Shown here piece after piece: positions 1 to 64,000 of a stretch of 64,000 nt of DNA. The notes beneath the pieces were generated by a model. It was not told where the DNA came from. It saw only the letters and a list, made by a program, of their open reading frames with translations, and did not search any database. Numbering within the stretch: position 1 is the first letter of the stretch; the number at the start of each line of letters is the position of its first letter. Origin of the DNA: Colwellia sp. (GTDB lineage: Bacteria > Pseudomonadota > Gammaproteobacteria > Enterobacterales > Alteromonadaceae); the NCBI GenBank assembly GCA_013215295.1, contig JABSOZ010000002.1, positions 1 to 64,000 on the forward strand, read 5' to 3'. Position numbers and translations under genes: made by a program.

Positions 1-562
1 CTTCGCCAAAAAAACAAAGGGTTACTGCGTCAAGCCCTTGTAGTTTTTGACCGTAAGCATAGCCGCTAGCTTGGGGTATTTGCGTCGCAAGTGGAGAAGA
101 GATAGTCATGTAATTTAATTCACGACTACCATAATGAATGGGCATTTGACGACCTTTGCCTAAATCTTTTTCATTACTGAACATTTGGTTCATGAAATTT
201 TCAAGAGAAAATCCACGATACATTAAAGCACCTTGCTCACGATACTGTGCCATGATCATGTCTTGAGGTTTTAAACCCGCGGCGCCACCCACACTGGCAG
301 CTTCTTCGCCGAGTGCTGTAATGTAAAAGCTTAAACGACCTTGACGTTGTGATGCCACCATTCTCTCATCGAGTACACGATGAAACACTAACGTTTTATA
401 AATTTTTGTTGCAGATGTCTGATCTATTTCAGGAAGCTCGGCACCGTCATATACGTTACCGTCTTGTTTTAATACTTTGAGGATGGGAATTTCAACTGAA
501 TGACCATCAATAAAAGCGGGTTGATGTACCACCGGGCTTTCTTTATATACGTCAGAGTTCAT
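1..562 (-). CDS. bkdA1: 2-oxoisovalerate dehydrogenase E1 component, alpha subunit (N-terminal part)
   Basis: This is the first 187 codons of a gene reading off the left edge from an ATG at 562. The translation resembles the alpha subunit of the branched-chain 2-oxoacid dehydrogenase E1, a thiamine-diphosphate enzyme that decarboxylates the keto acids of Val, Leu and Ile. Recognisable stretches include FHRVLDERM, RQGRLSFYITALGEEA, MAQYREQGALMYRG and KGRQMPIHYGS. The second thiamine-diphosphate motif would lie outside the window. E1-beta and E2 genes are expected further left. A LiuR-like operator sits about 130 bp upstream, in line with control of branched-chain catabolism. A pyruvate dehydrogenase alpha subunit is the main alternative but fits less well. 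Confidence 0.9.
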   Translation of the reverse strand, partial: MNSDVYKESPVVHQPAFIDGHSVEIPILKVLKQDGNVYDGAELPEIDQTSATKIYKTLVFHRVLDERMVASQRQGRLSFYITALGEEAASVGGAAGLKPQDMIMAQYREQGALMYRGFSLENFMNQMFSNEKDLGKGRQMPIHYGSRELNYMTISSPLATQIPQASGYAYGQKLQGLDAVTLCFFGE

Positions 563-694
563 AGCCTTCTCTTCTTGTCTTAGGAAATGTGTTCATTGCA
601 GGATGCCTTTACCCATTATTCTTTATGTATGTGTACTTAGTTTTAGTACTTATTGGGTTTTGTGCAATGAGCTGTTGTAAATAATCGGACGTAC

Positions 695-710
695 TTTACC
701 TTTACGTAAA
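695..710 (-). promoter_or_regulatory. LiuR-like operator upstream of the E1-alpha gene
   Basis: The sequence TTTACCTTTACGTAAA is a near-palindrome. It matches 14 of 16 positions of TTTACGTTAACGTAAA, the site I recall for LiuR, the MerR-family repressor of branched-chain amino acid breakdown in Alteromonadales. It lies between the divergent or flanking genes, upstream of the E1-alpha start. The consensus is from memory, so the assignment is an inference. Confidence 0.5.
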
Positions 711-799
711 CTGAAACACAAGTTGTGTGAGCTAAGTAAAGTTTTGGGCATACGGCAATATCATCATTATGCCCATAAAAGTTTACATCAGCACTTTCA

Positions 800-1903
800 T
801 TATTCGATAGTTGTTGGGATAACCGTTAATAATGCTCTCTGTCCTATAGCTACATTGGCATTAGGGAAAATTATAGCTTCCCCTTCTTTATCTGTTTTTA
901 TCTCTTTGCCGTCATCTAAAGCGAGAACAGTGCCTGCTGGAAAATCAGTAAAGTTTTCAACATCATCAGAAAAACTTAAAGAAAAATCTTCACCTTGACG
1001 ATTAATCGTTTGATAAATTTCATATATACTAAAATCATTTTCATCATAGTCTTTTAGCAATAAATCTTGCCCTGAAACTAAACGGGTTAATGTTTCTTTA
1101 ACTTGAGCGAATTTTGTCATGTCATTTTCACCAAAAGGCATCACTTTACCTAATTCAACGGTAAAAGCATCAGCGTTAAACTCATTTGATGAAAAGTAAC
1201 TAAAAGTCGTCGTTGGTGAATGCGAAAGTAAAATGGTGCTAACACCACAGGCATGCATAAATTGTAGTTGTGATTTTTTCCATGGTTTACCGTGTCTAAA
1301 CGGGTAAACTGCAAACTTATCATTTTTAGAGCCACGAATTGCCGTGTGTAAATCGTAATGGCAGCGTTCACGTTCACGCTCTAAATTTAGTGCTTGGCCT
1401 TGTTCAAAGAAATCGCGAACAGTATTTTCAAGCAAAAGTGCACGGTGACGTTCTTTATTAATTAACCCTTCACCGTTACCTTGATCTTTTGAGTGACCTT
1501 CAGAAAATAAACGGTTCATGTTTTCTTCGACAAAACGCTCTGAAATATTAATGGAAGCCGGATTACCGAAAATAAATAAAACACGTTCACTACAAGTAAG
1601 TTCACCTAAAATAAGTTTTTGGATAAGTTCAGCGCAAATTTCAATAGGTGCAGTTTCATTGCCGTGCACAGCACTAGAAAGTACAATATCTTTGTTAGAA
1701 ATTTGTCGATCAACGGGTTCAAAAGTGATTAAACCAGTATCAAGTACCGTGACTTTTGTGAGGTTTTTATTTTCTTGATGTTTAACCTGAAAAGAAAAGC
1801 TTCCCGCTATTGACCATTCATTAGCGCGAGTTAAGGCGAGAAAATCACCTGTTGATTGTAATGTTTGTTGTTGCTTTTGTACTATAGAGTGTAATTTATC
1901 CAA
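800..1903 (-). CDS. astE: Succinylglutamate desuccinylase / AstE-type zinc carboxypeptidase
   Basis: The 367-residue protein belongs to the AstE/aspartoacylase family, zinc enzymes related to carboxypeptidase A. AstE removes succinate from N-succinylglutamate in the last step of the arginine succinyltransferase (AST) pathway. The zinc-binding motif HGNETAP is at residues 80-86 (His80, Glu83), the third ligand is His186 in DLHTAIRG, and the catalytic glutamate is probably Glu250 in VELGKV. Length is close to the usual 320-350. No other ast genes are nearby, so it stands alone rather than in an astCADBE operon. A related acylase specificity is possible. Confidence 0.88.
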
Positions 1904-2177
1904 ACCACTTTCACTGAGTTATAAAAATTACTCTATATTGTACAAAAAAATAGAGATTATTGCTCGGTTTGAAGGTAATTAAAGTAAATCCTATTTTTAT
2001 AGAACACTCATTTGGAACAACATAGGTAATTCAACATCAGTCGGACAAAATGGCAATAACCCATAATGAAATGACCAACAGTGATGAAAGTAAGATAGTT
2101 AATCTCTGTTGGCTTATGAAAATACGGCTTTTAAAAATAACAAAATGAACGAGTTCAATATGTTTAAAAATAACGGG

Positions 2178-3833
2178 CTATAAGCCCGCTTTAACAAACG
2201 CAGCACTCACCAGTACTTGTGCTTCAGTAATAATAAGTTGCAAATGTTGTTGGTCAATAAAGCTTTCCGCATAAATTTTATAAATGTCTTCAGTACCGGA
2301 TGGACGAGCAGCAAACCAACCATTATCCGTTGTAACTTTAACACCACCAATAGCAGCATTATTGCCAGGAGCATGTGATAAAACTTGATTGATCTTCTCA
2401 CCTGCAAGGTTCGTACAAGTAATATCATCAGCACTCAAAGAAGTGAGTACTTTTTTCTGTTCTAAGCTTGCTACTGCCTCGACACGGCCGTAACAAGGTT
2501 CACCTAATTTTTCAGCGAGTTCTTGGTACAGTTGATATGGATCCTTGCCTGTAACAGCAAGAATTTCTGCTGCCAGTAACGCCATAATAAAACCATCTTT
2601 ATCTGTCGTCCAACAACTACCATCACGAGCAAGAAATGATGCGCCAGCACTCTCTTCACCACCAAATGCATAGGAAGCGTCACTTAATCCATCAACAAAC
2701 CACTTAAAACCAACAGGCACTTCTGATAAAGGACGATCAATTAATTTGGCAACACGGTCTATAAGTGAGCTAGACACTAATGTTTTCCCGATTTTGCTAG
2801 TCTTAGGCCAATCACGATGTGTCATCAAATAATAGATAGAAACAGCTAAGTAGTGATTAGGATTCATCAATCCGCCTGACTTTGTGACAATTCCGTGACG
2901 ATCAAAGTCTGGGTCGTTTCCTACAGCAACATCAAATTTATCTTTTAAGGCGATGAGCCCTGCCATTGCATAAGGTGAAGAACAATCCATACGGATTTTT
3001 CCATCTTTATCTAACGGCATAAACGCAAAACTTGCATCGACTACCGGATTTACAATTTCAAGATTCAGTCCATATTTTTTTGCAATAACAGGCCAGTAAT
3101 GAATGCCTGAACCGCCGAGTGGGTCAACGCCAATCTTAACACCTGCTTTTGCAATAGCTTCCATATCAACAACTTGTTCAAGCTCATTAACATAAAAAGT
3201 TATAAAGTCTTCTTTTGATAATAATGCCGACAAACACGCTTGTTGATAGTCAACTTGCTTAACATTAATCAAATGCTCTGCAATTAAGTCATTAGCACGT
3301 TGTTCAATCTTTTTCGTAACGCCGCCTTCTGCCGGTCCACCATGAGGTGGATTATACTTAATACCACCATCTGTTGGAGGATTATGAGAAGGGGTGATAA
3401 TTAGGCCATCAGCCTGATTGTCTTTATTCTCAGGCAATTTGTTATGAGCAATAATCAATCGAGAAATAACAGGTGTTGGCGTAAAACCGTCATCATTTTG
3501 AATAACGACCGGAATATCATTAGCAATTAATACGCAAAGAGCGTTTGCAAAAGCAGGCTCTGAAAGTGCATGCGTATCTTTACCTAAAAACAATGGGCCT
3601 TTTAAACCTTGTTCAGTACGATGCTCCGCAACAGCTTGGCAGATAGCAATAATATGTTGTTCATTAAAGCTCGTTTTACTCGCATTTCCACGATGACCTG
3701 AAGTCCCAAAAGTTACACGTTGTTCGATAATAGATACATCGGGCATTAATAGAAAATAATCACTGACTAATTTACCAATATTGATACGATCTTCTGGTCT
3801 AACTGGTTTGCCTGCATGCGCATGAACAGTCAT
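2178..3833 (-). CDS. pgm: Phosphoglucomutase (alpha-D-glucose)
   Basis: The 551-residue protein interconverts glucose 1-phosphate and glucose 6-phosphate. The active-site phosphoserine loop TPSHNPPTDGG has its serine at residue 149. The magnesium-binding loop DPDFD is at 307-311, and the sugar-binding GGEESAG and C-terminal phosphate-binding RPSGTEDIYK stretches are present. Length matches E. coli Pgm (546). It lies downstream of seqA in the same direction with a 53 bp gap, as in E. coli, so the two genes are probably co-transcribed. The ATG at 3833 is the natural start. Confidence 0.97.
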   Translation of the reverse strand: MTVHAHAGKPVRPEDRINIGKLVSDYFLLMPDVSIIEQRVTFGTSGHRGNASKTSFNEQHIIAICQAVAEHRTEQGLKGPLFLGKDTHALSEPAFANALCVLIANDIPVVIQNDDGFTPTPVISRLIIAHNKLPENKDNQADGLIITPSHNPPTDGGIKYNPPHGGPAEGGVTKKIEQRANDLIAEHLINVKQVDYQQACLSALLSKEDFITFYVNELEQVVDMEAIAKAGVKIGVDPLGGSGIHYWPVIAKKYGLNLEIVNPVVDASFAFMPLDKDGKIRMDCSSPYAMAGLIALKDKFDVAVGNDPDFDRHGIVTKSGGLMNPNHYLAVSIYYLMTHRDWPKTSKIGKTLVSSSLIDRVAKLIDRPLSEVPVGFKWFVDGLSDASYAFGGEESAGASFLARDGSCWTTDKDGFIMALLAAEILAVTGKDPYQLYQELAEKLGEPCYGRVEAVASLEQKKVLTSLSADDITCTNLAGEKINQVLSHAPGNNAAIGGVKVTTDNGWFAARPSGTEDIYKIYAESFIDQQHLQLIITEAQVLVSAAFVKAGL

Positions 3834-3886
3834 GATTTTCCCTATTATTTTATTAAAATGGTTATCTACGAAAATCTTTATATTAT

Positions 3887-4480
3887 TTATAAAAGATCTC
3901 GGATTTTTTCTGCGTCTTCATTAGTGTAACCTAATGTTAAAGATGCTTTTGTGAGCATCATTTTTTTACGCGTCGTATTTGAATTCGTCATGACCCAAAA
4001 TGGGCTATCTGGAATTTGTAAAGGCTTGGTACTACTTCCACTAGCAGAAAGTTCATCTTTACTTTTAGCAAAATATAAGCGGTCTCTACCTCTAATTTCA
4101 GATACAACAGAAAAGCTTTCATTATGTACACGATATAAAGCAGCTAATATAAGCAAAAATCGACCAACAGCGCCACGCTGCATAGCTAATTCTTCTTTAT
4201 TAATATAATTGAGCACATTTTCAATACTCGGTGATTCAATGACTTCCTCTTCAATTGACTCTGCTTCTTCGCTTTCAATATTTTTTTCAATTTGGAGAGG
4301 TAAGCTCTCGACAGCGTCTTCTTTATCATCAGATAGTGCTACAACAATATCATCAATCGGATTTTCAGCCATGGTTAAGTTAAGCAAACGACGTAAGATT
4401 GACGAAGCACTTTCGCCAATAAACTGGGTATTCGACGCTATGTATTGATAAAGTTCTTCATCTATTTCAATGTTTTTCAT
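3887..4480 (-). CDS. seqA: Negative modulator of replication initiation SeqA
   Basis: SeqA binds hemimethylated GATC sites to sequester oriC and organise new DNA. The N-terminal oligomerisation segment (residues 1-35: [25 protein letters not shown]) is typical. The C-terminal DNA-binding domain starts near residue 98 with [17 protein letters not shown] and contains [15 protein letters not shown]. At 197 residues it is longer than E. coli SeqA (181). The extra length is an acidic linker at about 50-90 rich in Glu and Ser. Divergent ybfF and downstream pgm reproduce the enterobacterial gene order. Confidence 0.97.
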
Positions 4481-4639
4481 TAATTACCCTAAAATTTCAC
4501 TAATCGCGCAGGATTATACTTAGCTTAAGGAAAATTTTCCAGCGACAATATATCAATAAAGACTTTAAAAAAATTGCATGGCGCTATAAAAGCTACGACA
4601 ATAAACATCTTTTCAAAAATATACATCGTTGAATGACCA

Positions 4640-5407
4640 ATGACACAAACTTTACATTATCAACAACAGGGCTCTGGCGCCGATATTATTTTAATACACG
4701 GCTTACTGGGTAGTTTAGAAAACTTAAATATGGTGGCAAAAAGCCTAAAAGAAAATTTCCGTGTAACGAATATAGATGTAAGAAACCATGGATTGTCTTT
4801 TCACAAAAATTCTATGACCTACAAAGAATTGGCACTAGACATTGTAGAATTAATGGAAAAATTGGGTATTGAACGCTCACATGTTCTTGGACATTCAATG
4901 GGTGGAAAAATTGCGATGGAGCTTGCATTAGCACATAGCGAAAAAGTCGACAAACTCATTGTTGCTGATATAGCTCCCGTTGATTATCCTTCCCACCACG
5001 CACATATTATTGAAGGTTTGCAAAGTATCAATGTTGAGAATATTAAAACAAGAAAAGAAGCCGACAACCAATTATCTCAGTTTGTTGATGAAGTGGGTAT
5101 CCGACAGTTCTTGCTTCGCAACTTAGTGATAAAGGAAGAGAAGTTAAGTTTCAAATGTAATCTCGATTATATTGAACAATGTTATCAAGATATTATGAAG
5201 GGGTATCAAGGAGAGCAAACCTTTACTGGAGACACCCTGTTCATTAAAGGAGGTAACTCTAACTATATTACAACTGAGCACCGAGATATTATCAAACATT
5301 TATTCCCAAATAGTCGTGCAAAAATAATTCAAGGTGCAGGCCATTGGCTTCATGCAGAGAAAACTATTGCATTTAACAAGCTAACAAATGACTTTTTAAA
5401 TCATTAA
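4640..5407 (+). CDS. ybfF: Alpha/beta-hydrolase esterase YbfF
   Basis: The 255-residue protein is a cytoplasmic alpha/beta hydrolase with esterase activity in its E. coli relative. An oxyanion-hole HGLLGS motif lies near residue 20, the nucleophile elbow GHSMGG has Ser86, and a late catalytic histidine is in GAGHWLHAE. It is divergent from seqA, exactly as in E. coli, which supports orthology. The physiological substrate is not known from sequence. Confidence 0.92.
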   Translation: MTQTLHYQQQGSGADIILIHGLLGSLENLNMVAKSLKENFRVTNIDVRNHGLSFHKNSMTYKELALDIVELMEKLGIERSHVLGHSMGGKIAMELALAHSEKVDKLIVADIAPVDYPSHHAHIIEGLQSINVENIKTRKEADNQLSQFVDEVGIRQFLLRNLVIKEEKLSFKCNLDYIEQCYQDIMKGYQGEQTFTGDTLFIKGGNSNYITTEHRDIIKHLFPNSRAKIIQGAGHWLHAEKTIAFNKLTNDFLNH

Positions 5408-5576
5408 TACTGCAATTAGAGGCCTGCTGTTCTATTTTATTCAATGCTTTTTCCTGTCTAAAGATAATAAATTGATTCCGCATATTATGTTGTGGATGCG
5501 GTGTCATTTAGGGTAAAAATTATGTGTTTAAATGCTGACTTATGCTATAGTGCGCCTGAAATTTTTAGGGTGAATT

Positions 5577-5798
5577 ATGCTAGCTGAAAACTTAGAACTT
5601 ATTGAAACCATTGGTCTGAACTTATTTTTTGCTTTTATCTTTATTTTCATTGGCTTATCAATCCATGATGTAATGACAAAAAATGATGTTCCCAAAATGG
5701 GTCGTATGGTGGTTTATTTAGTTTTATTTTTAGGTTGTGCCGGTTTTGTTGCCAAAGGCATTATTCAACTGATTTGGGAAAGCCAAGGGGTTGGTTAA
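5577..5798 (+). CDS. Small membrane protein, DUF2788 family
   Basis: The 73-residue protein has two predicted membrane helices, about residues 10-30 (IGLNLFFAFIFIFIGLSI) and 44-66, joined by a short polar loop with the segment DVMTKNDVPKMGRM. It resembles the DUF2788 family common in Alteromonadales just upstream of ybfE. The start is preceded by AGGGTGA. The stop is 9 bp before ybfE, so the genes are likely one operon. No function is known. Confidence 0.8.
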   Translation: MLAENLELIETIGLNLFFAFIFIFIGLSIHDVMTKNDVPKMGRMVVYLVLFLGCAGFVAKGIIQLIWESQGVG

Positions 5799-5807
5799 TA
5801 AATAATA

Positions 5808-6086
5808 ATGGCAAAAGAAGCGAGTGATTTAACCACTATTGATTTGTTTAGTGATGAGAAGCGCCCTGGGCGACCAAAAACAAATCCACATTCGCGTAGC
5901 GTGCAAGTTAAAATTAACAAGCGCAACCAAGTGAAACGTGATAAAAACAATGGCTTAAAACGAGTTGAATTTAAAATACATTCAGATTTGTTTGAGCAGC
6001 TAGACGAACTGTCAAAAAATCAAGGCATTAGTCGTAGCGAACTTATTGAGTCGATCCTGAAAGCATCAGTGACGACAGAAAATTAA
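5808..6086 (+). CDS. ybfE: LexA-regulated protein YbfE, CopG/RHH-like
   Basis: The 92-residue protein aligns well by eye with E. coli YbfE: the N-terminal TTIDLF, the GRPKTNPHSR segment, INKRNQVKRDKNNGLKRVE, and a C-terminal helix pair LDELSKNQGISRSELIESIL that resembles a ribbon-helix-helix DNA-binding fold. The E. coli gene is LexA-regulated. I saw no clear LexA box immediately upstream here. The gene lies between the DUF2788 gene and fldA, the conserved context. Confidence 0.9.
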   Translation: MAKEASDLTTIDLFSDEKRPGRPKTNPHSRSVQVKINKRNQVKRDKNNGLKRVEFKIHSDLFEQLDELSKNQGISRSELIESILKASVTTEN

Positions 6087-6112
6087 ATATTAGTAAATAA
6101 GGGTTTTATTCC

Positions 6113-6640
6113 ATGGCAATTGTAGGTTTATTTTTCGGTAGTGATACAGGTAATACTGAAGCTGTCAGTAAAACTATTCAAAAAAAATTAAGCAATAAAT
6201 TAGTTGAAGTTAAAGATATAGCTAAGAGTACTAAAGAAGAAATAGCAGAATTTGATTTGATCATTCTAGGCATACCAACTTGGTACTACGGTGAAAACCA
6301 ATGTGATTGGGATGACTTTTTACCTGAACTGGAAGAAATCGACTTTACCGATAAATTAGTCGCGATATTTGGTTTAGGCGATCAAGAAGATTACGCCGAG
6401 TACTTTTGTGATGCAATGGAGCCTTTAAAAGATATCGCAGAATCAAGAGGTGCCGTTATTGTGGGTAACTGGCCAACAGAAGGTTATGAATTTGAAGCTT
6501 CTAAAGCTTTGGTTGATGACAATACGTTTATTGGTTTATGTGTTGATGAAGACCGTCAACCAGAATTGACAGAAGAACGTATCGATAAGTGGGTTGCACA
6601 AATATTTGAAGAAATGTGTTTAGCTGAGCTTTCTGACTAG
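6113..6640 (+). CDS. fldA: Flavodoxin 1
   Basis: The 175-residue long-chain flavodoxin is an FMN electron carrier. The FMN-phosphate loop is SDTGNTEAVSK at residues 10-20. The 60s-loop tryptophan is in PTWYYGE, and GLGDQEDYAEYFCDAM carries the second isoalloxazine-stacking tyrosine. It follows ybfE by 26 bp and ends in a strong intrinsic terminator. The next gene is fur, as in E. coli, where flavodoxin is induced under iron limitation or oxidative stress. Confidence 0.97.
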   Translation: MAIVGLFFGSDTGNTEAVSKTIQKKLSNKLVEVKDIAKSTKEEIAEFDLIILGIPTWYYGENQCDWDDFLPELEEIDFTDKLVAIFGLGDQEDYAEYFCDAMEPLKDIAESRGAVIVGNWPTEGYEFEASKALVDDNTFIGLCVDEDRQPELTEERIDKWVAQIFEEMCLAELSD

Positions 6641-6670
6641 AAATAGAGATTAGCGTCAAGCCAAATGACT

Positions 6671-6693
6671 AGCCTGCACTTGCAGGCTTTTTT
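6671..6693 (+). terminator. Intrinsic terminator after fldA
   Basis: An eight-pair stem AGCCTGCA/TGCAGGCT is followed directly by a T run. It ends the ybfF-side gene cluster before the separate fur promoter region. Confidence 0.85.
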
Positions 6694-6864
6694 GTATCTA
6701 TTATTTAAAAGCCTAAACCAGTAGTACTGTCAATAATGGCCTGATTTATTGCAAAGATACCAGTAAAATTCAATGAAATTAGAAATCATCACAACTAAGG
6801 CTTCCCTCTGCCCTGATAACCTCCTATAATTTTGTTAATTATATGAATTAGAGAATTAAAGTTA

Positions 6865-7308
6865 ATGGCAGAACAAAACGAAGAGCTAAAAAGAGCCGGT
6901 TTAAAAATCACCCTGCCGCGGATAAAGATCCTTACTATTCTTCAAAACCCTAATAATCAGCATATTAGTGCCGAAGATGTCTACAAAATATTGCTTGAAC
7001 ACAACGAAGAAATTGGCCTAGCTACAGTTTACCGTGTGCTAAATCAGTTTGACGATGCAGGTATTGTTAGTCGTCATCATTTTGAAGGTGGGAAATCTGT
7101 TTTCGAATTGAGTCAGAAAAAACATCATGATCATCTAGTTTGCTTAAAATGCGGTAAAGTGGTTGAATTTGAAGATGATGTTATCGAAACTCGTCAAGAA
7201 GACATCGCTAAAAAGCATAAGATCACATTAACGAACCATAGCTTATACTTATATGGCGAATGTGAAGATGAAGAAGCTTGTGAGTTATACAGAACTTCTC
7301 ATAATTAA
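6865..7308 (+). CDS. fur: Ferric uptake regulator Fur
   Basis: The 147-residue iron-dependent repressor has an N-terminal winged helix (LKITLPRIKILTIL, ISAEDVYK, GLATVYRVLNQFDDAGIV) and a C-terminal dimerisation and metal domain. That domain contains HHDHLVCLKCGKVVEF and the second cysteine pair in CEDEEAC. The start ATG at 6865 has a weak AAAGTT upstream and no alternative. I did not find a convincing Fur box in the 170 bp upstream. A terminator follows at 7341. Confidence 0.97.
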   Translation: MAEQNEELKRAGLKITLPRIKILTILQNPNNQHISAEDVYKILLEHNEEIGLATVYRVLNQFDDAGIVSRHHFEGGKSVFELSQKKHHDHLVCLKCGKVVEFEDDVIETRQEDIAKKHKITLTNHSLYLYGECEDEEACELYRTSHN

Positions 7309-7340
7309 TAGCGAATTTTTTACCCCTATATTTTTATAGA

Positions 7341-7363
7341 AACCTGCTTTAGCAGGTTTTTTA
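7341..7363 (+). terminator. Intrinsic terminator of fur
   Basis: The hairpin AACCTGC-TTTA-GCAGGTT is followed by a T tract, 32 bp after the fur stop codon. Confidence 0.85.
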
Positions 7364-7436
7364 TTAAATAAAAAATATAAAAGCCATGTAACTCATCTAG
7401 GCAAACCTAATATCTAACGATTACTTTATTGTAGGC

Positions 7437-7980
7437 AAAGAAAAAGCGACTCTAGAGTCGCTTTTTTTCTATCTTAAATATAATGCTACAAATCCATTTG
7501 CTAATATTTAAACTTTCTTAATTTTTACGGAAATTACTTTACGTAAAAATCCTTTTACTTCAATTATATGACCATCCTTGATCAGACATCCATTTCAGTA
7601 CCAAACGTTTACTAAATCCATTTAACAAACTTTATATAAAAAGAAAATTAACTCTCTATCAAGCTTCCATTCTTAGTTGGTATCATCCTTAAACTTTTTG
7701 CATTATATGAGCGGTAAATTAAGTTAACTTCAGTGCTAGCTATTGCATCCATTCAAGTAAATTCCATTTATCTTCCATTCCATTGGAAATTCTAGTGTCC
7801 TTACTGCTAAATCCATTATCAACTAAATGTTAACTTATACCACTTTCCTTTTTGTACATCCTGTACAGTATTCAACAAATAGTTTATTCCTTAAACCTAT
7901 TTGCAATGTTCTCCATAACTTGTGTCGTCCTGACAGGATTAATATTAACATTAGTGGGAGATGTAACTAGAAAGGAGAAC
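7437..7980 (-). ncRNA. csrB: CsrB/CsrC-type CsrA-sequestering RNA, copy 1 (about 540 nt)
   Basis: There is no protein-coding signal here, but the minus strand carries 18 GGA motifs between 7490 and 7935, mostly as AUGGA, AAGGA or CAGGA. Many sit in the loops of short perfect inverted repeats, for example GTACAGGATGTAC near 7854 and TAAATGGATTTA near 7615. This is the architecture of CsrB/CsrC/RsmY/RsmZ RNAs, which sponge the translational regulator CsrA. The RNA ends in an intrinsic terminator at 7441-7466. A plausible promoter (TTGATA at 8011-8016, 18 bp spacer, TAAATA at 7987-7992) puts the 5' end near 7980. A GacA/UvrY-like box lies upstream at 8101-8118. It is longer than E. coli CsrB (about 370 nt). 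Confidence 0.85.
7441..7466 (-). terminator. Terminator of CsrB-like RNA 1, nearly symmetrical
   Basis: The perfect palindrome has arms AAAAAGCGACTCT/AGAGTCGCTTTTT. It yields a stable stem with U-rich tails on both strands. On the minus strand it ends the CsrB-like RNA. On the plus strand it is a back-up stop behind fur. Confidence 0.85.
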
Positions 7981-8100
7981 AAAATATATTTAGCTCGAAT
8001 TTTATAATATTATCAAAATTAAATTTTAATCTTATTTAACAATGAATTATGAATTATATATTTTTACACTTACAAATTATTGAATGATCACTGACGCTAC

Positions 8101-8118
8101 TGTGCGAAATAGCTTACA
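8101..8118. promoter_or_regulatory. GacA/UvrY/VarA-type upstream activating box for RNA 1
   Basis: TGTGCGAAATAGCTTACA matches 10 of the 12 fixed positions of the TGTAAG-N6-CTTACA box bound by GacA-family response regulators. It is about 100 bp upstream of the predicted -35 of RNA 1 and 130 bp upstream of the start of the divergent membrane-protein gene, so it could affect both. Confidence 0.65.
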
Positions 8119-8249
8119 TCAGAAGTATGACTTTGCCAGAAACTTTAAAAAATTGAAGTGTAACAATATGAAAATATCACTGAAAATATAAAGAAAATTG
8201 GTTACTCTTGCCAAAGATTTAAGACCAAATTATATTTTTAGGAGTAAAT

Positions 8250-9353
8250 GTGCTTTTGTTGAAGTCACTATTTTGTTTAACCGGTTCAGATAATCGTCGA
8301 AGATTCATTGCTATTCATCTAAGTTGCTATTTTTTATTTACTGTTGCCAGCGCTGTTTTATCTTTTAGCGGTTTACTGTCCTTCTTTGCATTATTGTTTT
8401 TCGTTGGTATTTGTACCTTTTCAACAAAGCGTCGTTTAAATGATGCTAACCTCAATATAAACTGGTTATTGGCTCCTGCAGGAAGTTTTTTAATTACTGG
8501 TTTGATCATTATAATGAGTGGCTACAGTACAAGTTACTGGCTGCTTATTTTTCCTTTAGTCATTTCTACATTATTAATGACCTATAAAAGTCAAAAAGAT
8601 AACCACATATTAGGTTACTTTGGCAATGTCGATTTAAGTCATTATGTAAAGCAAAAAAGTGCTCATCACGAAAGTAGAATAGAGCCAACTTTTAATAATA
8701 ACGATGTTCCACATTCACAATCTAGTAGCTATCATGAGACTAGCCATACTGTTGTTCAACGGGTTGAAACATCTAAAAACTCAAACTTTAAGTCTGACTA
8801 TGATATTGGTGAAGCGATAAGGCTAAAGCTATTCAACAATAAAAATGCTGTATTAACAATAACGATATTAACTATACTCGTCATAATGGCAATGATTGTG
8901 ACAGCCATTATTTCATCTTCTAACGAAGATAAAAACACCACTCAACAAAATAATGAATTAGCCACTAAAACTCAATCTGAACCGGCGATGTTACATGAAG
9001 TAACGCTACCTGATAACTTCTCATTATTGGTATCGTCTTTTGATGGCATTATCATAAGGTGGGAAGGTGACTCGACAAATATTCGTTTTTTATGGCAACA
9101 ACAAACAGCTCAAGGCGATGAAAGCTGTATGGCCATTACTTTTAATAATGGAGATAAGATTAGAACGCTAAATGTTATTCAACAAAATGATGGCGATTAT
9201 TTAGCTAAATTTTCTCCACTGGATACTAAAGTGCTAATAAGATATCTTGCAATTAGAAGCAGCTTTAAATTATGTGGATATAAGTTTTCACTCAACGGAA
9301 GTCAATCAACTTTAGGGAAACATAGCTATTATTCAAAGTTTATCGATGAATAA
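8250..9353 (+). CDS. Membrane protein with DUF805-like N-terminal region
   Basis: The 367-residue protein has three to four hydrophobic segments in residues 20-110, including the KRRLNDANLNINWLL stretch reminiscent of the RLHDIGRSGWW signature of DUF805. A polar linker (about 118-195), a further membrane helix (about 199-223) and a soluble C-terminal domain without recognised motifs follow. The start is GTG at 8250 with AGGAG five bases upstream. An ATG at 8248 in another frame gives only a four-residue peptide. The gene sits alone between two CsrB-like RNAs and runs opposite to both. No function can be assigned. Confidence 0.75.
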   Translation: MLLLKSLFCLTGSDNRRRFIAIHLSCYFLFTVASAVLSFSGLLSFFALLFFVGICTFSTKRRLNDANLNINWLLAPAGSFLITGLIIIMSGYSTSYWLLIFPLVISTLLMTYKSQKDNHILGYFGNVDLSHYVKQKSAHHESRIEPTFNNNDVPHSQSSSYHETSHTVVQRVETSKNSNFKSDYDIGEAIRLKLFNNKNAVLTITILTILVIMAMIVTAIISSSNEDKNTTQQNNELATKTQSEPAMLHEVTLPDNFSLLVSSFDGIIIRWEGDSTNIRFLWQQQTAQGDESCMAITFNNGDKIRTLNVIQQNDGDYLAKFSPLDTKVLIRYLAIRSSFKLCGYKFSLNGSQSTLGKHSYYSKFIDE

Positions 9354-9374
9354 TTAGTTAGACAAATTTCAGGC

Positions 9375-9715
9375 AAAAAAATACGGCCCTTAGAGCCGTA
9401 TTTCTGAACTAGCTTATATGCTTCCTGCATATTAATAGTGTCTCGCTTCATCCATAAAGAACTGTCCGTAGTATATCCTAATAGTCCATTACTTTCCGTT
9501 CATCTTCCTTGATTGCAACTCATCCTGAGTAACATCATTAGTGATTTGTTTGTCCTTAATTGCTAATCCATTAGCCGTTAATCCTTTAACTTAAGTCCAT
9601 TTACTCCCTTTGATGACATCTGTCATCCTACTTAATCCTTTAAGTGTCCATTGCCTATAAGAGTATTCTTACTCTTTCATCTTCCTGATACGTATCTTCC
9701 TGATGAATTAAATAA
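9375..9715 (-). ncRNA. csrB: CsrB/CsrC-type CsrA-sequestering RNA, copy 2 (about 340 nt)
   Basis: The minus strand carries 18 GGA motifs within about 290 nt, many in perfect short hairpins: CTAATGGATTAG, CTCAGGATGAG and TTAAAGGATTAA. A tandem TATCAGGAAGAT pair lies near the 5' end. The RNA ends with a strong intrinsic terminator at 9379-9403. Size and motif number are close to E. coli CsrB. A TTGATG element at 9743-9748 may be the -35, but the -10 is poor, as expected for an activator-dependent promoter, so the 5' end is approximate. A GacA/UvrY-like box is at 9872-9889. Confidence 0.9.
9379..9403 (-). terminator. Terminator of CsrB-like RNA 2
   Basis: On the minus strand the stem AAATACGGC/GCCGTATTT with a seven-base loop runs into seven T residues. 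The plus strand has only a short T stretch, so it mainly serves the RNA, although the convergent membrane-protein gene stops 25 bp away. Confidence 0.9.
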
Positions 9716-9871
9716 TACGTTAATTGAGATTTATTCGTACCCATCAAAATTTTTTATTTCATGCTAAAAACATGGAACAATCATGAAGAAATAAAAAAAA
9801 CAATAAAATCAGACGTTAAGAACAAAACAGAACTATCAACCTTATGTTATTTACTCAATATCTCACATCAA

Positions 9872-9889
9872 CGTAAGACATATCTCACA
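9872..9889. promoter_or_regulatory. GacA/UvrY/VarA-type upstream activating box for RNA 2
   Basis: Read on the minus strand, TGTGAGATATGTCTTACG matches 10 of 12 fixed positions of TGTAAG-N6-CTTACA. It lies about 125 bp upstream of the TTGATG element of RNA 2. Finding a similar box upstream of both GGA-rich RNAs strengthens both calls. Confidence 0.65.
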
Positions 9890-10010
9890 TTTATTTAATC
9901 AAAAATGAATAAAATGTAAATAAATAGTAGCATTTTAAATGAACTAGTCGACGACATAAGAGAGTTCCCTTTGTAAATATAACCGATGGACCTTAATATT
10001 GAAGCAAAAA

Positions 10011-10032
10011 AATACCGAATATAAATTCGGCA
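10011..10032 (-). terminator. Terminator after the GNAT gene
   Basis: On the minus strand the stem CCGAAT-TTAT-ATTCGG is followed by TATTTTTTT, 35 bp beyond the stop of the acetyltransferase gene. Confidence 0.8.
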
Positions 10033-10065
10033 TTGCTATAAATACGTTTAATCGGAAAATTAAGT

Positions 10066-10710
10066 TTAGCTCTTTCTTCTGTAATGAATCATCAATGAAC
10101 CCGAAACATTACCTACCGAAAGCTCTTGAACAAATTCATAGTCAACTTCTGTAAAAAATTGTTTATATTTCTCTGTTGTTGCATAAACAGCAACGCCCTC
10201 ACTATCAGAGTGTTCTTCTAATATGGTATTTACAGCGGCTAAAAGATAATGCCCAAAGCCATGGTGTTGATGTAATGGGTGTATGGCAATAAAAGAAAGC
10301 ATATGAAATTTTTTCATGGGAACAGCAGCAAGTACTATTTTTTCTTTTTCTATCATTTGCTTTGTACTGAAGTAACCTGCTCCAAGCATCATTTTTAAGC
10401 GCCAGTGCCAGAATCGTTCAGAGCTTATACTTTCATCAGGGCTGTTTAAACAAGCAACACCCACCATTGCCTCTCCTAAATATAAGCCAACCATAGGTTG
10501 TTTTGCATGCCAAAAGGCACTTAACTCTTCACGAATAGCTGAACGTAACCTTTGCTCATAGTCATTCTTTTCATTGGAGAATATCTCCAAAAAAACAGGG
10601 TCATCATGATAAGACTGGTACAGTAAAGATGCCGCTAGTTTTAGGTCTTCGCCAGACAAATATGCTGCTCTTATATCAAGGTTTGTTTTATCACTTATTG
10701 CTTCAGACAT
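10066..10710 (-). CDS. GNAT-family N-acetyltransferase
   Basis: The 214-residue protein has a Gcn5-related acetyltransferase fold. The acetyl-CoA-binding core is at about residues 140-165, with IAIHPLHQHHGFGHYLLAAV corresponding to motif A (Q/RxxGxG/A, here HHGFGH). It is followed by AVYATTEKYKQFFTEVDYEFV, the usual beta-bulge and YKxxGF-like end. Substrate cannot be predicted. It is a single gene with its own terminator. Confidence 0.85.
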   Translation of the reverse strand: MSEAISDKTNLDIRAAYLSGEDLKLAASLLYQSYHDDPVFLEIFSNEKNDYEQRLRSAIREELSAFWHAKQPMVGLYLGEAMVGVACLNSPDESISSERFWHWRLKMMLGAGYFSTKQMIEKEKIVLAAVPMKKFHMLSFIAIHPLHQHHGFGHYLLAAVNTILEEHSDSEGVAVYATTEKYKQFFTEVDYEFVQELSVGNVSGSLMIHYRRKS

Positions 10711-10860
10711 ATTTTTTAGCCCTCCATTTTTTATTTTTATAGAATCACCATAACAGTAAAAAACGAATCAGGTCAAACAAAACGCTTACATTATGTATTG
10801 GATTATGGATACCCAAACATCAAATAAATAACCGTTTATTAAAATTATTGCAGGTATAAA

Positions 10861-10888
10861 AAAAGGTAGTGAATATCACTACCTTTTA
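10861..10888 (-). terminator. Terminator of the DUF3192 lipoprotein gene
   Basis: On the minus strand the arms AAAAGGTAGT/ACTACCTTTT close a seven-base loop and are followed by extra T residues, 17 bp after the stop codon at 10905. Confidence 0.85.
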
Positions 10889-10904
10889 TTAAAAGATGTA
10901 CAAT

Positions 10905-11291
10905 TTAGCCTGAAATATTACGCTTATAATCAGCCCCATTACCTGTTTCTAATAAAACGCCATCTACAAAATGTAAATATGTACATTCATCCTTTGTCGT
11001 TAAGTCATCTTTATGTACACGGTGTGTACGGTAGAAAAGTACTTTTATCTCTTTTCCATCAAGTTGATATAGTTCATTAAAATCGGCAAGTCCTAGTTTA
11101 TGCTGCACATTATTATAGGTAGCATTCAGTTGGATTTTAGCAATTTTTTTACGGTTATCATATTCGCGATCACCAAACGATGTTGAAATTGAATGACCTT
11201 CGTCGTCACCACCTCCAACAGCAATTACACATCCGGTTAATGATAAAGTTAAAGGCGCGGCAACAAGTAATGCTATAATCGTTTTTTTCAT
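10905..11291 (-). CDS. DUF3192 family lipoprotein
   Basis: The predicted start is the ATG at 11291, with AAGGG seven bases upstream. A longer frame from 11315 adds eight polar residues ahead of the signal peptide. The 128-residue protein has a type II signal peptide ending in LTGC. The mature part has the DUF3192 pattern of Alteromonadales and vibrios: a DNRKKIAKIQL segment, VLFYRTHR, DDLTTKDECTYLHF and a C-terminal glycine-rich end. A paralogue without a lipobox is encoded at 17448-17825. Function is unknown. Confidence 0.8.
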   Translation of the reverse strand: MKKTIIALLVAAPLTLSLTGCVIAVGGGDDEGHSISTSFGDREYDNRKKIAKIQLNATYNNVQHKLGLADFNELYQLDGKEIKVLFYRTHRVHKDDLTTKDECTYLHFVDGVLLETGNGADYKRNISG

Positions 11292-11417
11292 GATTTTTCC
11301 CTTATTTTTTTGCATGAGTATTCTTTTTATTTTTAGTAGAATACTTTTTAATGAGTTTTAACTAAGCTACTCAGTTAATAGCAAGGGTCAAACCAACTTT
11401 ACAAGCTATTGATTTTT

Positions 11418-11825
11418 ATGAATAAACCATATAACAATCAATACAATACTTGTGATATTCACCAAAATATAGCTTCTTTGACAATTAAAAGTAACTTTAT
11501 GACGATAACTGACGAAATAATAATCATCGCAAATCAACTCGCAAACCAAGGAAAAAGACCAACAGTAGCATTAGTTAAAACGCGACTGAGAAAATCGGCT
11601 CCGCTACCGACGATCATTTCAATATTAAGAAATTGGAAACATGATCCGAAGTTAATCGAAATGACTGTTGAAACTAACGATGTTGAAGTAGAAAAACAGC
11701 ACTTAACTTCAATTTCTGCTGAAATAGAAAAAGCAATAATAGCTGCATTACAGCCTATTCAAGCAGAATTAGTGGAATTAAGAGCTTTAGTTTGTGAATT
11801 ATCAAAACAGAAAAATAAAGATTAA
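11418..11825 (+). CDS. KfrA-N-like DNA-binding protein
   Basis: Residues from about 28 (MTITDEIIIIANQLANQGKRPTVALVK...) through LPTIISILRNWK resemble the N-terminal DNA-binding domain of KfrA-type proteins. A C-terminal helix (about 85-130) rich in Glu and Leu probably forms a coiled coil. The start is uncertain: ATG 11418 gives 135 residues and ATG 11499 gives a protein beginning at the recognised domain. Neither has a strong ribosome-binding site. It overlaps the convergent syd stop by 4 bp. A chromosomal regulator is likely, but the target is unknown. Confidence 0.7.
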   Translation: MNKPYNNQYNTCDIHQNIASLTIKSNFMTITDEIIIIANQLANQGKRPTVALVKTRLRKSAPLPTIISILRNWKHDPKLIEMTVETNDVEVEKQHLTSISAEIEKAIIAALQPIQAELVELRALVCELSKQKNKD

Positions 11826-12382
11826 GGAATTCGAGGTGTTAACATATTCATAAAACTGGTGAGTGAATCAGCCACTTTTTTATGAGCCTCGCAACCCACT
11901 TTCTCGACCCAAACTTCTCCGTTGTCATTATTTAAACTTAGGATGATATTATCATCGTCTGTGAGTGCAAAGAATAATGTTAGAGGCTGTTTTAGTTTCT
12001 GTTTCATTAAAACATGACCAATCAAGTTTTCTTGTAAGCGCTGAAAATCATCTTCACTCCAAGCAAAAAGTAAAGATAACGCCCCTTCAATACAGTTTGC
12101 ATCTAATGTATCGCTATAAAGCGTAGTGAAATAGGTCTTGAAATCAGCATGTATAGTTATTTCTAAAGCTTCTTCAACATTATCAAAACTTATCGACTCA
12201 CGTATTTCACTAGGCTGCCAATACTGGTGATTTCCATCATAATCTCCTGATAAACAAGGAGAAGGCCATTTTTCATCTTTTTCAATAAGTGGTAAATGTT
12301 GATACTTCGCTTGGTATGATGATAAATACTTTTGTGAAAATAATGATAAAGATTGCATTAACTCGCAAGGTGATGATTTCAT
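11822..12382 (-). CDS. syd: SecY-interacting protein Syd
   Basis: The 186-residue protein matches Syd, a cytosolic factor that binds SecY and monitors translocon integrity. Recognisable blocks include the N-terminal QKYLSSYQAKYQHLP, WPSPCLSGD, YWQPSEI, FYTTLYSD-like FTTLYSDTLDA and the C-terminal FMNMLTPRI. E. coli Syd has 181 residues. It is divergent from queF with 62 bp between starts, the same pairing as in E. coli. Confidence 0.95.
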   Translation of the reverse strand: MKSSPCELMQSLSLFSQKYLSSYQAKYQHLPLIEKDEKWPSPCLSGDYDGNHQYWQPSEIRESISFDNVEEALEITIHADFKTYFTTLYSDTLDANCIEGALSLLFAWSEDDFQRLQENLIGHVLMKQKLKQPLTLFFALTDDDNIILSLNNDNGEVWVEKVGCEAHKKVADSLTSFMNMLTPRIP

Positions 12383-12444
12383 CTGCTAAAAAGATCCTTT
12401 AAAATGTAACAACAAATAGTCAATAGACCCAAAATAGCCATTTT

Positions 12445-13308
12445 ATGACAAATTATAAAAACGCAACAGCTTTAAGCCAATTAACACTAGGAAAAACCAC
12501 TACTTATTGCAGTGAATATAACCCAGAACTCTTGCAAGCGGTACCTCGAAGTTTAAATAGAGACGGTTTAGCGATTTCAGCGGATAACTTACCCTTTATG
12601 GGTGAAGATGTTTGGTATGGTTACGAGCTGTCATGGCTAAATAGTTCAGGTAAGCCAATTGTTGCCGTTGCTGAATTTCGTTTTCCTTGTACTAGTGAAA
12701 ATATAGTAGAATCTAAGTCATTCAAATTATATTTGAATAGTTTTAATCAAAGTCGATTTCCGTCTTGGCAAGACGTCGAAAATTGTTTGGTAAAAGATCT
12801 ATCGAATATATGTGGAAGCATTGCGGCTGTAAAGCTATTTTCTGTCGATAACTGCCCTGCACTTCAGATCAGTCGTCAAGTATTTTCCGAAGAAACAATC
12901 TGTATTGATGACATTGAACTTGAAATCGAAAACTATCAACTTGACCCAACATTACTTATTGATGCTAATTGTCGAGATGAAGTAGTAGAAGGTGAAAGTT
13001 TAGTGAGCCACTTATTAAAATCGAATTGTTTAATTACAAATCAACCCGACTGGGCCAGTATATATATTCAATACAGCGGGAAAAAAATAGCACACGCCTC
13101 ACTATTAGCTTATTTAATATCATTTAGGCAACATAATGAGTTTCACGAACAATGTATTGAAAGAATATATTGTGATATAAAAAAGTATTGCGACGTTACT
13201 GACCTATCTGTTTTTGCTCGCTACACTAGAAGAGGAGGCTTAGATATAAACCCATTCAGATCCACTTCGAAATTACGAGCTCCGATGGGTAGAACACTAC
13301 GTCAATAA
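12445..13308 (+). CDS. queF: NADPH-dependent 7-cyano-7-deazaguanine reductase QueF (long form)
   Basis: QueF reduces preQ0 to preQ1 in queuosine tRNA modification. The 287-residue size and two T-fold halves fit the YqcD subfamily. The NADPH-binding motif ESKSFKLYLNSF is at about residues 89-100. The catalytic cysteine is in SNCLITNQPDW (about residue 195), and C-terminal CDIKKYC and YTRRGGLDINPFR blocks are present. I see no preQ1 riboswitch in the short upstream region. Confidence 0.96.
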   Translation: MTNYKNATALSQLTLGKTTTYCSEYNPELLQAVPRSLNRDGLAISADNLPFMGEDVWYGYELSWLNSSGKPIVAVAEFRFPCTSENIVESKSFKLYLNSFNQSRFPSWQDVENCLVKDLSNICGSIAAVKLFSVDNCPALQISRQVFSEETICIDDIELEIENYQLDPTLLIDANCRDEVVEGESLVSHLLKSNCLITNQPDWASIYIQYSGKKIAHASLLAYLISFRQHNEFHEQCIERIYCDIKKYCDVTDLSVFARYTRRGGLDINPFRSTSKLRAPMGRTLRQ

Positions 13309-13485
13309 TAATTATTACAATTAAATCAATTATAAATGATTATCGATACTGACTTTTTAGTATCTAAGGTTTAATATTAAGCAATATCATTTATATTTTA
13401 GCAATCACTTTATATACATTTAGTGGCTATACTGAACGTATCAAGTTTACTAAACAATAAAGTACTTTACGGAAGACTGTTTTTT

Positions 13486-15084
13486 ATGAGCAATAACTCA
13501 GCCGCTAACAAAGAAATTATTTTACTGAAGAAAAAACTCGATCTCGCAATTTCTTCTCGTGCTGATATAGAAACTGACCTTAAATCGCAATCTTCATTAT
13601 TAATTAAGTTTATAGAAAAACTCTCTCTTGTTAGCAAAGGCATGGATATTACCCTTGATAACAAATTAGCAAGGTTACGACTGTTACTAAAAAAATCAGC
13701 ACCTCTTGCTGATATTGAAGCACAAATAAAATCGACTTCGCTTCTGTTGCAAAAACAATCTCAAATAAATGTAACAAACCTTACCCAATTACATGAACGA
13801 TTCCATGCTGCTGGATTAGCTTTGCAAAAAGTTAATGGATTACCCGCCGAATTACGTCGTAAATTACGGGGGTTAATTACTGATTCAAAAGATCCCAAAG
13901 ATGCCATTTTACAATATGTACCATTATTAAGTCAGCTATTAGAGTTTTACGACACAGCGTTGTCTACAAAGATGTCAACAACAGCTCTTTCTGCTACAGC
14001 ATTAACGCAACAAAATGCAACTCAAAAACCTGTTGAGATGAATGACTCTGCTGATCTTAAATATATTCAACGATTTGAAACCATCATTGCCAGTTTAGTT
14101 GTATCAGATAAACATGCAAAAAATATATTGAACATAAAATCACAAGTCGATGAAGACATGTCAAACAGCAAACTATTGAACAGTTTATTGTCAGTATTTG
14201 ATGTCATCATTGAAGATTTAAACGATGAAAGAAATACCGCGAAAGTATTTTTATCAACCCTAAGTGAGACTTTAAGTACGGTTCAATCAGCGGTAAAGAC
14301 AACGCTTAGCAGCTGTAAAGAATCTCAATTTCTGCATAGTTCATTAAATAAACAACTGCAAAAACAAATAGTTGATATGTCTACTGGTCTAGATAAAGCT
14401 ACATCACTAGCAGATATTAGAGTGGATATTAATGCAAAATTGCGAGTTATTGCAGGTACATTAGAAAAGAAGACAACTTTTGAACGTGAACACCAAGACG
14501 CATTACAAAGTCAGCTAGCGTCAATGACCGAAAAGGTCGACTTATTAGAGAAACAAAGTAAAAGTTTTGAAAAACGCATTCAAGAACAACAAGCGAAAAG
14601 TTTGCAAGACGCTTTAACAAAACTTAACAACCGTGCTGCATTTGATGAATACTTTGACAGAGAAATTGTACGTTTCCATAATAAAAATTTCGAATTGGCA
14701 ATTGTTGTCATGGATCTTGATGACTTTAAACGCATTAATGATACATATGGACATTCTGCGGGAGATAAAACTTTACAGGTGATTTCAAGCACACTTAGGA
14801 AACATATTGGTAATGAAGCCTTTATTGCCCGTTATGGTGGAGAAGAGTTTGTCTTAATATTTTCAGGTATCAATCAAGCGGACTTGTTGGAAAAGCTGAA
14901 CAAACTAAGGTTACAAGTGGCCAAATTACCCTTTAAATTTAGAGATAGTAAAGTAACAATTACTATTTCTATGGGTGCAAGCCACATCCAACAAAATGAT
15001 AATGTACATATGGCTTTTGAACGAGCGGATGGTGCACTTTATCAAGCGAAAGAGAAGGGAAAGAACAACGTTATTTATGTATAG
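13486..15084 (+). CDS. Diguanylate cyclase (GGDEF domain) with long coiled-coil N-terminus
   Basis: From the ATG at 13486, which has GGAAG ten bases upstream, the protein is 532 residues. An upstream GTG at 13423 would add 21. It has no membrane segments. Residues 1-370 are largely helical with coiled-coil stretches. The GGDEF domain covers about 375-530, with the DxLTKLNNRAAFDEYFDRE entry, the metal and nucleotide segment VMDLDDFKRINDTYGHSAGD, and an intact GGEEF active site at 451-455. It should make cyclic di-GMP. The allosteric RxxD I-site is not evident before GGEEF. Confidence 0.9.
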   Translation: MSNNSAANKEIILLKKKLDLAISSRADIETDLKSQSSLLIKFIEKLSLVSKGMDITLDNKLARLRLLLKKSAPLADIEAQIKSTSLLLQKQSQINVTNLTQLHERFHAAGLALQKVNGLPAELRRKLRGLITDSKDPKDAILQYVPLLSQLLEFYDTALSTKMSTTALSATALTQQNATQKPVEMNDSADLKYIQRFETIIASLVVSDKHAKNILNIKSQVDEDMSNSKLLNSLLSVFDVIIEDLNDERNTAKVFLSTLSETLSTVQSAVKTTLSSCKESQFLHSSLNKQLQKQIVDMSTGLDKATSLADIRVDINAKLRVIAGTLEKKTTFEREHQDALQSQLASMTEKVDLLEKQSKSFEKRIQEQQAKSLQDALTKLNNRAAFDEYFDREIVRFHNKNFELAIVVMDLDDFKRINDTYGHSAGDKTLQVISSTLRKHIGNEAFIARYGGEEFVLIFSGINQADLLEKLNKLRLQVAKLPFKFRDSKVTITISMGASHIQQNDNVHMAFERADGALYQAKEKGKNNVIYV

Positions 15085-15190
15085 ATATCCCATATAAATC
15101 AAACTACCATCACGATGTTATCGGCTAACCGCTAATAGTTTGGTTTGTTTCAAGTTATAGCTTTATATTTTTTGTGAAAGGAACTCTATT

Positions 15191-16522
15191 ATGCAAACTC
15201 AAATAAACCCTGTTGGCAACATGAATCTTCTGACGCAATCGGAGATAGAACAACTTCAGCAATCCGCGACTAGCAAAATATACCAACTGTATCGAAATTG
15301 CTCTCTCGCTGTATTAAACGCAGGAAGTCATACCGATGATGCGGAAGAGATATATCAAAAGTTTCAAGATTTTGAGATACAAGTGTTACGCCGTGAACGT
15401 GGTGTTAAGTTAGCTTTAACAAACCCACCTGCGCATGCATTTGTCGATGGTAAAATAATAAAGGGCATACAAGAACTTCTCTCTGCGGTTTTACGCGATA
15501 TCCTTTTCACACATCACCAATATCGTTCAGATACAAAACAAGTGACTGACCTAACTTTTGATATTCTTCGAAATGCTAATGTGATTATTCCTGAAAGTGA
15601 TCCAAACCTGTTAACCTGCTGGGGTGGTCATTCAATTAATCATATTGAATATAAGTACACCAAAAAAGTTGGCTATCAATTAGGCTTACGTGGATTTAAC
15701 ATTTGTACTGGATGCGGGCCTGGGGCCATGAAAGGGCCAATGAAAGGAGCAACAATTGCTCACGCTAAGCAACGTAATAAAGACGGACGATACATAGGAC
15801 TAACTGAGCCAAGTATTATCGCTGCTGAGCCACCAAACCCTATCGTCAATGAATTAGTGATCATGCCAGACATTGAAAAACGCTTAGAGGCATTTGTTAG
15901 GATGTCACATGGTATCGTAATTTTTCCTGGTGGCGCAGGCACAGCTGAAGAGTTACTTTACATTCTCGGTATAATGTTAAATAGTAAAAACCAGTCGCAA
16001 AAACTGCCCATTATTTTAACGGGACCAAAAGAGAGTGCAGAATATTTTATACAGATAGATCGTTTTATTGCTGCCACCTTAGGTGAAGAAGCACAAAATC
16101 TCTATGAAATTATTGTAGACGACCCAGTAGCCGTTGCTAAAACTATGCGTTATAAATTAGAAGAAGTCTTAACTTATCGTAAAGAAACGGGTGATGCTTA
16201 CCATTTTAATTGGTCACTCGTTATAGAGCCTGATTTTCAACAGCCTTTTGAACCAACTCATAAAAATATTGCTAATTTACCGATTAATTATGATTTAGAT
16301 ACCGCTACATTAGCGGCCAACTTACGCCGTGTTTTTTCTGCTATAGTAGCAGGTAATGTAAAGTCTCAAGGTATTCAAGCGATCAGAGATAACGGTCCTT
16401 TTGAAATATCTGGCGATTCAAAAATAATGCAACTTATGGATAATTTACTCGCATCATTTGTTGAGCAGCAACGAATGAAATTACCGGGCAGTAAATATGT
16501 ACCATGTTACAAAGTAATTTAA
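15191..16522 (+). CDS. ppnN: Nucleotide 5'-monophosphate nucleosidase PpnN
   Basis: The 443-residue protein resembles E. coli PpnN/YgdH (454), a LOG-family enzyme that cleaves purine and pyrimidine nucleoside monophosphates to base and ribose 5-phosphate and is stimulated by (p)ppGpp. The LOG signature is split into [15 protein letters not shown] (about residues 177-191) and [13 protein letters not shown] (about 246-258). N- and C-terminal flanking domains typical of PpnN are present. xni follows 10 bp after the stop, so they are probably co-transcribed. Confidence 0.95.
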
Positions 16523-16532
16523 GGGTAAATGA

Positions 16533-17336
16533 ATGTCCGCACATCTAGTATTAATTGATGCGTTGAATTTGATTAGAAGGATATACGCAGTTCAAGAACG
16601 TCCTTTTCTTTTTAATAACGAACTTGCAGAAAATACAAAAAAACAAGTATTATTTAATACCCAAAAAGCTTGCGGGCAAGCTTTAACCAAAATACTTGAA
16701 CATCTTGATCCGACGCATGTCCTCGCCGTTTTTGACAGTGAAAAACCTTGTTGGCGTTATCAACTTTACCCTGACTATAAAAAGGGTCGAAAGAAAATGG
16801 CAGACCATTTAGCAACCAGTCTGCCAGATATTCAAGATGAATTAATGAAACAACAAGTCGATTCACTCATCCCTGAAGAAGACGAAGCTGACGATATTAT
16901 TGCTACCTTAGCTATCAAAATGGCACTTAAGAATCAAAACGTTACTATTGTATCAACCGATAAAGGTTTTCTCTCACTATTGAACCCGCATATCAGTGTG
17001 TACGACCATTTTAATCGTCGTCATCTTGATGCAAATTTTGTTCAAAGTAAATTCAATGTTAAACCACAACAACTCATGGATTTATGGACATTGACGGGAG
17101 ATAATACCAATAAAATCCCGGGAGTTGCAGGGATAGGACAAGTCACCGCAGCACAATTATTAAATCAATACGGTTCATTAAAAAGCATCCTTGAAGCAAC
17201 TGATATCAAAGCAACATTAGCGAATAAGCTCGCCGAACATACCGAGCAAATAGCACTGAGTCGTGAACTTATCACGTTAAAAAAAGACATCCCACTAGGG
17301 TTTAACCTGAGAGATATACGAATTTCGCCTCAGTAA
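16533..17336 (+). CDS. xni: Flap endonuclease Xni
   Basis: The 267-residue protein has the fold of the 5'-nuclease domain of DNA polymerase I. Conserved elements include LIDALNLIRRIYA, the acidic cluster EEDEADDIIATLA, VSTDKGFLSLL, and the helix-hairpin-helix segment LTGDNTNKIPGVAGIGQVTAAQLL. E. coli Xni (ExoIX, 251 residues) is a structure-specific flap endonuclease. ppnN lies immediately upstream; in E. coli these genes are also neighbours. Confidence 0.94.
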   Translation: MSAHLVLIDALNLIRRIYAVQERPFLFNNELAENTKKQVLFNTQKACGQALTKILEHLDPTHVLAVFDSEKPCWRYQLYPDYKKGRKKMADHLATSLPDIQDELMKQQVDSLIPEEDEADDIIATLAIKMALKNQNVTIVSTDKGFLSLLNPHISVYDHFNRRHLDANFVQSKFNVKPQQLMDLWTLTGDNTNKIPGVAGIGQVTAAQLLNQYGSLKSILEATDIKATLANKLAEHTEQIALSRELITLKKDIPLGFNLRDIRISPQ

Positions 17337-17447
17337 TATAAAGTGCAAAAAATCAGTATTAAACGTCTAAAAAACTTATTAAAATAAAAGCTTATCCTTG
17401 GTACCGCATATCAGTGCCAATAAATAATTTAACGGAATTAGTATTAA

Positions 17448-17825
17448 ATGAATAAAAAAGTCGTCGTTAGAATTTTAATTGCATTAGCCATTTACGGTGT
17501 GTTTGTTGCCCTAGTGGTAAACTTTTATGATGACAGTCCTTCCGATATGGAATGGGGGGATAGAGAATCATATAACAAACAATACATTGGTAAGTTAACA
17601 TTAGAAAAGTTCAATTTTGAACAAGCAATAGAAGAATTAGGTGGACCTGACATAACTGAAGCAAAAAAAGTTGATGGAAATAGATTTCAAGTGATGTTTT
17701 ATCGTACGCAACACATGAAATCTGATGGGTTTACTTCGCAAGATGAATGTACAGCACTTTTATTTAAAAATGGTTCACTTATTGCGATTGGAAAATCTGC
17801 CTACGAACAGTTTCAACAACTATAA
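17448..17825 (+). CDS. DUF3192 family protein with N-terminal membrane anchor
   Basis: The 125-residue protein has one hydrophobic segment (about 5-26) without a lipobox cysteine, then a soluble domain. Its NKQYIGKLTLEK, VMFYRTQHMKSDGFTSQDECTALLF and GSLIAIG segments align with the DUF3192 lipoprotein at 10905-11291, so the two are paralogues. The N-terminal helix probably anchors it in the inner membrane or acts as an uncleaved signal. Function is unknown. Confidence 0.8.
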   Translation: MNKKVVVRILIALAIYGVFVALVVNFYDDSPSDMEWGDRESYNKQYIGKLTLEKFNFEQAIEELGGPDITEAKKVDGNRFQVMFYRTQHMKSDGFTSQDECTALLFKNGSLIAIGKSAYEQFQQL

Positions 17826-17915
17826 TAATCTTAAAAAAGTGCAATAAATAAAACGAAAGTCTAATAACTTTTTATTGCACTGCCACCTATACTAGCCTTA
17901 ATAAAATACAATCAG

Positions 17916-18458
17916 ATGAAATCTAAACGTGATTATCTCGTGAAAGGTTTTATCGTATATTACACAAGGACCACCTGCTATAAAGCAAATATTTTGAAAT
18001 CTACTTCTGGTTTATTTTTAAAAGTAGCGCGTGAAGTTGCCACGCGCTATCCGCAAATTGAATCTACAGAAATGATCGTTGATAATTACTGTATGCAATT
18101 AGTGATGAATCCTGAACAGTTCGACGTTATCGGAACAACTAACCTATTTGGCGATATATTATCTGACTTAGGTGCGGGGTTAGTTGGCGGTTTAGGTATG
18201 GCACCTGGCGGTGACTGTGCAATTCTTGAGGCTGTTCATGGAAGTGCCCCTGATATTGCAGGCAAAAATTTAGCTAACCCTACTTCAGTCATTTTAGCTG
18301 CAATCCAAAGGTTAGAATATTTAGAGATGAGTGATAAAGCGAGCAATATTCGTAAGGCTATTACAGAAGTGATTGCAAGTGGTGATAGAACTACACGTGA
18401 TTTAGGTGGTTAACATGGTACAACCGACTTCACTGAAGCGCTGCTTGAACGTTTATAA
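17916..18458 (+). pseudogene. Remnant of NAD-dependent isocitrate dehydrogenase (C-terminal half)
   Basis: An open frame of 165 codons (17916-18413) encodes only the second half of an IDH3-type isocitrate dehydrogenase, with homology from about 17979: KANILKSTSGLFLKVAREVA, MQLVMNPEQFDVI, NLFGDILSDL and EAVHGSAPDIAGKNLANPTS. The N-terminal domain with the isocitrate-binding region is missing. The usual GANIGKDAAIFEAVHGS loop is about four residues short. A TAA at 18411-18413 interrupts the end, after which the same frame continues HGTTDFTEALLERL to a second stop at 18458. These three defects indicate decay. Residues before 17979 look unrelated. Confidence 0.8.
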
Positions 18459-18512
18459 AACTGTATGTGTTTATAGTCTTTAATTACCTATAAACACTGA
18501 ATTTATAACAAT

Positions 18513-18541
18513 AAAAAACCGACATTAGGTCGGTTTTTTAT
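18513..18541. terminator. Bidirectional terminator between the idh remnant and rlmM
   Basis: The stem AAAAACCGAC/GTCGGTTTTT-like hairpin (ACCGAC-ATTAG-GTCGGT) has A and T runs on both sides, so it can stop transcripts from both convergent units. Confidence 0.85.
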
Positions 18542-18552
18542 TGTTATAGTAT

Positions 18553-19641
18553 TTATTCTTCTTTTAAGGGCGGAGGAGATAATAACCTGGCATGCACGGT
18601 TACTTCTTCACGGTCATAATATAAATGCTTGGCGTATAATTCATATTTAACTTTGTGTTCGTTGAAAGCATCTTTAATTATTTGTAAGTCATTAATGACT
18701 TCCTGATAACGGCCTTTCATCGGTAACTTCAAATTAAAAATAGCTTCTTTACAATAACCTTTCAACAACCATTCAGCCATTAGTTTAGCGACACGTTTTG
18801 GTTTTTCAATCATGTCACAAACTAACCAGTGAACATTCTGCTTCATTGGCACATATTTAAAACCATCCATCATGCGATGTTTAACTTGCCCTGTATCCAT
18901 TAATGACTCAGCCATAGGACCATTATCAATCGCTGTAACCATCATACCGCGACGAACGAGTTGGTATGTCCAACCACCTGGAGCAGCACCTAAATCAACC
19001 GCTTTAAGGCCTGATGTTAATCGTTCATCCCACTCATCACGAGGTACAAAGTGTAAAAACGCTTCATCTAATTTTAATGTTGAACGGCTCGGTGAAGCAT
19101 TTGGAAACTTCAACCTTGGAATACCCATAGTATAAATAGAGCTATTATGCGCTAATGAAAAACCAAAAATGGCTTCTTTACCACTTAAAAATAAACCATG
19201 TAATATTGCACCATCATTATCACCTTTTTCCATAAGGATCTTCTCTTTACGTAAGGCTTGACGTAATGGTACAGCTAACTTACGGCAGAACTTTGAAAGT
19301 GCTTTACCATCATTGGTATCTAGCATTTCCATACGTAAATCAGCATATTGCCATTCAGTACCAAGTTCTGCAGTAATGGCTTCAACACGATTGTAATCGG
19401 GAAGTTCAATTTTATCTGTTAATGTAACAAACCAATCGCGAGCAAAGATTAAACGGCGAAGTGGAATGTTTTTCATTAAAATCTCACCGTCTTTCGGATC
19501 ATTTAAATGAAAATATACCAAGCCTTCGTTTTTAGTCAGCTGTAAATAGCCGAAAATTTCATTCCACGCTGCTTTTTCTTGAATTTCTGCGCCACACTCT
19601 TTTTCAAAGCCCGGACGACAATATAATATAATAGAGGTCAT
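18553..19641 (-). CDS. rlmM: 23S rRNA 2'-O-ribose C2498 methyltransferase RlmM
   Basis: The 362-residue protein matches RlmM (YgdE, 366 in E. coli), which methylates the ribose of C2498 of 23S rRNA. It has an N-terminal THUMP-like region (about 1-180) and a C-terminal Rossmann methyltransferase domain. The SAM motif LKAVDLGAAPGGWTYQLVRRG is at about 211-231, and VHWLVCDMIEKP and AIFNLKLPMK carry the catalytic K-D-K-H type residues. ygdD-like and gcvA lie upstream as in E. coli. Confidence 0.96.
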   Translation of the reverse strand: MTSIILYCRPGFEKECGAEIQEKAAWNEIFGYLQLTKNEGLVYFHLNDPKDGEILMKNIPLRRLIFARDWFVTLTDKIELPDYNRVEAITAELGTEWQYADLRMEMLDTNDGKALSKFCRKLAVPLRQALRKEKILMEKGDNDGAILHGLFLSGKEAIFGFSLAHNSSIYTMGIPRLKFPNASPSRSTLKLDEAFLHFVPRDEWDERLTSGLKAVDLGAAPGGWTYQLVRRGMMVTAIDNGPMAESLMDTGQVKHRMMDGFKYVPMKQNVHWLVCDMIEKPKRVAKLMAEWLLKGYCKEAIFNLKLPMKGRYQEVINDLQIIKDAFNEHKVKYELYAKHLYYDREEVTVHARLLSPPPLKEE

Positions 19642-19652
19642 AACTATTTTAC

Positions 19653-20129
19653 CTACAAACGATCTTGAACTGTGCTTGAATTTTTCACAGTTCTATTAAT
19701 TCCCGCCCAGCTAATACACAACCAGCCCAGCGCAAATGACATACCACCAAAAGGAACAACTTTTCCAATAGTAGAGTAATCAAAAAATGTTTTTATATAC
19801 AAAACACTACTAAAAAGTAAAATCCCGGCTATAAAGAAAGTCGCCGATAAATATAAAAGATTAATAACCTTAGCAGCATTATGCTTACCCGTTAGCGTTT
19901 GTAACCAAACTGCTACAGCAAATAGTGCTAAAGTGTGAAAAAATTGATATTGCAATGCATTAGCAAGGCGTGATTGTACTTCATTCGACAAGTTTACCCC
20001 AGCATGAGCAAACCAAGCGCCGAATAATACAGAAAAACAGCCACTGATACCAATAAATATCAAGATCCCTGTTAAGTAAATCGCCTTAACGTTATTTTTG
20101 CTATTGTTCACGTTAGATGTGCCCATCAA
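19653..20129 (-). CDS. ygdD: DUF423 family inner-membrane protein (YgdD-like)
   Basis: The 158-residue protein has four predicted membrane helices and the DUF423 signature: GCFSVLFGAWFAHAG near the start, LANALQYQFFHTLALF, and PFGGMSFALGWLCI near the end. The gcvA-ygdD-rlmM order of E. coli is kept, except for one inserted hydrolase gene. It overlaps that gene by 17 bp, suggesting translational coupling. Function is unknown. Confidence 0.9.
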   Translation of the reverse strand: MMGTSNVNNSKNNVKAIYLTGILIFIGISGCFSVLFGAWFAHAGVNLSNEVQSRLANALQYQFFHTLALFAVAVWLQTLTGKHNAAKVINLLYLSATFFIAGILLFSSVLYIKTFFDYSTIGKVVPFGGMSFALGWLCISWAGINRTVKNSSTVQDRL

Positions 20130-20769
20130 TAAACCTCACCATTTCATTAACAGCCTCTTGAACATGCTGTTTATGTGTAAATCCTGATTTTACTCGTGGC
20201 TTTAAATTATGGTCACCATCAGCAAAAAAAATGCAATGACATTGACTTGAAAATTCATAGCCAGAGATCTCTTGTTCATTACCTAAAGCATCGCGTGTTC
20301 CCTGAAGAATTAGGATGGGTTTTTGGGTCTCTTGCAGCGGTTCTAGCCTTAATTTTTCTGGCTTTTTTTGGGGATGAAACGGATAACCCAAGCACATAAC
20401 GCCTGATACATTTAATGTTTTATCTCGTGCTAATGTCGCAGCAACTCGCCCTCCCATCGATTTTCCAGCAAGATAAACGGGCAAGTCAGTATCAAGTTTT
20501 TCAATAACTGTTTCAAAACATTTTAATAGTTTTGGCATTCTATCGGGTGGTCGACGATTACCTTGGGCCAAACGAACATCCATATAAGGAAAATTAAAGC
20601 GTAAAACATTTATATCTTGTCCGTTTAGAAGACTCGAGACATTGTCCATAAATTCATGACTTTTATCTGCTCCAGCACCATGGGCAAAGATTACAAATGC
20701 TTTAGGGTTTTCTACTGTATTTTCAATCGTTGAAATAGGGAGTTCTACTTTATTACTATTATTCATCAT
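20113..20769 (-). CDS. Alpha/beta-hydrolase of the KANL3/TEX30 type
   Basis: The 218-residue cytoplasmic protein has FVIFAHGAGADKSHEFM (oxyanion region), the nucleophile elbow GKSMGGRVAATLA and a late DGDHNLKPR histidine, the layout of the small KANL3/TEX30-like hydrolases. It overlaps gcvA by 11 bp upstream and ygdD by 17 bp downstream, so gcvA, this gene, ygdD and rlmM form one tight unit. The substrate is unknown. Confidence 0.85.
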   Translation of the reverse strand: MMNNSNKVELPISTIENTVENPKAFVIFAHGAGADKSHEFMDNVSSLLNGQDINVLRFNFPYMDVRLAQGNRRPPDRMPKLLKCFETVIEKLDTDLPVYLAGKSMGGRVAATLARDKTLNVSGVMCLGYPFHPQKKPEKLRLEPLQETQKPILILQGTRDALGNEQEISGYEFSSQCHCIFFADGDHNLKPRVKSGFTHKQHVQEAVNEMVRFIDGHI

Positions 20770-21667
20770 CGAAGTCTTCTTTCTCTTGAGCTACTGTATC
20801 AAGTACCCATTCGCGAAACGCTGCTATTTTACCTAAATCGACTTGTCGCTCACGACAAACAACGTAATAGGAATTTTTATTTTCTAATACTTCTTCAAAA
20901 GGACATATAAGCCTTCCTGCATCAATATCAGGTTTAGCTAAAAAACTATGCGCTAAGGCTATACCTTGTCCATGCAAAGCTGCTTGGACAACCATGGAAG
21001 AATGACTAAAGATAGGTCCGTGGTTTACATTCGTTGCTTTAACACCCACTTGTTTGAACCACCGCTTCCAGTCGCGACGAGACGTGTCATGCAACAACGT
21101 ATGATTGACTAAATCTTCTAAAACACTCAGTGGTTTTTTTCCTTGTAATAGTAATGGCGAACAGACGGGAACAAGATATTCTTTTTGTAATTGTTCTGAA
21201 TGTATATCAGCCCAGTGACCACGGCCGTAATAAATAGCAACATCGACATCTTCAGTGAGTGAACTTTCTGCCTGATCTACCGCTTTTATTCGAACATCAA
21301 TATCAGGATGTAAACTATTAAAAGCATTTAACCTTGGCACTAACCACTGAATAGCAAAACTCGGTTGCAAGCTAACGGTTATTGCGCCTTTAGCTCCACG
21401 TGCTAACAAACGTTCAGTCGCATCGTTTATGGTATTAAAAACCTCTTTAATGTCCAAATAATAGGCTTGCCCTTCTTCGGACAGTAACAAAGCCCGATTT
21501 TTACGCATAAATAATTTTATGCCTAAAAACTCTTCTAAAGATTTAATTTGATGGCTAATAGCTGCTTGAGTGACGAATAACTCTTCAGCAGCACGTGTAA
21601 AACTCAATTGTCTTGCTGATGCCTCAAATGCTTTTAGCGCGTTTAATGGTGGGAGTCTATTAGCCAA
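20759..21667 (-). CDS. gcvA: Glycine cleavage system transcriptional regulator GcvA
   Basis: The 302-residue LysR-type regulator aligns with E. coli GcvA over its whole length: RLPPLNALKAFEASARQLSFTRAAEELFVTQAAISHQIKSLE is the helix-turn-helix region, followed by KGAITVSLQPSFAIQWLVPRL, DVRIKAVD and LLHDTSRRDW. GcvA activates gcvTHP with glycine and represses it with GcvR. The gcv operon is not in this window. Two AATGACAA palindromes lie upstream and may be operators. Confidence 0.94.
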   Translation of the reverse strand: MANRLPPLNALKAFEASARQLSFTRAAEELFVTQAAISHQIKSLEEFLGIKLFMRKNRALLLSEEGQAYYLDIKEVFNTINDATERLLARGAKGAITVSLQPSFAIQWLVPRLNAFNSLHPDIDVRIKAVDQAESSLTEDVDVAIYYGRGHWADIHSEQLQKEYLVPVCSPLLLQGKKPLSVLEDLVNHTLLHDTSRRDWKRWFKQVGVKATNVNHGPIFSHSSMVVQAALHGQGIALAHSFLAKPDIDAGRLICPFEEVLENKNSYYVVCRERQVDLGKIAAFREWVLDTVAQEKEDFDDE

Positions 21668-21730
21668 AATTCACCTTTCAATATTACTTTTATTATAATA
21701 TCAGTCGAAATAACTGAATAATTAATCAAC

Positions 21731-21789
21731 AATGACAAATATTTATTTGTCATTAGTTTTTCTAATGACAAGCATTATAAATTGTCATT
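21731..21789. promoter_or_regulatory. Pair of AATGACAA...TTGTCATT palindromes between gcvA and a secreted-peptide gene
   Basis: Two inverted repeats share the arms AATGACAA and TTGTCATT. The first, 21731-21754, is a perfect 24 bp palindrome. The second, 21764-21789, has a ten-base centre. Their centres are 34 bp apart, about three helical turns, so two dimers could bind on one face. They lie 64 bp upstream of gcvA and 175 bp upstream of the divergent gene. The regulator is unknown; GcvA itself is a candidate. Confidence 0.6.
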
Positions 21790-21964
21790 TTAAAAGTTAC
21801 CAGTAATAACGTAGAATTCACTTCATAGATGAAGGACTTCATCTTTATCCCAAACAAATTGGGCTAGCTATTGAATGTGATTCCCAACCCATATTCAAGA
21901 ATTAAGTAAGAAAAGGTCCCAAAACATCTATATGGATATAACGTTTTAATTTAAGGGTGACCCT

Positions 21965-22231
21965 ATGAAATTTTTTAATATAATTGCAGCACTAACATTT
22001 TCAACAATAATGGTAACACAAGCTCAAGCCATCGAATTAGTAAAAGCAGAGCCAATTGTTAAGTTTTCAATAACTAAAGCGGCTCAAGCGAGCTTAGCTG
22101 AAACGATGAAACCGATAACAAGCAACGTAACGTCTGCTAAATTTGTTCTCGATGCCCAGATGGCTCAATTGAACTACCTAAACCAGAAAAACACACAAGA
22201 CATAGCAAAAGCTATATTGATCGCTGAATAA
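21965..22231 (+). CDS. Small secreted protein of unknown function
   Basis: The 88-residue protein has a clear signal peptide (MKFFNIIAALTFSTIMVTQAQA, cleavage after AQA near residue 22). The mature part of about 66 residues is rich in Ala, Gln and Lys and probably helical, with no family recognised. AAGGGTGA precedes the ATG. The 5' leader (about 21820-21905) contains several inverted repeats, including CCCAA/TTGGG and TTGAAT/ATTCAA. It has its own terminator and is divergent from gcvA. Confidence 0.75.
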   Translation: MKFFNIIAALTFSTIMVTQAQAIELVKAEPIVKFSITKAAQASLAETMKPITSNVTSAKFVLDAQMAQLNYLNQKNTQDIAKAILIAE

Positions 22232-22342
22232 GCTATTAGCTGATTTAATTTATATTTAGTCTTTAACAGTAGTTTCTCTAGAGCTTCTCATAAAGCGTTA
22301 TAATTAAAAGCAACAAGCTAAAACAGTGTAAAGTGTAATATA

Positions 22343-22370
22343 AAAAAAGGATGCCATTAGCATCCTTTTT
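22343..22370. terminator. Bidirectional terminator between the secreted-peptide gene and sohB
   Basis: The stem AAAAAGGATG/CATCCTTTTT closes a short loop and is flanked by A and T runs, so it serves both convergent genes. Confidence 0.85.
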
Positions 22371-22427
22371 TAGATCTTGGTATGACCCTATCGCACTAAA
22401 TAACGAGTATTTTCAAATAGGTATTAA

Positions 22428-23489
22428 TTAACTTGGAAATATACGATTGTTTTGCCAAATTTTACTGAAGATGGAATCAACAGACAGCGACGCTGCTTTT
22501 GAAAACTTTTCAGCTAACGTTTTCTTAGTCACGTATTTTAGCGCAATAATTTTGTGTGATTTACTTCTCGATTGTAAAAAGTCATCACTTGTTTGAATTT
22601 CATCAACCAAACCTAGCTCTTTAGCCGTACTGCCAAACCAATGTTCACCTGTTGCTACTTTATCAATATCTAAGCTAGGACGACGTTCACGGACAAAGTC
22701 TTTGAATAACACATGGGTCTCTTCTAACTCTTCTTTAAACTTTTCGCGTCCTTTATCGGTGTTTTCACCAAACATGGTTACAGTACGCTTAAACTCACCC
22801 GCGGTGAATTGCTCGTAATCGATATCATTCTTTTTTAGTAACTTATGAAAGTTAGGTACTTGTGCGATAACACCAATAGAGCCGAGAATTGCAAAAGGTG
22901 CTGAAATTATTTTATTCGCAACACACGCCATCATGTAACCGCCACTGGCTGCTACTTTATCAACAGACGCGGTTAATGGAATTTTGTGTTGACGAAACCT
23001 GTCAAGTTGAGAAGCCGCTAAACCATAGCCATGAACCATGCCGCCGCCACTTTCTAAACGAAGAAAAACTTCATCTTCAGGTGTCGCTACTGTGAGTATC
23101 GCAGATACTTCTTCACGTAATGCGCTAACTTCACGAGCATCGATACTGCCGTTAAAGTCGAGAACAAAAATTTTGGGTTCAACTTTTGGCTTGGTATCTT
23201 CATTATCGCCTGCTAACTTTGCTGCCTTTTTATCGGCCTTAGCTTTTTCCTTAGCGACTTTTTTATCTTTTTTCTCTTTTTCTTTTAACTCGTCTTTTGA
23301 TAATAAGTAATGCGTAATATCTTCTTCAACATCACTAAACTCTTCAGATAAATCATTTAACTCTAACTCACCTTTCTTACCAACTGGCTTCATTGCTGAG
23401 GAAGCAACAACAGCGACAATAGCGACAATAGCAATAACCAAAGTGATAGCTTTAGCTAGAAACAGTCCGTACTCATACAAAAATTCCAA
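22428..23489 (-). CDS. sohB: Protease SohB (S49 family)
   Basis: The 353-residue protein is a signal-peptide-peptidase-like serine protease anchored in the inner membrane. It has an N-terminal membrane helix (about 8-33) and a highly charged Lys/Glu linker (about 60-105). The S49 domain contains RLESGGGMVHGYGLA and the nucleophile region DKVAASGGYMMACVANKI. The usual periplasmic orientation and a length near E. coli SohB (349) support the call. Confidence 0.94.
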   Translation of the reverse strand: MEFLYEYGLFLAKAITLVIAIVAIVAVVASSAMKPVGKKGELELNDLSEEFSDVEEDITHYLLSKDELKEKEKKDKKVAKEKAKADKKAAKLAGDNEDTKPKVEPKIFVLDFNGSIDAREVSALREEVSAILTVATPEDEVFLRLESGGGMVHGYGLAASQLDRFRQHKIPLTASVDKVAASGGYMMACVANKIISAPFAILGSIGVIAQVPNFHKLLKKNDIDYEQFTAGEFKRTVTMFGENTDKGREKFKEELEETHVLFKDFVRERRPSLDIDKVATGEHWFGSTAKELGLVDEIQTSDDFLQSRSKSHKIIALKYVTKKTLAEKFSKAASLSVDSIFSKIWQNNRIFPS

Positions 23490-23629
23490 TACATTCTCCT
23501 GTTATTAACTTCAGCTATATAAGCGAATTACTGACTTTGAAGTTAACATTTTAATTCATCTAGTAGGGATATGGGGGGTATTACAAATAAATAAAGTTAA
23601 TCAGTAAAAAATGAAGAAATTAGGCAATA

Positions 23630-23652
23630 AAAAACCCTCCGAAGAGGGTTTA
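23630..23652 (-). terminator. Terminator of the VolA-type lipase gene
   Basis: On the minus strand the stem AAACCCTC-TTCG-GAGGGTTT is capped by a stable UUCG-type loop and followed by a T run, 28 bp after the stop codon. Confidence 0.85.
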
Positions 23653-23679
23653 TCTTACAAATAAAGCAATCGCTACCGA

Positions 23680-26088
23680 TTAATTAACGACTTCGGTATC
23701 TGTTACAACAATCATAGCGCCGTCAGTTACAAAAAAAGCATTCATTATAGTTTGCATTTCGAGTGCAACATCGGCTGATTTCTCAACATCAGGTGAACTG
23801 GCATTCGCTCTTGGGTCAAGCAAAGAAGCATGATGACCATACTTAAACCTAACCGCACCTGAGCCAGCAGTTGTTTCACTTACGCCAGGTAAGCCCAATA
23901 ACGCTATCGCTGGTTCAGTTCCACCTAAAGGCGTGAATGGTGCAGTATTAGTCACAACTTGGTCAGATAAACTGTCAATACCGTCTCCTGCTATTTCAAA
24001 CACTAAAGTTGGTGTTTGTGTAGCCGCTAAGGTTTGAATATACGAAATAGGATCCCCAGACTCTGTAATGGTTTGCGCAGCAAAAGTAAATTGAGTAAAC
24101 ACTGCATCCAACCCTGCTTTTTGAGGAGCAGACAAACTTTCATAAAAAGCAAAGTAAGTTTCTGTAAGTTGGTCTTGTGTATAACCCTCAGGAAATTTCG
24201 CATCAACATATGCTTTAAAGTCAGCAGATGCGCTTAAAGTTAAATTAGATTTAGCTAATCCTTCAAATGCAGGTGACTCCATACCGAAATTAGCCAACAT
24301 TAACCCCGGCATAGCAAATACACTACTTGTGATTTTTAATAGCGGATCAAATTGTGGAGCCAGTGGAGTATTAGCTAAAGTTACTGCATTAATACCATAG
24401 ATAGCACCTAATGAATGACCAACAAAATGCACTTTAGAACCGTTAACGTTAAGTCGTTCTCCTGCTGCATTTACCACAGCATTTAATCCAAGACGTAAAC
24501 CAACAATATCCAAAGCACTTTGTCGAGTATTGTCCCTCATCGTTATCGTATTTTGCAAATTAACATAATGAAGTGTACTAACAGTAGACGCATTAATATC
24601 ATCAACATTATCGCCATTTAAATCAAACCCTCGAGTACCGTGGAGTGGGTAATCAATTGCGACTGTAGCAAAACCATTAATGGATAACATTGCCGTCAGT
24701 GGTAACATCACCTCTTTATAACCAGTAATACCATGTTGCATGATAACGATTGGCCAACCAGCTGCAGGCTCTACAAGTGGTGGTAAGGGTGTTTCTAATT
24801 GCGAACGAATATAATTTACAGTCGGTAGATCGGGTGTTGTCATTTGCACATCAATGGGCATCATAGCATTTGCTTGAGGTACCGGATTGAATTGCGTTAA
24901 ATGACGTTGTGTATCAATAGTAATTACCGAGCTAAGATCACGTAGGCCTACAGCCATACAAAAACCATCATTAGCATCTAGCGGATCTGCAGGTATCAGA
25001 CTAGGGTCCATTCCTGCAAGTGTAGCACCAGAATCACATCGAGACTTCCATGCTGTGTTAACGGGTGCAAAAGGATTTTCAGCTGATGGAACACCAGAAT
25101 AATAAGGTAGATTAATTGTACCTTTAAGATAATTAGCCGCTGCAAATGCAGGAAGACTTTCCTCTGGGATTTTTCCATCTAATACATTGGCTACAGAAAG
25201 ACCTGTGTCTGCCATCGTTATGACTGGAATAGCGGCTGGACCTGCTGTAGCAATTTGCTGGGCCATTAAGCTTTTAAGTGTAAATAATACGTCCATTGTT
25301 GACTGTGTGGTCATTGCCATGGTGTAAATAATTTCATCATGGATAACACCTTCACCTTCAACCTTAGCTTCGAAGCTATTAATAACAGACTGAAGCCCTA
25401 ATTGGCTTGCATTACCTAAGGGTAAAGTCGCAATATCTTGACGCACTAATTCATAAGTTGTTGAAGGCTCAATAGAGTCACCATTGCTATCATTCAAGCT
25501 ACTGGTTAATACAACGATATAAGTAGTTTTTGGTTTAAGTGGCTTAATCGGAACAACGACAACGTTATTACCCGAAGCTTGAGTAACAAAGTCTACGCCA
25601 AAACTTAATTCACTTACTATTTTACAAGCATGTCCTTGAAGTGCTGTTGCACAATCTTCATCAGTTCTACTCGCACCCATTACCGCTTCAAATATGCGTA
25701 CCGAGCTAGGTAAAGAAGCGCTCGCTGCATCTAGAGTTTTGCCTGCAGGAAATTCAATCGCCAATGAGAATGGATTGACATTCGACCAACCGTCTAAAGC
25801 ACCAAGAGCTGTTGAAGGGTCTGAATAATCGGGTGCAAGAAGGTGACTACTGCCGTCTTCATCTTTTTCACCAGGCATAAACAAGGTGCCATCAGTTGTT
25901 CCGGAAAACAGCAAATCGTTCGGTACAGATAAAATACCAACAGATGGATTAAATACCACTCTCGCTGGTGTGGTTACCACTGTGCCATTTTCAACAGCAC
26001 TTTCTTGAACTTCATTAATTGATTCATCATCACATGCACTAAGACCAAAAACACTGGCAATAGCAACACTGAGTACTAACTTTTTCAT
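23680..26088 (-). CDS. Surface lipoprotein lipase/lysophospholipase, VolA/Pla-1/cef family
   Basis: The 802-residue protein has a lipoprotein signal peptide with lipobox LSAC (Cys19), an acidic DDE after the cysteine, and a long N-terminal beta-rich part. The C-terminal alpha/beta-hydrolase domain starts near WPIVIMQHGITGYK (446-458). The nucleophile is Ser559 in FVGHSLGAIYG. Vibrio VolA, the closest family I recognise, is a surface-exposed lysophospholipase that releases fatty acids for uptake. Here a FadR-like site is 93 bp upstream and fadD is about 1 kb away, which fits a fatty-acid scavenging role. Confidence 0.87.
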   Translation of the reverse strand: MKKLVLSVAIASVFGLSACDDESINEVQESAVENGTVVTTPARVVFNPSVGILSVPNDLLFSGTTDGTLFMPGEKDEDGSSHLLAPDYSDPSTALGALDGWSNVNPFSLAIEFPAGKTLDAASASLPSSVRIFEAVMGASRTDEDCATALQGHACKIVSELSFGVDFVTQASGNNVVVVPIKPLKPKTTYIVVLTSSLNDSNGDSIEPSTTYELVRQDIATLPLGNASQLGLQSVINSFEAKVEGEGVIHDEIIYTMAMTTQSTMDVLFTLKSLMAQQIATAGPAAIPVITMADTGLSVANVLDGKIPEESLPAFAAANYLKGTINLPYYSGVPSAENPFAPVNTAWKSRCDSGATLAGMDPSLIPADPLDANDGFCMAVGLRDLSSVITIDTQRHLTQFNPVPQANAMMPIDVQMTTPDLPTVNYIRSQLETPLPPLVEPAAGWPIVIMQHGITGYKEVMLPLTAMLSINGFATVAIDYPLHGTRGFDLNGDNVDDINASTVSTLHYVNLQNTITMRDNTRQSALDIVGLRLGLNAVVNAAGERLNVNGSKVHFVGHSLGAIYGINAVTLANTPLAPQFDPLLKITSSVFAMPGLMLANFGMESPAFEGLAKSNLTLSASADFKAYVDAKFPEGYTQDQLTETYFAFYESLSAPQKAGLDAVFTQFTFAAQTITESGDPISYIQTLAATQTPTLVFEIAGDGIDSLSDQVVTNTAPFTPLGGTEPAIALLGLPGVSETTAGSGAVRFKYGHHASLLDPRANASSPDVEKSADVALEMQTIMNAFFVTDGAMIVVTDTEVVN

Positions 26089-26180
26089 TTTATCTCCCCA
26101 CAGACGAGCTTTATATTGTTTAGCTTTTTATGTTTTTATTTTTTATTTGATATGTTTTCATGATTTTCCATCACAAAACC

Positions 26181-26197
26181 AACTTGTTCGACCAGTT
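26181..26197. promoter_or_regulatory. FadR-like operator upstream of the lipase gene
   Basis: AACTTGTTCGACCAGTT closely matches the FadR site form (A/T)NCTGGTNCGACCAG(A/T)T, with an intact right half GACCAGTT and centre CGAC. It lies 93 bp before the lipase start and 160 bp before yciK. FadR is the acyl-CoA-responsive regulator of fatty acid genes. I infer that the lipase belongs to this regulon. Confidence 0.6.
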
Positions 26198-26356
26198 AAA
26201 CTTACCCGAAGAATTGCCTGAGTGCTAGCGGTTTTTTGTTTTATTATAATTTTTAATCTTATTTTTGATAAAAATTCAAATATTACTCGTCAGTCAATAG
26301 GTCAAAGTAGTAGAATTACCGCCCATAATTTCCTTGAAATAATTTGTATTCAAACT

Positions 26357-27103
26357 ATGTTTAATCACCAAATAACCGCAAGCTCTTTAGCCAATAAAAC
26401 AATATTAATCACCGGCGCAGGAGATGGTATTGGCCGCCAAGCTGCATTAACTTATGCTGAATTAGGCGCTACCGTTATTTTACTTGGAAAAACAACCTCA
26501 AAATTAGAGTCAGTTTACGACGAAATCATTGCTCAAGGTTCTGCTGAACCAGCCATAATCCCTCTCGACATGAAGGGAGCAACTAAGCAAAATTATATTG
26601 ATATGACATCAACGATTGTCAGCCAATTTGGAAAACTTGATGGCGCATTACTCAATGCTTCAATGTTAGGAGAGCTAACTCCTTTCACGCAGATACATGA
26701 ACAAATCTGGCAAGATGTCATGAATGTTAACGTTACTGCTCAACACTTAATGGCACAAGCCTTAATTCCAGCATTGCTACTCAGTGATAATGCTTCATTA
26801 GTATTTACAACTTCTGGTGTTGGCAACAAAGGAAAAGCCTATTGGGGAGCTTACAGTGTTTCTAAATTTGCTACTGAAGGGTTGATGCAGGTCATTGCTG
26901 ATGAATACGAAACTACAAGCTTACGTGTTAATGCAATAAATCCAGGTGCGACACACACGAATATGCGTAACTCGGCATACCCCGCTGAAAATAAAGATGA
27001 AATATCACAGCCTAAAGATATTATGCCAGCCTATGTTTACTTAATGGCTGAAGATAGCTTGTCTGTTAATGGACAACGTATTAACGCTCAAGAATCGAAA
27101 TAA
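26357..27103 (+). CDS. yciK: Short-chain dehydrogenase YciK
   Basis: The ATG at 26357 gives 248 residues aligning with E. coli YciK. The open frame extends upstream to a GTG at 26222, but those 45 residues are not conserved. The NAD(P) motif TGAGDGIGRQ is at about residues 19-28. LDGALLNASMLGE holds the NAG-like region, with A replaced by S. The catalytic residues are in FTTSGVGNKGKAYWGAYSVSKFATEG, with Ser, Tyr and Lys present. The substrate is unknown. In E. coli yciK pairs with btuR, which is absent here. Confidence 0.92.
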   Translation: MFNHQITASSLANKTILITGAGDGIGRQAALTYAELGATVILLGKTTSKLESVYDEIIAQGSAEPAIIPLDMKGATKQNYIDMTSTIVSQFGKLDGALLNASMLGELTPFTQIHEQIWQDVMNVNVTAQHLMAQALIPALLLSDNASLVFTTSGVGNKGKAYWGAYSVSKFATEGLMQVIADEYETTSLRVNAINPGATHTNMRNSAYPAENKDEISQPKDIMPAYVYLMAEDSLSVNGQRINAQESK

Positions 27104-27108
27104 TAAAA

Positions 27109-27136
27109 AAGGCCGTAACTTTTAAGGTTACGGCCT
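27109..27136 (-). terminator. Terminator of fadD, shared with yciK
   Basis: The stem AGGCCGTAAC/GTTACGGCCT sits 6 bp after the yciK stop and 30 bp after the fadD stop. Six T residues follow on the minus strand, so it acts best for fadD. Confidence 0.85.
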
Positions 27137-27166
27137 GTAAATAAAGTTAATGATTAATATAACGAA

Positions 27167-28831
27167 TTAACGTAACTCTCTTCTTAAAATTTTACCAACA
27201 TTAGTTTTTGGCAGTTCATCACGAAACTCAACTTTTTTGGGTACTTTATAACTCGTTAAGTGTTCTCGACAATGCATGATGAGATCTTTATCTGTTAAAG
27301 ACTTATCTTTAAGAACAACAAATATTTTTACAGCTTCCCCCGTTGATTCATGTTCTACACCAATAGCAGCAGCTTCTAAAACGCCATCATGCATCATGAC
27401 AACTTCTTCAATTTCATTAGGGAAAACGTTAAAACCTGAAACGATGATCATATCTTTCTTACGGTCAACAATTTTGAAAAAACCGTTCTCATCCATGAAC
27501 GCTATGTCACCCGTTGCCAACCAGCCATCTTTTAAAATATCATCTGTGTCTTCTTCACGTTGATAATATCCCTTCATGACTTGTGGCCCTTTAACCCACA
27601 TTTCACCTGAATCACCAATTTCAGCATCACTGCCATCGTCTTTAATAATACGTATATCCGTTGATGCCGCTGGCAAACCAATATTGCCACTGTAACTTTT
27701 TTGATCATAAGGACATAACGTCACTAAAGGTGCACATTCCGTTAAGCCATAGCCCTCTAACAAACGAGTACCTGTCACTTTTTCCCATTCTTCACCCACA
27801 GAACGTTGTACTGCCATACCACCACCAAGTGACATTTTTAATGTACTAAAATCTAGAGAATTAAATCCGGGTGTATTGAGTAGACCATTGAATAAAGTGT
27901 TCACACCGGTAATTGCGGTGAATTTATACTTTCCTAGTTCTTTAACAAAACCAGGCATATCTCGGGGATTAGTAATGAGTAGATTTGTGCCGCCAAGGGT
28001 CAAGAATGTTAGGCAATTAGCGGTTAATGCGAAAATATGATAAAGCGGTAAAGCTGTGACAACTAATTCTTTTCCCTCTTCCATGAGCGGACTTATCGCG
28101 GCTTTCGACTGTAATAAGTTAGCTATCATATTACGATGAGTCAGCATTGCTCCTTTAGATACACCCGTTGTTCCACCGGTATATTGCAAGAATGCGAGGT
28201 CTTCACCACAGAGCTCAATCGGATTATAAGTTAAGGTAAGTCCCTTAGAAATTACTTTATTAAAACGAACGGTATTTGCTAACTTAAAAGCAGGCACCAT
28301 TTTTTTGACGTATTTAACGACGCAATTAACAACAGCGCCTTTAACCGTGCCAAGCCTGTCACCTAACGAAGTTATGATAACGTGTTTAACAGGCGTCTTA
28401 TCAATAACCTTTTCTAACGTGTGAGCAAAGTTTTCAATGATCAACATTGCTTTGGTATCTGAATCTTTTAATTGATGCTCTAACTCTCTTGCTGTGTATA
28501 AAGGATTAACATTAACCACCGTTAAACCTGCCAACAACGCACCAAATAAGGCAATAGGATACTGCAAACAGTTAGGTACCATTATGGCGAACTTATCACC
28601 TTTAACTAACCCTAATTCATTTTGTAAATAAGCGGCAAAAGCTTTAGCTTGAATATCTAAATCTCGATAATTTATCTCCGCTCCCATATTGATAAAAGCA
28701 GCACGCTCAGCATAAATTTCTACATACTTATTGAACATCTCAGATAATGAAGCGTATTTGTCTGGATCAATATCAAATGGAACTCCAGGGGGATAACTTT
28801 TTTCAAGCCAAATTTTTTGCGTTTGTTGCAC
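27167..28831 (-). CDS. fadD: Long-chain fatty acid--CoA ligase FadD
   Basis: The 554-residue AMP-forming enzyme activates fatty acids at the inner membrane before beta-oxidation. The ATP/AMP signature [20 protein letters not shown] is at about 215-234. The family motif [12 protein letters not shown] and the FACS-type [35 protein letters not shown] region are intact, and the C-terminal catalytic lysine is in [11 protein letters not shown]. The fadD-yeaY-tsaB-yoaA synteny of E. coli is retained with insertions. A weaker FadR-like sequence lies at 28997-29013. Confidence 0.95.
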
Positions 28832-29070
28832 TGTACGACTCCTCTACTAAATAGCTTAATTTTAGACGATTATTGGTTAATTCGATTAATATTTTTAGTT
28901 TTTTGTATTATTTTCTAATCGATATCATCATTTTTTATTCCATATTAATTATTATCATTAATTAAAACGGATGTTTGAATTTTCTTTTTACGTGATTACT
29001 GGTCTGATGTCTATAGTTTTCACAAGGGTTTACTATTTTCTCTTTATATATTCGTTATAATTAGAAAAAA

Positions 29071-29937
29071 TCAGCCAATAAACTCTAATATTTGTCTACT
29101 CGTGAGTTCAGGCACTTCCATATGGAAGTGATGACCACCTATTAACTTATGAGAAGTAAAATCATGAAACAAAGGTGCGAATTCTTTTAGACCACTTTGT
29201 ACGAATGATAACCCTTTATCACCATAGATTAATTGTACGGGCATTTTGATATCCTGAATAAATTGTTTTGCTTGCGCTAAAGTTAATCGGTACGGAGAGG
29301 TATTTCTTAAACGACTGTCTGAACGCCATATAAAACCATGGTCTAGTTCAATAATGCCACGTTCAACCAGTAACTTTGCCTGTTCAAACTTCAAATCAGA
29401 CACTTGTACTCTGGCGCTAATTGCAGAATCGATACTTGGATGGAATTTCTTCTTTTTAGACGATGACAATATTTGTGTATTATTCTTTAACCGACTGAGC
29501 ATCCCCTTACGTAAATGCTCTGTACTTTCGTCAGCTTCACTGCTAATAAAACCAATTGAATCAAGTAAAGTCAATGATTTTACTTTCTCAGGGAATGCAG
29601 CTGCAAACGCAGAGGAAATCATTCCTCCCATTGAGTGAGCAACAATATCAGTGGGTTGCCATTCATTGCTTTCAAACAACAATAACAAATCATAAACATA
29701 ATCTATAAAGTGATAATGGGCATCAGGACTTCTATGGGATGACATGCCATGACCCGTCCAATCAATTGCAATAACACGTTTACCTTTTAAATAAGGCATC
29801 AAAGGTAAAAAGCTTGCTGCGTTATCTAACCAACCATGCAAACACAAAATTAATTCGTCGTTTTTATTGCCATAAGCTAAACCTGTAAGTGTAAGCTCAC
29901 CTAAATTAAAGCTAACATCTTCTGCTTTATAATCCAC
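29071..29937 (-). CDS. Alpha/beta-fold hydrolase
   Basis: The 288-residue protein has LCLHGWLDNAASFLPL (oxyanion region), the nucleophile elbow AHSMGGMI near residue 102, a DSIG stretch and a C-terminal GGHHFHME histidine. The layout resembles serine-hydrolase-like proteins often next to fadD in marine gammaproteobacteria. It lies 9 bp downstream of the Slp lipoprotein gene in the same direction and is likely co-transcribed. An esterase or thioesterase-like role is possible, but the substrate is unknown. Confidence 0.87.
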   Translation of the reverse strand: MDYKAEDVSFNLGELTLTGLAYGNKNDELILCLHGWLDNAASFLPLMPYLKGKRVIAIDWTGHGMSSHRSPDAHYHFIDYVYDLLLLFESNEWQPTDIVAHSMGGMISSAFAAAFPEKVKSLTLLDSIGFISSEADESTEHLRKGMLSRLKNNTQILSSSKKKKFHPSIDSAISARVQVSDLKFEQAKLLVERGIIELDHGFIWRSDSRLRNTSPYRLTLAQAKQFIQDIKMPVQLIYGDKGLSFVQSGLKEFAPLFHDFTSHKLIGGHHFHMEVPELTSRQILEFIG

Positions 29938-29946
29938 AAATAAAAC

Positions 29947-30531
29947 CTATTTTTTCTTTTTATTTGACGTTGAAGGTTTACGAACAATAACTCTTCTAGG
30001 GTGAGTTGAGTATTGGGGATAACGCCAGTAAGAAGGTGTATACCAAAAAGGAGATTGGATAATACGCACATCAACCTTTTGAATATCTTTCCATAAATGA
30101 ATATATGACGCTTTTAGCACAGGGTAATTATATTCGTGCTCACCAATCTTCCCATTTTCTGAAGAAGTTACCGTGCCTAACGCGGTTATGCTTCGTCCTT
30201 CTTTATAAATTACAGGGTCAAGTAATCCAGCAATATAAACACGAAAACGCCCCTGTGTTTCATCACCTTGCTTTGGTCTAGCTGATGACTTTAATGAAAA
30301 GTGCACAACTTCCAGCATACTGTTGTTTGCATTATTCGTAACTTTAGCAATAACACCACCCCAGCGCGCTAGATTCCCCTGCTCACTATTTGTATTTTCA
30401 CGAACCGCTGAAAAATTTGTTAATGTTGTACTTTCAGATACCATTAATGCTTTAGGAACAGCTGAACAACCCGTAATAAACATGGCACTTACCAATAACG
30501 GTAACGTTAAAATCAGATTAAATTTTTTCAT
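29947..30531 (-). CDS. Slp family outer-membrane lipoprotein (YeaY-like)
   Basis: The 194-residue protein has a lipoprotein signal peptide with lipobox ITGC near residue 22. The Slp-domain blocks NLARWGGVIAKVTN, FRVYIAGLLDPVIYKEGRSITALGTV and YPVLKASYIHLW follow. In E. coli the Slp paralogue YeaY lies between fadD and tsaB, the same neighbourhood as here, so this is the likely orthologue. The C-terminus is a basic tail rich in Arg, Lys and Ser. Confidence 0.9.
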   Translation of the reverse strand: MKKFNLILTLPLLVSAMFITGCSAVPKALMVSESTTLTNFSAVRENTNSEQGNLARWGGVIAKVTNNANNSMLEVVHFSLKSSARPKQGDETQGRFRVYIAGLLDPVIYKEGRSITALGTVTSSENGKIGEHEYNYPVLKASYIHLWKDIQKVDVRIIQSPFWYTPSYWRYPQYSTHPRRVIVRKPSTSNKKKK

Positions 30532-30532
30532 G

Positions 30533-31198
30533 CTACTTACCCTTTTTAGACATCTTTGCTAACCAAACAATACCACCAACACCAATACTAAACCATACAA
30601 CGACCCATAAAAATTCAGGTATGCCAGTGAGTTGTGATAATGCAGCACCATCACCAAAGTTTCGACCATCGACCAAATACCAAGGGCTTTTGACACTATT
30701 AAGTAAAATGAGCGCGCCTGTTATTTGCAAACTTGTCTGTAAGTAACTTAATTTACTGTATTTAAATTTCAACAAAACCAAAGCTAATAAAACAGTGATA
30801 ATAATTAAGGTGAGGATATCTCTAGCCCAAAAGATCAAAGTAGTGAGTAACAATAAAGCAATTACACCACTTAATATTTGTGCAATTCGTTGATGCATAG
30901 ACGCAATAAAATAAATACAAATCCCCCACAATGCTGCGCCAGCATAGCCCATAAAACTGATCAAAAAATTCCAGCCTCCGCGAGTAGTACATAAACCGCC
31001 CCCATTAGGAAATAATTGTATTTGCACAATACTCCCTCCAGTAATTAATGCAGCAAGGCCATGACTGATTTCATGAAAGTAAGTTTCAAGCCACTTAAAG
31101 GGAATAGATACAATGGGAATTTGACTAAGAATAAAAGCGGAAAATAATATTAACCAAAATCGATGTTTTTTCATAAAAGATAAAGAGTGAGCATTCAT
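30533..31198 (-). CDS. M50B-like membrane zinc metallopeptidase
   Basis: The 221-residue protein has about five membrane helices. The HEISHGL motif at about residues 42-48 matches HExxH of intramembrane zinc proteases and is followed by an alternating glycine-rich GGGLCTTRGGWNFLISFMGYAGAALWG segment. The second motif (NxxPxxxxDG) of site-2 proteases is not clear; a late YLVDGRNFGDG stretch could supply the aspartate. The stop abuts the Slp gene start. Substrate and role are unknown. Confidence 0.75.
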   Translation of the reverse strand: MNAHSLSFMKKHRFWLILFSAFILSQIPIVSIPFKWLETYFHEISHGLAALITGGSIVQIQLFPNGGGLCTTRGGWNFLISFMGYAGAALWGICIYFIASMHQRIAQILSGVIALLLLTTLIFWARDILTLIIITVLLALVLLKFKYSKLSYLQTSLQITGALILLNSVKSPWYLVDGRNFGDGAALSQLTGIPEFLWVVVWFSIGVGGIVWLAKMSKKGK

Positions 31199-31274
31199 AT
31201 TATATTTTTCTTTATTGAGTAAGTGAGATGTAAAGGAGGTGAATTAACATTGAAAAAACGGTCCTACCTGATCA

Positions 31275-31709
31275 TTAGACGAGTAAATCGATACCAAATA
31301 CTTGCTTAATATTTTCACGTTGTGTGATGTTGTCTACCGATGAGTATGCGGCAATGGCTGTCTGGTTTTGCTTTGATGGGCTATCGTAACTCGCTTTACT
31401 GCTGTTTTGATTATTACCTTGTGAAGGTGATTGTAATGCGTTTGAAGATGTTTGCGCTTGTTCGCTACTAAACTGAGCTTGTTCAACTAAGGCCAGCGCT
31501 TTTGCGTCAACATCAAAGCGTTCAACTTGACTCGTTTGCTTATTTTGTTCTTGGGATTGTTGAGTGCTTTGTTTATTACTTTGTTCAACTTGCGTGGTAC
31601 TTTGTTGTACACGCAAACGATCACGTTGCTCAGCAACCTGATTTTGGTTATCAACCGGCAAAGAACTGCTCGTTTGAGGAGTGTACGAACTTGCACCATT
31701 TATCTGCAT
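31275..31709 (-). CDS. Glutamine/serine-rich small protein of unknown function
   Basis: The 144-residue protein is dominated by Gln, Ser, Asn and Thr and is predicted to be disordered. The N-terminus MQINGASSYTP and the C-terminus ITQRENIKQVFGIDLLV are the only structured-looking ends. It has no signal peptide or membrane segment. It lies between tsaB and the M50-like gene, inside an otherwise conserved E. coli gene order. No homologous function is recognised. Confidence 0.65.
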   Translation of the reverse strand: MQINGASSYTPQTSSSLPVDNQNQVAEQRDRLRVQQSTTQVEQSNKQSTQQSQEQNKQTSQVERFDVDAKALALVEQAQFSSEQAQTSSNALQSPSQGNNQNSSKASYDSPSKQNQTAIAAYSSVDNITQRENIKQVFGIDLLV

Positions 31710-31773
31710 ACTTTAAATTTACCAAAGTTTTGTCAAATAACAAAACTTTTTGTGTTCTTACTGTAATAAATTT

Positions 31774-32475
31774 CTATTTGCCCGGTAGTTTTTTCCATGA
31801 AACTGTATCTCGCACATAAACAGGCTGAGCATTTTCAGCACTGACTGCCATCCCTTTTGAGAAATAATACTGACCAATTTCTAAGAGTTCTTCCGCATTA
31901 GGAAAAAGTATTTCAGGTGAACCTGCATTGATTTTCAATGACTCAAGTTCATTTTTATAAGCATCCCAACCTGTACCAACGCCATATACTTGTTGTTCTT
32001 CAGCTAAATGTTCACTCAAATATTCAGCTAATTTCGCAGGAGGTAATACAGTATCACTAATCACAGACTCCATAATACCTTGCTCGTTTAGCTGGTAGTA
32101 CCCTGCATAAACTTCTGACATTCTCGCATCAATAGTTGCAATAACGTCAACTTGCTGATGCATTGTATAAGCTCTTTGTGCCATGACTTGTAACGTTGAC
32201 ACGCCAACAACTTTTAAGTCTGCAGCAAAAGCTAAACCTTGCGCAACACCTACACCAATGCGAACACCCGTAAAGCTTCCAGGCCCTTGACCAAAAATAA
32301 GCCCATCTAATTGTGCTAACTTGATATCTGCTTTTTTAAGTAAGCGGTCAATCATAGGTAGTAAAAGTAAACTGTGTGATTGTGGTGCTAACTCAAACTC
32401 GCTGATCGTTTGATTGTTATACGTTAATGCTACTGAACACGCTTCTGTTGAAGCGTCGATTGCCAAAAAATTCAA
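31774..32475 (-). CDS. tsaB: tRNA threonylcarbamoyladenosine biosynthesis protein TsaB
   Basis: The 233-residue protein is the TsaB (YeaZ) partner of TsaD in forming t6A37 on tRNAs reading ANN codons. The start MNFLAIDASTEACSVAL, the EFELAPQSHSLLLLPMIDRLL block and the GPGSFTGVRIGVGVAQGLA motif are characteristic. yoaA lies directly upstream, 45 bp away, as in E. coli. Confidence 0.96.
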   Translation of the reverse strand: MNFLAIDASTEACSVALTYNNQTISEFELAPQSHSLLLLPMIDRLLKKADIKLAQLDGLIFGQGPGSFTGVRIGVGVAQGLAFAADLKVVGVSTLQVMAQRAYTMHQQVDVIATIDARMSEVYAGYYQLNEQGIMESVISDTVLPPAKLAEYLSEHLAEEQQVYGVGTGWDAYKNELESLKINAGSPEILFPNAEELLEIGQYYFSKGMAVSAENAQPVYVRDTVSWKKLPGK

Positions 32476-32520
32476 ATTATTCTCTCTAAAATGTATCGTT
32501 AATACTGTTGTAGTTATCCG

Positions 32521-34449
32521 CTATTTCGATAGCTCACTGAGAAATCGACTTGCTTGCTCGATATCTCGACTACGTTTCATTGTCGGTAGACTTTTCAAAA
32601 ATATTTCGCCATAAGGACGATTCACTAATCTATCATCACATATTACCATGACACCTTGGTCGGTAACATCACGAATTAAACGACCGACGCCCTGTTTTAA
32701 GGCTATAACGGCTTGCGGTAATTGGATCTCCGCAAAAGGATCGCCGCCACGACGTCGGACATCCTCGCAACGCGCTTGCAACATAGGATCATCGGGTGAA
32801 GCGAAAGGCAATTTATCAATGATCACGCACGTCAACTTGTCACCTCGAACATCAACGCCTTCCCAAAAACTTGCCGTTGCTAATAAAATTGCCTCTGGGT
32901 TTTCGATAAAGGCATCTAATAAACGCCCTTTACTCATTCGTCCTTGTACTAATAAAGGTGATTCGATTTTTTCAGCTAATATGTCAGCCACTTGGTTTAA
33001 CATGCGATAACTGGTAAAGAGTAAAAAACATGCCCCCTTACTCGCTAAAATTAAGGGAATGGCTAATTCAGCTAATGCCAATGCTCGGCCATGATGCTGA
33101 GCATCAGGTAAATAACGCGGCACGATGAGTTGCGACTGTGCTTGATAATCAAACGGACTATCAACTAATAACGTTGCGGCTTTTGTTTTCGCTAAATTCA
33201 AACCGAGTTGCTGAGAAAAGTGATCGAAGCCTTCATTTACCGCCAAAGTCGCTGAGGTAAAAACCCAACCTGCATCTGACTTTGCAATATAGTTACTAAA
33301 TTTATCGGCAACACTTAAGGGGGTTAAATGTAAAACGACATGACGACGAGTAGTTTCATACCAAAAACTCATGCCATCTATATCTACATTCGCCATAATG
33401 TCGTATTTAGCCAGTATATCTACTGCGCGTTCATAGCAATTATCAATGGCTTCGTTACGAGAAATACAGATTTTGATCACTTGATAAAGAAAGTCTAAAT
33501 CTGTTTTTAGCGCTGAAAAGGCTTTTTCAAATCTTGGCTGACGATATTTTTCTCGCCAATTTCCTCGTTCAGGATCATGAAAAAATAATAATCGAAATTC
33601 CTGGGCTGCTTTTTGGCATTTTTCCGCGGCTTTACCTAATTGTTTTACATCGGTTAGCGTAGTTTTATATATTTGAATAACATCAGAGCATAAATCAAGA
33701 ATTTGTTTCGTCGAAAAAGCTTCACCGAAATATTCACTCGCAATATCCGGAATCTGATGGGCTTCATCAAAAATAACCACGTCAGCCTTGGGAATAAGCT
33801 CGCCAAAACCTGTGTCTTTTAAAGCCATATCAGCGAAAAACAAATGGTGATTCACAACAAGAACATCTGCGTCAATTGCTTTTTTGCGGGCTTGAACCAA
33901 ATAACATTCGTCAAAATTTGGACAATCTTTTGCCAGACAATTGTCGGTGGTACTGGTAACAAACGGGAAGATGCCTGAATCTTCAGCTACGTCAACTATT
34001 TCGCCTATATCACCACTACGCGTAGCTGTTGCCCATGTGCGAATTTTAACAAAATCAGTCAGCATAGCCGCATCTAACTGCCCTCTTTCTTTTACATAAA
34101 GTTCAAGACGATAAATGCACAAATAATTTGCTCGTCCTTTAAGTAGGGCTACTTGCACATTAGTTGCCATGGCATTACGAATAAGAGGGATATCTTTATG
34201 AAACAATTGCTCTTGTAAGTTTTTTGTTCCTGTAGAAATAATCACTTTTTTTTCTGACAACAAAGATGGGATCAAATAGGCAAAGGTTTTCCCGGTGCCC
34301 GTACCTGCTTCAACAATGAGGCAAGTTTTTTGTTCTATGGCACGGTCTACATCTATCGCCATATCAATTTGAGCTTGCCGCGGCGAATAGCCGTTAAGCA
34401 CTTTAGTGAGAATACCTGAAGATGAAAATGCTTGTTCAACTGGAGTCAT
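32521..34449 (-). CDS. yoaA: ATP-dependent DNA helicase YoaA (DinG/XPD family)
   Basis: The 642-residue superfamily 2 helicase has Walker A EAGTGTGKTFAYLIPS (about 43-58), a DEAH box in IFDEAHQIPD, and C-terminal motifs including FTSATL, LLATASFWEGVDVRGD and QGVGRLIRD. Four iron-sulphur-cluster cysteines are visible: one in NYLCIYRLE and three in CLAKDCPNFDEC. In E. coli YoaA acts with HolC in replication repair and is SOS-induced. I saw no clear LexA box upstream. Confidence 0.95.
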   Translation of the reverse strand: MTPVEQAFSSSGILTKVLNGYSPRQAQIDMAIDVDRAIEQKTCLIVEAGTGTGKTFAYLIPSLLSEKKVIISTGTKNLQEQLFHKDIPLIRNAMATNVQVALLKGRANYLCIYRLELYVKERGQLDAAMLTDFVKIRTWATATRSGDIGEIVDVAEDSGIFPFVTSTTDNCLAKDCPNFDECYLVQARKKAIDADVLVVNHHLFFADMALKDTGFGELIPKADVVIFDEAHQIPDIASEYFGEAFSTKQILDLCSDVIQIYKTTLTDVKQLGKAAEKCQKAAQEFRLLFFHDPERGNWREKYRQPRFEKAFSALKTDLDFLYQVIKICISRNEAIDNCYERAVDILAKYDIMANVDIDGMSFWYETTRRHVVLHLTPLSVADKFSNYIAKSDAGWVFTSATLAVNEGFDHFSQQLGLNLAKTKAATLLVDSPFDYQAQSQLIVPRYLPDAQHHGRALALAELAIPLILASKGACFLLFTSYRMLNQVADILAEKIESPLLVQGRMSKGRLLDAFIENPEAILLATASFWEGVDVRGDKLTCVIIDKLPFASPDDPMLQARCEDVRRRGGDPFAEIQLPQAVIALKQGVGRLIRDVTDQGVMVICDDRLVNRPYGEIFLKSLPTMKRSRDIEQASRFLSELSK

Positions 34450-34545
34450 GAAAAATACGGCTAATAAATATTGCCATTAGTATAAAGAATAATGAGCTAG
34501 AGAGAAATACACATTCGGCGTATTAAATAATGTTTACGTAAATGA

Positions 34546-34914
34546 CTAAACAAAAAGATCTAAATGGTGAATATCTTCATCAGGTTCATCGTGTCTTTTT
34601 TTCGGATGAATGAGTTCTTCTTTTTGGATAATTACTGCTGCCATATCATCATCGAAATTATCTGTAAACTTATTAACAAGAACATCTGCAACGATTTCGT
34701 TGCACTCATCATTTTCTTTATCATGTTGCTGATGCTGTTTTTTTTCTGAATGATCTTTGGATAAGTCAACATACTGTTCATGGTTTTCAAGATGATCAAG
34801 ATCATCCGTCAATTCATTTAATGACGGTTCTTTAGAAAGCGCTTTAACGCGAACACGATCGGGTTTAATGGGCGTCTGCACAACACGAGTTAATACCGTG
34901 GTAAAAATATCCAT
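34546..34914 (-). CDS. Small acidic protein of unknown function
   Basis: The 122-residue protein is rich in Asp, Glu, His and Lys and is probably disordered. The start MDIFTTVLTRVVQTPIKPDRVRV is the most ordered part, and the C-terminus DEPDEDIHHLDLFV is acidic. It has no signal peptide, transmembrane helix or recognised domain. It stands alone between yoaA and the histidine operon. The coding call rests on frame length and a good ATG. Confidence 0.55.
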   Translation of the reverse strand: MDIFTTVLTRVVQTPIKPDRVRVKALSKEPSLNELTDDLDHLENHEQYVDLSKDHSEKKQHQQHDKENDECNEIVADVLVNKFTDNFDDDMAAVIIQKEELIHPKKRHDEPDEDIHHLDLFV

Positions 34915-35166
34915 ATGTCATTTAACCTTTTATTAACTTATCAACTTAAGTATCGGCCATAATCGACATTTCTTTATATCCTTATTCCATTATTTTATAA
35001 GAACTGTTTATTTATTACTTGCTCATTATAAAAATAATCAGTAGTGTGATTATTAATTAGAGAATGATTTGGAACGAAATATAATTTTCGTCAAATTATT
35101 AACAGAAATTAATTAATCAAGTAATAAACTTATTAGTTAAAAAACAAAACAAACAATGAGCATTAT

Positions 35167-35217
35167 ATGAATATTAACCTAAGCACACTACATCGCCATC
35201 ATCACCATATCGATTAG
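35167..35217 (+). CDS. hisL: Histidine operon leader peptide HisL
   Basis: A 16-codon frame encodes MNINLSTLHRHHHHID: one His, an Arg, then four His in a row, five His in total. It is followed by a GC-rich hairpin terminator 60 bp downstream and then hisG. This is the classical attenuation design: slow translation of the His codons under histidine shortage favours an antiterminator. It is too short for normal gene finding. Confidence 0.93.
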   Translation: MNINLSTLHRHHHHID

Positions 35218-35278
35218 CTGCTCAGGTTTATTCGCTGAGGGGCAATGACCTTTCGGCGAGTTATATAACTCAAATGTA

Positions 35279-35315
35279 AACCCCCGAAAGAGTCTATCTC
35301 TCTCGGGGGTTTTTC
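35279..35315 (+). terminator. Attenuator terminator of the his operon
   Basis: The stem ACCCCCGA(A)AGAG/CTCT(C)TCGGGGGT is followed by TTTTT. A preceding competing structure (CTCAGG...CTGAGG, about 35220-35240) can be drawn as part of the antitermination switch. It sits between hisL and hisG. Confidence 0.9.
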
Positions 35316-35386
35316 GCATTTTATAGCCCTTGAAATTGTATATACAGCAATTTTTGGCCAACGTTTTATTTAAAGGAAGTACCAAC

Positions 35387-36286
35387 ATGACAACACAAAC
35401 TCGTTTACGCATCGCTATGCAAAAGTCCGGTCGCTTAAGTGACGATACCCAAGCTTTACTGAAACGTTGTGGCTTAAAGCTCAATGTTACTGACCGACGT
35501 TTATTGGCACATGTGGCGAACATGCCTATCGATATAATGCGTGTCCGTAGCTCTGATATTCCAGGCCTCGTCATGGACGGTGTTTGTGACTTAGGCATTG
35601 TGGGTGACAACACATTAGAAGAAGCCGCATTAGAACGTGAATTGATGGGGCAGAAGTCTCAATATATCCGCACTTCACAACTTAACTTTGGTGGATGTCG
35701 TTTGTCAATTGCGATGCCTGAAGGTTTTGATTACCAAGGTGTGCAGAGTTTAGACGGTTTACGCTTTGCAACAACCTACCCGCAGTTATTAAATCGTTTC
35801 GCGAGAGACAACGGTATTAATGTTGATTTTTGTTTATTAAAAGGATCGGTTGAAGTAGCCCCTCGTGTTGGTTTGTCTGACGGTATTTGCGATTTAGTTT
35901 CAACCGGCGCCACCTTAGAAGCGAATGGTTTGATTGAAGTTGAAGAAATATTCAAATCTACAGCATCACTCATTCAAACCTCTACGGCTTTATGTACTGA
36001 AAAACAGAATATTCTTAATACGCTTCTTCCACGTATTCAAGGTGTAATAAAAGCCAAAGAAAGTAAATACATTATGCTACATGCGCCAAAAGACAAAATA
36101 GCAGAAGTAAGTGCATTAATGCCGGGCAAAGAAACACCGACAATTTTACCTTTAGCAGGTCGTGACGATTTAGTTGCTGTACATGTTGTTGCTACTGAGA
36201 CTTTCTTTTGGGAGACGATGGAAGCGTTAAATGCTCTAGGCTGTAACTCAATACTCGTTATGCCAATTGAAAAAATGATGGGTTAA
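35387..36286 (+). CDS. hisG: ATP phosphoribosyltransferase HisG (long form)
   Basis: The enzyme commits PRPP and ATP to histidine synthesis. The start is the ATG at 35387 with AAAGGAAGT upstream, giving 299 residues, the same as E. coli; an upstream TTG frame at 35330 is not needed. The start [21 protein letters not shown] and the [22 protein letters not shown] phosphoribosyl-binding region are typical. The C-terminal ACT-like regulatory domain of HisG-L, subject to histidine inhibition, is present. Confidence 0.97.
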
Positions 36287-36444
36287 TGCGCATCATATTT
36301 GAACTTACATCGGCATTGCCTACGTTGTTCACCACCATCACTTAATGAACTAAGCTCAGGCGGCTCAAAACTTGGCAGCTTTGCTGTAAATCCAAATATT
36401 TAGCGCACCTTTCGCGAAAAACAAAGTATCAAGAGTAATAAGCA

Positions 36445-37743
36445 ATGAAAAATAAAATGATCGATTGGCAAGCATTATCAAAAAGAGAGCAACAATCAGC
36501 GCTTGCTCGACCAGCGATAAGTGAGAGCGGGTTACTTTCGCAGCAAGTTGAAAACATATTAAACAATGTTAAGCAAAATGGTGACAAAGCACTTTATGAA
36601 CTAACTGAAAAGTTTGATGGGGTAAAACTTACCACGCTCGTTGTTACCGATGAACAAGTAGCAGCAGCTCGTACAGCATTAACAGCCAAAAGACTAAAAG
36701 CAATCGAAACGGCTTATGGCCAAATTAAGCGTTTTCATCAAGCACAAATTTGCGATGACATAACAGTAGAAACTACACCTGGCGTTCGTTGTACGTTAAA
36801 AACAGAAGCGATTGAAAGTGTTGGTTTATATATTCCAGCAGGTTCAGCGCCCTTACCTTCTACTGTGTTGATGCTCGGTGTACCGTCACAAATAGCACGA
36901 TGTCCTCGTACTGTTTTAGTTTGCCCTCCCGATAAGAATGGTAAGCTCGCTGATGAAATTCTTGTTGCCGCTAAATTATGTGAAATTGATGAAATTTATA
37001 CTGTCGGTGGCGCACAAGGTTGTGCAGCCATGGCCTTTGGCACTGAAACAATTAAATCAGTCAACAAGATATTTGGCCCTGGTAATAAATATGTAACCGA
37101 AGCCAAGAAGCAACTTGCTCAACGAGTGAATGGTTTTGCTATTGATATGCCTGCAGGCCCCTCTGAAGTTTTGGTCATTGCTGATGTTAATGCAAATGCC
37201 AGCTTTGTTGCCGCGGATTTACTCTCTCAAGCTGAACACGGTCCAGATAGCCAAGTTATTTTATTGTCCGATAGCGCAAAATTAATTGCGAAAGTTCAAA
37301 ACGAATTATTGAGTCAAGTCGCCGTGCTATCTCGTCGTAAAATAGCTGAACAAGCCCTGACTCAAAGCCGCTTGATTTTAGTTGAAAGCTTGGCTAAAGC
37401 TGTTGAAGTGTCTAATCTTTATGCACCTGAGCACTTAATCATTCAAACAAGTAACGCTCAAAAGCTTTTAAAAACCTTACGTAATGCAGGCTCTATATTT
37501 GTGGGTGAGTTTACGCCAGAATCTGCCGGCGATTACGCCAGTGGTACCAATCACGTTTTACCCACTTATGGTTACTCAAAAGTAGTCTCTAGTTTGTCGC
37601 TAGCAGACTTTTCTCGTCGATTTACTGTTCAAGAGATCACGAAACAAGGCTTAGCCAATATTTCTGAATGTATAATTGAATTGACCGATGCGGAAGGTTT
37701 AGATGGTCACAAACGCGCGGTAACCATCAGGTTGGAGGAATAA
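36445..37743 (+). CDS. hisD: Histidinol dehydrogenase HisD
   Basis: The 432-residue zinc and NAD enzyme catalyses the last two oxidations from histidinol to histidine. Conserved blocks are GLYIPAGSAPLPSTVLM, VGGAQGCAAMAFGTETI, GPGNKYVTEAKK, DMPAGPSEVLVIAD, the zinc region SQAEHGPDSQ, and SAGDYASGTNHVLPT. A 158 bp gap separates it from hisG, unusually large for this otherwise tightly packed operon. Confidence 0.97.
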   Translation: MKNKMIDWQALSKREQQSALARPAISESGLLSQQVENILNNVKQNGDKALYELTEKFDGVKLTTLVVTDEQVAAARTALTAKRLKAIETAYGQIKRFHQAQICDDITVETTPGVRCTLKTEAIESVGLYIPAGSAPLPSTVLMLGVPSQIARCPRTVLVCPPDKNGKLADEILVAAKLCEIDEIYTVGGAQGCAAMAFGTETIKSVNKIFGPGNKYVTEAKKQLAQRVNGFAIDMPAGPSEVLVIADVNANASFVAADLLSQAEHGPDSQVILLSDSAKLIAKVQNELLSQVAVLSRRKIAEQALTQSRLILVESLAKAVEVSNLYAPEHLIIQTSNAQKLLKTLRNAGSIFVGEFTPESAGDYASGTNHVLPTYGYSKVVSSLSLADFSRRFTVQEITKQGLANISECIIELTDAEGLDGHKRAVTIRLEE

Positions 37744-37745
37744 CT

Positions 37746-38861
37746 ATGTCAACAATAGCGAATAAACTTGCCCGCGAAGAACTGATTGATATGGTGCCAT
37801 ATCAATCAGCAAGACGACTTTATGCGAGTGGAAGTGATTCATCTTCTGCGCAAAATAAAATTTGGCTTAACGCTAATGAAGCTTCAGGTCTTGGTAACTA
37901 TAATATCAATAGCAACAGTATTAACCGATACCCAGATTTTCAACCTGATAATTTGATCAATGCTTACTGTGCTTATTCGGGTTTAACGCCAACTAATATT
38001 CTCGCCACTCGTGGTGCTGATGAAGGTATTGAACTGATCATACGTACTTTCTGTAAAGCCTATCAAGACAGTATTTTAATTTGTCCACCCACCTACGGTA
38101 TGTATGCCATTAGTGCTGAAAATCATGGCGCAGAGATTGTTCGAGTACCCTTAATCGATAATCAACTTGATCTCGACAGTATGAAAACTCAAGTTGGCCA
38201 AGTGAAAGTTGTTTTTCTCTGCTCTCCAGGTAACCCCACGGGTAACCTATTAACAACAGAGTCAATTAAAACCGCTCTCGAACTGTTTGGTGATACGGCA
38301 ATCGTTGTTGTTGACGAAGCTTATATTGAATTTTCACCTGAAAACACAAAGGCAAGCTGGATAAAAGACTATCCACAATTGGTGGTACTGAGAACATTAT
38401 CAAAAGCATTTGCGCTTGCCGGTTTACGCTGTGGTTTTACCTTAGCTAACCCAGATATTATCACCATGCTAAGCAAGGTGATTGCACCTTACCCCATTTC
38501 AGCCCCCGTAGCCGATATTGCGAGTGCAGCTTTAGCAAAAGCAGAACTTGAGAAAATGCGTACCCGCGTTCAAGAAACCGTAATTTTACGTACGCAATTA
38601 TTTGGCTGGCTTAACAACCAAAAGTGGTGTGCTAACGTTTTTGAAAGTGATGCGAATTTCATTTTATTTCAAACAACAGACACCCACACTAAAAACTTTA
38701 TTTTTGATTGCCTAAAGCAACAAGACATTCTTATTCGAGATCAATCAGCGCAACTACAATTAGCCCATTGTTTACGTATTAGTATTGGTAGCGAACGAGA
38801 ATTATCACTTTTAAAACAAACGATTATTAATGCCTTTTCACCAGCAACATCAGAGACATAA
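37746..38861 (+). CDS. hisC: Histidinol-phosphate aminotransferase HisC
   Basis: The 371-residue class I/II PLP enzyme converts imidazole acetol phosphate to histidinol phosphate. The N-terminal IWLNANEA, the cofactor region CSPGNPTGN, VVVDEAYIEF and the lysine motif LRTLSKAFALAGLRCGF are all visible. The ATG is 2 bp after the hisD stop, and hisB follows after 3 bp. Confidence 0.97.
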   Translation: MSTIANKLAREELIDMVPYQSARRLYASGSDSSSAQNKIWLNANEASGLGNYNINSNSINRYPDFQPDNLINAYCAYSGLTPTNILATRGADEGIELIIRTFCKAYQDSILICPPTYGMYAISAENHGAEIVRVPLIDNQLDLDSMKTQVGQVKVVFLCSPGNPTGNLLTTESIKTALELFGDTAIVVVDEAYIEFSPENTKASWIKDYPQLVVLRTLSKAFALAGLRCGFTLANPDIITMLSKVIAPYPISAPVADIASAALAKAELEKMRTRVQETVILRTQLFGWLNNQKWCANVFESDANFILFQTTDTHTKNFIFDCLKQQDILIRDQSAQLQLAHCLRISIGSERELSLLKQTIINAFSPATSET

Positions 38862-38864
38862 AAA

Positions 38865-39944
38865 ATGCTTAATACAAAAAAAGAAAACATATTATTTATC
38901 GACAGAGATGGCACTTTAATAGAAGAGCCTGTTTCTGATAAGCAAGTAGACACACTTGAAAAACTGGTTTTTGAACCTGATGTTATTCCTGTTTTATTGT
39001 CACTGCAAAAAAAGGGTTACAGATTAGTCATGGTATCAAACCAAGATGGTTTGGGAACGATGAGTTACCCACAAGCAGACTTCGATTTACCGCATAACAA
39101 AATGATGGATGTCTTTCGCTCTCAAGGCGTTATTTTTGATGACGTACTGCTTTGTCCACATTTTGATGAAGACAACTGCAGTTGTCGTAAACCAAAACTA
39201 GGCTTAGTAAGTGATTACTTACAACAAGGTAAAGTAAACTTCGAGAATTCTTTTGTAATAGGTGATCGTGAAACCGACATACAGCTTGCCGCTAATATGG
39301 GTATTCAAAGTATAAAATATGATAGAGACAACTTAAATTGGTCAGCAATTTCTGAGCAAATGTTATCTCAGCAACGTGAAGCTAAAGTTGTTCGAACAAC
39401 AAAAGAAACTGATATTAACGTTGCCGTTAACTTAGATAAAGTCGGTACGGTAAAGATTAAAACGGGTTTAGGTTTCTTTGACCACATGCTTGAGCAAATC
39501 GCTACCCATGGCGGCTTTTCAATGGAAATAAGTGTCGATGGCGACTATCACATTGATGAACATCACAGTGTTGAAGATACCGCACTTGCTCTTGGTCAAG
39601 CCTTAAGAAAAGCACTTGGCGACAAACGTGGTATTGGTCGCTTTGGTTTTGTTCTGCCTATGGACGAATGCCGCGCTGAATGTTCAATTGATTTATCAGG
39701 ACGTCCTTGGCTTGAGTTTGATGCAGATTTTACCGATAACAAAGTAGGAAATATGTCGACGCAAATGGTTTCGCACTTTTTCCGTTCTCTCGCTGACTCT
39801 ATGGCTATTACCCTGCACCTTTCTACCACCGAAGGGAATTGTCATCACCAAGTAGAAAGTTTATTTAAAGTATTTGGTCGAGCATTGCGCCAAGCAATTA
39901 CCGTAAGTGGTGATGTACTCCCTAGCACAAAAGGTACCCTCTAA
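38865..39944 (+). CDS. hisB: Bifunctional histidinol-phosphatase / imidazoleglycerol-phosphate dehydratase HisB
   Basis: The 359-residue fusion has an N-terminal HAD phosphatase ([10 protein letters not shown] at about 11-20, the zinc-binding [14 protein letters not shown] loop, and [10 protein letters not shown]). The C-terminal dehydratase has [30 protein letters not shown] and the mirrored [15 protein letters not shown] metal sites. This fused form is usual in enteric-type gammaproteobacteria. Its stop overlaps the hisH start by one base. Confidence 0.97.
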
Positions 39945-40585
39945 TGTCTTCAGAGCAAGCAACGATGAATGTTATTGTTGATACGGGTTGTGCTAATTTA
40001 TCATCAGTAAAATTTGCGGTAGAACGTTTAGGTTTTAACGTAACGATCACTGATGATATTGAAACCATTAAAAACGCCAAAAAAGTCATACTCCCAGGCG
40101 TAGGCACAGCTAAACATGCGATGGAAAATATTAGAAGCAAAGGCCTCGTTGAGACACTACAAAATTTAACCCAGCCCGTTTTAGGTTTTTGTTTAGGCAT
40201 GCAATTAATGTGTAACTCGTCAGTAGAAAGTAGTGACGGCACTAAAGTCGCGTGTTTAGGTATTATTCCAACGGACATTACCCCGTTAAACGCTGAAAAT
40301 AATAGATTGCCTCACATGGGTTGGAACACGCTAACATCCGTTTCGGATCATCCTGTATTTGAAGGTATTAATATCGGTGACTACTTTTATTTTGTCCACA
40401 GCTTTGCAGCACCAATAAGTAAATACACTGCGGCAAGTTGTACATACGGCAGTAAGTTTTCCGCAGCGGTTGCCAAAGATAACTTTATCGGCTGTCAATT
40501 TCATCCTGAACGGTCAAGTGAATTAGGCAGTAAAATTATTAAGAATTTTTTAGCGCTCGACTCAAAGGAAATAACAACATTATGA
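39944..40585 (+). CDS. hisH: Imidazole glycerol phosphate synthase glutaminase subunit HisH
   Basis: The 213-residue class I glutamine amidotransferase feeds ammonia to HisF. The oxyanion strand VILPGVGTA, the nucleophile cysteine in LGFCLGMQLM (about residue 84), and the catalytic His and Glu in CQFHPERSS are intact. A second in-frame ATG at codon 8 (MNVIVD) is closer to the usual HisH N-terminus, so the first seven residues may not be translated. Confidence 0.96.
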   Translation: MSSEQATMNVIVDTGCANLSSVKFAVERLGFNVTITDDIETIKNAKKVILPGVGTAKHAMENIRSKGLVETLQNLTQPVLGFCLGMQLMCNSSVESSDGTKVACLGIIPTDITPLNAENNRLPHMGWNTLTSVSDHPVFEGINIGDYFYFVHSFAAPISKYTAASCTYGSKFSAAVAKDNFIGCQFHPERSSELGSKIIKNFLALDSKEITTL

Positions 40586-41331
40586 TGATCCCAGCTATCG
40601 ATTTAATAAACGGTGAAGTTGTCAGGTTATTTCAAGGCGATTATAATCAAAAAACCAATTACCGATACACGGTACAAGAGCGCCAGCAAGTTTATGCAAA
40701 ATCGGGTGCAACGGTTATGCACTTTGTCGATTTAGATGGTGCAAAAGATTCAACAAAACGTCAGCTTGAAACCTTAAAAACCGTGGTAAAACATCCCACA
40801 ATGACCATTCAAGTAGGTGGTGGAATACGGTGCGAAGAAGATGTAAAACAACTATTAGCACTGGGAGCAGACCGCGTTGTTATTGGCAGCTTAGCCATTA
40901 AACAACCAGAACTGGTTACCCAATGGTTAAAAACTTATGGCTGTGAAAAAATAGTTTTAGCACTCGATATTAAAATTGATGCGCTTGGCAATAAAACCTT
41001 ACCTACACACGGTTGGATTGAAGACAGCGGCGTGAATCTTGAAGACTTACTCGCTCAATACCAAGATGCGGGTATCAAGCACGTACTTTGTACCGATATC
41101 AGTAAAGACGGTACATTAACGGGCACCAATGTAGATTTATACACTGAAGTTTGCGCTAAATATCCCGATATTCAATGGCAAGCTTCTGGTGGTATTGGCA
41201 GCCTTGAAGATATTAAAGCGTTAATTCCTACCGGTGTGAGTGGTGTGATTTTAGGTCGTTCATTACTTGAAGGTAAATTCACACTTGAAGAGGCAATTGC
41301 CTGCTGGCCCAACGATAAAGGTGAAGTGTAA
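40582..41331 (+). CDS. hisA: ProFAR isomerase HisA
   Basis: The 249-residue (beta-alpha)8 barrel performs the Amadori rearrangement of ProFAR to [25 protein letters not shown] carries the first catalytic aspartate, and IQVGGGIR and [15 protein letters not shown] are the phosphate-binding loops. The second catalytic aspartate is in [14 protein letters not shown]. It overlaps hisH by 4 bp and hisF by 1 bp. Confidence 0.97.
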
Positions 41332-42107
41332 TGTTAGCAAAAAGAATTATACCCTGCCTTGATGTTCGCGACGGGAAAGTCGTTAAAGGTGTGCAATTTC
41401 GTAATCATGAGATTATTGGTGAGATTGTTCCACTGGCGAAAAAATATGCGGAAGCAGGTGCTGATGAATTAGTCTTTTATGATATCACCGCCAGCTCTGA
41501 TGATAGAGTCGTGGATAAAAGTTGGGTAAGCCGAATAGCTGAAGTCATCGACATCCCATTTTGTGTTGCCGGCGGAATTAAAACCGAGCAAGACGCAAAA
41601 CAGATATTGATGATGGGCGCTGATAAAATATCCATTAACTCACCTGCTTTACGTGATCCTGAGTTAATAACCCGTTTAGCTGATGTTTTTGGCCAGCAAT
41701 GCATTGTTGTGGGTATTGATAGTTTTTATGATAAAGAAACAGGTCTTTATCAAGTTTATCAATTCACTGGTGATGAAAGTCGTACCAAAAAAACACAATG
41801 GACAACCTTTGATTGGATCAAAGAAGTTCAACAACGAGGTGCTGGAGAAATCGTCTTAAATTGCATGAATCAAGATGGGGTACGCCAAGGTTACGATTTA
41901 GAACAATTAAAAAAAGCACGTTCTGTTTGTAATGTACCGCTAATCGCATCTGGCGGTGCGGGAAAAATATCACACTTCTTCGACGTATTTAATGAAGCCG
42001 ATGTTGACGGTGCACTCGCCGCAAGTGTGTTCCATAAAGGAATAATTCCAATGAATGAATTAAAGCAAACATTGAAAAATCAAAAAGTAGAGATAAGATT
42101 ATGTTAG
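41331..42107 (+). CDS. hisF: Imidazole glycerol phosphate synthase cyclase subunit HisF
   Basis: The 258-residue barrel protein is the HisH partner that forms IGP and [28 protein letters not shown] has the first catalytic aspartate, DITASSDDR follows, and [14 protein letters not shown] has the second aspartate. GGIKTEQDA and [11 protein letters not shown] bind the two phosphates. It overlaps hisI by 7 bp. Confidence 0.97.
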
Positions 42108-42721
42108 TTACCTTAGAGAACATTAAAGAATTGGCTTGGGATAAAATGAGCAACTTAATCCCGGCAATTATTCAACATCAAGACACTGGTGCCATTTTAA
42201 TGCAAGGTTATATGAATGCTGAATCACTTGAGCAAACATTAACATCAGGCAAAGCCACATTTTTCAGTCGCTCTAAACAAGCATTGTGGGTAAAAGGAGA
42301 AACTTCAGGAAACTTTCTTAATGTCAGTGAAGTTTTATCCGATTGCGATAACGACAGCTTGCTCATTGCTTGTCGACCTATTGGCCCTAGTTGCCACCTT
42401 GGGACAGAATCTTGTTTTCCTGAACAGAAATTAACTCAGCAAAATTTTATCAGTGAATTAGAGCAAGTCATTGCGAGTCGTAAAGGTGATGATCCAGAGA
42501 AAAGCTATACTGCTCACTTATTTTCTCGTGGCACGATTAAGATAGCTCAGAAAGTCGGTGAAGAAGGCGTAGAAGTCGCCCTCGCTGCCGTAGCTGAAAC
42601 GAAAGAAGACTTATTAGGAGAATGTGCTGATTTGTTTTATCACACCCTCGTTTTACTTCAAGATCAGAATATTGCACTGTCAGAAGTGATGGCTGTACTG
42701 CAAAAGCGTCATAATAAATAG
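42101..42721 (+). CDS. hisI: Bifunctional phosphoribosyl-AMP cyclohydrolase / phosphoribosyl-ATP pyrophosphatase HisI(E)
   Basis: The 206-residue fusion has an N-terminal cyclohydrolase (residues about 18-120: [68 protein letters not shown] with the zinc cysteines). The C-terminal MazG-like pyrophosphatase has [18 protein letters not shown] and [13 protein letters not shown]. It is the last his gene. I found no strong intrinsic terminator directly after it. Confidence 0.97.
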
Positions 42722-42871
42722 TTAAAAGTTTTAGGGAGGTATGAGGTTTATAAGAGACTTTATACGCCACTTACTTTCCTGAATTAAGAAGCTATACTTT
42801 TCAAGTAGTATACGATTATATAAAGAAAAGGATTTTCACACCAGACCTCCATAATATGGGTGAAGGCAATC

Positions 42872-43753
42872 ATGTTAAAATTCTCTACCAAATTGACGAC
42901 TTTTCTTATCTCGACACTCTTCTTTGTGAGTTTCCTTCATAGTCCCATTACAAAAGCTGAAGACATATTAATTTATATACGTGACGATGTTTACGAAGAC
43001 TATATTAAGTTTGTCGGTGATCGTGATGTACATACCATTGAAAATTTCTCAGGAAAGAATATTCGCCGTGATGTTGTCGATATGATCATAGCCCAACAAG
43101 CATTAAAAATTGGCAACTTCCACCATAAATTTATTTATGCCGCAGGAAAACTAAACTTTCGAAATACCAAGATGTTAGAGTCTGGGCGTTTATTAATCAG
43201 TTTTGATACTTATTGGTTAACTGATGCAAAAGCGTTAAATGACAGTGTCTATATATCAGCGCCAGTTATTCGCAAAGGTGAATATATTGCAGGTATTTAC
43301 ACTAGCCCAAGCAACAAAGCTGTTTTGGCGATTAAAGAGCTGAGTGACTTACGCAATTTCACCGCCGTTTCTACACCGAAGTGGCGAACTGATTGGCAAA
43401 CATTGCAATCGTTACCGCTGAAAGACCTTATTCAAGAAGACGAATGGTTAAGCCAAGCACGCATGGTTAATCTAGGTTGGATAGATTTCTTATTAATGGC
43501 ATTTAACTCAACACCCGATCAATCATTTAGTATGGAGAAAATTCATTTAGTGCCAGTAAAGAATATTGGCATCGAACTTAAAGACAGTCGCCATTTTGTT
43601 ATTAGTGCAAAACACCCACTCGGTAAAGCCGCATTACACGCCATAGATATTGGGCTCAATAAATTACGAAATAAAAATAGAATCAAGCAAGCTTTTACTC
43701 AAGCTGGTTTTTTTATTGACCCGGATAAAATTGAAATTTTAAACCTACAATAG
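42872..43753 (+). CDS. Periplasmic protein with solute-binding-protein-like fold
   Basis: The ATG at 42872 with GAAGG six bases upstream gives 293 residues; a GTG at 42860 would add four. A signal peptide spans about residues 1-29 (TTFLISTLFFVSFLHSPITKAED). The mature part looks like a type 2 periplasmic binding protein of the family 3 kind (ILIYIRDDVYEDYIKFVGD, DSVYISAPVIRKGEYIAGIY, LRNFTAVSTPKWRTDWQTL). No ABC permease or ATPase is adjacent, so a sensing role or an orphan is possible. It lies 150 bp after hisI. Confidence 0.7.
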   Translation: MLKFSTKLTTFLISTLFFVSFLHSPITKAEDILIYIRDDVYEDYIKFVGDRDVHTIENFSGKNIRRDVVDMIIAQQALKIGNFHHKFIYAAGKLNFRNTKMLESGRLLISFDTYWLTDAKALNDSVYISAPVIRKGEYIAGIYTSPSNKAVLAIKELSDLRNFTAVSTPKWRTDWQTLQSLPLKDLIQEDEWLSQARMVNLGWIDFLLMAFNSTPDQSFSMEKIHLVPVKNIGIELKDSRHFVISAKHPLGKAALHAIDIGLNKLRNKNRIKQAFTQAGFFIDPDKIEILNLQ

Positions 43754-43899
43754 TGACTCTTATAAGCTGTAACATTCGCTGCAGCCCCCATTGAATATCA
43801 GATAATCGCCAATTAACCTTTAAAAAACATTGACAATATCTTAGATTGGCGTATATTGCGCAGCAGAAAATGGATGATAAAAACTGCTAAGGAATAGCA

Positions 43900-44202
43900 A
43901 TGTTCAAATACTGGTCAATCAAACGTTACGGTACAAAACTCCTTCCCATACTGGAGAGAAATTTCGGCTGCAAAGAATATTACAACGCCTCTGAAATACG
44001 GACAACAATATTCAAAAACAACTTTTCAACAAAGTACTTACCTTTGGGATATATTCTATTTCTTGATGATTTATCATTAAAAGAAACCATGTATATTGAA
44101 TTCCCTCAAATAGAAATTTGTCAATATCGTAAAGAAATTACAGATTACCTAGAAAGTAAAAGTTATCATGGTTACTTGCAGGTACTAAGCCAGCAGGCAT
44201 AG
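43900..44202 (+). CDS. Small hypothetical protein
   Basis: The 100-residue protein starts MFKYWSIKRYGTKLLPILER and contains YYNASEIRTTIFKNNFSTKYLPLGYILFLD and a C-terminal helix YRKEITDYLESK. It has no signal peptide or membrane helix. The mixed alpha/beta composition and a good AAGGAA upstream of the ATG support a real gene. I do not recognise a named family with confidence. Confidence 0.7.
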   Translation: MFKYWSIKRYGTKLLPILERNFGCKEYYNASEIRTTIFKNNFSTKYLPLGYILFLDDLSLKETMYIEFPQIEICQYRKEITDYLESKSYHGYLQVLSQQA

Positions 44203-44275
44203 TCTTTATTAACGTTACCTGTATAGTGAATCATTAAAAAGTAAACCGTACTCTTACACAAACAGGTAAAATTCA

Positions 44276-44737
44276 ATGACTATAGATTGGCAAATAAAGA
44301 CTTTTAAAGAGCTCAACATCGATGAACTATACGAAATATTAAAACTTCGTATTGATGTTTTTGTCGTTGAACAAACCTGTTTTTATCCTGATTTAGATGA
44401 TATTGACCGACATAAAGAAACCATACACCTTTTTTGCTATATAGAAGGTAAGATTGCAGGTTATTTGCGCATTTTGGCAAAGGGACAGAGCTATGATGAA
44501 AACATTGCTATTGGCCGTGTAATCATTGCTGCTCATGCAAGAGGAACCGGCTTAGGACATCAATTAATGGCTGAAGCGTTAACCGTTTGCCAACAACATT
44601 TTCCTGAACAACAAGTTAAAATTTCTGCCCAGGAACATCTTGAAATTTTTTATAATCGACATGGCTTTGAGCGTGTATCCGATATGTACTTGGAAGATAA
44701 TATTCCGCACATCGCCATGTTACAAAGATCAATTTAA
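44276..44737 (+). CDS. elaA: GNAT-family acetyltransferase ElaA
   Basis: The 153-residue protein has the same length as E. coli ElaA and aligns throughout: LYEILKLRIDVFVVEQTCFYPDLDDIDR near the start, AGYLRIL, then the acetyl-CoA motif IGRVIIAAHARGTGLGHQLM (RGTGLG), and the end HLEIFYNRHGFERVSDMYLEDNIPHI. The acceptor is not known. It converges with the MAPEG gene with 7 bp between stops. Confidence 0.92.
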   Translation: MTIDWQIKTFKELNIDELYEILKLRIDVFVVEQTCFYPDLDDIDRHKETIHLFCYIEGKIAGYLRILAKGQSYDENIAIGRVIIAAHARGTGLGHQLMAEALTVCQQHFPEQQVKISAQEHLEIFYNRHGFERVSDMYLEDNIPHIAMLQRSI

Positions 44738-44744
44738 ATTGCGA

Positions 44745-45140
44745 TTAACTGATAAATAGTCGTATATTTTCAACCGCTAAAACTATAATAACGATAAAGA
44801 GTGATAACATTCCTATTTGACGCTGTTTAGAAGCTCCTGTCGTTTTAGATAACCCTATGGCATGGAGAACACGTCCAATAAATAAAATGGCACCAAGACC
44901 ATGCAACCATATAGGGCTTGCACCATTGATTTCATAAGCAGCTAACATCAATAGTGCCAGCGGAATATATTCAGCGAAATTTCCATGAACGCGAATAGCT
45001 TTTCCTAATGCCTCATTGCCACCATCACCAATACCTACTTTGAACTGCAAACGCAGACGAATAATATTTATTGCTAAACCGACAAACAATAGTCCCAACA
45101 AACTAGCATAAAGACCTGTTATAGATAAACTGACTTCCAT
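44745..45140 (-). CDS. MAPEG family membrane protein (YecN-like)
   Basis: The 131-residue protein has four predicted membrane helices. The MAPEG-type segment ALGKAIRVHGNFAEYIPLALLMLAAYEINGA matches the eicosanoid/glutathione metabolism family, and FIGRVLHAIGLS is the second conserved region. Bacterial members such as YecN have no assigned reaction. It is a single gene on the minus strand. Confidence 0.88.
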   Translation of the reverse strand: MEVSLSITGLYASLLGLLFVGLAINIIRLRLQFKVGIGDGGNEALGKAIRVHGNFAEYIPLALLMLAAYEINGASPIWLHGLGAILFIGRVLHAIGLSKTTGASKQRQIGMLSLFIVIIVLAVENIRLFIS

Positions 45141-45269
45141 TAATTTTCTTCTTACATTTATAGATTAGACAAGACAGTTTACTTTTAAAAATATATTTTA
45201 ATAGTGTTAAAAAGGTAATTATTTAGGGAAAAAGGTCAACGAATTAAATTTAACCGAAGATAAAAACAA

Positions 45270-45293
45270 AAAAGTTCGCCGAGGCGAACTTTT
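45270..45293. terminator. Terminator of adk
   Basis: The stem AAAAGTTCGCC/GGCGAACTTTT with a tight loop lies 48 bp after the adk stop. T residues follow on the minus strand (TTTTTTG) and a shorter run on the plus strand. Confidence 0.85.
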
Positions 45294-45340
45294 ATACACT
45301 GTTTGATGATGAAAAGACTATATAATATATGCTAGTGCGT

Positions 45341-46003
<663 letters not shown>

Positions 46004-46137
46004 TTAATATACTAATTGGGCTGTTGTACTTATGAACAACATACCGCCAATACAACAGCCAAATGAGTATTTATTTGAGTTGCAACACTATACAAGTTCA
46101 GTTGTAGTCAAACAAGTAGCATTAGCGCTCTATCATC

Positions 46138-46164
46138 AAAAAAGGGGCAAAAATGCCCCTTTTT
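46138..46164 (-). terminator. Terminator of htpG
   Basis: On the minus strand AAAAAGGGGC-ATTTTT-GCCCCTTTTT is followed by more T residues, about 30 bp after the htpG stop at 46195. Confidence 0.88.
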
Positions 46165-46194
46165 CTACTAAAGTCTAAGCGAGTAAATAGAAGT

Positions 46195-48156
46195 TTACTT
46201 AGTTAGACTCAACATCAACTTGTTCAAACGTGCAACAAAGCTAGCTGGGTCTTTTAAACTGCCACGCTCTGCCAACATTGCTTGTTCAAATAAAACTTCT
46301 GTCCACTGATTAAACATCTCATCATCAGTTTCATCAGCAACATGTTTTACTAATTCATGTTCGGCATTGATTTCAAAAATAGGCAATGAATCAGGCACTT
46401 CTTGTCCAACTGATTGCATAAGTTTCATCATTTGGCTGCTCATGTCATTTTCATCTGCCACAATACAAGCCGGAGAATCAGTTAAACGTTGTGACAATTT
46501 AACGTCTTTCACTTTACCTTCAAGTGATGCTTTAATACGTGTTACAACCGTATCAAATTCTTGCTCAAGTTTTTCTTGTGCTTGTTTTGTTTCTTCGTCG
46601 TCCATATCGCCAAGATCTAAACCACCGCGAGTTACCGACTGTAATTTCTTGCCGTCAACTTCTGTTAAGTGGCTAACTAACCATTCATCAATGCGGTCAG
46701 ACATTAATAATACTTCAATGCCTTTCTTACGAAATACTTCTAAATGAGGGCTGTTTTTAGCGGCTTCAAAGCTGTCAGCAACAACATAATAAATTTTGTC
46801 CTGCCCTTCTTTCATGCGCTCTACATATTCAGGAATTGACACACTTTGTACCGAAGTATTACTTTCTGTTGAAGCAAAACGTAATAACTTAGCAACTTGT
46901 TCTTTATTAGCGTTATCTTCTGCAGGGCCTTCTTTTAAAACTTGACCAAACTCATTCCAGAAAATTTGGTATTGTTCTTGGTCTTTCTTACCAAGTTTTT
47001 CTAACATTTTAAGTACACGTTTAGTACAGCCCTTGCGGATTGCTTGTGTAATTTTATTATCTTGTAAAATTTCACGAGAAACGTTTAACGGTAAATCATT
47101 AGAGTCTAATAAACCTTTTACAAAACGTAAATAAGTTGGCATAAACTGTTCAGCGTCATCCATTATAAATACACGTTGTACAAATAACTTTAAGCCATGC
47201 TGTTTTTCACGGTTATGCATATCAAATGGTGCTTTACTAGGAATATAAAGCAATGAAGTATATTCAGTTTTACCTTCTACTTTATTATGTTCCCATAAAA
47301 GTGGGTCACCAAAGTCATGTGATACATGCTTATAGAATTCTTTATATTCTTCATCAGAAATTTCTGATTTTTCACGCGTCCAAAGTGCAGTTGCTTTGTT
47401 TACAGGTTCCCATAATGCTGGAACAGCATCGCGTGCTTCTACCCCATAAGTAGTTATTTTATCTTCATCATCTTTAACTTCTGCAACCGCTTCAACTGCA
47501 GGAACTTCTGCGGTTAGCATTTCAACAGAAACTGAAATGTGATCAGAATATTTAGTAACGATTGACTTTAAACGCCAGTCATCAGCAAACTCTTTCTCTT
47601 CTTCTTTTAAATGAAGAATAATATCGGTACCGCGGTTTGATTTTTCAATTTTGGCAGTAGTGAATTCACCTTCACCAGCACTTGACCATTCAACACCTTC
47701 AGAGGCATCAACGCCAGCAGCGCGAGAACGTACAGTTACTGAGTCAGCAACGATAAATGCAGAATAAAAACCAACACCAAACTGACCGATTAATTGTGAA
47801 TCTGAAGCCTGGTCACCAGAAAGCTCCGAGAAAAACTCAGCGGTTCCTGATTTTGCAATAGTGCCTAAATGTTCAACGATTTGGTCATGTGTCATGCCAA
47901 TACCGTTATCAGAAATAGTAAGCGTATTGTTTTCTTTATTGCAACTTACACGTACGCGTAAATCGCCATCACCTGCGTATAAAGTATCATCGGAAAGCGC
48001 TTTAAAGCGAAGTTTGTCAGCGGCATCGGCAGCATTTGACACTAACTCACGTAAGAAAATTTCTTTGTTTGAGTAAAGTGAGTGGATCATTAATTTAAGT
48101 AGTTTAGCGTTATCAGTTGCAAACTGATGATTTTCTTTTTGGCCTATTTCTGACAT
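46195..48156 (-). CDS. htpG: Molecular chaperone HtpG (Hsp90)
   Basis: The 653-residue dimeric ATP-dependent chaperone has the GHKL ATPase domain (about 1-235: [59 protein letters not shown]). The middle domain has the catalytic arginine region [13 protein letters not shown], and a C-terminal dimerisation domain follows. Length is slightly above E. coli HtpG (624), mainly through an acidic insertion near 218-235. A sigma-32 type promoter is visible upstream. Confidence 0.98.
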
Positions 48157-48229
48157 TTGAAATACTTCCTAGGATTATCTGTGTTTTAAAGCGAGTATTG
48201 AAAATACGATACTCGTGTTGATAGTTAAC

Positions 48230-48257
48230 ATGTGGGGGTAGCGAAAACGTTTTCAAG
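48230..48257 (-). promoter_or_regulatory. Sigma-32 (heat-shock) promoter of htpG
   Basis: On the minus strand CTTGAAA (48251-48257) and CCCCACAT (48230-48237) are separated by 13 bp. This is very close to the RpoH consensus CTTGAAA-N13/15-CCCCATnT. Transcription would start near 48222, about 65 nt upstream of the htpG start codon. Confidence 0.85.
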
Positions 48258-48458
48258 CAAAAAATCAAAATACCTTAGATAAACCCCGACTCTCTCGCTA
48301 ACTCTCGTCGATCTTTAATTTTATTATCTGCTTTTCGAATATCTTTCATCACAAATGATGATTTCTTTCAACGATCACTATCCTTACTTTGGACCGCTAG
48401 CTCGCTATAAGCCTGTTACTCTTTAACAGTTTTGTTTGTTGTTGAAATTAAACTCAAA

Positions 48459-49613
48459 CTAAAACGATACTTCTTCACCTTCATTCAATATGTGTAAAGG
48501 GACTTGAGAATTCATTGTTTCATGCATATGTAATAATCGTAACAAAGCAGAGTGAGAACTATGATCACCCATTTTCCAGCTAGCATTTCCGTAGCCCCAA
48601 GGGATCATCACTTTACAATTTAGCTCTTGGGCTGCCATTAATGCGTCCTCAGGCGTGGTATGAACATAGCGATACCAAGAACCATTCTCTTTATGAAAAT
48701 ATGAAGCAATAGGCATTAAGCACACATCCATATCACCATATCGTTGTTGGATTTCTTTAAAATGATCTGAATACCCGGTATCGCCAGCAAAAAATATTCG
48801 TTGACCTTCGTGTTCGATAACCCACCCTCCCCAAAGCGTTGTATCTTTATCTTCATAAAGATAAGGCACCAAAATTCGACTACTGAAATGATGTGCAGGA
48901 ACAAAATTAATAGTAAGTTCACCTAACGTTTTTTTTGAAAACCATGCCATTTCATTAATGCTATAAGCATCATTAGGAAAATGTTCTCCAAAGCCTAACG
49001 GGGTAAAATACTGAGGTTTATTCCCAATGTCCTTAATATCATCTTTATTGAAATGGTCGTAGTGAATGTGAGAATACAAAACAGCATCAACATCTTTAAT
49101 TTCATTGTCGGAAGGCCACTCGGGTAAATTTCGTTCAAAGCCCATCGATAACTTAAAAGCCCAATTTACCGGCCAGTCAAATTGTTGACTGACAGGGTCT
49201 AGTAATAAAGAACTTCCGTCTGGACTTTTAATATAAAAACTTGCGTGCCCGAGCCAACGAAAAGTAAACCCGGTATTTATCTTTGCAAGGGTTTGCTTGC
49301 CAATAAAACGACAATTTTCAGCCGGAGAGTTACATTCAACCAACGGAGAAGGTTCATAACAATTTTCTTTACAGGTAATTGGATAATTTTTCTTTTCAGG
49401 ATATAAATTAGAAAAACGTAAGGGATCAATGGAGTTTTTTTGATATTTTATTATTGAGTCCGCTTGCTCAATACGTTTGACCTGATTATTAGAAGTACAA
49501 CCGACAGCTAACAGAAAGGTCAATATGATGCTAATTCGATGCAAGTTATTAATCTTTCGATTAAGATTGCTATTTTTAGTGTTTATTTGGGCATTAATAC
49601 TCATGATTATCAT
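48459..49613 (-). CDS. Metallo-beta-lactamase-fold lipoprotein, NAPE-PLD/UlaG-like
   Basis: The 384-residue protein has an N-terminal hydrophobic segment ending in AVGC (about residue 39), a likely lipobox, preceded by an unusually long basic N-terminus. ATG at codon 4 is an alternative start. The MBL domain has LGHASFYIKSPDGSSLLLDPV, the metal motif SHIHYDHF, PAHHFSSR and FFAGDTGYSD, the layout of NAPE-PLD-like hydrolases. It lies between recR and htpG, which are adjacent in E. coli. The substrate is unknown, perhaps a lipid phosphodiester. Confidence 0.82.
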   Translation of the reverse strand: MIIMSINAQINTKNSNLNRKINNLHRISIILTFLLAVGCTSNNQVKRIEQADSIIKYQKNSIDPLRFSNLYPEKKNYPITCKENCYEPSPLVECNSPAENCRFIGKQTLAKINTGFTFRWLGHASFYIKSPDGSSLLLDPVSQQFDWPVNWAFKLSMGFERNLPEWPSDNEIKDVDAVLYSHIHYDHFNKDDIKDIGNKPQYFTPLGFGEHFPNDAYSINEMAWFSKKTLGELTINFVPAHHFSSRILVPYLYEDKDTTLWGGWVIEHEGQRIFFAGDTGYSDHFKEIQQRYGDMDVCLMPIASYFHKENGSWYRYVHTTPEDALMAAQELNCKVMIPWGYGNASWKMGDHSSHSALLRLLHMHETMNSQVPLHILNEGEEVSF

Positions 49614-49654
49614 GATCTCAATTCAATATTTTATCATTCAAATTTGCACGAAAA

Positions 49655-50260
49655 TTAAAAGCTATAAATTTTCCGCCCCGACAATGCGTGCGATAACGTA
49701 TTGCCGTCAACATATTCCAATTCGCCACCAACAGGTACGCCATGGGCAATTCGAGAAATAATCACCTGATGCTTCTTAGCCAGTTCAGCAATAAAATGAG
49801 CGGTAGCTTCACCTTCAACGGTAGGATTGGTTGCTAAAATTATTTCTTTAAATTGGTTAGTCGCCAGTTGTTCTTCTAAAATGTCCAAGCCTAAATCGTC
49901 TGGCCCAATCCCATCAAGCGGCGATAAGTGCCCCATTAAAATGAAATACCTTCCTTGAAATTCACCCGTTTGTTCTATCGCTATAACATCCCCTGGGCTT
50001 TCTACAATACAAAGCTGTTGGTTAATAAGACGTTTAGCACTTTGACAAATTTCACAGGTATCGTCTTCAGTAAAATTTCGACATTGTGAGCAATGACCTA
50101 CATTTTCCATCGCCACCTTTAATGTTCCGGCAAGTTTAGCGCCACCAATACGATTACGTTCAAGTAAATGAAACGCCATACGCTGAGCTGATTTAGCACC
50201 AACGCCCGGTAAACATTTAAGTGAATTAATTAACTCTTGAACAAGTGGACTAAATTTCAT
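49655..50260 (-). CDS. recR: Recombination mediator protein RecR
   Basis: The 201-residue protein has the same length as E. coli RecR and works with RecF and RecO to load RecA at gaps. The helix-hairpin-helix [20 protein letters not shown] is at about residues 14-33, the zinc finger CSQC...CEIC at about 57-72, and a Toprim domain ([29 protein letters not shown]) follows. dnaX and ybaB, its usual upstream partners, are not present; an MFS gene lies there instead. Confidence 0.97.
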
Positions 50261-50402
50261 AACAACCTTAACAGCAAAATGGGTCTGATTTATAACGAAC
50301 GGAGTTTATCATTTGGATAATAAAAACCAAGGTAAATTATTCTCTCTCCGATAAAATAATACGTTATGATGTATACAGAATAATTATCATAAATAAACAG
50401 CT

Positions 50403-51671
50403 ATGTTATCCAATATCATTATTACCCTCGCATTATTATTTATTAGTGCTTTTTGCTTATCTCGATATTTTGCCTTGCCAAAAAACATTTGGTTATTGTT
50501 TGTTGCTCAGCCTTTAGTGATGGCAGCATCTCCTGTAATTGTTTTCATTGGCGGTATATTGTCAACGAGCATGGCAAGTGATCCATCTCTAGCTACCCTC
50601 CCCGTAACAATAATGATTTTAGGTGTTGCATGTGGCGCTATTCCTGCCGCCATGCTTGCAAAAAACAAAGGCCGTCGTTTTGCAATTTTCACCGGCTATA
50701 GCTGTGGTTTATTGGCGGCGTTAACAGCTATGGTATCAGCCATTATTTCCAGCTTTGAACTTTTTGTATTTGCAGGTTTATTATTTGGTATTAGTACTTC
50801 ATTTATACAACAATTACGTTTTGCCGCGATAGAAAGTATAAAAGACGATAAAGATATTCCTACCGTGTTATCTATTCTCATGTTGAGTGGAATTTTTTCT
50901 GCATTCTTAGGCCCTGAAATTGCCGTTGCAGCTAAAGACTGGTTAGTTTCTCCACATGGTTACGCAGGGTCATTTTTGGTTTTAGCCGGTTTAATCGTTT
51001 GTGCAATGATTATCATGCTGAGCTTTAAAAACACACACATTGAAAATCATCAACAAGTCGGTGACACTCGCCCGTTAAGTGAAATAATTAAACAACCTAT
51101 TTTTATTATTGCGATTTTATCTGCGGCAATTGGTTTTGCGTTAATGAGTTATTTAATGACGGCCACACCTTTAAGCATGCATCAAATGCAAGGTCATAGC
51201 TTAAATGATACCAAGTGGGTCATCCAGAGCCACATTGCTGCTATGTTTATCCCGTCTCTTTTTACCGCATGGTTAGTTAAAAAGATTGGCCTAAAAAGTT
51301 TGATGCTAATAGGTACTGTTATTTATGCGATAGTCACTGTAGTGGCACTTTCTGGCGAACAAGTCGTACATTATTGGTGGGCACTTATTTTATTAGGTAT
51401 TGGTTGGAATTTTTTATTTTTAACCGGCACAACCTTACTGCCACAAAGTTATAGACCAAGTGAACGTCATAAGGTACAAGCGATTAATGACTTTATTATT
51501 TTTGGCTTACAAGCAACAGCATCGTTACTAGCGGGTTGGGTTTTATTTAAAGCTGGCTGGCACATGGTGGTACTGACCAGTATGCCATTTATCGCAATAC
51601 TGTTTGCAGTGACCTGGTTTTATTATATTAAAGACAGAAAAAAAGCCACCAATATGGCAGCTCAATCATAG
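50403..51671 (+). CDS. Major facilitator superfamily transporter
   Basis: The 422-residue protein has about twelve membrane helices. The loop 2-3 motif AAMLAKNKGRRFAIFTGY matches the MFS motif G-x-x-x-D-R-x-G-R-R loosely, with the aspartate replaced. A central cytoplasmic loop near residue 210 (KNTHIENHQQVGDTRPLSEII) separates the two halves. No substrate-specific residues are recognised. It is divergent from recR with a 142 bp spacer. Confidence 0.88.
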   Translation: MLSNIIITLALLFISAFCLSRYFALPKNIWLLFVAQPLVMAASPVIVFIGGILSTSMASDPSLATLPVTIMILGVACGAIPAAMLAKNKGRRFAIFTGYSCGLLAALTAMVSAIISSFELFVFAGLLFGISTSFIQQLRFAAIESIKDDKDIPTVLSILMLSGIFSAFLGPEIAVAAKDWLVSPHGYAGSFLVLAGLIVCAMIIMLSFKNTHIENHQQVGDTRPLSEIIKQPIFIIAILSAAIGFALMSYLMTATPLSMHQMQGHSLNDTKWVIQSHIAAMFIPSLFTAWLVKKIGLKSLMLIGTVIYAIVTVVALSGEQVVHYWWALILLGIGWNFLFLTGTTLLPQSYRPSERHKVQAINDFIIFGLQATASLLAGWVLFKAGWHMVVLTSMPFIAILFAVTWFYYIKDRKKATNMAAQS

Positions 51672-51695
51672 TTCTACAATCAGTACGCTAAATAA

Positions 51696-52265
51696 TTAAA
51701 GGTTATTGTCGTTATCTGAAAGACCAAAACCAATAGAGAATGTCATGTCGTTAGCGATTTCAAACTCTAAACCCGTTATCGCTTTATAGGCAAGACCACT
51801 ATTTTTTTCTTCACCAAAAAGTGTGCCATGGTTCGTTTGTACAACGCCAACAGCGAGCTCAATGAAGGGAGATACATTTTCGCTTAAACTTACATATTTA
51901 AAGCGTGATGTTGCCCATAAACCTAACGCTTCATAATTGCCTGAAAAAGATTGTTGTCCTTGAGAAAAGTTATTTTCGCTTTCATTTTCAACAACACCAT
52001 TAAAATGAGCCTTAGCATAATGAAGTGATATTTCAGTGGATAATTGCCAACCTTCATTTAATTGATAATTTTTACCTAAACCGAATGAAACTTCAGGTAC
52101 TAAATCTATTTCAATATGGCTTAAATCTAGGTTTGCTAAATCATCATAATGCGTTAGGCCAAAACCAACAAATTTATAAGACTCATCATCGGCCGCCGCT
52201 GAGAAACTAGTAAAATTACTTGCTAGAACAGTACACGCAATAATTGTCGCTAAAGATTTTTTCAT
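51696..52265 (-). CDS. Secreted outer-membrane beta-barrel-like protein
   Basis: Three ATGs in a row (52271, 52268, 52265) follow AAGGA; the third has the best spacing and gives 189 residues. A signal peptide ends near SFSAAA. The mature part has alternating amphipathic strands (YKFVGFGLTHYDDL, IEIDLVPEVSFGLGKNYQL, STEISLHYAKAHF, LGLWATSRFKYVSL, FIELAVGVVQT) typical of small barrels. It ends in DNDNNL rather than the usual terminal aromatic residue. It follows an HTH gene and a DUF2975 gene. Confidence 0.72.
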   Translation of the reverse strand: MKKSLATIIACTVLASNFTSFSAAADDESYKFVGFGLTHYDDLANLDLSHIEIDLVPEVSFGLGKNYQLNEGWQLSTEISLHYAKAHFNGVVENESENNFSQGQQSFSGNYEALGLWATSRFKYVSLSENVSPFIELAVGVVQTNHGTLFGEEKNSGLAYKAITGLEFEIANDMTFSIGFGLSDNDNNL

Positions 52266-52278
52266 CATCATTCCTTGT

Positions 52279-52488
52279 TTATTCATTTACTTCATAAATT
52301 AAAATATCACCTGGCTGACATTCTAAGGTTTTGCATATCGCTTCAAGCGTTGAGAATCGTATTGCTTTTGCTCGTCCACTTTTAAGCACCGATAAATTTT
52401 GTGCTGTAATACCTACTGACAGAGCAAGATCGTTTAATTTCATTTTTCGCCTCGCCAACATGACGTCCAGCTCAATAATCATAGCCAC
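52279..52488 (-). CDS. Small Cro/C1-type HTH regulator (YozG-like)
   Basis: The 69-residue protein is a single helix-turn-helix: LDVMLARRKMKLNDLALSVGITAQNLSVLKSGRAKAIRFSTLEAICKTLECQPGDILIYE. This is the compact YozG-type regulator typically encoded beside DUF2975 membrane proteins. Its start overlaps the DUF2975 stop at one base, and the barrel gene follows directly, so the three genes form one operon. Confidence 0.9.
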   Translation of the reverse strand: MAMIIELDVMLARRKMKLNDLALSVGITAQNLSVLKSGRAKAIRFSTLEAICKTLECQPGDILIYEVNE

Positions 52489-53081
52489 TAGATCACCAAC
52501 TCCTGCTCTTGATGCAAACTAGTTGCTTCATTCATTATCCAAGCAATTACGTATATGACTAAACCTATTAATAAAAGCCTTAACTCCTCTGAGCCTAAGC
52601 TCATGTATATCGCTAACGAATCAGAGGCGCCTGAAAATCGTAAGACCAAGGTTACAACTACCGGGTATAAAAGCTTCAATGCAATCCAAGCAAGCAGCAC
52701 AGTACCAATATTCTTAATACATTGAATATTGGCAGTGGTAAAAACTAATCCTTGCTGATATAAGCCAAATAACTTAAATAATGAGAAATAAATAAGAAGA
52801 CTAGGCAATAGGTCCGCAGTGCCCAAAATAACTAACGCGTTAAACCCTTCACCCGTTAAGGCTTGTGCCAAATTCTCCCAACTACCCGAGAAATCAATAT
52901 TTACTGCCGAAGAGAAAAAATAGAATTTTTCAGAAAGTTCAAATGTTCCGTCAACATTACTACCATACATGACCAATAAGGTATAACTAGCAACTTGCAT
53001 AAGAAGAAAGAGCGCAACTAATGCACGCACTATTTTACTGACGGTTGGAATACTTTGATGCTGAAACATAAAACTCATCAT
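52488..53081 (-). CDS. DUF2975 family membrane protein
   Basis: The 197-residue protein has four predicted membrane helices (about 20-40, 85-110, 125-150, 165-185) and matches the DUF2975 pattern, including the polar loop FGLYQQGLVFTTANIQCIKNIGTVLLAW. DUF2975 proteins are regularly paired with a downstream small HTH regulator, as here. A membrane signal-responsive partner of the HTH protein is a reasonable inference but untested. Confidence 0.88.
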   Translation of the reverse strand: MMSFMFQHQSIPTVSKIVRALVALFLLMQVASYTLLVMYGSNVDGTFELSEKFYFFSSAVNIDFSGSWENLAQALTGEGFNALVILGTADLLPSLLIYFSLFKLFGLYQQGLVFTTANIQCIKNIGTVLLAWIALKLLYPVVVTLVLRFSGASDSLAIYMSLGSEELRLLLIGLVIYVIAWIMNEATSLHQEQELVI

Positions 53082-53180
53082 GTGAACTCATTCAATAAGC
53101 TTAATCTAGCATAAAACCAACAAATAACAATTGATTTTTACCGTAAAACGATAAAAATAATATCATATCCATCATATATA

Positions 53181-54098
53181 TTATGGAACAGCTTGACCAT
53201 TTCTCGCTTCAAATAACCGATACCAATCTTCGCGACTATAGTTAAGTTCAAGCGCAACCTTTGCCGCAACAATCCGCTCTGGTGTTGTAGAGCCAATAAT
53301 TGGAAATATGTCAGCCGGATGCTTTAATAACCAAGCTAAAATAACTTGCCAAGCTTCACAGCCATATTTTTGCGCTTGCAACGTTAACTCACCCGAAATA
53401 CGTTGCTTATCTTCGTGAGAGAATGTATTTCCCCAAGCATCATAAGCAACGCCTCCTAATGGGCACCATGCAATGGGTGATATATTATTTTGTTGACATT
53501 GATCCAATGTGCCGTCATTGAGTGTATCAATATTATGAATATTAATTTCCACTTGGTTAACTAACAACGGTGAATCTAAAACACTCTGCAACATAGAAAC
53601 TTGCGAAGGCTTGAAGTTACTGACACCAAAATGTGACACTTTACCGCTGGCTCTAAGTTGATTGAAAGTTTCAGCCACTTCATGAATATCAAATAAATAA
53701 TCTGGACGATGTAATAGAAAAAGGTCAAGTTGCTCTATGTTCAGCCTTTTTAAAGAACCTTCAACACTCGACAAGATATAACCTTTGCTGAAATCATACC
53801 GGGTTGGTGCAGACGAATTTTCATCATTTTTCGGGCGAATACTCGCCTTGGAAGTGATAAGCATTTGCTCCCGCAAATGAGGCGATTGCTTTAACAGTTC
53901 TCCAAATAATTGTTCACTTGCCCCACCACCGTAAATATCAGCATGGTCAAAATGATTATATCCAGCATCAATCGCGCTATGAACAGCAAGTTTACCTTTA
54001 GCAATATCATTAACCGATTGATCACCTGCAATTCGCATACAACCATAGATTAATCGTGATGACTGAAGATCACTGTTTCCTAAACTATAACTTCTCAT
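53181..54098 (-). CDS. Aldo/keto reductase (YdhF-like)
   Basis: The 305-residue protein is an NADPH-dependent TIM-barrel oxidoreductase. The catalytic tetrad is visible as D and Y in HFDHADIYGGGASEQLFGELL, K in LITSKASI and H in LDLFLLHRPD. The C-terminal cofactor-binding part has IIGSTTPERI. Overall it resembles E. coli YdhF (298). The physiological carbonyl substrate is unknown. It is a single gene, divergent from lgt. Confidence 0.9.
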   Translation of the reverse strand: MRSYSLGNSDLQSSRLIYGCMRIAGDQSVNDIAKGKLAVHSAIDAGYNHFDHADIYGGGASEQLFGELLKQSPHLREQMLITSKASIRPKNDENSSAPTRYDFSKGYILSSVEGSLKRLNIEQLDLFLLHRPDYLFDIHEVAETFNQLRASGKVSHFGVSNFKPSQVSMLQSVLDSPLLVNQVEINIHNIDTLNDGTLDQCQQNNISPIAWCPLGGVAYDAWGNTFSHEDKQRISGELTLQAQKYGCEAWQVILAWLLKHPADIFPIIGSTTPERIVAAKVALELNYSREDWYRLFEARNGQAVP

Positions 54099-54206
54099 TA
54101 CAACTTTACTCTCGTTTTATCGCGAATTGACTGACATAATAGCGACTTTATAGTTGTTGTTCATCAATAACTCACTCATTGCATACGTATAAATAAGGTT
54201 TTTTCA

Positions 54207-54995
54207 TTGCAACATTTTATTTGGGATATTGATCCAGTTTTACTTTCTATAGGTCCGTTGACGATTCATTGGTATGGCGCGCTGTTTGCTGCAGCAATAA
54301 TGTCAGGTTTGCAAGTGATGAAGTGGGTTTATCAAACAGAAAAGAAGCCCCTTGAAGCACTAGACAATTTATTAATGTATGCCGTATTGGGTATTATTAT
54401 TGGTGCTCGCTTAGGCCATTGTTTTTTCTACGATCCACAATATTACTTTGCCAACCCTTTGAAGATCATCGCAATATGGGAAGGAGGCCTTGCTAGCCAT
54501 GGTGGTGGCTTAGGCGTTATTATTGCGCTCGGGCTATATGCAAGAAAGTATAAAGAAAACTATCTCTGGCTACTCGACCGAGCAGCTATTTGTACCGCAC
54601 TATTTGGTGTTTTTGTTCGATCAGCGAACTTCGTAAACTCAGAAATATTAGGGGTCGCAAGTGATGCTCCTTGGGCTATTATTTTCGCACGTATTGATAA
54701 TATACCTCGCCATCCAGCCCAACTTTATGAAGCAGTTTCTTATTTACTGATTTTTATCATTCTTTTCTTCGTTTATAAAAAATTGAAAGACAAAACGCCG
54801 CAGGGTTCATTGTTAGGTCTATTTTTAATATTAATTTTCACCGCAAGATTTTTAGTTGAATCCGTAAAAGTTAAACAAGCCGCTTATGAGTCAATATGGG
54901 TATTAAATACCGGACAAATGCTCAGTATTCCTTTTTTTATTACGGGCATCGTTTTATTAATTTGGTCGTTATCGACTAAAAACAAACAAAAATAG
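54207..54995 (+). CDS. lgt: Prolipoprotein diacylglyceryl transferase, short atypical form
   Basis: The 262-residue membrane enzyme transfers diacylglycerol to the lipobox cysteine. It starts at TTG 54207 with AAGG eight bases upstream. About seven membrane helices are present. HWYG is at 21-24, WEGGLASHGGGLG contains His98, and VRSANFVNSEILG aligns Arg138, Asn141 and Glu146 with the E. coli catalytic-site residues 143, 146 and 151. PRHPAQLYEA follows. It is shorter than E. coli Lgt (291), its GRLGNFINGE motif is altered, and thyA is not next to it. It may be a second, acquired copy. Confidence 0.88.
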   Translation: MQHFIWDIDPVLLSIGPLTIHWYGALFAAAIMSGLQVMKWVYQTEKKPLEALDNLLMYAVLGIIIGARLGHCFFYDPQYYFANPLKIIAIWEGGLASHGGGLGVIIALGLYARKYKENYLWLLDRAAICTALFGVFVRSANFVNSEILGVASDAPWAIIFARIDNIPRHPAQLYEAVSYLLIFIILFFVYKKLKDKTPQGSLLGLFLILIFTARFLVESVKVKQAAYESIWVLNTGQMLSIPFFITGIVLLIWSLSTKNKQK

Positions 54996-55013
54996 ACATT
55001 GAGAAAATAGATA

Positions 55014-55850
55014 ATGAGTAAAAAATATTACGTTGTATGGAAAGGCGCAAAAACAGGTGTGTTTGACAATTGGTCTACGGTTCAATCAGTTACATCAGGA
55101 CGCGCAGACGCACAGTTTATGGGCTTTCCTTCACAAACTGAAGCAGAAGCTGCTTTTAAGTTAACTTATACGAAAGCATTAACACAGCGTTCTTTAAAAA
55201 CACCACCACGCACAGGAGGTGAATACCCAGCAGCCGCTAGAACAGCAAGTTCCTCTGCAAGTAAAATGATAAGCTCAGCAAAACCGGCAGGCAGCACGGT
55301 ACGCAGTGATCGTGAAGTAACAAAATCAAATATTGATATTTATTGTGATGGTGCGTGTTCGCCAAATCCTGGAAAATCAGGAACAGGCGTAGCTGTTTAT
55401 CATCAAGGTGAGATTAACAGCCTTTGGTACGGCGCATTTAATGCCAATGGTACCAACAATACTGCCGAATTAATTGGCATGCTACAGGCATTTAAATTGG
55501 CAAAAGCCTATATTAATGCAAATCCCGATAAAACGATCCAAGTGTTATCTGATTCGAAATATTCTATCGATAGCATCACAAAGTGGGCAACGGGTTGGAA
55601 AAATAAAGGTTGGAAGAAAGCTAACGGTGAAGCGATTAAAAACCCTGAATTAGTAAAAACATGCTACAGCCTTTATCAAGAAATCAAAAAGCATATATCA
55701 ATTACCCATGTTAAAGGTCATGCAAATATTGAAGGTAATGAATTAGCAGATCGCATGGCGGTACTTGCCAGAACATCTCAAGAAGTTGGTTTTTTACAAT
55801 ACGAAAAGAAAATAAATATCAGCGAAATATTAGCGACAGAACCTGGATAA
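55014..55850 (+). CDS. Ribonuclease H with N-terminal viroplasmin/hybrid-binding domain
   Basis: The 278-residue protein has an N-terminal viroplasmin-type domain (residues 3-52: KKYYVVWKGAKTGVFDNW, FMGFPSQTEAEAAF), a Ser/Ala/Arg linker (about 60-105) and an RNase HI domain. The catalytic carboxylates are Asp112 (IDIYCDGACSPNPG), Glu152 (NNTAELIGML), Asp180 (VLSDSKYSID) and Asp246 (GNELADRMA). It should cut RNA in RNA-DNA hybrids. It begins 18 bp after lgt and ends at a terminator, so it is co-transcribed with lgt. It is probably an extra copy beside a normal rnhA elsewhere. Confidence 0.9.
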   Translation: MSKKYYVVWKGAKTGVFDNWSTVQSVTSGRADAQFMGFPSQTEAEAAFKLTYTKALTQRSLKTPPRTGGEYPAAARTASSSASKMISSAKPAGSTVRSDREVTKSNIDIYCDGACSPNPGKSGTGVAVYHQGEINSLWYGAFNANGTNNTAELIGMLQAFKLAKAYINANPDKTIQVLSDSKYSIDSITKWATGWKNKGWKKANGEAIKNPELVKTCYSLYQEIKKHISITHVKGHANIEGNELADRMAVLARTSQEVGFLQYEKKINISEILATEPG

Positions 55851-55911
55851 CCAATAAATACCTACAAAACCTACAGGCCATAAATTAGTCTAGGCGTAGT
55901 GATCAAGTAAA

Positions 55912-55937
55912 AAGCCTCCCTCACATGGAGGTTTTTT
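55912..55937 (+). terminator. Terminator after the lgt-RNase H pair
   Basis: The stem CCTCC/GGAGG, with flanking A-T pairs and a six-base loop, is followed by TTTTTT, 65 bp after the RNase H stop. Confidence 0.82.
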
Positions 55938-56224
55938 GTTATTAGCGCTATATAAATTCTATCTTTCAAAATTCAGCAAATCACTTTTATCGTACAGCAG
56001 CTTATATGTTTTTAATATAACTGAGTGTTCCCACGTCTTTTCGCTTCATTATTTTGACTCGCTATAACCCTGCTATAATAAAGTCGTGAGAAAAAATAGC
56101 CGATAAAACATTTTATTTAGCGTTAAATTTGATTCCACGAATTAATCTACTTTAATTATGCTTATATAAACAATATCGTGTTAAATAATATCGTGTAAAA
56201 ATCTATACATAATGGAGATGATAA

Positions 56225-57157
56225 ATGTCGGATAATAAAAAATACCGTTTAGTAACTCGTAGTGATTTTGATGGTTTAGTGTGTGCTATTTTACTCAAAC
56301 ATATTAATTTAGTTGACGGTATTCTCTTTGTTCACCCTAAAGATATGCAAGACGGAGTTATTGAAATAAGTTCGAATGATATTTCAACCAATTTACCTTA
56401 TGTTGAAGGTGTTCATATTGCTTTTGATCACCATCATAGTGAAACGCTTCGAAATAAAAAGCGCGACAACCATATTATTGACCCTGAGGCTCCTTCAGCT
56501 GCTCGTGTTGTTTATGATTTCTACGGTGGGTTAGAAGTTTTTCCCGATAGCTGGACAACCATGATGGAAGCCGTTGACAAAGGCGATTCTGCACAATTTA
56601 ATATGGAAGAAGTTTTACATGCTGAACGATGGGAGTTACTCAATTTCATCATGGACTCTCGAACGGGTTTAGGGCGTTTCAGAGAGTTTCGTATTTCAAA
56701 TTATGAACTCATGATGGACTTAATTAATTTTGGTAAAGATCATAACATTGATCAGTTACTCGCGCTTCCCGATGTTAAAGAACGCACGGACCTTTACTTT
56801 GAGCATGAAGAAAAGTTTAAGGCACAAATTAGACGATGTGCGATCGTTCACAATAACTTAGTTGTTTTGGATTTACGAGAAGAAGACATTATTTACTCAG
56901 GTAATCGTTTTGTTATTTATGCCTTATTTCCACAATGTAATATTTCAATTCACGTTATGTGGGGACTTAAAAAGCAAAATACTGTTTTTGCTACAGGAAA
57001 ATCAATTTTTGATCGGAGTTCAAAAACAAATGTTGGCGAGTTAATGTTGAAATACAATGGTGGCGGACATAATGCAGCAGGAACCTGTCAAGTTCCACAT
57101 GATCAAAATGAAGCTTGTCTCGCAGAGCTGATTTCAACGATTAATGCTGATGGCTAA
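56225..57157 (+). CDS. DHH-family phosphoesterase / exopolyphosphatase-like
   Basis: The 310-residue protein belongs to the DHH-DHHA1 superfamily. The manganese-binding motifs are TRSDFDGLVC (Asp14, Asp16), FDHHHSE (Asp68-His71) and an aspartate in DSRTGLG or AVDKGD. The C-terminal DHHA1 loop GGGHNAAGTCQV is at about 283-294. Members hydrolyse short nucleotides, cyclic dinucleotides or polyphosphate, and the exact substrate is open. GGAG lies 7 bases before the ATG. Two copies of a 15 bp direct repeat lie just upstream (56172-56201). Confidence 0.85.
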   Translation: MSDNKKYRLVTRSDFDGLVCAILLKHINLVDGILFVHPKDMQDGVIEISSNDISTNLPYVEGVHIAFDHHHSETLRNKKRDNHIIDPEAPSAARVVYDFYGGLEVFPDSWTTMMEAVDKGDSAQFNMEEVLHAERWELLNFIMDSRTGLGRFREFRISNYELMMDLINFGKDHNIDQLLALPDVKERTDLYFEHEEKFKAQIRRCAIVHNNLVVLDLREEDIIYSGNRFVIYALFPQCNISIHVMWGLKKQNTVFATGKSIFDRSSKTNVGELMLKYNGGGHNAAGTCQVPHDQNEACLAELISTINADG

Positions 57158-57257
57158 ACATTAAAGACTTACTTTGCATAACTAGACTATTGCTATCATG
57201 GAAGATGGCAAAAACGCTCCGCTGATGATTCTAAAAATCTATAAATATTAAAAAGTA

Positions 57258-58217
57258 TTAATACCCTTTATTCCAGTCGATAGAAACGGGTAATGACCCA
57301 TTCAATCGATATTTACAAATATTTTCAGCAACAATATCTCCTGCACTTTCAAAATGCGTGGGAGCAGAAATATGAGGCAGTACGGTAATATCTTTATGAG
57401 ACCAAAATGCATCATTTTTGTTTAATGGTTCTTGTTCAAAAACATCTAAAATTGCATGTTCAAGATGATCACTATCTAATTGCTGGATGAGATCCTCATT
57501 AGCAACAATACCACCACGGGCAAAGTTAATTAAACTTGCACCTTGAGGTAAGTTTTTCAATAAATTATTATCTATTAATTGATAAGTGTCCGAAGTAAGC
57601 GGTAATAAACAAATGATGATATTGCACTGTTTCACCATAGTAATTAAACCATCATCTCCTGAATAACATCCCACACCATGAATTAATTTTTGGCTTTGAC
57701 TCCAACCAAGAACATTAAAGCCATTCTCGTTCAAACGCATAGCACTAAGCTCACCTAATTTACCTAAACCTAAAACGCCAACTGTGCGCTCTTGAGGACG
57801 TAAATAATGGTGCTGTATCCATTGAGATGAATTTTGTTGCTTCAAGTATTTGGGCATATCTCGATGTAAATAGAGTACCCACGTTAATACAGCTTCACTC
57901 ATTGTTTGCGCTAATAATGGGTCAATCAATCGAATAAGTTTAAAGCTTGGCAGTGGCTTATTATCTGTTAATTGCGTAACTAAAGCATCAACACCTGCCC
58001 ATAAACTTTGTATCCAAATCAGCTTACTGTATTGAGACAAAATAATAGGGTCAGGATTAGCGACAATAGCAATTTCACATTGAGTTTTTTCAACCGCGGA
58101 TAAATCTTTATCAAGCTTTATGCATTCATATGGAAGTTTAGCTGACAAAAGTGCTAACCAAGCAATTTGTTCTTGATCAGCCAATTGACTGACAAAACTT
58201 ATAATTGGATTATTCAA
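57258..58217 (-). CDS. D-2-hydroxyacid dehydrogenase, GhrA-like
   Basis: The 319-residue NAD(P)-dependent protein resembles glyoxylate/hydroxypyruvate reductase A. The nucleotide-binding motif VGVLGLGKLGELSAMRL is at about 145-161. The catalytic Arg is in NFARGGIV, the Glu in VFEQEPL and the His in LPHISAPTH. GhrA reduces glyoxylate and hydroxypyruvate. The gene is 17 bp downstream of a LURP-one-like gene and is likely co-transcribed. Confidence 0.88.
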   Translation of the reverse strand: MNNPIISFVSQLADQEQIAWLALLSAKLPYECIKLDKDLSAVEKTQCEIAIVANPDPIILSQYSKLIWIQSLWAGVDALVTQLTDNKPLPSFKLIRLIDPLLAQTMSEAVLTWVLYLHRDMPKYLKQQNSSQWIQHHYLRPQERTVGVLGLGKLGELSAMRLNENGFNVLGWSQSQKLIHGVGCYSGDDGLITMVKQCNIIICLLPLTSDTYQLIDNNLLKNLPQGASLINFARGGIVANEDLIQQLDSDHLEHAILDVFEQEPLNKNDAFWSHKDITVLPHISAPTHFESAGDIVAENICKYRLNGSLPVSIDWNKGY

Positions 58218-58234
58218 GGCGATTCTCTTTTCAA

Positions 58235-58822
58235 TTATTCTTTCAAAACCATATCAATACACATAACAGCAGCAAGAATTAACTTTCTAACAGGGTGATT
58301 TTCAGGAACATCATCAGATATTTCAAGAACGTAATTGTCAGCACTAGTAAACAACTCTTTTCCTATTCCGCCCCATTCTTTAGAAATATGAGCAAGTTCG
58401 ACATTACCATCCATAAAGCGGAACTCCCAACCAACCCAATTTCCTTTTAAATGACAAACAAGTCGGTCTTGATTATCATAAATATCGAATTTACCGCCAA
58501 TAGAAAAAAGCTTCTGTTGAAAATACCCTACCGTATTGCCATCACTATCAGAAATAGTCACTTTGGAAACAAGAAGAGATATACCTCGCTGAATTCTTAC
58601 AATACGTTGCTCATCTGGTGTACGTATTTGAACATCAAAAGGAGTCATGGTTTTGTAGTCGCTAAAACGAAGGATTTTGGTAAAAAAACCTAAATTGGGC
58701 TCTCGACATTCCATTATGATATTGCCTGTTTCAGGATCATAAACGTCATAATTGTTGGCGGCTTTGAATATGCCAACATGTTCTTTAATTAAAAATAAAT
58801 TCTTATTTAGTATGTCTGTCAT
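58235..58822 (-). CDS. LURP-one-related / phospholipid scramblase-like protein
   Basis: The 195-residue protein has the repeated beta-strand pattern of the Tubby-like LURP-one/scramblase fold: NKNLFLIKEHVGIFKAANNYDVYDP, GYFQQKLFSIGGKFDIYDNQDRLVCHLKGNWVGWEFRFMD, and a C-terminal hydrophobic helix ILAAVMCIDMVLK. There is no signal peptide. Bacterial members have no established function; membrane association through the C-terminal helix is plausible. Confidence 0.82.
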   Translation of the reverse strand: MTDILNKNLFLIKEHVGIFKAANNYDVYDPETGNIIMECREPNLGFFTKILRFSDYKTMTPFDVQIRTPDEQRIVRIQRGISLLVSKVTISDSDGNTVGYFQQKLFSIGGKFDIYDNQDRLVCHLKGNWVGWEFRFMDGNVELAHISKEWGGIGKELFTSADNYVLEISDDVPENHPVRKLILAAVMCIDMVLKE

Positions 58823-58889
58823 TGCTAGAAGTCCCTTTTATTTTTACATTGATCTGTTACGTAAATCCATCAGCGGATATTCTTAAACG

Positions 58890-58912
58890 AAAAAACAGCC
58901 GAAGCCGTTTTT
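58890..58912 (-). terminator. Probable terminator of the DUF418 gene
   Basis: AAAAACAGC-CGAA-GCCGTTTTT forms a stem with one mismatch and a GNRA-like tetraloop, followed by T residues on the minus strand, 30 bp after the stop codon. Confidence 0.6.
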
Positions 58913-58942
58913 ACGTATAGTCATATTAACAGTAATTTCTAT

Positions 58943-60163
58943 CTATTGAGTTATTTTAAGCGGTTGACGTTTTCCGTACGTCATACTTCGCCATAACCAT
59001 TCAAAAGGTCCAAATTGATAGCGAGCCATCCAGAAGCTTGAGAAAAACAATTGAAAAGTCCATACGCCTAAAACAACAAGCAGCATGTCACTTCGCTCAA
59101 AACTACCGTAATAACCTAAACCCCATCCATAAAAAATAAATCCACAGATTAAGGTATGTGATAAGTAATTAGTTAACGCCATTTTCCCTACATTTGCGAA
59201 CAAACTTTTCAATTTCATTAACGCTGATGAACGACAAAATACAATTAAAAGACTCATGTAACTATAAGCCATTAAAATACTGCCCCAGTAGTTAGGTTGA
59301 ATACCAGACATCATTGAATCAAGTCCCCAGCCGCTATCAAAATTAGCTTGATTACCCGTAATACTCAGAAGTAAACCTAAAGCGAGTGTGATAACTGCGC
59401 TAATCGCTAAACTCTTATTGCTGAAACGTTTACCAAAAAAATCAAGTTTAAATAATGCCATACCAATCATCATAAGACCGACAATTCTAAACATATAAAA
59501 TAAAACATTGGTTTGCATTTTAGAGGCCATGAAATTGCGATGTTCCATTTGTCCTAACCAACTCGCTTGATTAACTAAAATATCTTTATCGATCATTTCT
59601 TGAGTTGGCGCCCACATTGCGAGCATATTTTGTAAATCAGCTTCTTCCATCATAGGAATTGCAAAACTAATTAAATACATCACTAAAGAACAAAAGCCAA
59701 TGGATAAAAAAGCGGTGATCAGTAAAAACCGAACTGATTTTTTACGCGCGGTATAAGCTATCATCCCCGCTAAAGCATAAGGAAATAGAATATCACCGAA
59801 CCATAATAAATAAGCATGTAACAACCCAAAGATAGCCAATATAAACATGCGTTTATAGTGTATCTTACCTGGGTTTCCGCCTTTCCTTTCTATGTTTTCA
59901 GCCATTAAAACAATACCGACACCAAAGAGTATTGAGAATATGGTCATAAACTTTTGATCTGCAAAAATATGCGAGAAATAATATACATAGAAATTTATGC
60001 CGGATAAATCACCAAATGACGTTGGATTACTATACGCAGAGAAATTCATTGAAAAAGCTTGAATGTTCATTAAGAGAATACCAAGTAAGGCAATACCTCT
60101 TATAATATCAATATTTAGTAGTCTTGATTGTAGGGCCATGGGCTCTGCTAGATTTTGGGTCAT
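58943..60163 (-). CDS. DUF418 family membrane protein (YeiB-like)
   Basis: The 406-residue protein has about ten membrane helices. The N-terminal LLNIDIIRGIALLGILLMNIQAFSM is the DUF1624/DUF418 start. The C-terminal DUF418 region contains KMALTNYLSHTLICGFIFYGWGLGYYGSF and RYQFGPFEWLWRSMTYGKRQPL, the strongest family signature. Members such as YeiB are uncharacterised inner-membrane proteins, sometimes linked to acyl transfer. It is a single gene with its own probable terminator. Confidence 0.9.
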   Translation of the reverse strand: MTQNLAEPMALQSRLLNIDIIRGIALLGILLMNIQAFSMNFSAYSNPTSFGDLSGINFYVYYFSHIFADQKFMTIFSILFGVGIVLMAENIERKGGNPGKIHYKRMFILAIFGLLHAYLLWFGDILFPYALAGMIAYTARKKSVRFLLITAFLSIGFCSLVMYLISFAIPMMEEADLQNMLAMWAPTQEMIDKDILVNQASWLGQMEHRNFMASKMQTNVLFYMFRIVGLMMIGMALFKLDFFGKRFSNKSLAISAVITLALGLLLSITGNQANFDSGWGLDSMMSGIQPNYWGSILMAYSYMSLLIVFCRSSALMKLKSLFANVGKMALTNYLSHTLICGFIFYGWGLGYYGSFERSDMLLVVLGVWTFQLFFSSFWMARYQFGPFEWLWRSMTYGKRQPLKITQ

Positions 60164-60265
60164 ATATTCCTCAATTAATTATTTCAATTTATATAGCAAC
60201 TAATTAGTCTGATAAAATTGAGTTTTATTACAGCGTTTGAAATTATTTTTATTGAGTTTGAATAT

Positions 60266-61015
60266 TTAGTGTTTAAGCAGTTCATCAAACATACGTCTAA
60301 CTTGTAGATCACCAAAACTATAGATACCTTCTTTTTGATGAAATACCCGAAATACTGTTGGGAAATCTTCAGTATCAAGATTCTTCATAATCAATAACAA
60401 TTGTCTTTCTGGTCTGCCGTAACCACTATCATCAGGCAACCTGTCAATTTCAGCATTTACTGCAGGAAGTAAAAAAGGAAATCTCTGTAAAAGGCCTGTA
60501 GCAATTTGTAGCAGATTATCAAAATTCTTTTGTTGATAATTCGGCCATAAATCGGCTAAACACTTAAGTTCTGTCGTCTCAATGATGTAAGCAGTATTAT
60601 AAGCTATGATTAATTCTTCTTGGCTCATATGACCAAAACTATATTCATTGCCTTTATTAGGCCGAACTAGGTATATTGTGTAACCTTGATCTTGTTTCTT
60701 GAGTAAATGTAAGACAAACCAAAAATTAACCTGACAAAACAAGTCATCTTCAAACCAGCAATATACCGTTGCCTTTGGAGGAATGTGCATTATTTTGTTT
60801 ATTTCAGGTACCGTTGTTTCGAAATATTTTCCATTTGGGACCTGCGAATAACTTTCTATATGTTCGGCTCGGTTGGCAAATAATTCACTCAGGGTGTCGC
60901 CCTGAATATTGCCATCAACTAAACATTCACGAGCAACAATTAATTCACCTAAAATAGATGCTGGGAGTTGGCTCATTAAAGAATCGCCATTAAGGATGTG
61001 ATAAATATTATTCAT
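60266..61015 (-). CDS. DUF1835 domain-containing protein
   Basis: The 249-residue protein starts YHILNGDSLMSQLPASILGELIVARECLVDGNIQGDT, the DUF1835 signature, and includes WFEDDLFCQVNFWFVLHLL and a C-terminal helical region ending VRRMFDELLKH. No signal peptide or membrane helix is present. The family is best known from Firmicutes and Bacteroidetes and has no established activity. It is a single gene with no clear terminator seen. Confidence 0.85.
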   Translation of the reverse strand: MNNIYHILNGDSLMSQLPASILGELIVARECLVDGNIQGDTLSELFANRAEHIESYSQVPNGKYFETTVPEINKIMHIPPKATVYCWFEDDLFCQVNFWFVLHLLKKQDQGYTIYLVRPNKGNEYSFGHMSQEELIIAYNTAYIIETTELKCLADLWPNYQQKNFDNLLQIATGLLQRFPFLLPAVNAEIDRLPDDSGYGRPERQLLLIMKNLDTEDFPTVFRVFHQKEGIYSFGDLQVRRMFDELLKH

Positions 61016-61606
61016 TAATTAGCTTCCTTTATTGCTTTTTCTAGGGCAGAAAACACTGAATGTTATACCGTTAAATTGACCCCACTGCACTTTTATAACC
61101 ATTCTGCCATTTATTAGATAAACAATGACTACTCACTTTGTCAGCATTAATACATGTTGAACTCGCAGCAGAAAAACATTGCCACTGGTGAAAAAAATCA
61201 ATAAAACTGACTCCAATATTAAAAATATCATGATGAGCCCTTGTACAATAAAACGCTTAACCATTGTTTCTGTCACTAGAACATAACACTTCAGAAACAA
61301 AATACAATCAGATGGAATAAATTGTTATCTAAGAAATATGACTAAAAATTATATGTGAACTTACACTATCAAAATACATAAAAAGTGTATCCCCAAACGT
61401 AATGACATTGCTAACCGACAAACGGCAATACCTCTCTAAGTATGTGAATAATGCGGCAAATTATTTCCCCTTTACATCTGAGCAACCATCCTAACCTGTC
61501 AAAATATAAAGCTTTTAACTAAAAAGCTTAATGATATTGAATTGGCACAGTAACTGCTATCAATTAAGAATAGGGACAAATCAAAGAAGTTAGAAGAGTA
61601 TGCATT
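61016..61606. other. Intergenic region without a convincing gene
   Basis: I see no confident coding frame, RNA or repeat in these 590 bases. A minus-strand frame from an ATG at 61264 encodes 43 mostly hydrophobic residues (MVKRFIVQGLIMIFLILE...) but lacks a ribosome-binding site. The last 100 bp probably holds the promoter of the gene starting at 61607. Confidence 0.5.
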
Positions 61607-62158
61607 ATGATGATTAACGTAAACTACAATGAAATAATCGCTCAGGCCAAAACAAAAGGTGCAAGCCAAGCTAATTTCAATAACATCAACTCGACTCGTA
61701 CAAATGATGCTATAAATCAAAATACCTTAACCTTATCTAATCAAGCATTATCGCTATTAGAGGGGAATAAAAATATCATTCAAGAAATATCTCCCATTTA
61801 TGTTAGGCCGCAAACATCAGCAGAATTACTCGCAGGGAATCAGAGTAGCCAATCAAACTTACAAGTGACTACTTCTTCATCAGATGAGATTAAAATAAAA
61901 GATACCACTGAAACTAATTCTCGTTTTGGAGATATGATGCAAGCAATACTTGATAAGCGTTTAGGCGTTGACCGAAAAAAACTTGAAGAACTCGATGCTA
62001 TGATGGCCGAAATAGCAAAGAATGAAAATCTAAGTCCAGAAGAAAAAGAAAAGGCGATGGAAGAAATTGGTAAAATGCGCGAAAAAATTATTGAAGAAAG
62101 CATCGATATTAAAAAAATAGCAAAAGAAACCTTTATCGAACCTGATGAGAATGGTTAA
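61607..62158 (+). CDS. Small hydrophilic hypothetical protein with C-terminal coiled coil
   Basis: The 183-residue protein starts MMINVNYNEIIAQAKTKGA, has a Ser/Asn/Thr-rich central part, and ends in a charged helical region (about 105-170: DMMQAILDKRLGVDRKKLEELDAMMAEIAKNENLSPEEKEKAMEEIGKM) likely to form a coiled coil. It has no signal peptide or membrane segment. ATG at codon 2 is an equal start candidate. No family is recognised. Confidence 0.65.
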   Translation: MMINVNYNEIIAQAKTKGASQANFNNINSTRTNDAINQNTLTLSNQALSLLEGNKNIIQEISPIYVRPQTSAELLAGNQSSQSNLQVTTSSSDEIKIKDTTETNSRFGDMMQAILDKRLGVDRKKLEELDAMMAEIAKNENLSPEEKEKAMEEIGKMREKIIEESIDIKKIAKETFIEPDENG

Positions 62159-62694
62159 CGATTGAAACAGTTTAAAACTGTGCATTATGGGAAGTAAAAT
62201 GATTAATTTTAATGAGTTATCATTCAGTTAAAATTAATCATTTTATAGGTTCAACATTATTATTCAAGATAAATAAAATTGTCGCTTATACTAGGACATT
62301 ATTATTCATTAATTATAGCCAAGTACATAATTTTCATTATCTTCATTGAGTGATAATTCAATCTCAATATTTTCATTTTTGTTGCTGTTATCCAAGACTT
62401 CCATTTGCTCTTGTTGAAAAGAATGAATTTTGTTAGCTGAAAGAATTAATCGACTGCTTTGTGTGATTCTATTATTTATCATCGTACTACCCTCGTTTAT
62501 GTTTTTAACTTCACGATTGGTGTTGCATTAATAGGGCCAAAAAAAGTCCTTTTTAACCAATTGAAATATATATACAATTAAAATTCACTAACATTTAATT
62601 TGTATTCTGCTTGGCATTTTAAAAAGAGAACATCAACTTGCAAGAGATTAATTTTGAGTTGCAGTATGTCTATAATAAAGCGATTGAATTAAAT
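62159..62694. other. Intergenic region with a possible broken small gene
   Basis: Most of this region shows nothing clear. On the minus strand from 62483 an ATG with GAGGG eight bases upstream opens a frame that stops after 16 codons. A one-base shift at an AAAA run near 62460 would join it to an open frame ending at 62309, making about 57 residues. This could be a decayed or misread small gene, or chance. Confidence 0.3.
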
Positions 62695-63153
62695 TTATTT
62701 AATCGCATTCCACATATCGAGATGAATTCGCCAAACACCATCTATTTTTCGCCAAACTATCACATATGCCCCGCCAAACTTACTTTCTCGTCCATCATCA
62801 TGGATAGACAGCCCAGAATAGTAACCAATATCGCTTGCGAGTTGACCGTCAATAATGAGTTCCTCTGACTCAGTTTTATGCCAATTTAATTTCCAACTAC
62901 TTTTGAGGTTTGGGGTCCAATATTTTCGAATAGCATTAATATTATTCTCTATATTGTTTTCTCCATAAACAATCTTTGCATCTGGGCTATATATCGACAT
63001 TATTGTTTCAATGTCTCCTTCAACAAATGCTTGAGAAAAGGCTTCAGCTTGCGCTGATATTGCTAACTTGTCAGCGTTGAAGTCTGTACTTAATGCCACA
63101 TAACTCGGTAACGTCATAATTACGAGGAGAAAGCTTTTTATTGTTATTTTCAT
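62695..63153 (-). CDS. Secreted SnoaL/DUF4440-like protein
   Basis: The 152-residue protein has a signal peptide (MKITIKSFLLVIMTLPSYVALS, cleavage near residue 22). It is followed by an NTF2-like cone fold: AISAQAEAFSQAFVEGDIETIMSIYSPDAKIVYGEN near the start, an internal YYSGLSIHDDGRESKFGGAYVIVWRKIDGVWRIHLDMWN end. This is the usual pattern of DUF4440/SnoaL-like proteins with a ligand pocket. The role is unknown. It is a single gene. Confidence 0.82.
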   Translation of the reverse strand: MKITIKSFLLVIMTLPSYVALSTDFNADKLAISAQAEAFSQAFVEGDIETIMSIYSPDAKIVYGENNIENNINAIRKYWTPNLKSSWKLNWHKTESEELIIDGQLASDIGYYSGLSIHDDGRESKFGGAYVIVWRKIDGVWRIHLDMWNAIK

Positions 63154-63766
63154 AGTTGATCCCAGATTGTCATTTTATTTATCACATCAAAAAAACTTAC
63201 CCACCCCTTTTTAAAATATAGAGATTAGCAGAGCGTAAAAGGTAATCGTGTAAAGAAGTCTTCTTTATGATGGTAATCTAAAAGAGATATTGATAGCAAT
63301 CACCGATATTGTAGACCCATCACTTTTTCTTCAGCTAGTCTTATAACGCCTCCAATTTTCCACTCTCTTGAAGTCTAAGTATTTCTTGATGTATAAGAGG
63401 CTCCAATGATTAGTATTTTTGATAAATATAATACTCGGGAAGTAGTATCGCTACAGGTGTTTTGAAGGCTCAATATTATCAAAAAACAAACACGCTAATA
63501 TTAATTTTCCGTAGATCGTATGAGTTAATACCACACCAACAATACTCTTTCGTAACATCTTGAACATATTTTTGTACTGTGAATTTCATAATCATCATTC
63601 ATACCATTCGCTATATTGTTGGTATGTTTTACACCGCTAGTTTTAGTAATCTTATATTTTCTAAAGCGTCTTTTACAGGATGTCTATCTGACTAGCTTTC
63701 AGCCTAAAAGGTATAGTGTCTAGATAATAATAAGGAGTAATACTATTAACATAAAGCTTAATAAAA
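63154..63766. other. Intergenic region, nothing recognised
   Basis: About 610 bases are AT-rich with stops in all frames. I see no confident gene, RNA, inverted repeat or mobile-element end. The left end must contain the promoter of the SnoaL-like gene. Confidence 0.5.
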
Positions 63767-63790
63767 AAAATCCGCTATTAAACGGATTTT
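63767..63790 (-). terminator. Terminator of the gene at the right edge
   Basis: On the minus strand AAAATCCG-TTTAATAG-CGGATTTT is followed by further T residues, 70 bp after the stop of the partial gene. Confidence 0.8.
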
Positions 63791-63861
63791 CAAGTCGAAT
63801 AAGGCTTTACTGCCGTCCGACGTTTTAGACAAGGACTTTTAACTAACTTGTCAGTTACAGC

Positions 63862-64000
63862 TTATTGTACAGGTATCTTTATGGTCCCTGTTGACACAAC
63901 ACCAGCTTTAGTTTCATAGGCATATTCAAACGTTAAGCTATTTTCAGAATTATTCATGTCATCCGACATATAGTAGTATGTGTAGGCACTATAAACTTTT
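63862..64000 (-). CDS. C-terminal fragment of an unidentified protein
   Basis: The last 45 codons of a minus-strand gene are visible, ending SLTFEYAYETKAGVVSTGTIKIPVQ and preceded by VYSAYTYYYMSDDMNNSEN. The pattern of alternating polar and hydrophobic residues suggests beta strands, as in Ig-like or secreted domains. An intrinsic terminator follows at 63767-63790. The family cannot be named from this part. Confidence 0.7.
   Translation of the reverse strand, partial: KVYSAYTYYYMSDDMNNSENSLTFEYAYETKAGVVSTGTIKIPVQ

Follow-up and report, generated by a model that had tools for sequence, protein, structure and literature searches.

The 64,000-nt stretch of Colwellia DNA analysed here (the window) contains two minus-strand intergenic regions crowded with GGA motifs, which lie on either side of a single plus-strand gene, here called X. 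We were wondering whether both regions encode CsrB-type small RNAs and how a pair of them came to enclose such a gene. A preliminary description of this DNA had read them as RNAs of the CsrB/RsmZ type, and our analysis supports that reading. Based on conserved GGA motifs, an upstream box at fixed distance, a -10-like element, matches of RNA2 orthologues to the CsrB model and the gene neighbourhood, RNA1 and RNA2 are very probably two CsrB-family sRNA genes, predicted to act as CsrA sponges. The kind of RNA is already known; RNA1 and RNA2 are new members of it. The three central features are as follows.

7438..7935, minus strand: RNA1, predicted CsrB-type sRNA gene, 498 nt, 18 GGA, 30% GC
9374..9705, minus strand: RNA2, probable csrB orthologue, 332 nt, 18 GGA, 37% GC
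8250..9353, plus strand: gene X, 367 aa, GTG start; predicted helical N-terminal half (probably membrane) with weak resemblance to DUF805, C-terminal domain without known fold

Recounting the minus strand of 7437-8000 and 9370-9760 gave 18 GGA in each region, in agreement with the number reported before, and the two lengths, previously put at about 540 and 340 nt, were refined to 498 and 332 nt. When both strands of the 64 kb were ranked, all 25 GGA-richest 350-nt windows fell into these two regions. RNA1 starts 314 nt from X and RNA2 ends 20 nt from it, and the list of open reading frames holds none of 50 aa or more on the same strand inside either RNA. The scant sequence identity between the two RNAs that had been remarked on was borne out: the best local match spans 24 nt (E 0.02), and global alignment yields a score of 42, compared with 25.4 ± 3.8 for shuffles.

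Many of the GGA motifs can be placed in hairpin loops closed by at least four local base pairs, namely 11 of 18 in RNA1 (5.5 ± 2.0 in shuffles that preserve GGA, 3 of 500 reaching this number) and 8 of 18 in RNA2 (3.9 ± 1.9; 18 of 500). Local hairpins around GGA are enriched, as the preliminary description had it; in the global minimum-energy folds only 4 of 18 motifs lie in hairpin loops in each RNA (expected 1.5 ± 1.2 for RNA1 and 1.8 ± 1.2 for RNA2, with 10 and 17 of 200 shuffles, respectively, reaching four). Conservation of the motifs in related genomes was checked as well, and GGA outlast other triplets in both alignments: retention was 0.72 compared with 0.43 across five RNA1 sequences (7 of 5000 permutations reach this) and 0.59 compared with 0.14 across 25 RNA2 sequences (0 of 5000). 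The consensus structure of the 25 RNA2 sequences comprises a first hairpin, an internal GGA hairpin, a ATGCAGGATGCAT hairpin and the terminator. Within its helices 95.8% of cells pair (shuffles 90.0 ± 0.5) and 12 of 24 pairs changed on both sides (shuffles 4.6 ± 1.3); because related sequences may beat such shuffles without any structure, we also weighed a slid control, which gave 3 to 5.

Both RNAs are bounded by candidate signals for the start and end of transcription.

7441..7466 (about), minus strand: RNA1 predicted intrinsic terminator hairpin, -13.0 kcal/mol, z -3.8
9377..9405 (about), minus strand: RNA2 predicted intrinsic terminator hairpin, -15.7 kcal/mol, z -5.4
7940..7947, minus strand: RNA1 -10-like element TAATATTA, alignment positions -17 to -10 relative to the first GGA
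9710..9717, minus strand: RNA2 -10-like element TATTATTT, 6 of 8 positions identical to TAATATTA
8101..8118, minus strand: predicted UvrY/GacA box of RNA1, TGTAAGCTATTTCGCACA, 2 mismatches to TGTRAGN6CTTACA
9872..9889, minus strand: predicted UvrY/GacA box of RNA2, TGTGAGATATGTCTTACG, 1 mismatch to TGTRAGN6CTTACA

The terminators ascribed to both RNAs in the preliminary description were recovered as hairpins that none of 200 shuffles matched in either case, despite a generic terminator scan that listed neither of them, which we think reflects A-T pairs of the stem consuming the T run. Likewise, the GacA/UvrY-like boxes suspected upstream are present, and they begin 188 nt (RNA1) and 189 nt (RNA2) before the first GGA; their consensus also appears in a study of Shewanella (PMC3171408). 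Boxes with at most one mismatch were found upstream of 41 of 71 GGA clusters, compared with 4 of 1420 simulated sequences modelled on the upstream regions of those same clusters. Across 52 RNAs, preselected for a box followed by CAGGA 178-206 nt downstream, the spacing from box to first GGA is 188-193 nt, and the most conserved columns of their alignment include TAATATTA (-17 to -10) and the first hairpin, TGTCAGGA(C/A)GACA. The promoter layout is plain from this conservation, and we infer the start point, UvrY binding and activation. Used as a search pattern, the box and its spacing matched twice in the window's own genome, both times in the window (7928-8118 and 9698-9889), and thus yielded no third Csr RNA there, and it matched in 77 of 295 family genomes, with a reversed control of 0 in all rows listed. 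These counts are lower bounds, because the pattern overlooks real RNAs, as in one genome (G005) that has two by cluster and box search and none by pattern.

Comparison with covariance models gave a divided answer to the Rfam check that had been proposed at the outset. At the gathering score, a curator's cut-off and not a molecular feature, no Rfam family matched in the window or in 11 RNA-bearing loci scanned, and a search of the own genome with RF00018 gave no match at cut-off. In a low-threshold search, on the other hand, RNA2 of five of six relatives (L127, L125, L130, L182 and L138) matched CsrB RF00018 along its full length, positions 1-356, with E values of 2.3e-13 to 1.2e-6 and scores of 59.3, 57.0, 43.7, 39.7 and 37.1 bits; for RNA2 of the sixth, L150, a CsrB match was absent at E 0.01. 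Window RNA2 reached 8.4 bits with CsrB (partial, E 3.2), 14.9 with RsmY (E 0.17) and 15.8 with CsrC (E 0.073), values too low to call, and RNA1 had no CsrB-clan match in the low-score Rfam search of the window. A model built from the 3' part of RNA2 assigned 130.6 bits to RNA2 and 25.5 bits to RNA1 in the own genome, a search in which 150 of 1680 candidates were scored; weak full-length matches also occurred at C2:31901-32021 (21.9 bits) and C11:46981-47123 (17.8 bits). Two other assignments were discarded: the weak matches to STnc370, MicX and other Rfam families near 7334-7512 coincide with the hairpins that terminate fur and RNA1, and DUF805b RNA (RF02914) scored 13.5 bits at L130 against a cut-off of 35.6, was found in 2 of 79 genomes and gave none in the own genome.

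The empty Rfam search at gathering score and the empty terminator scan are what one would expect if the intergenic DNA owed its many GGA to chance composition, coding sequence or a repeat and contained no RNA genes. We find this hardly credible in view of the conserved GGA, the covarying helices, the terminator hairpins, the fixed-spacing box, the CsrB matches of orthologues and the absence of open reading frames of 50 aa or more. Sponges such as these, which fall below Rfam cut-offs, can be detected by the pattern of box and spacing and with the model built from RNA2.

The genes around the two RNAs bear on the origin of each.

6865..7308, plus strand: fur, found beside RNA1 in four of the six loci from the window's genus
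10066..10710, minus strand: GNAT-like gene, under the Pfam cut-off
11822..12382, minus strand: syd, adjoins csrB in E. coli too
12445..13308, plus strand: queF, adjoins syd in E. coli too

The context, with fur on one side and a single gene in between, had at first been taken as unfamiliar. Contrary to that view, RNA2 is followed by the GNAT-like gene, a DUF3192 gene, syd and queF, oriented as in E. coli K-12, where the order is yqcA-truC-yqcC-csrB-syd-queF. Because syd and queF follow as they do in E. coli, RNA2 is most likely csrB, and position together with the sequences of relatives makes it the probable csrB of the csrB-syd-queF neighbourhood. In 40 RNA-bearing stretches (the 39 loci described below plus L167), which extend no more than 6 kb either way, we found truC in 31, yqcC in 9, DUF3549 in 33 and DUF3301 in 33 before X. 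On the 3' side of X, a homologue of the GNAT-like gene was present in 27 of them, and syd and queF were detected in only 10 and 8, respectively.

RNA1, in turn, looks like a second csrB-type copy placed before gene X. In 10 linked loci that lack RNA1, the DUF3301 gene ends about 18-209 nt before X; in 14 loci that carry RNA1 this distance is about 650-817 nt, and two exceptions (L133 and L159) have other DNA between the two genes. Judging from gene order, DUF3549, DUF3301 and X, with X in third place, probably once made up an operon next to csrB, and RNA1 would have been inserted in an ancestor as a second copy between the DUF3301 gene and X, after which it would have kept its promoter layout as its body diverged and lengthened. 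In the window's genus, fur replaces the DUF3549-DUF3301 side in four of six loci; L123 has DUF3549-DUF3301, and L141 has two RNAs in succession 3' of X and none before it. RNA2-type genes in direct succession 3' of X occur at L141 (5074-5946) and L178 (4163-5945), the latter with clusters of 30 and 29 GGA, the second counted without a delimited end. We rejected fur as a conserved partner: a Fur search found 585 relatives, and one of 80 named loci has a GGA cluster, about 5.5 kb away. That cluster, 15 GGA in 300 nt on the plus strand of Thalassomonas sp. M1454 (L042, 11951-12250), is perhaps a Csr RNA.

It could be argued that only RNA2 is a working CsrA sponge and that RNA1 is a decaying copy or has another role, such as control of the divergent X. 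RNA1 is indeed the weaker of the two, with two mismatches in its box, 18 GGA in 498 nt compared with 18 in 332, 30% GC and 25.5 bits with the RNA2 model, and four g8 loci (L135, L143, L145 and L151) combine a wide or intermediate DUF3301-X gap with no RNA1 found, possibly marking a decayed copy. However, RNA1 keeps the first hairpin, the -10-like element and the box spacing, and in four relatives its GGA are retained above other triplets at a steady 18-20, which makes this alternative unlikely compared with two predicted sponges.

Having placed both RNAs next to X, we addressed how general this association is. X was found in 69 of 246 family genomes, the window's among them. Of the other 68 loci, 67 were fetched (G024, with an E of 7.5e-4 and internal stops, was omitted), which gives 68 examined loci when the window is included. 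The listed GGA clusters no more than 3 kb from X all lie on the strand opposite X. An RNA, the call requiring a UvrY box with at most two mismatches or the first hairpin, lies within 3.5 kb of X in 39 of 68 loci from 11 of 18 genera, on the 3' side in 38, on the 5' side in 22 and on both sides in 21. Nine GGA clusters that lacked both the box and the first hairpin had been dropped before this count; of these, five, either overlapping X or some 2.7-2.8 kb away from it, were taken as coding DNA, the one upstream at L150 and that of L167 look real, L126 has perhaps a weak RNA1 and L179 is ambiguous. Genera with unlinked X (e.g. g62) have matches to the box-spacing pattern elsewhere in the genome. 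X and the pattern co-occur in 55 of 69 genomes compared with 12 of 177, a contrast that is confounded by kinship and assumes the same 246 genomes both times. Among X loci from other families, 18 of 20 have no GGA cluster, and weak clusters lie near X homologues at L222 (3836-4085 and 5511-5760) and L224.

The product of X had been called DUF805-like, a label that weakened on inspection: PF05656 (DUF805) matches 18 of 47 X members at E ≤0.1 (best 2.5e-4), and the window protein, which has no match at 0.01, is not among them. A structure model of 366 residues (mean pLDDT 79.6, pTM 0.48) contains four helices in the N-terminal third, a low-confidence stretch, a long helix and a strand-rich C-terminal domain; the helices of the model probably cross the membrane. 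The fold has no match in the PDB with E ≤0.001, and a sequence-profile search gave nothing below E 0.07. Among the 68 loci, the script-chosen start codon of X is GTG in 48, TTG in 11 and ATG in nine. These GTG or TTG starts (59 of 68) often follow a GGAG ribosome-binding site in T-rich DNA, and a weak start might matter for control by CsrA.

The tie between X and the Csr system rests on synteny. One explanation would be that X and the two RNAs work together as a functional unit, with X acting on the Csr RNAs or being itself under CsrA control. This would fit the 39 of 68 loci and 11 of 18 genera in which X lies within 3.5 kb of such RNAs, as well as the window's genus, in which RNA1, X and RNA2 stay together though the outer 5' neighbour is fur (four loci) or DUF3549-DUF3301 (L123). 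However, the same filter leaves 29 of 68 X loci without any such RNA; 18 of 20 loci in other families have no GGA cluster and the remaining two have weak ones, L141 has both RNAs 3' of X, and an inherited DUF3549-DUF3301-X order beside csrB accounts for the neighbourhood without any function. We thus consider a functional unit improbable.

Among close relatives, RNA2 has grown by internal repeats. At 5430-5877 in G002 (L122) there are 4.1 copies of a 110-nt unit, and at 5519-5793 in G001 (L120) 4.0 copies of a 69-nt unit. When the count runs from first hairpin to terminator, the GGA of RNA2 number 41 over 648 nt for G002, 34 over 530 nt for G001, 29 over 461 nt for G004 and 18 over 329 nt for the window; the earlier clusters may overrun these ends (36 and 30 became 34 and 29). 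The two RNAs of one locus reach 61 GGA together, and among published numbers E. coli CsrB has 22 (PMC7652899) and Pf1 has 25 (PMC11882849). These close relatives provide natural forms of RNA2 with 18, 29, 34 and 41 GGA, making the effect of sponge valency on CsrA directly testable. A bolder proposal, that this marine group has a Csr module, RNA1-X-RNA2, in which X works with the sponges, in their decay or as a CsrA target, and in which CsrA-site number evolves fast through the 69- and 110-nt repeats of RNA2, strikes us as unlikely.

The predicted partners of the sponges are encoded in the same genome, which has one CsrA (88.2 bits), a UvrY-type regulator above cut-off (401 bits) with a frame open to the terminal stop, and BarA, also above cut-off (1175.6 bits). 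In the mechanism that we propose, phosphorylated UvrY would bind to its box, whose centre lies about 175 nt before the RNA start, and activate the TAATATTA promoter. Through its GGA sites, which number up to 18 and lie partly in short hairpins, each RNA would tie up several CsrA dimers, and the mRNA targets of CsrA would be freed, as expected from the family.

Among the literature matches listed, no paper deals with Csr RNAs of Colwellia or with such X loci, apart from a partial match in Thalassotalea reported in PMC11882849. A close reference is E. coli CsrB (RF00018), which shares with the window RNAs the many GGA, the terminator and control by UvrY (predicted here), and with RNA2 the csrB-syd-queF order and orientations. 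E. coli CsrB has 22 GGA according to PMC7652899, and the window RNAs have 18 each. Unlike E. coli, the window has two RNA genes around X, with the GNAT-like and DUF3192 genes between RNA2 and syd; its RNAs score below the Rfam cut-off, and RNA1 measures 498 nt compared with an annotated 369 nt for csrB.

A precedent for a pair around one gene is provided by Shewanella oneidensis. According to PMC3171408, CsrB1 and CsrB2 (420 and 421 bp) have one gene between them and TGTAAGN6CTTACA boxes, and their expression was shown to depend on BarA/UvrY. There the intervening gene is a transposase, whereas in the window it is X, and the same paper describes the pair of S. putrefaciens CN-32 as adjacent. 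Several Csr RNAs per genome, as in the window, are also described for Pseudoalteromonas fuliginea in PMC11882849. Pf1, Pf2 and Pf3 have 25, 21 and 9 GGA and were shown to bind CsrA; unlike the window pair, they lie in separate intergenic regions. The authors report no significant matches outside the genus for Pf1 and Pf2, and partial ones (20-30% coverage) for Pf3, one of them in Thalassotalea sp. LPB0316. Finally, csrB2 and csrB3 of Aliivibrio salmonicida are neighbouring copies like those of the window, attributed to duplication in PMC6262261; the two are each other's closest relatives in the tree given there, whereas RNA1 and RNA2 have diverged widely.
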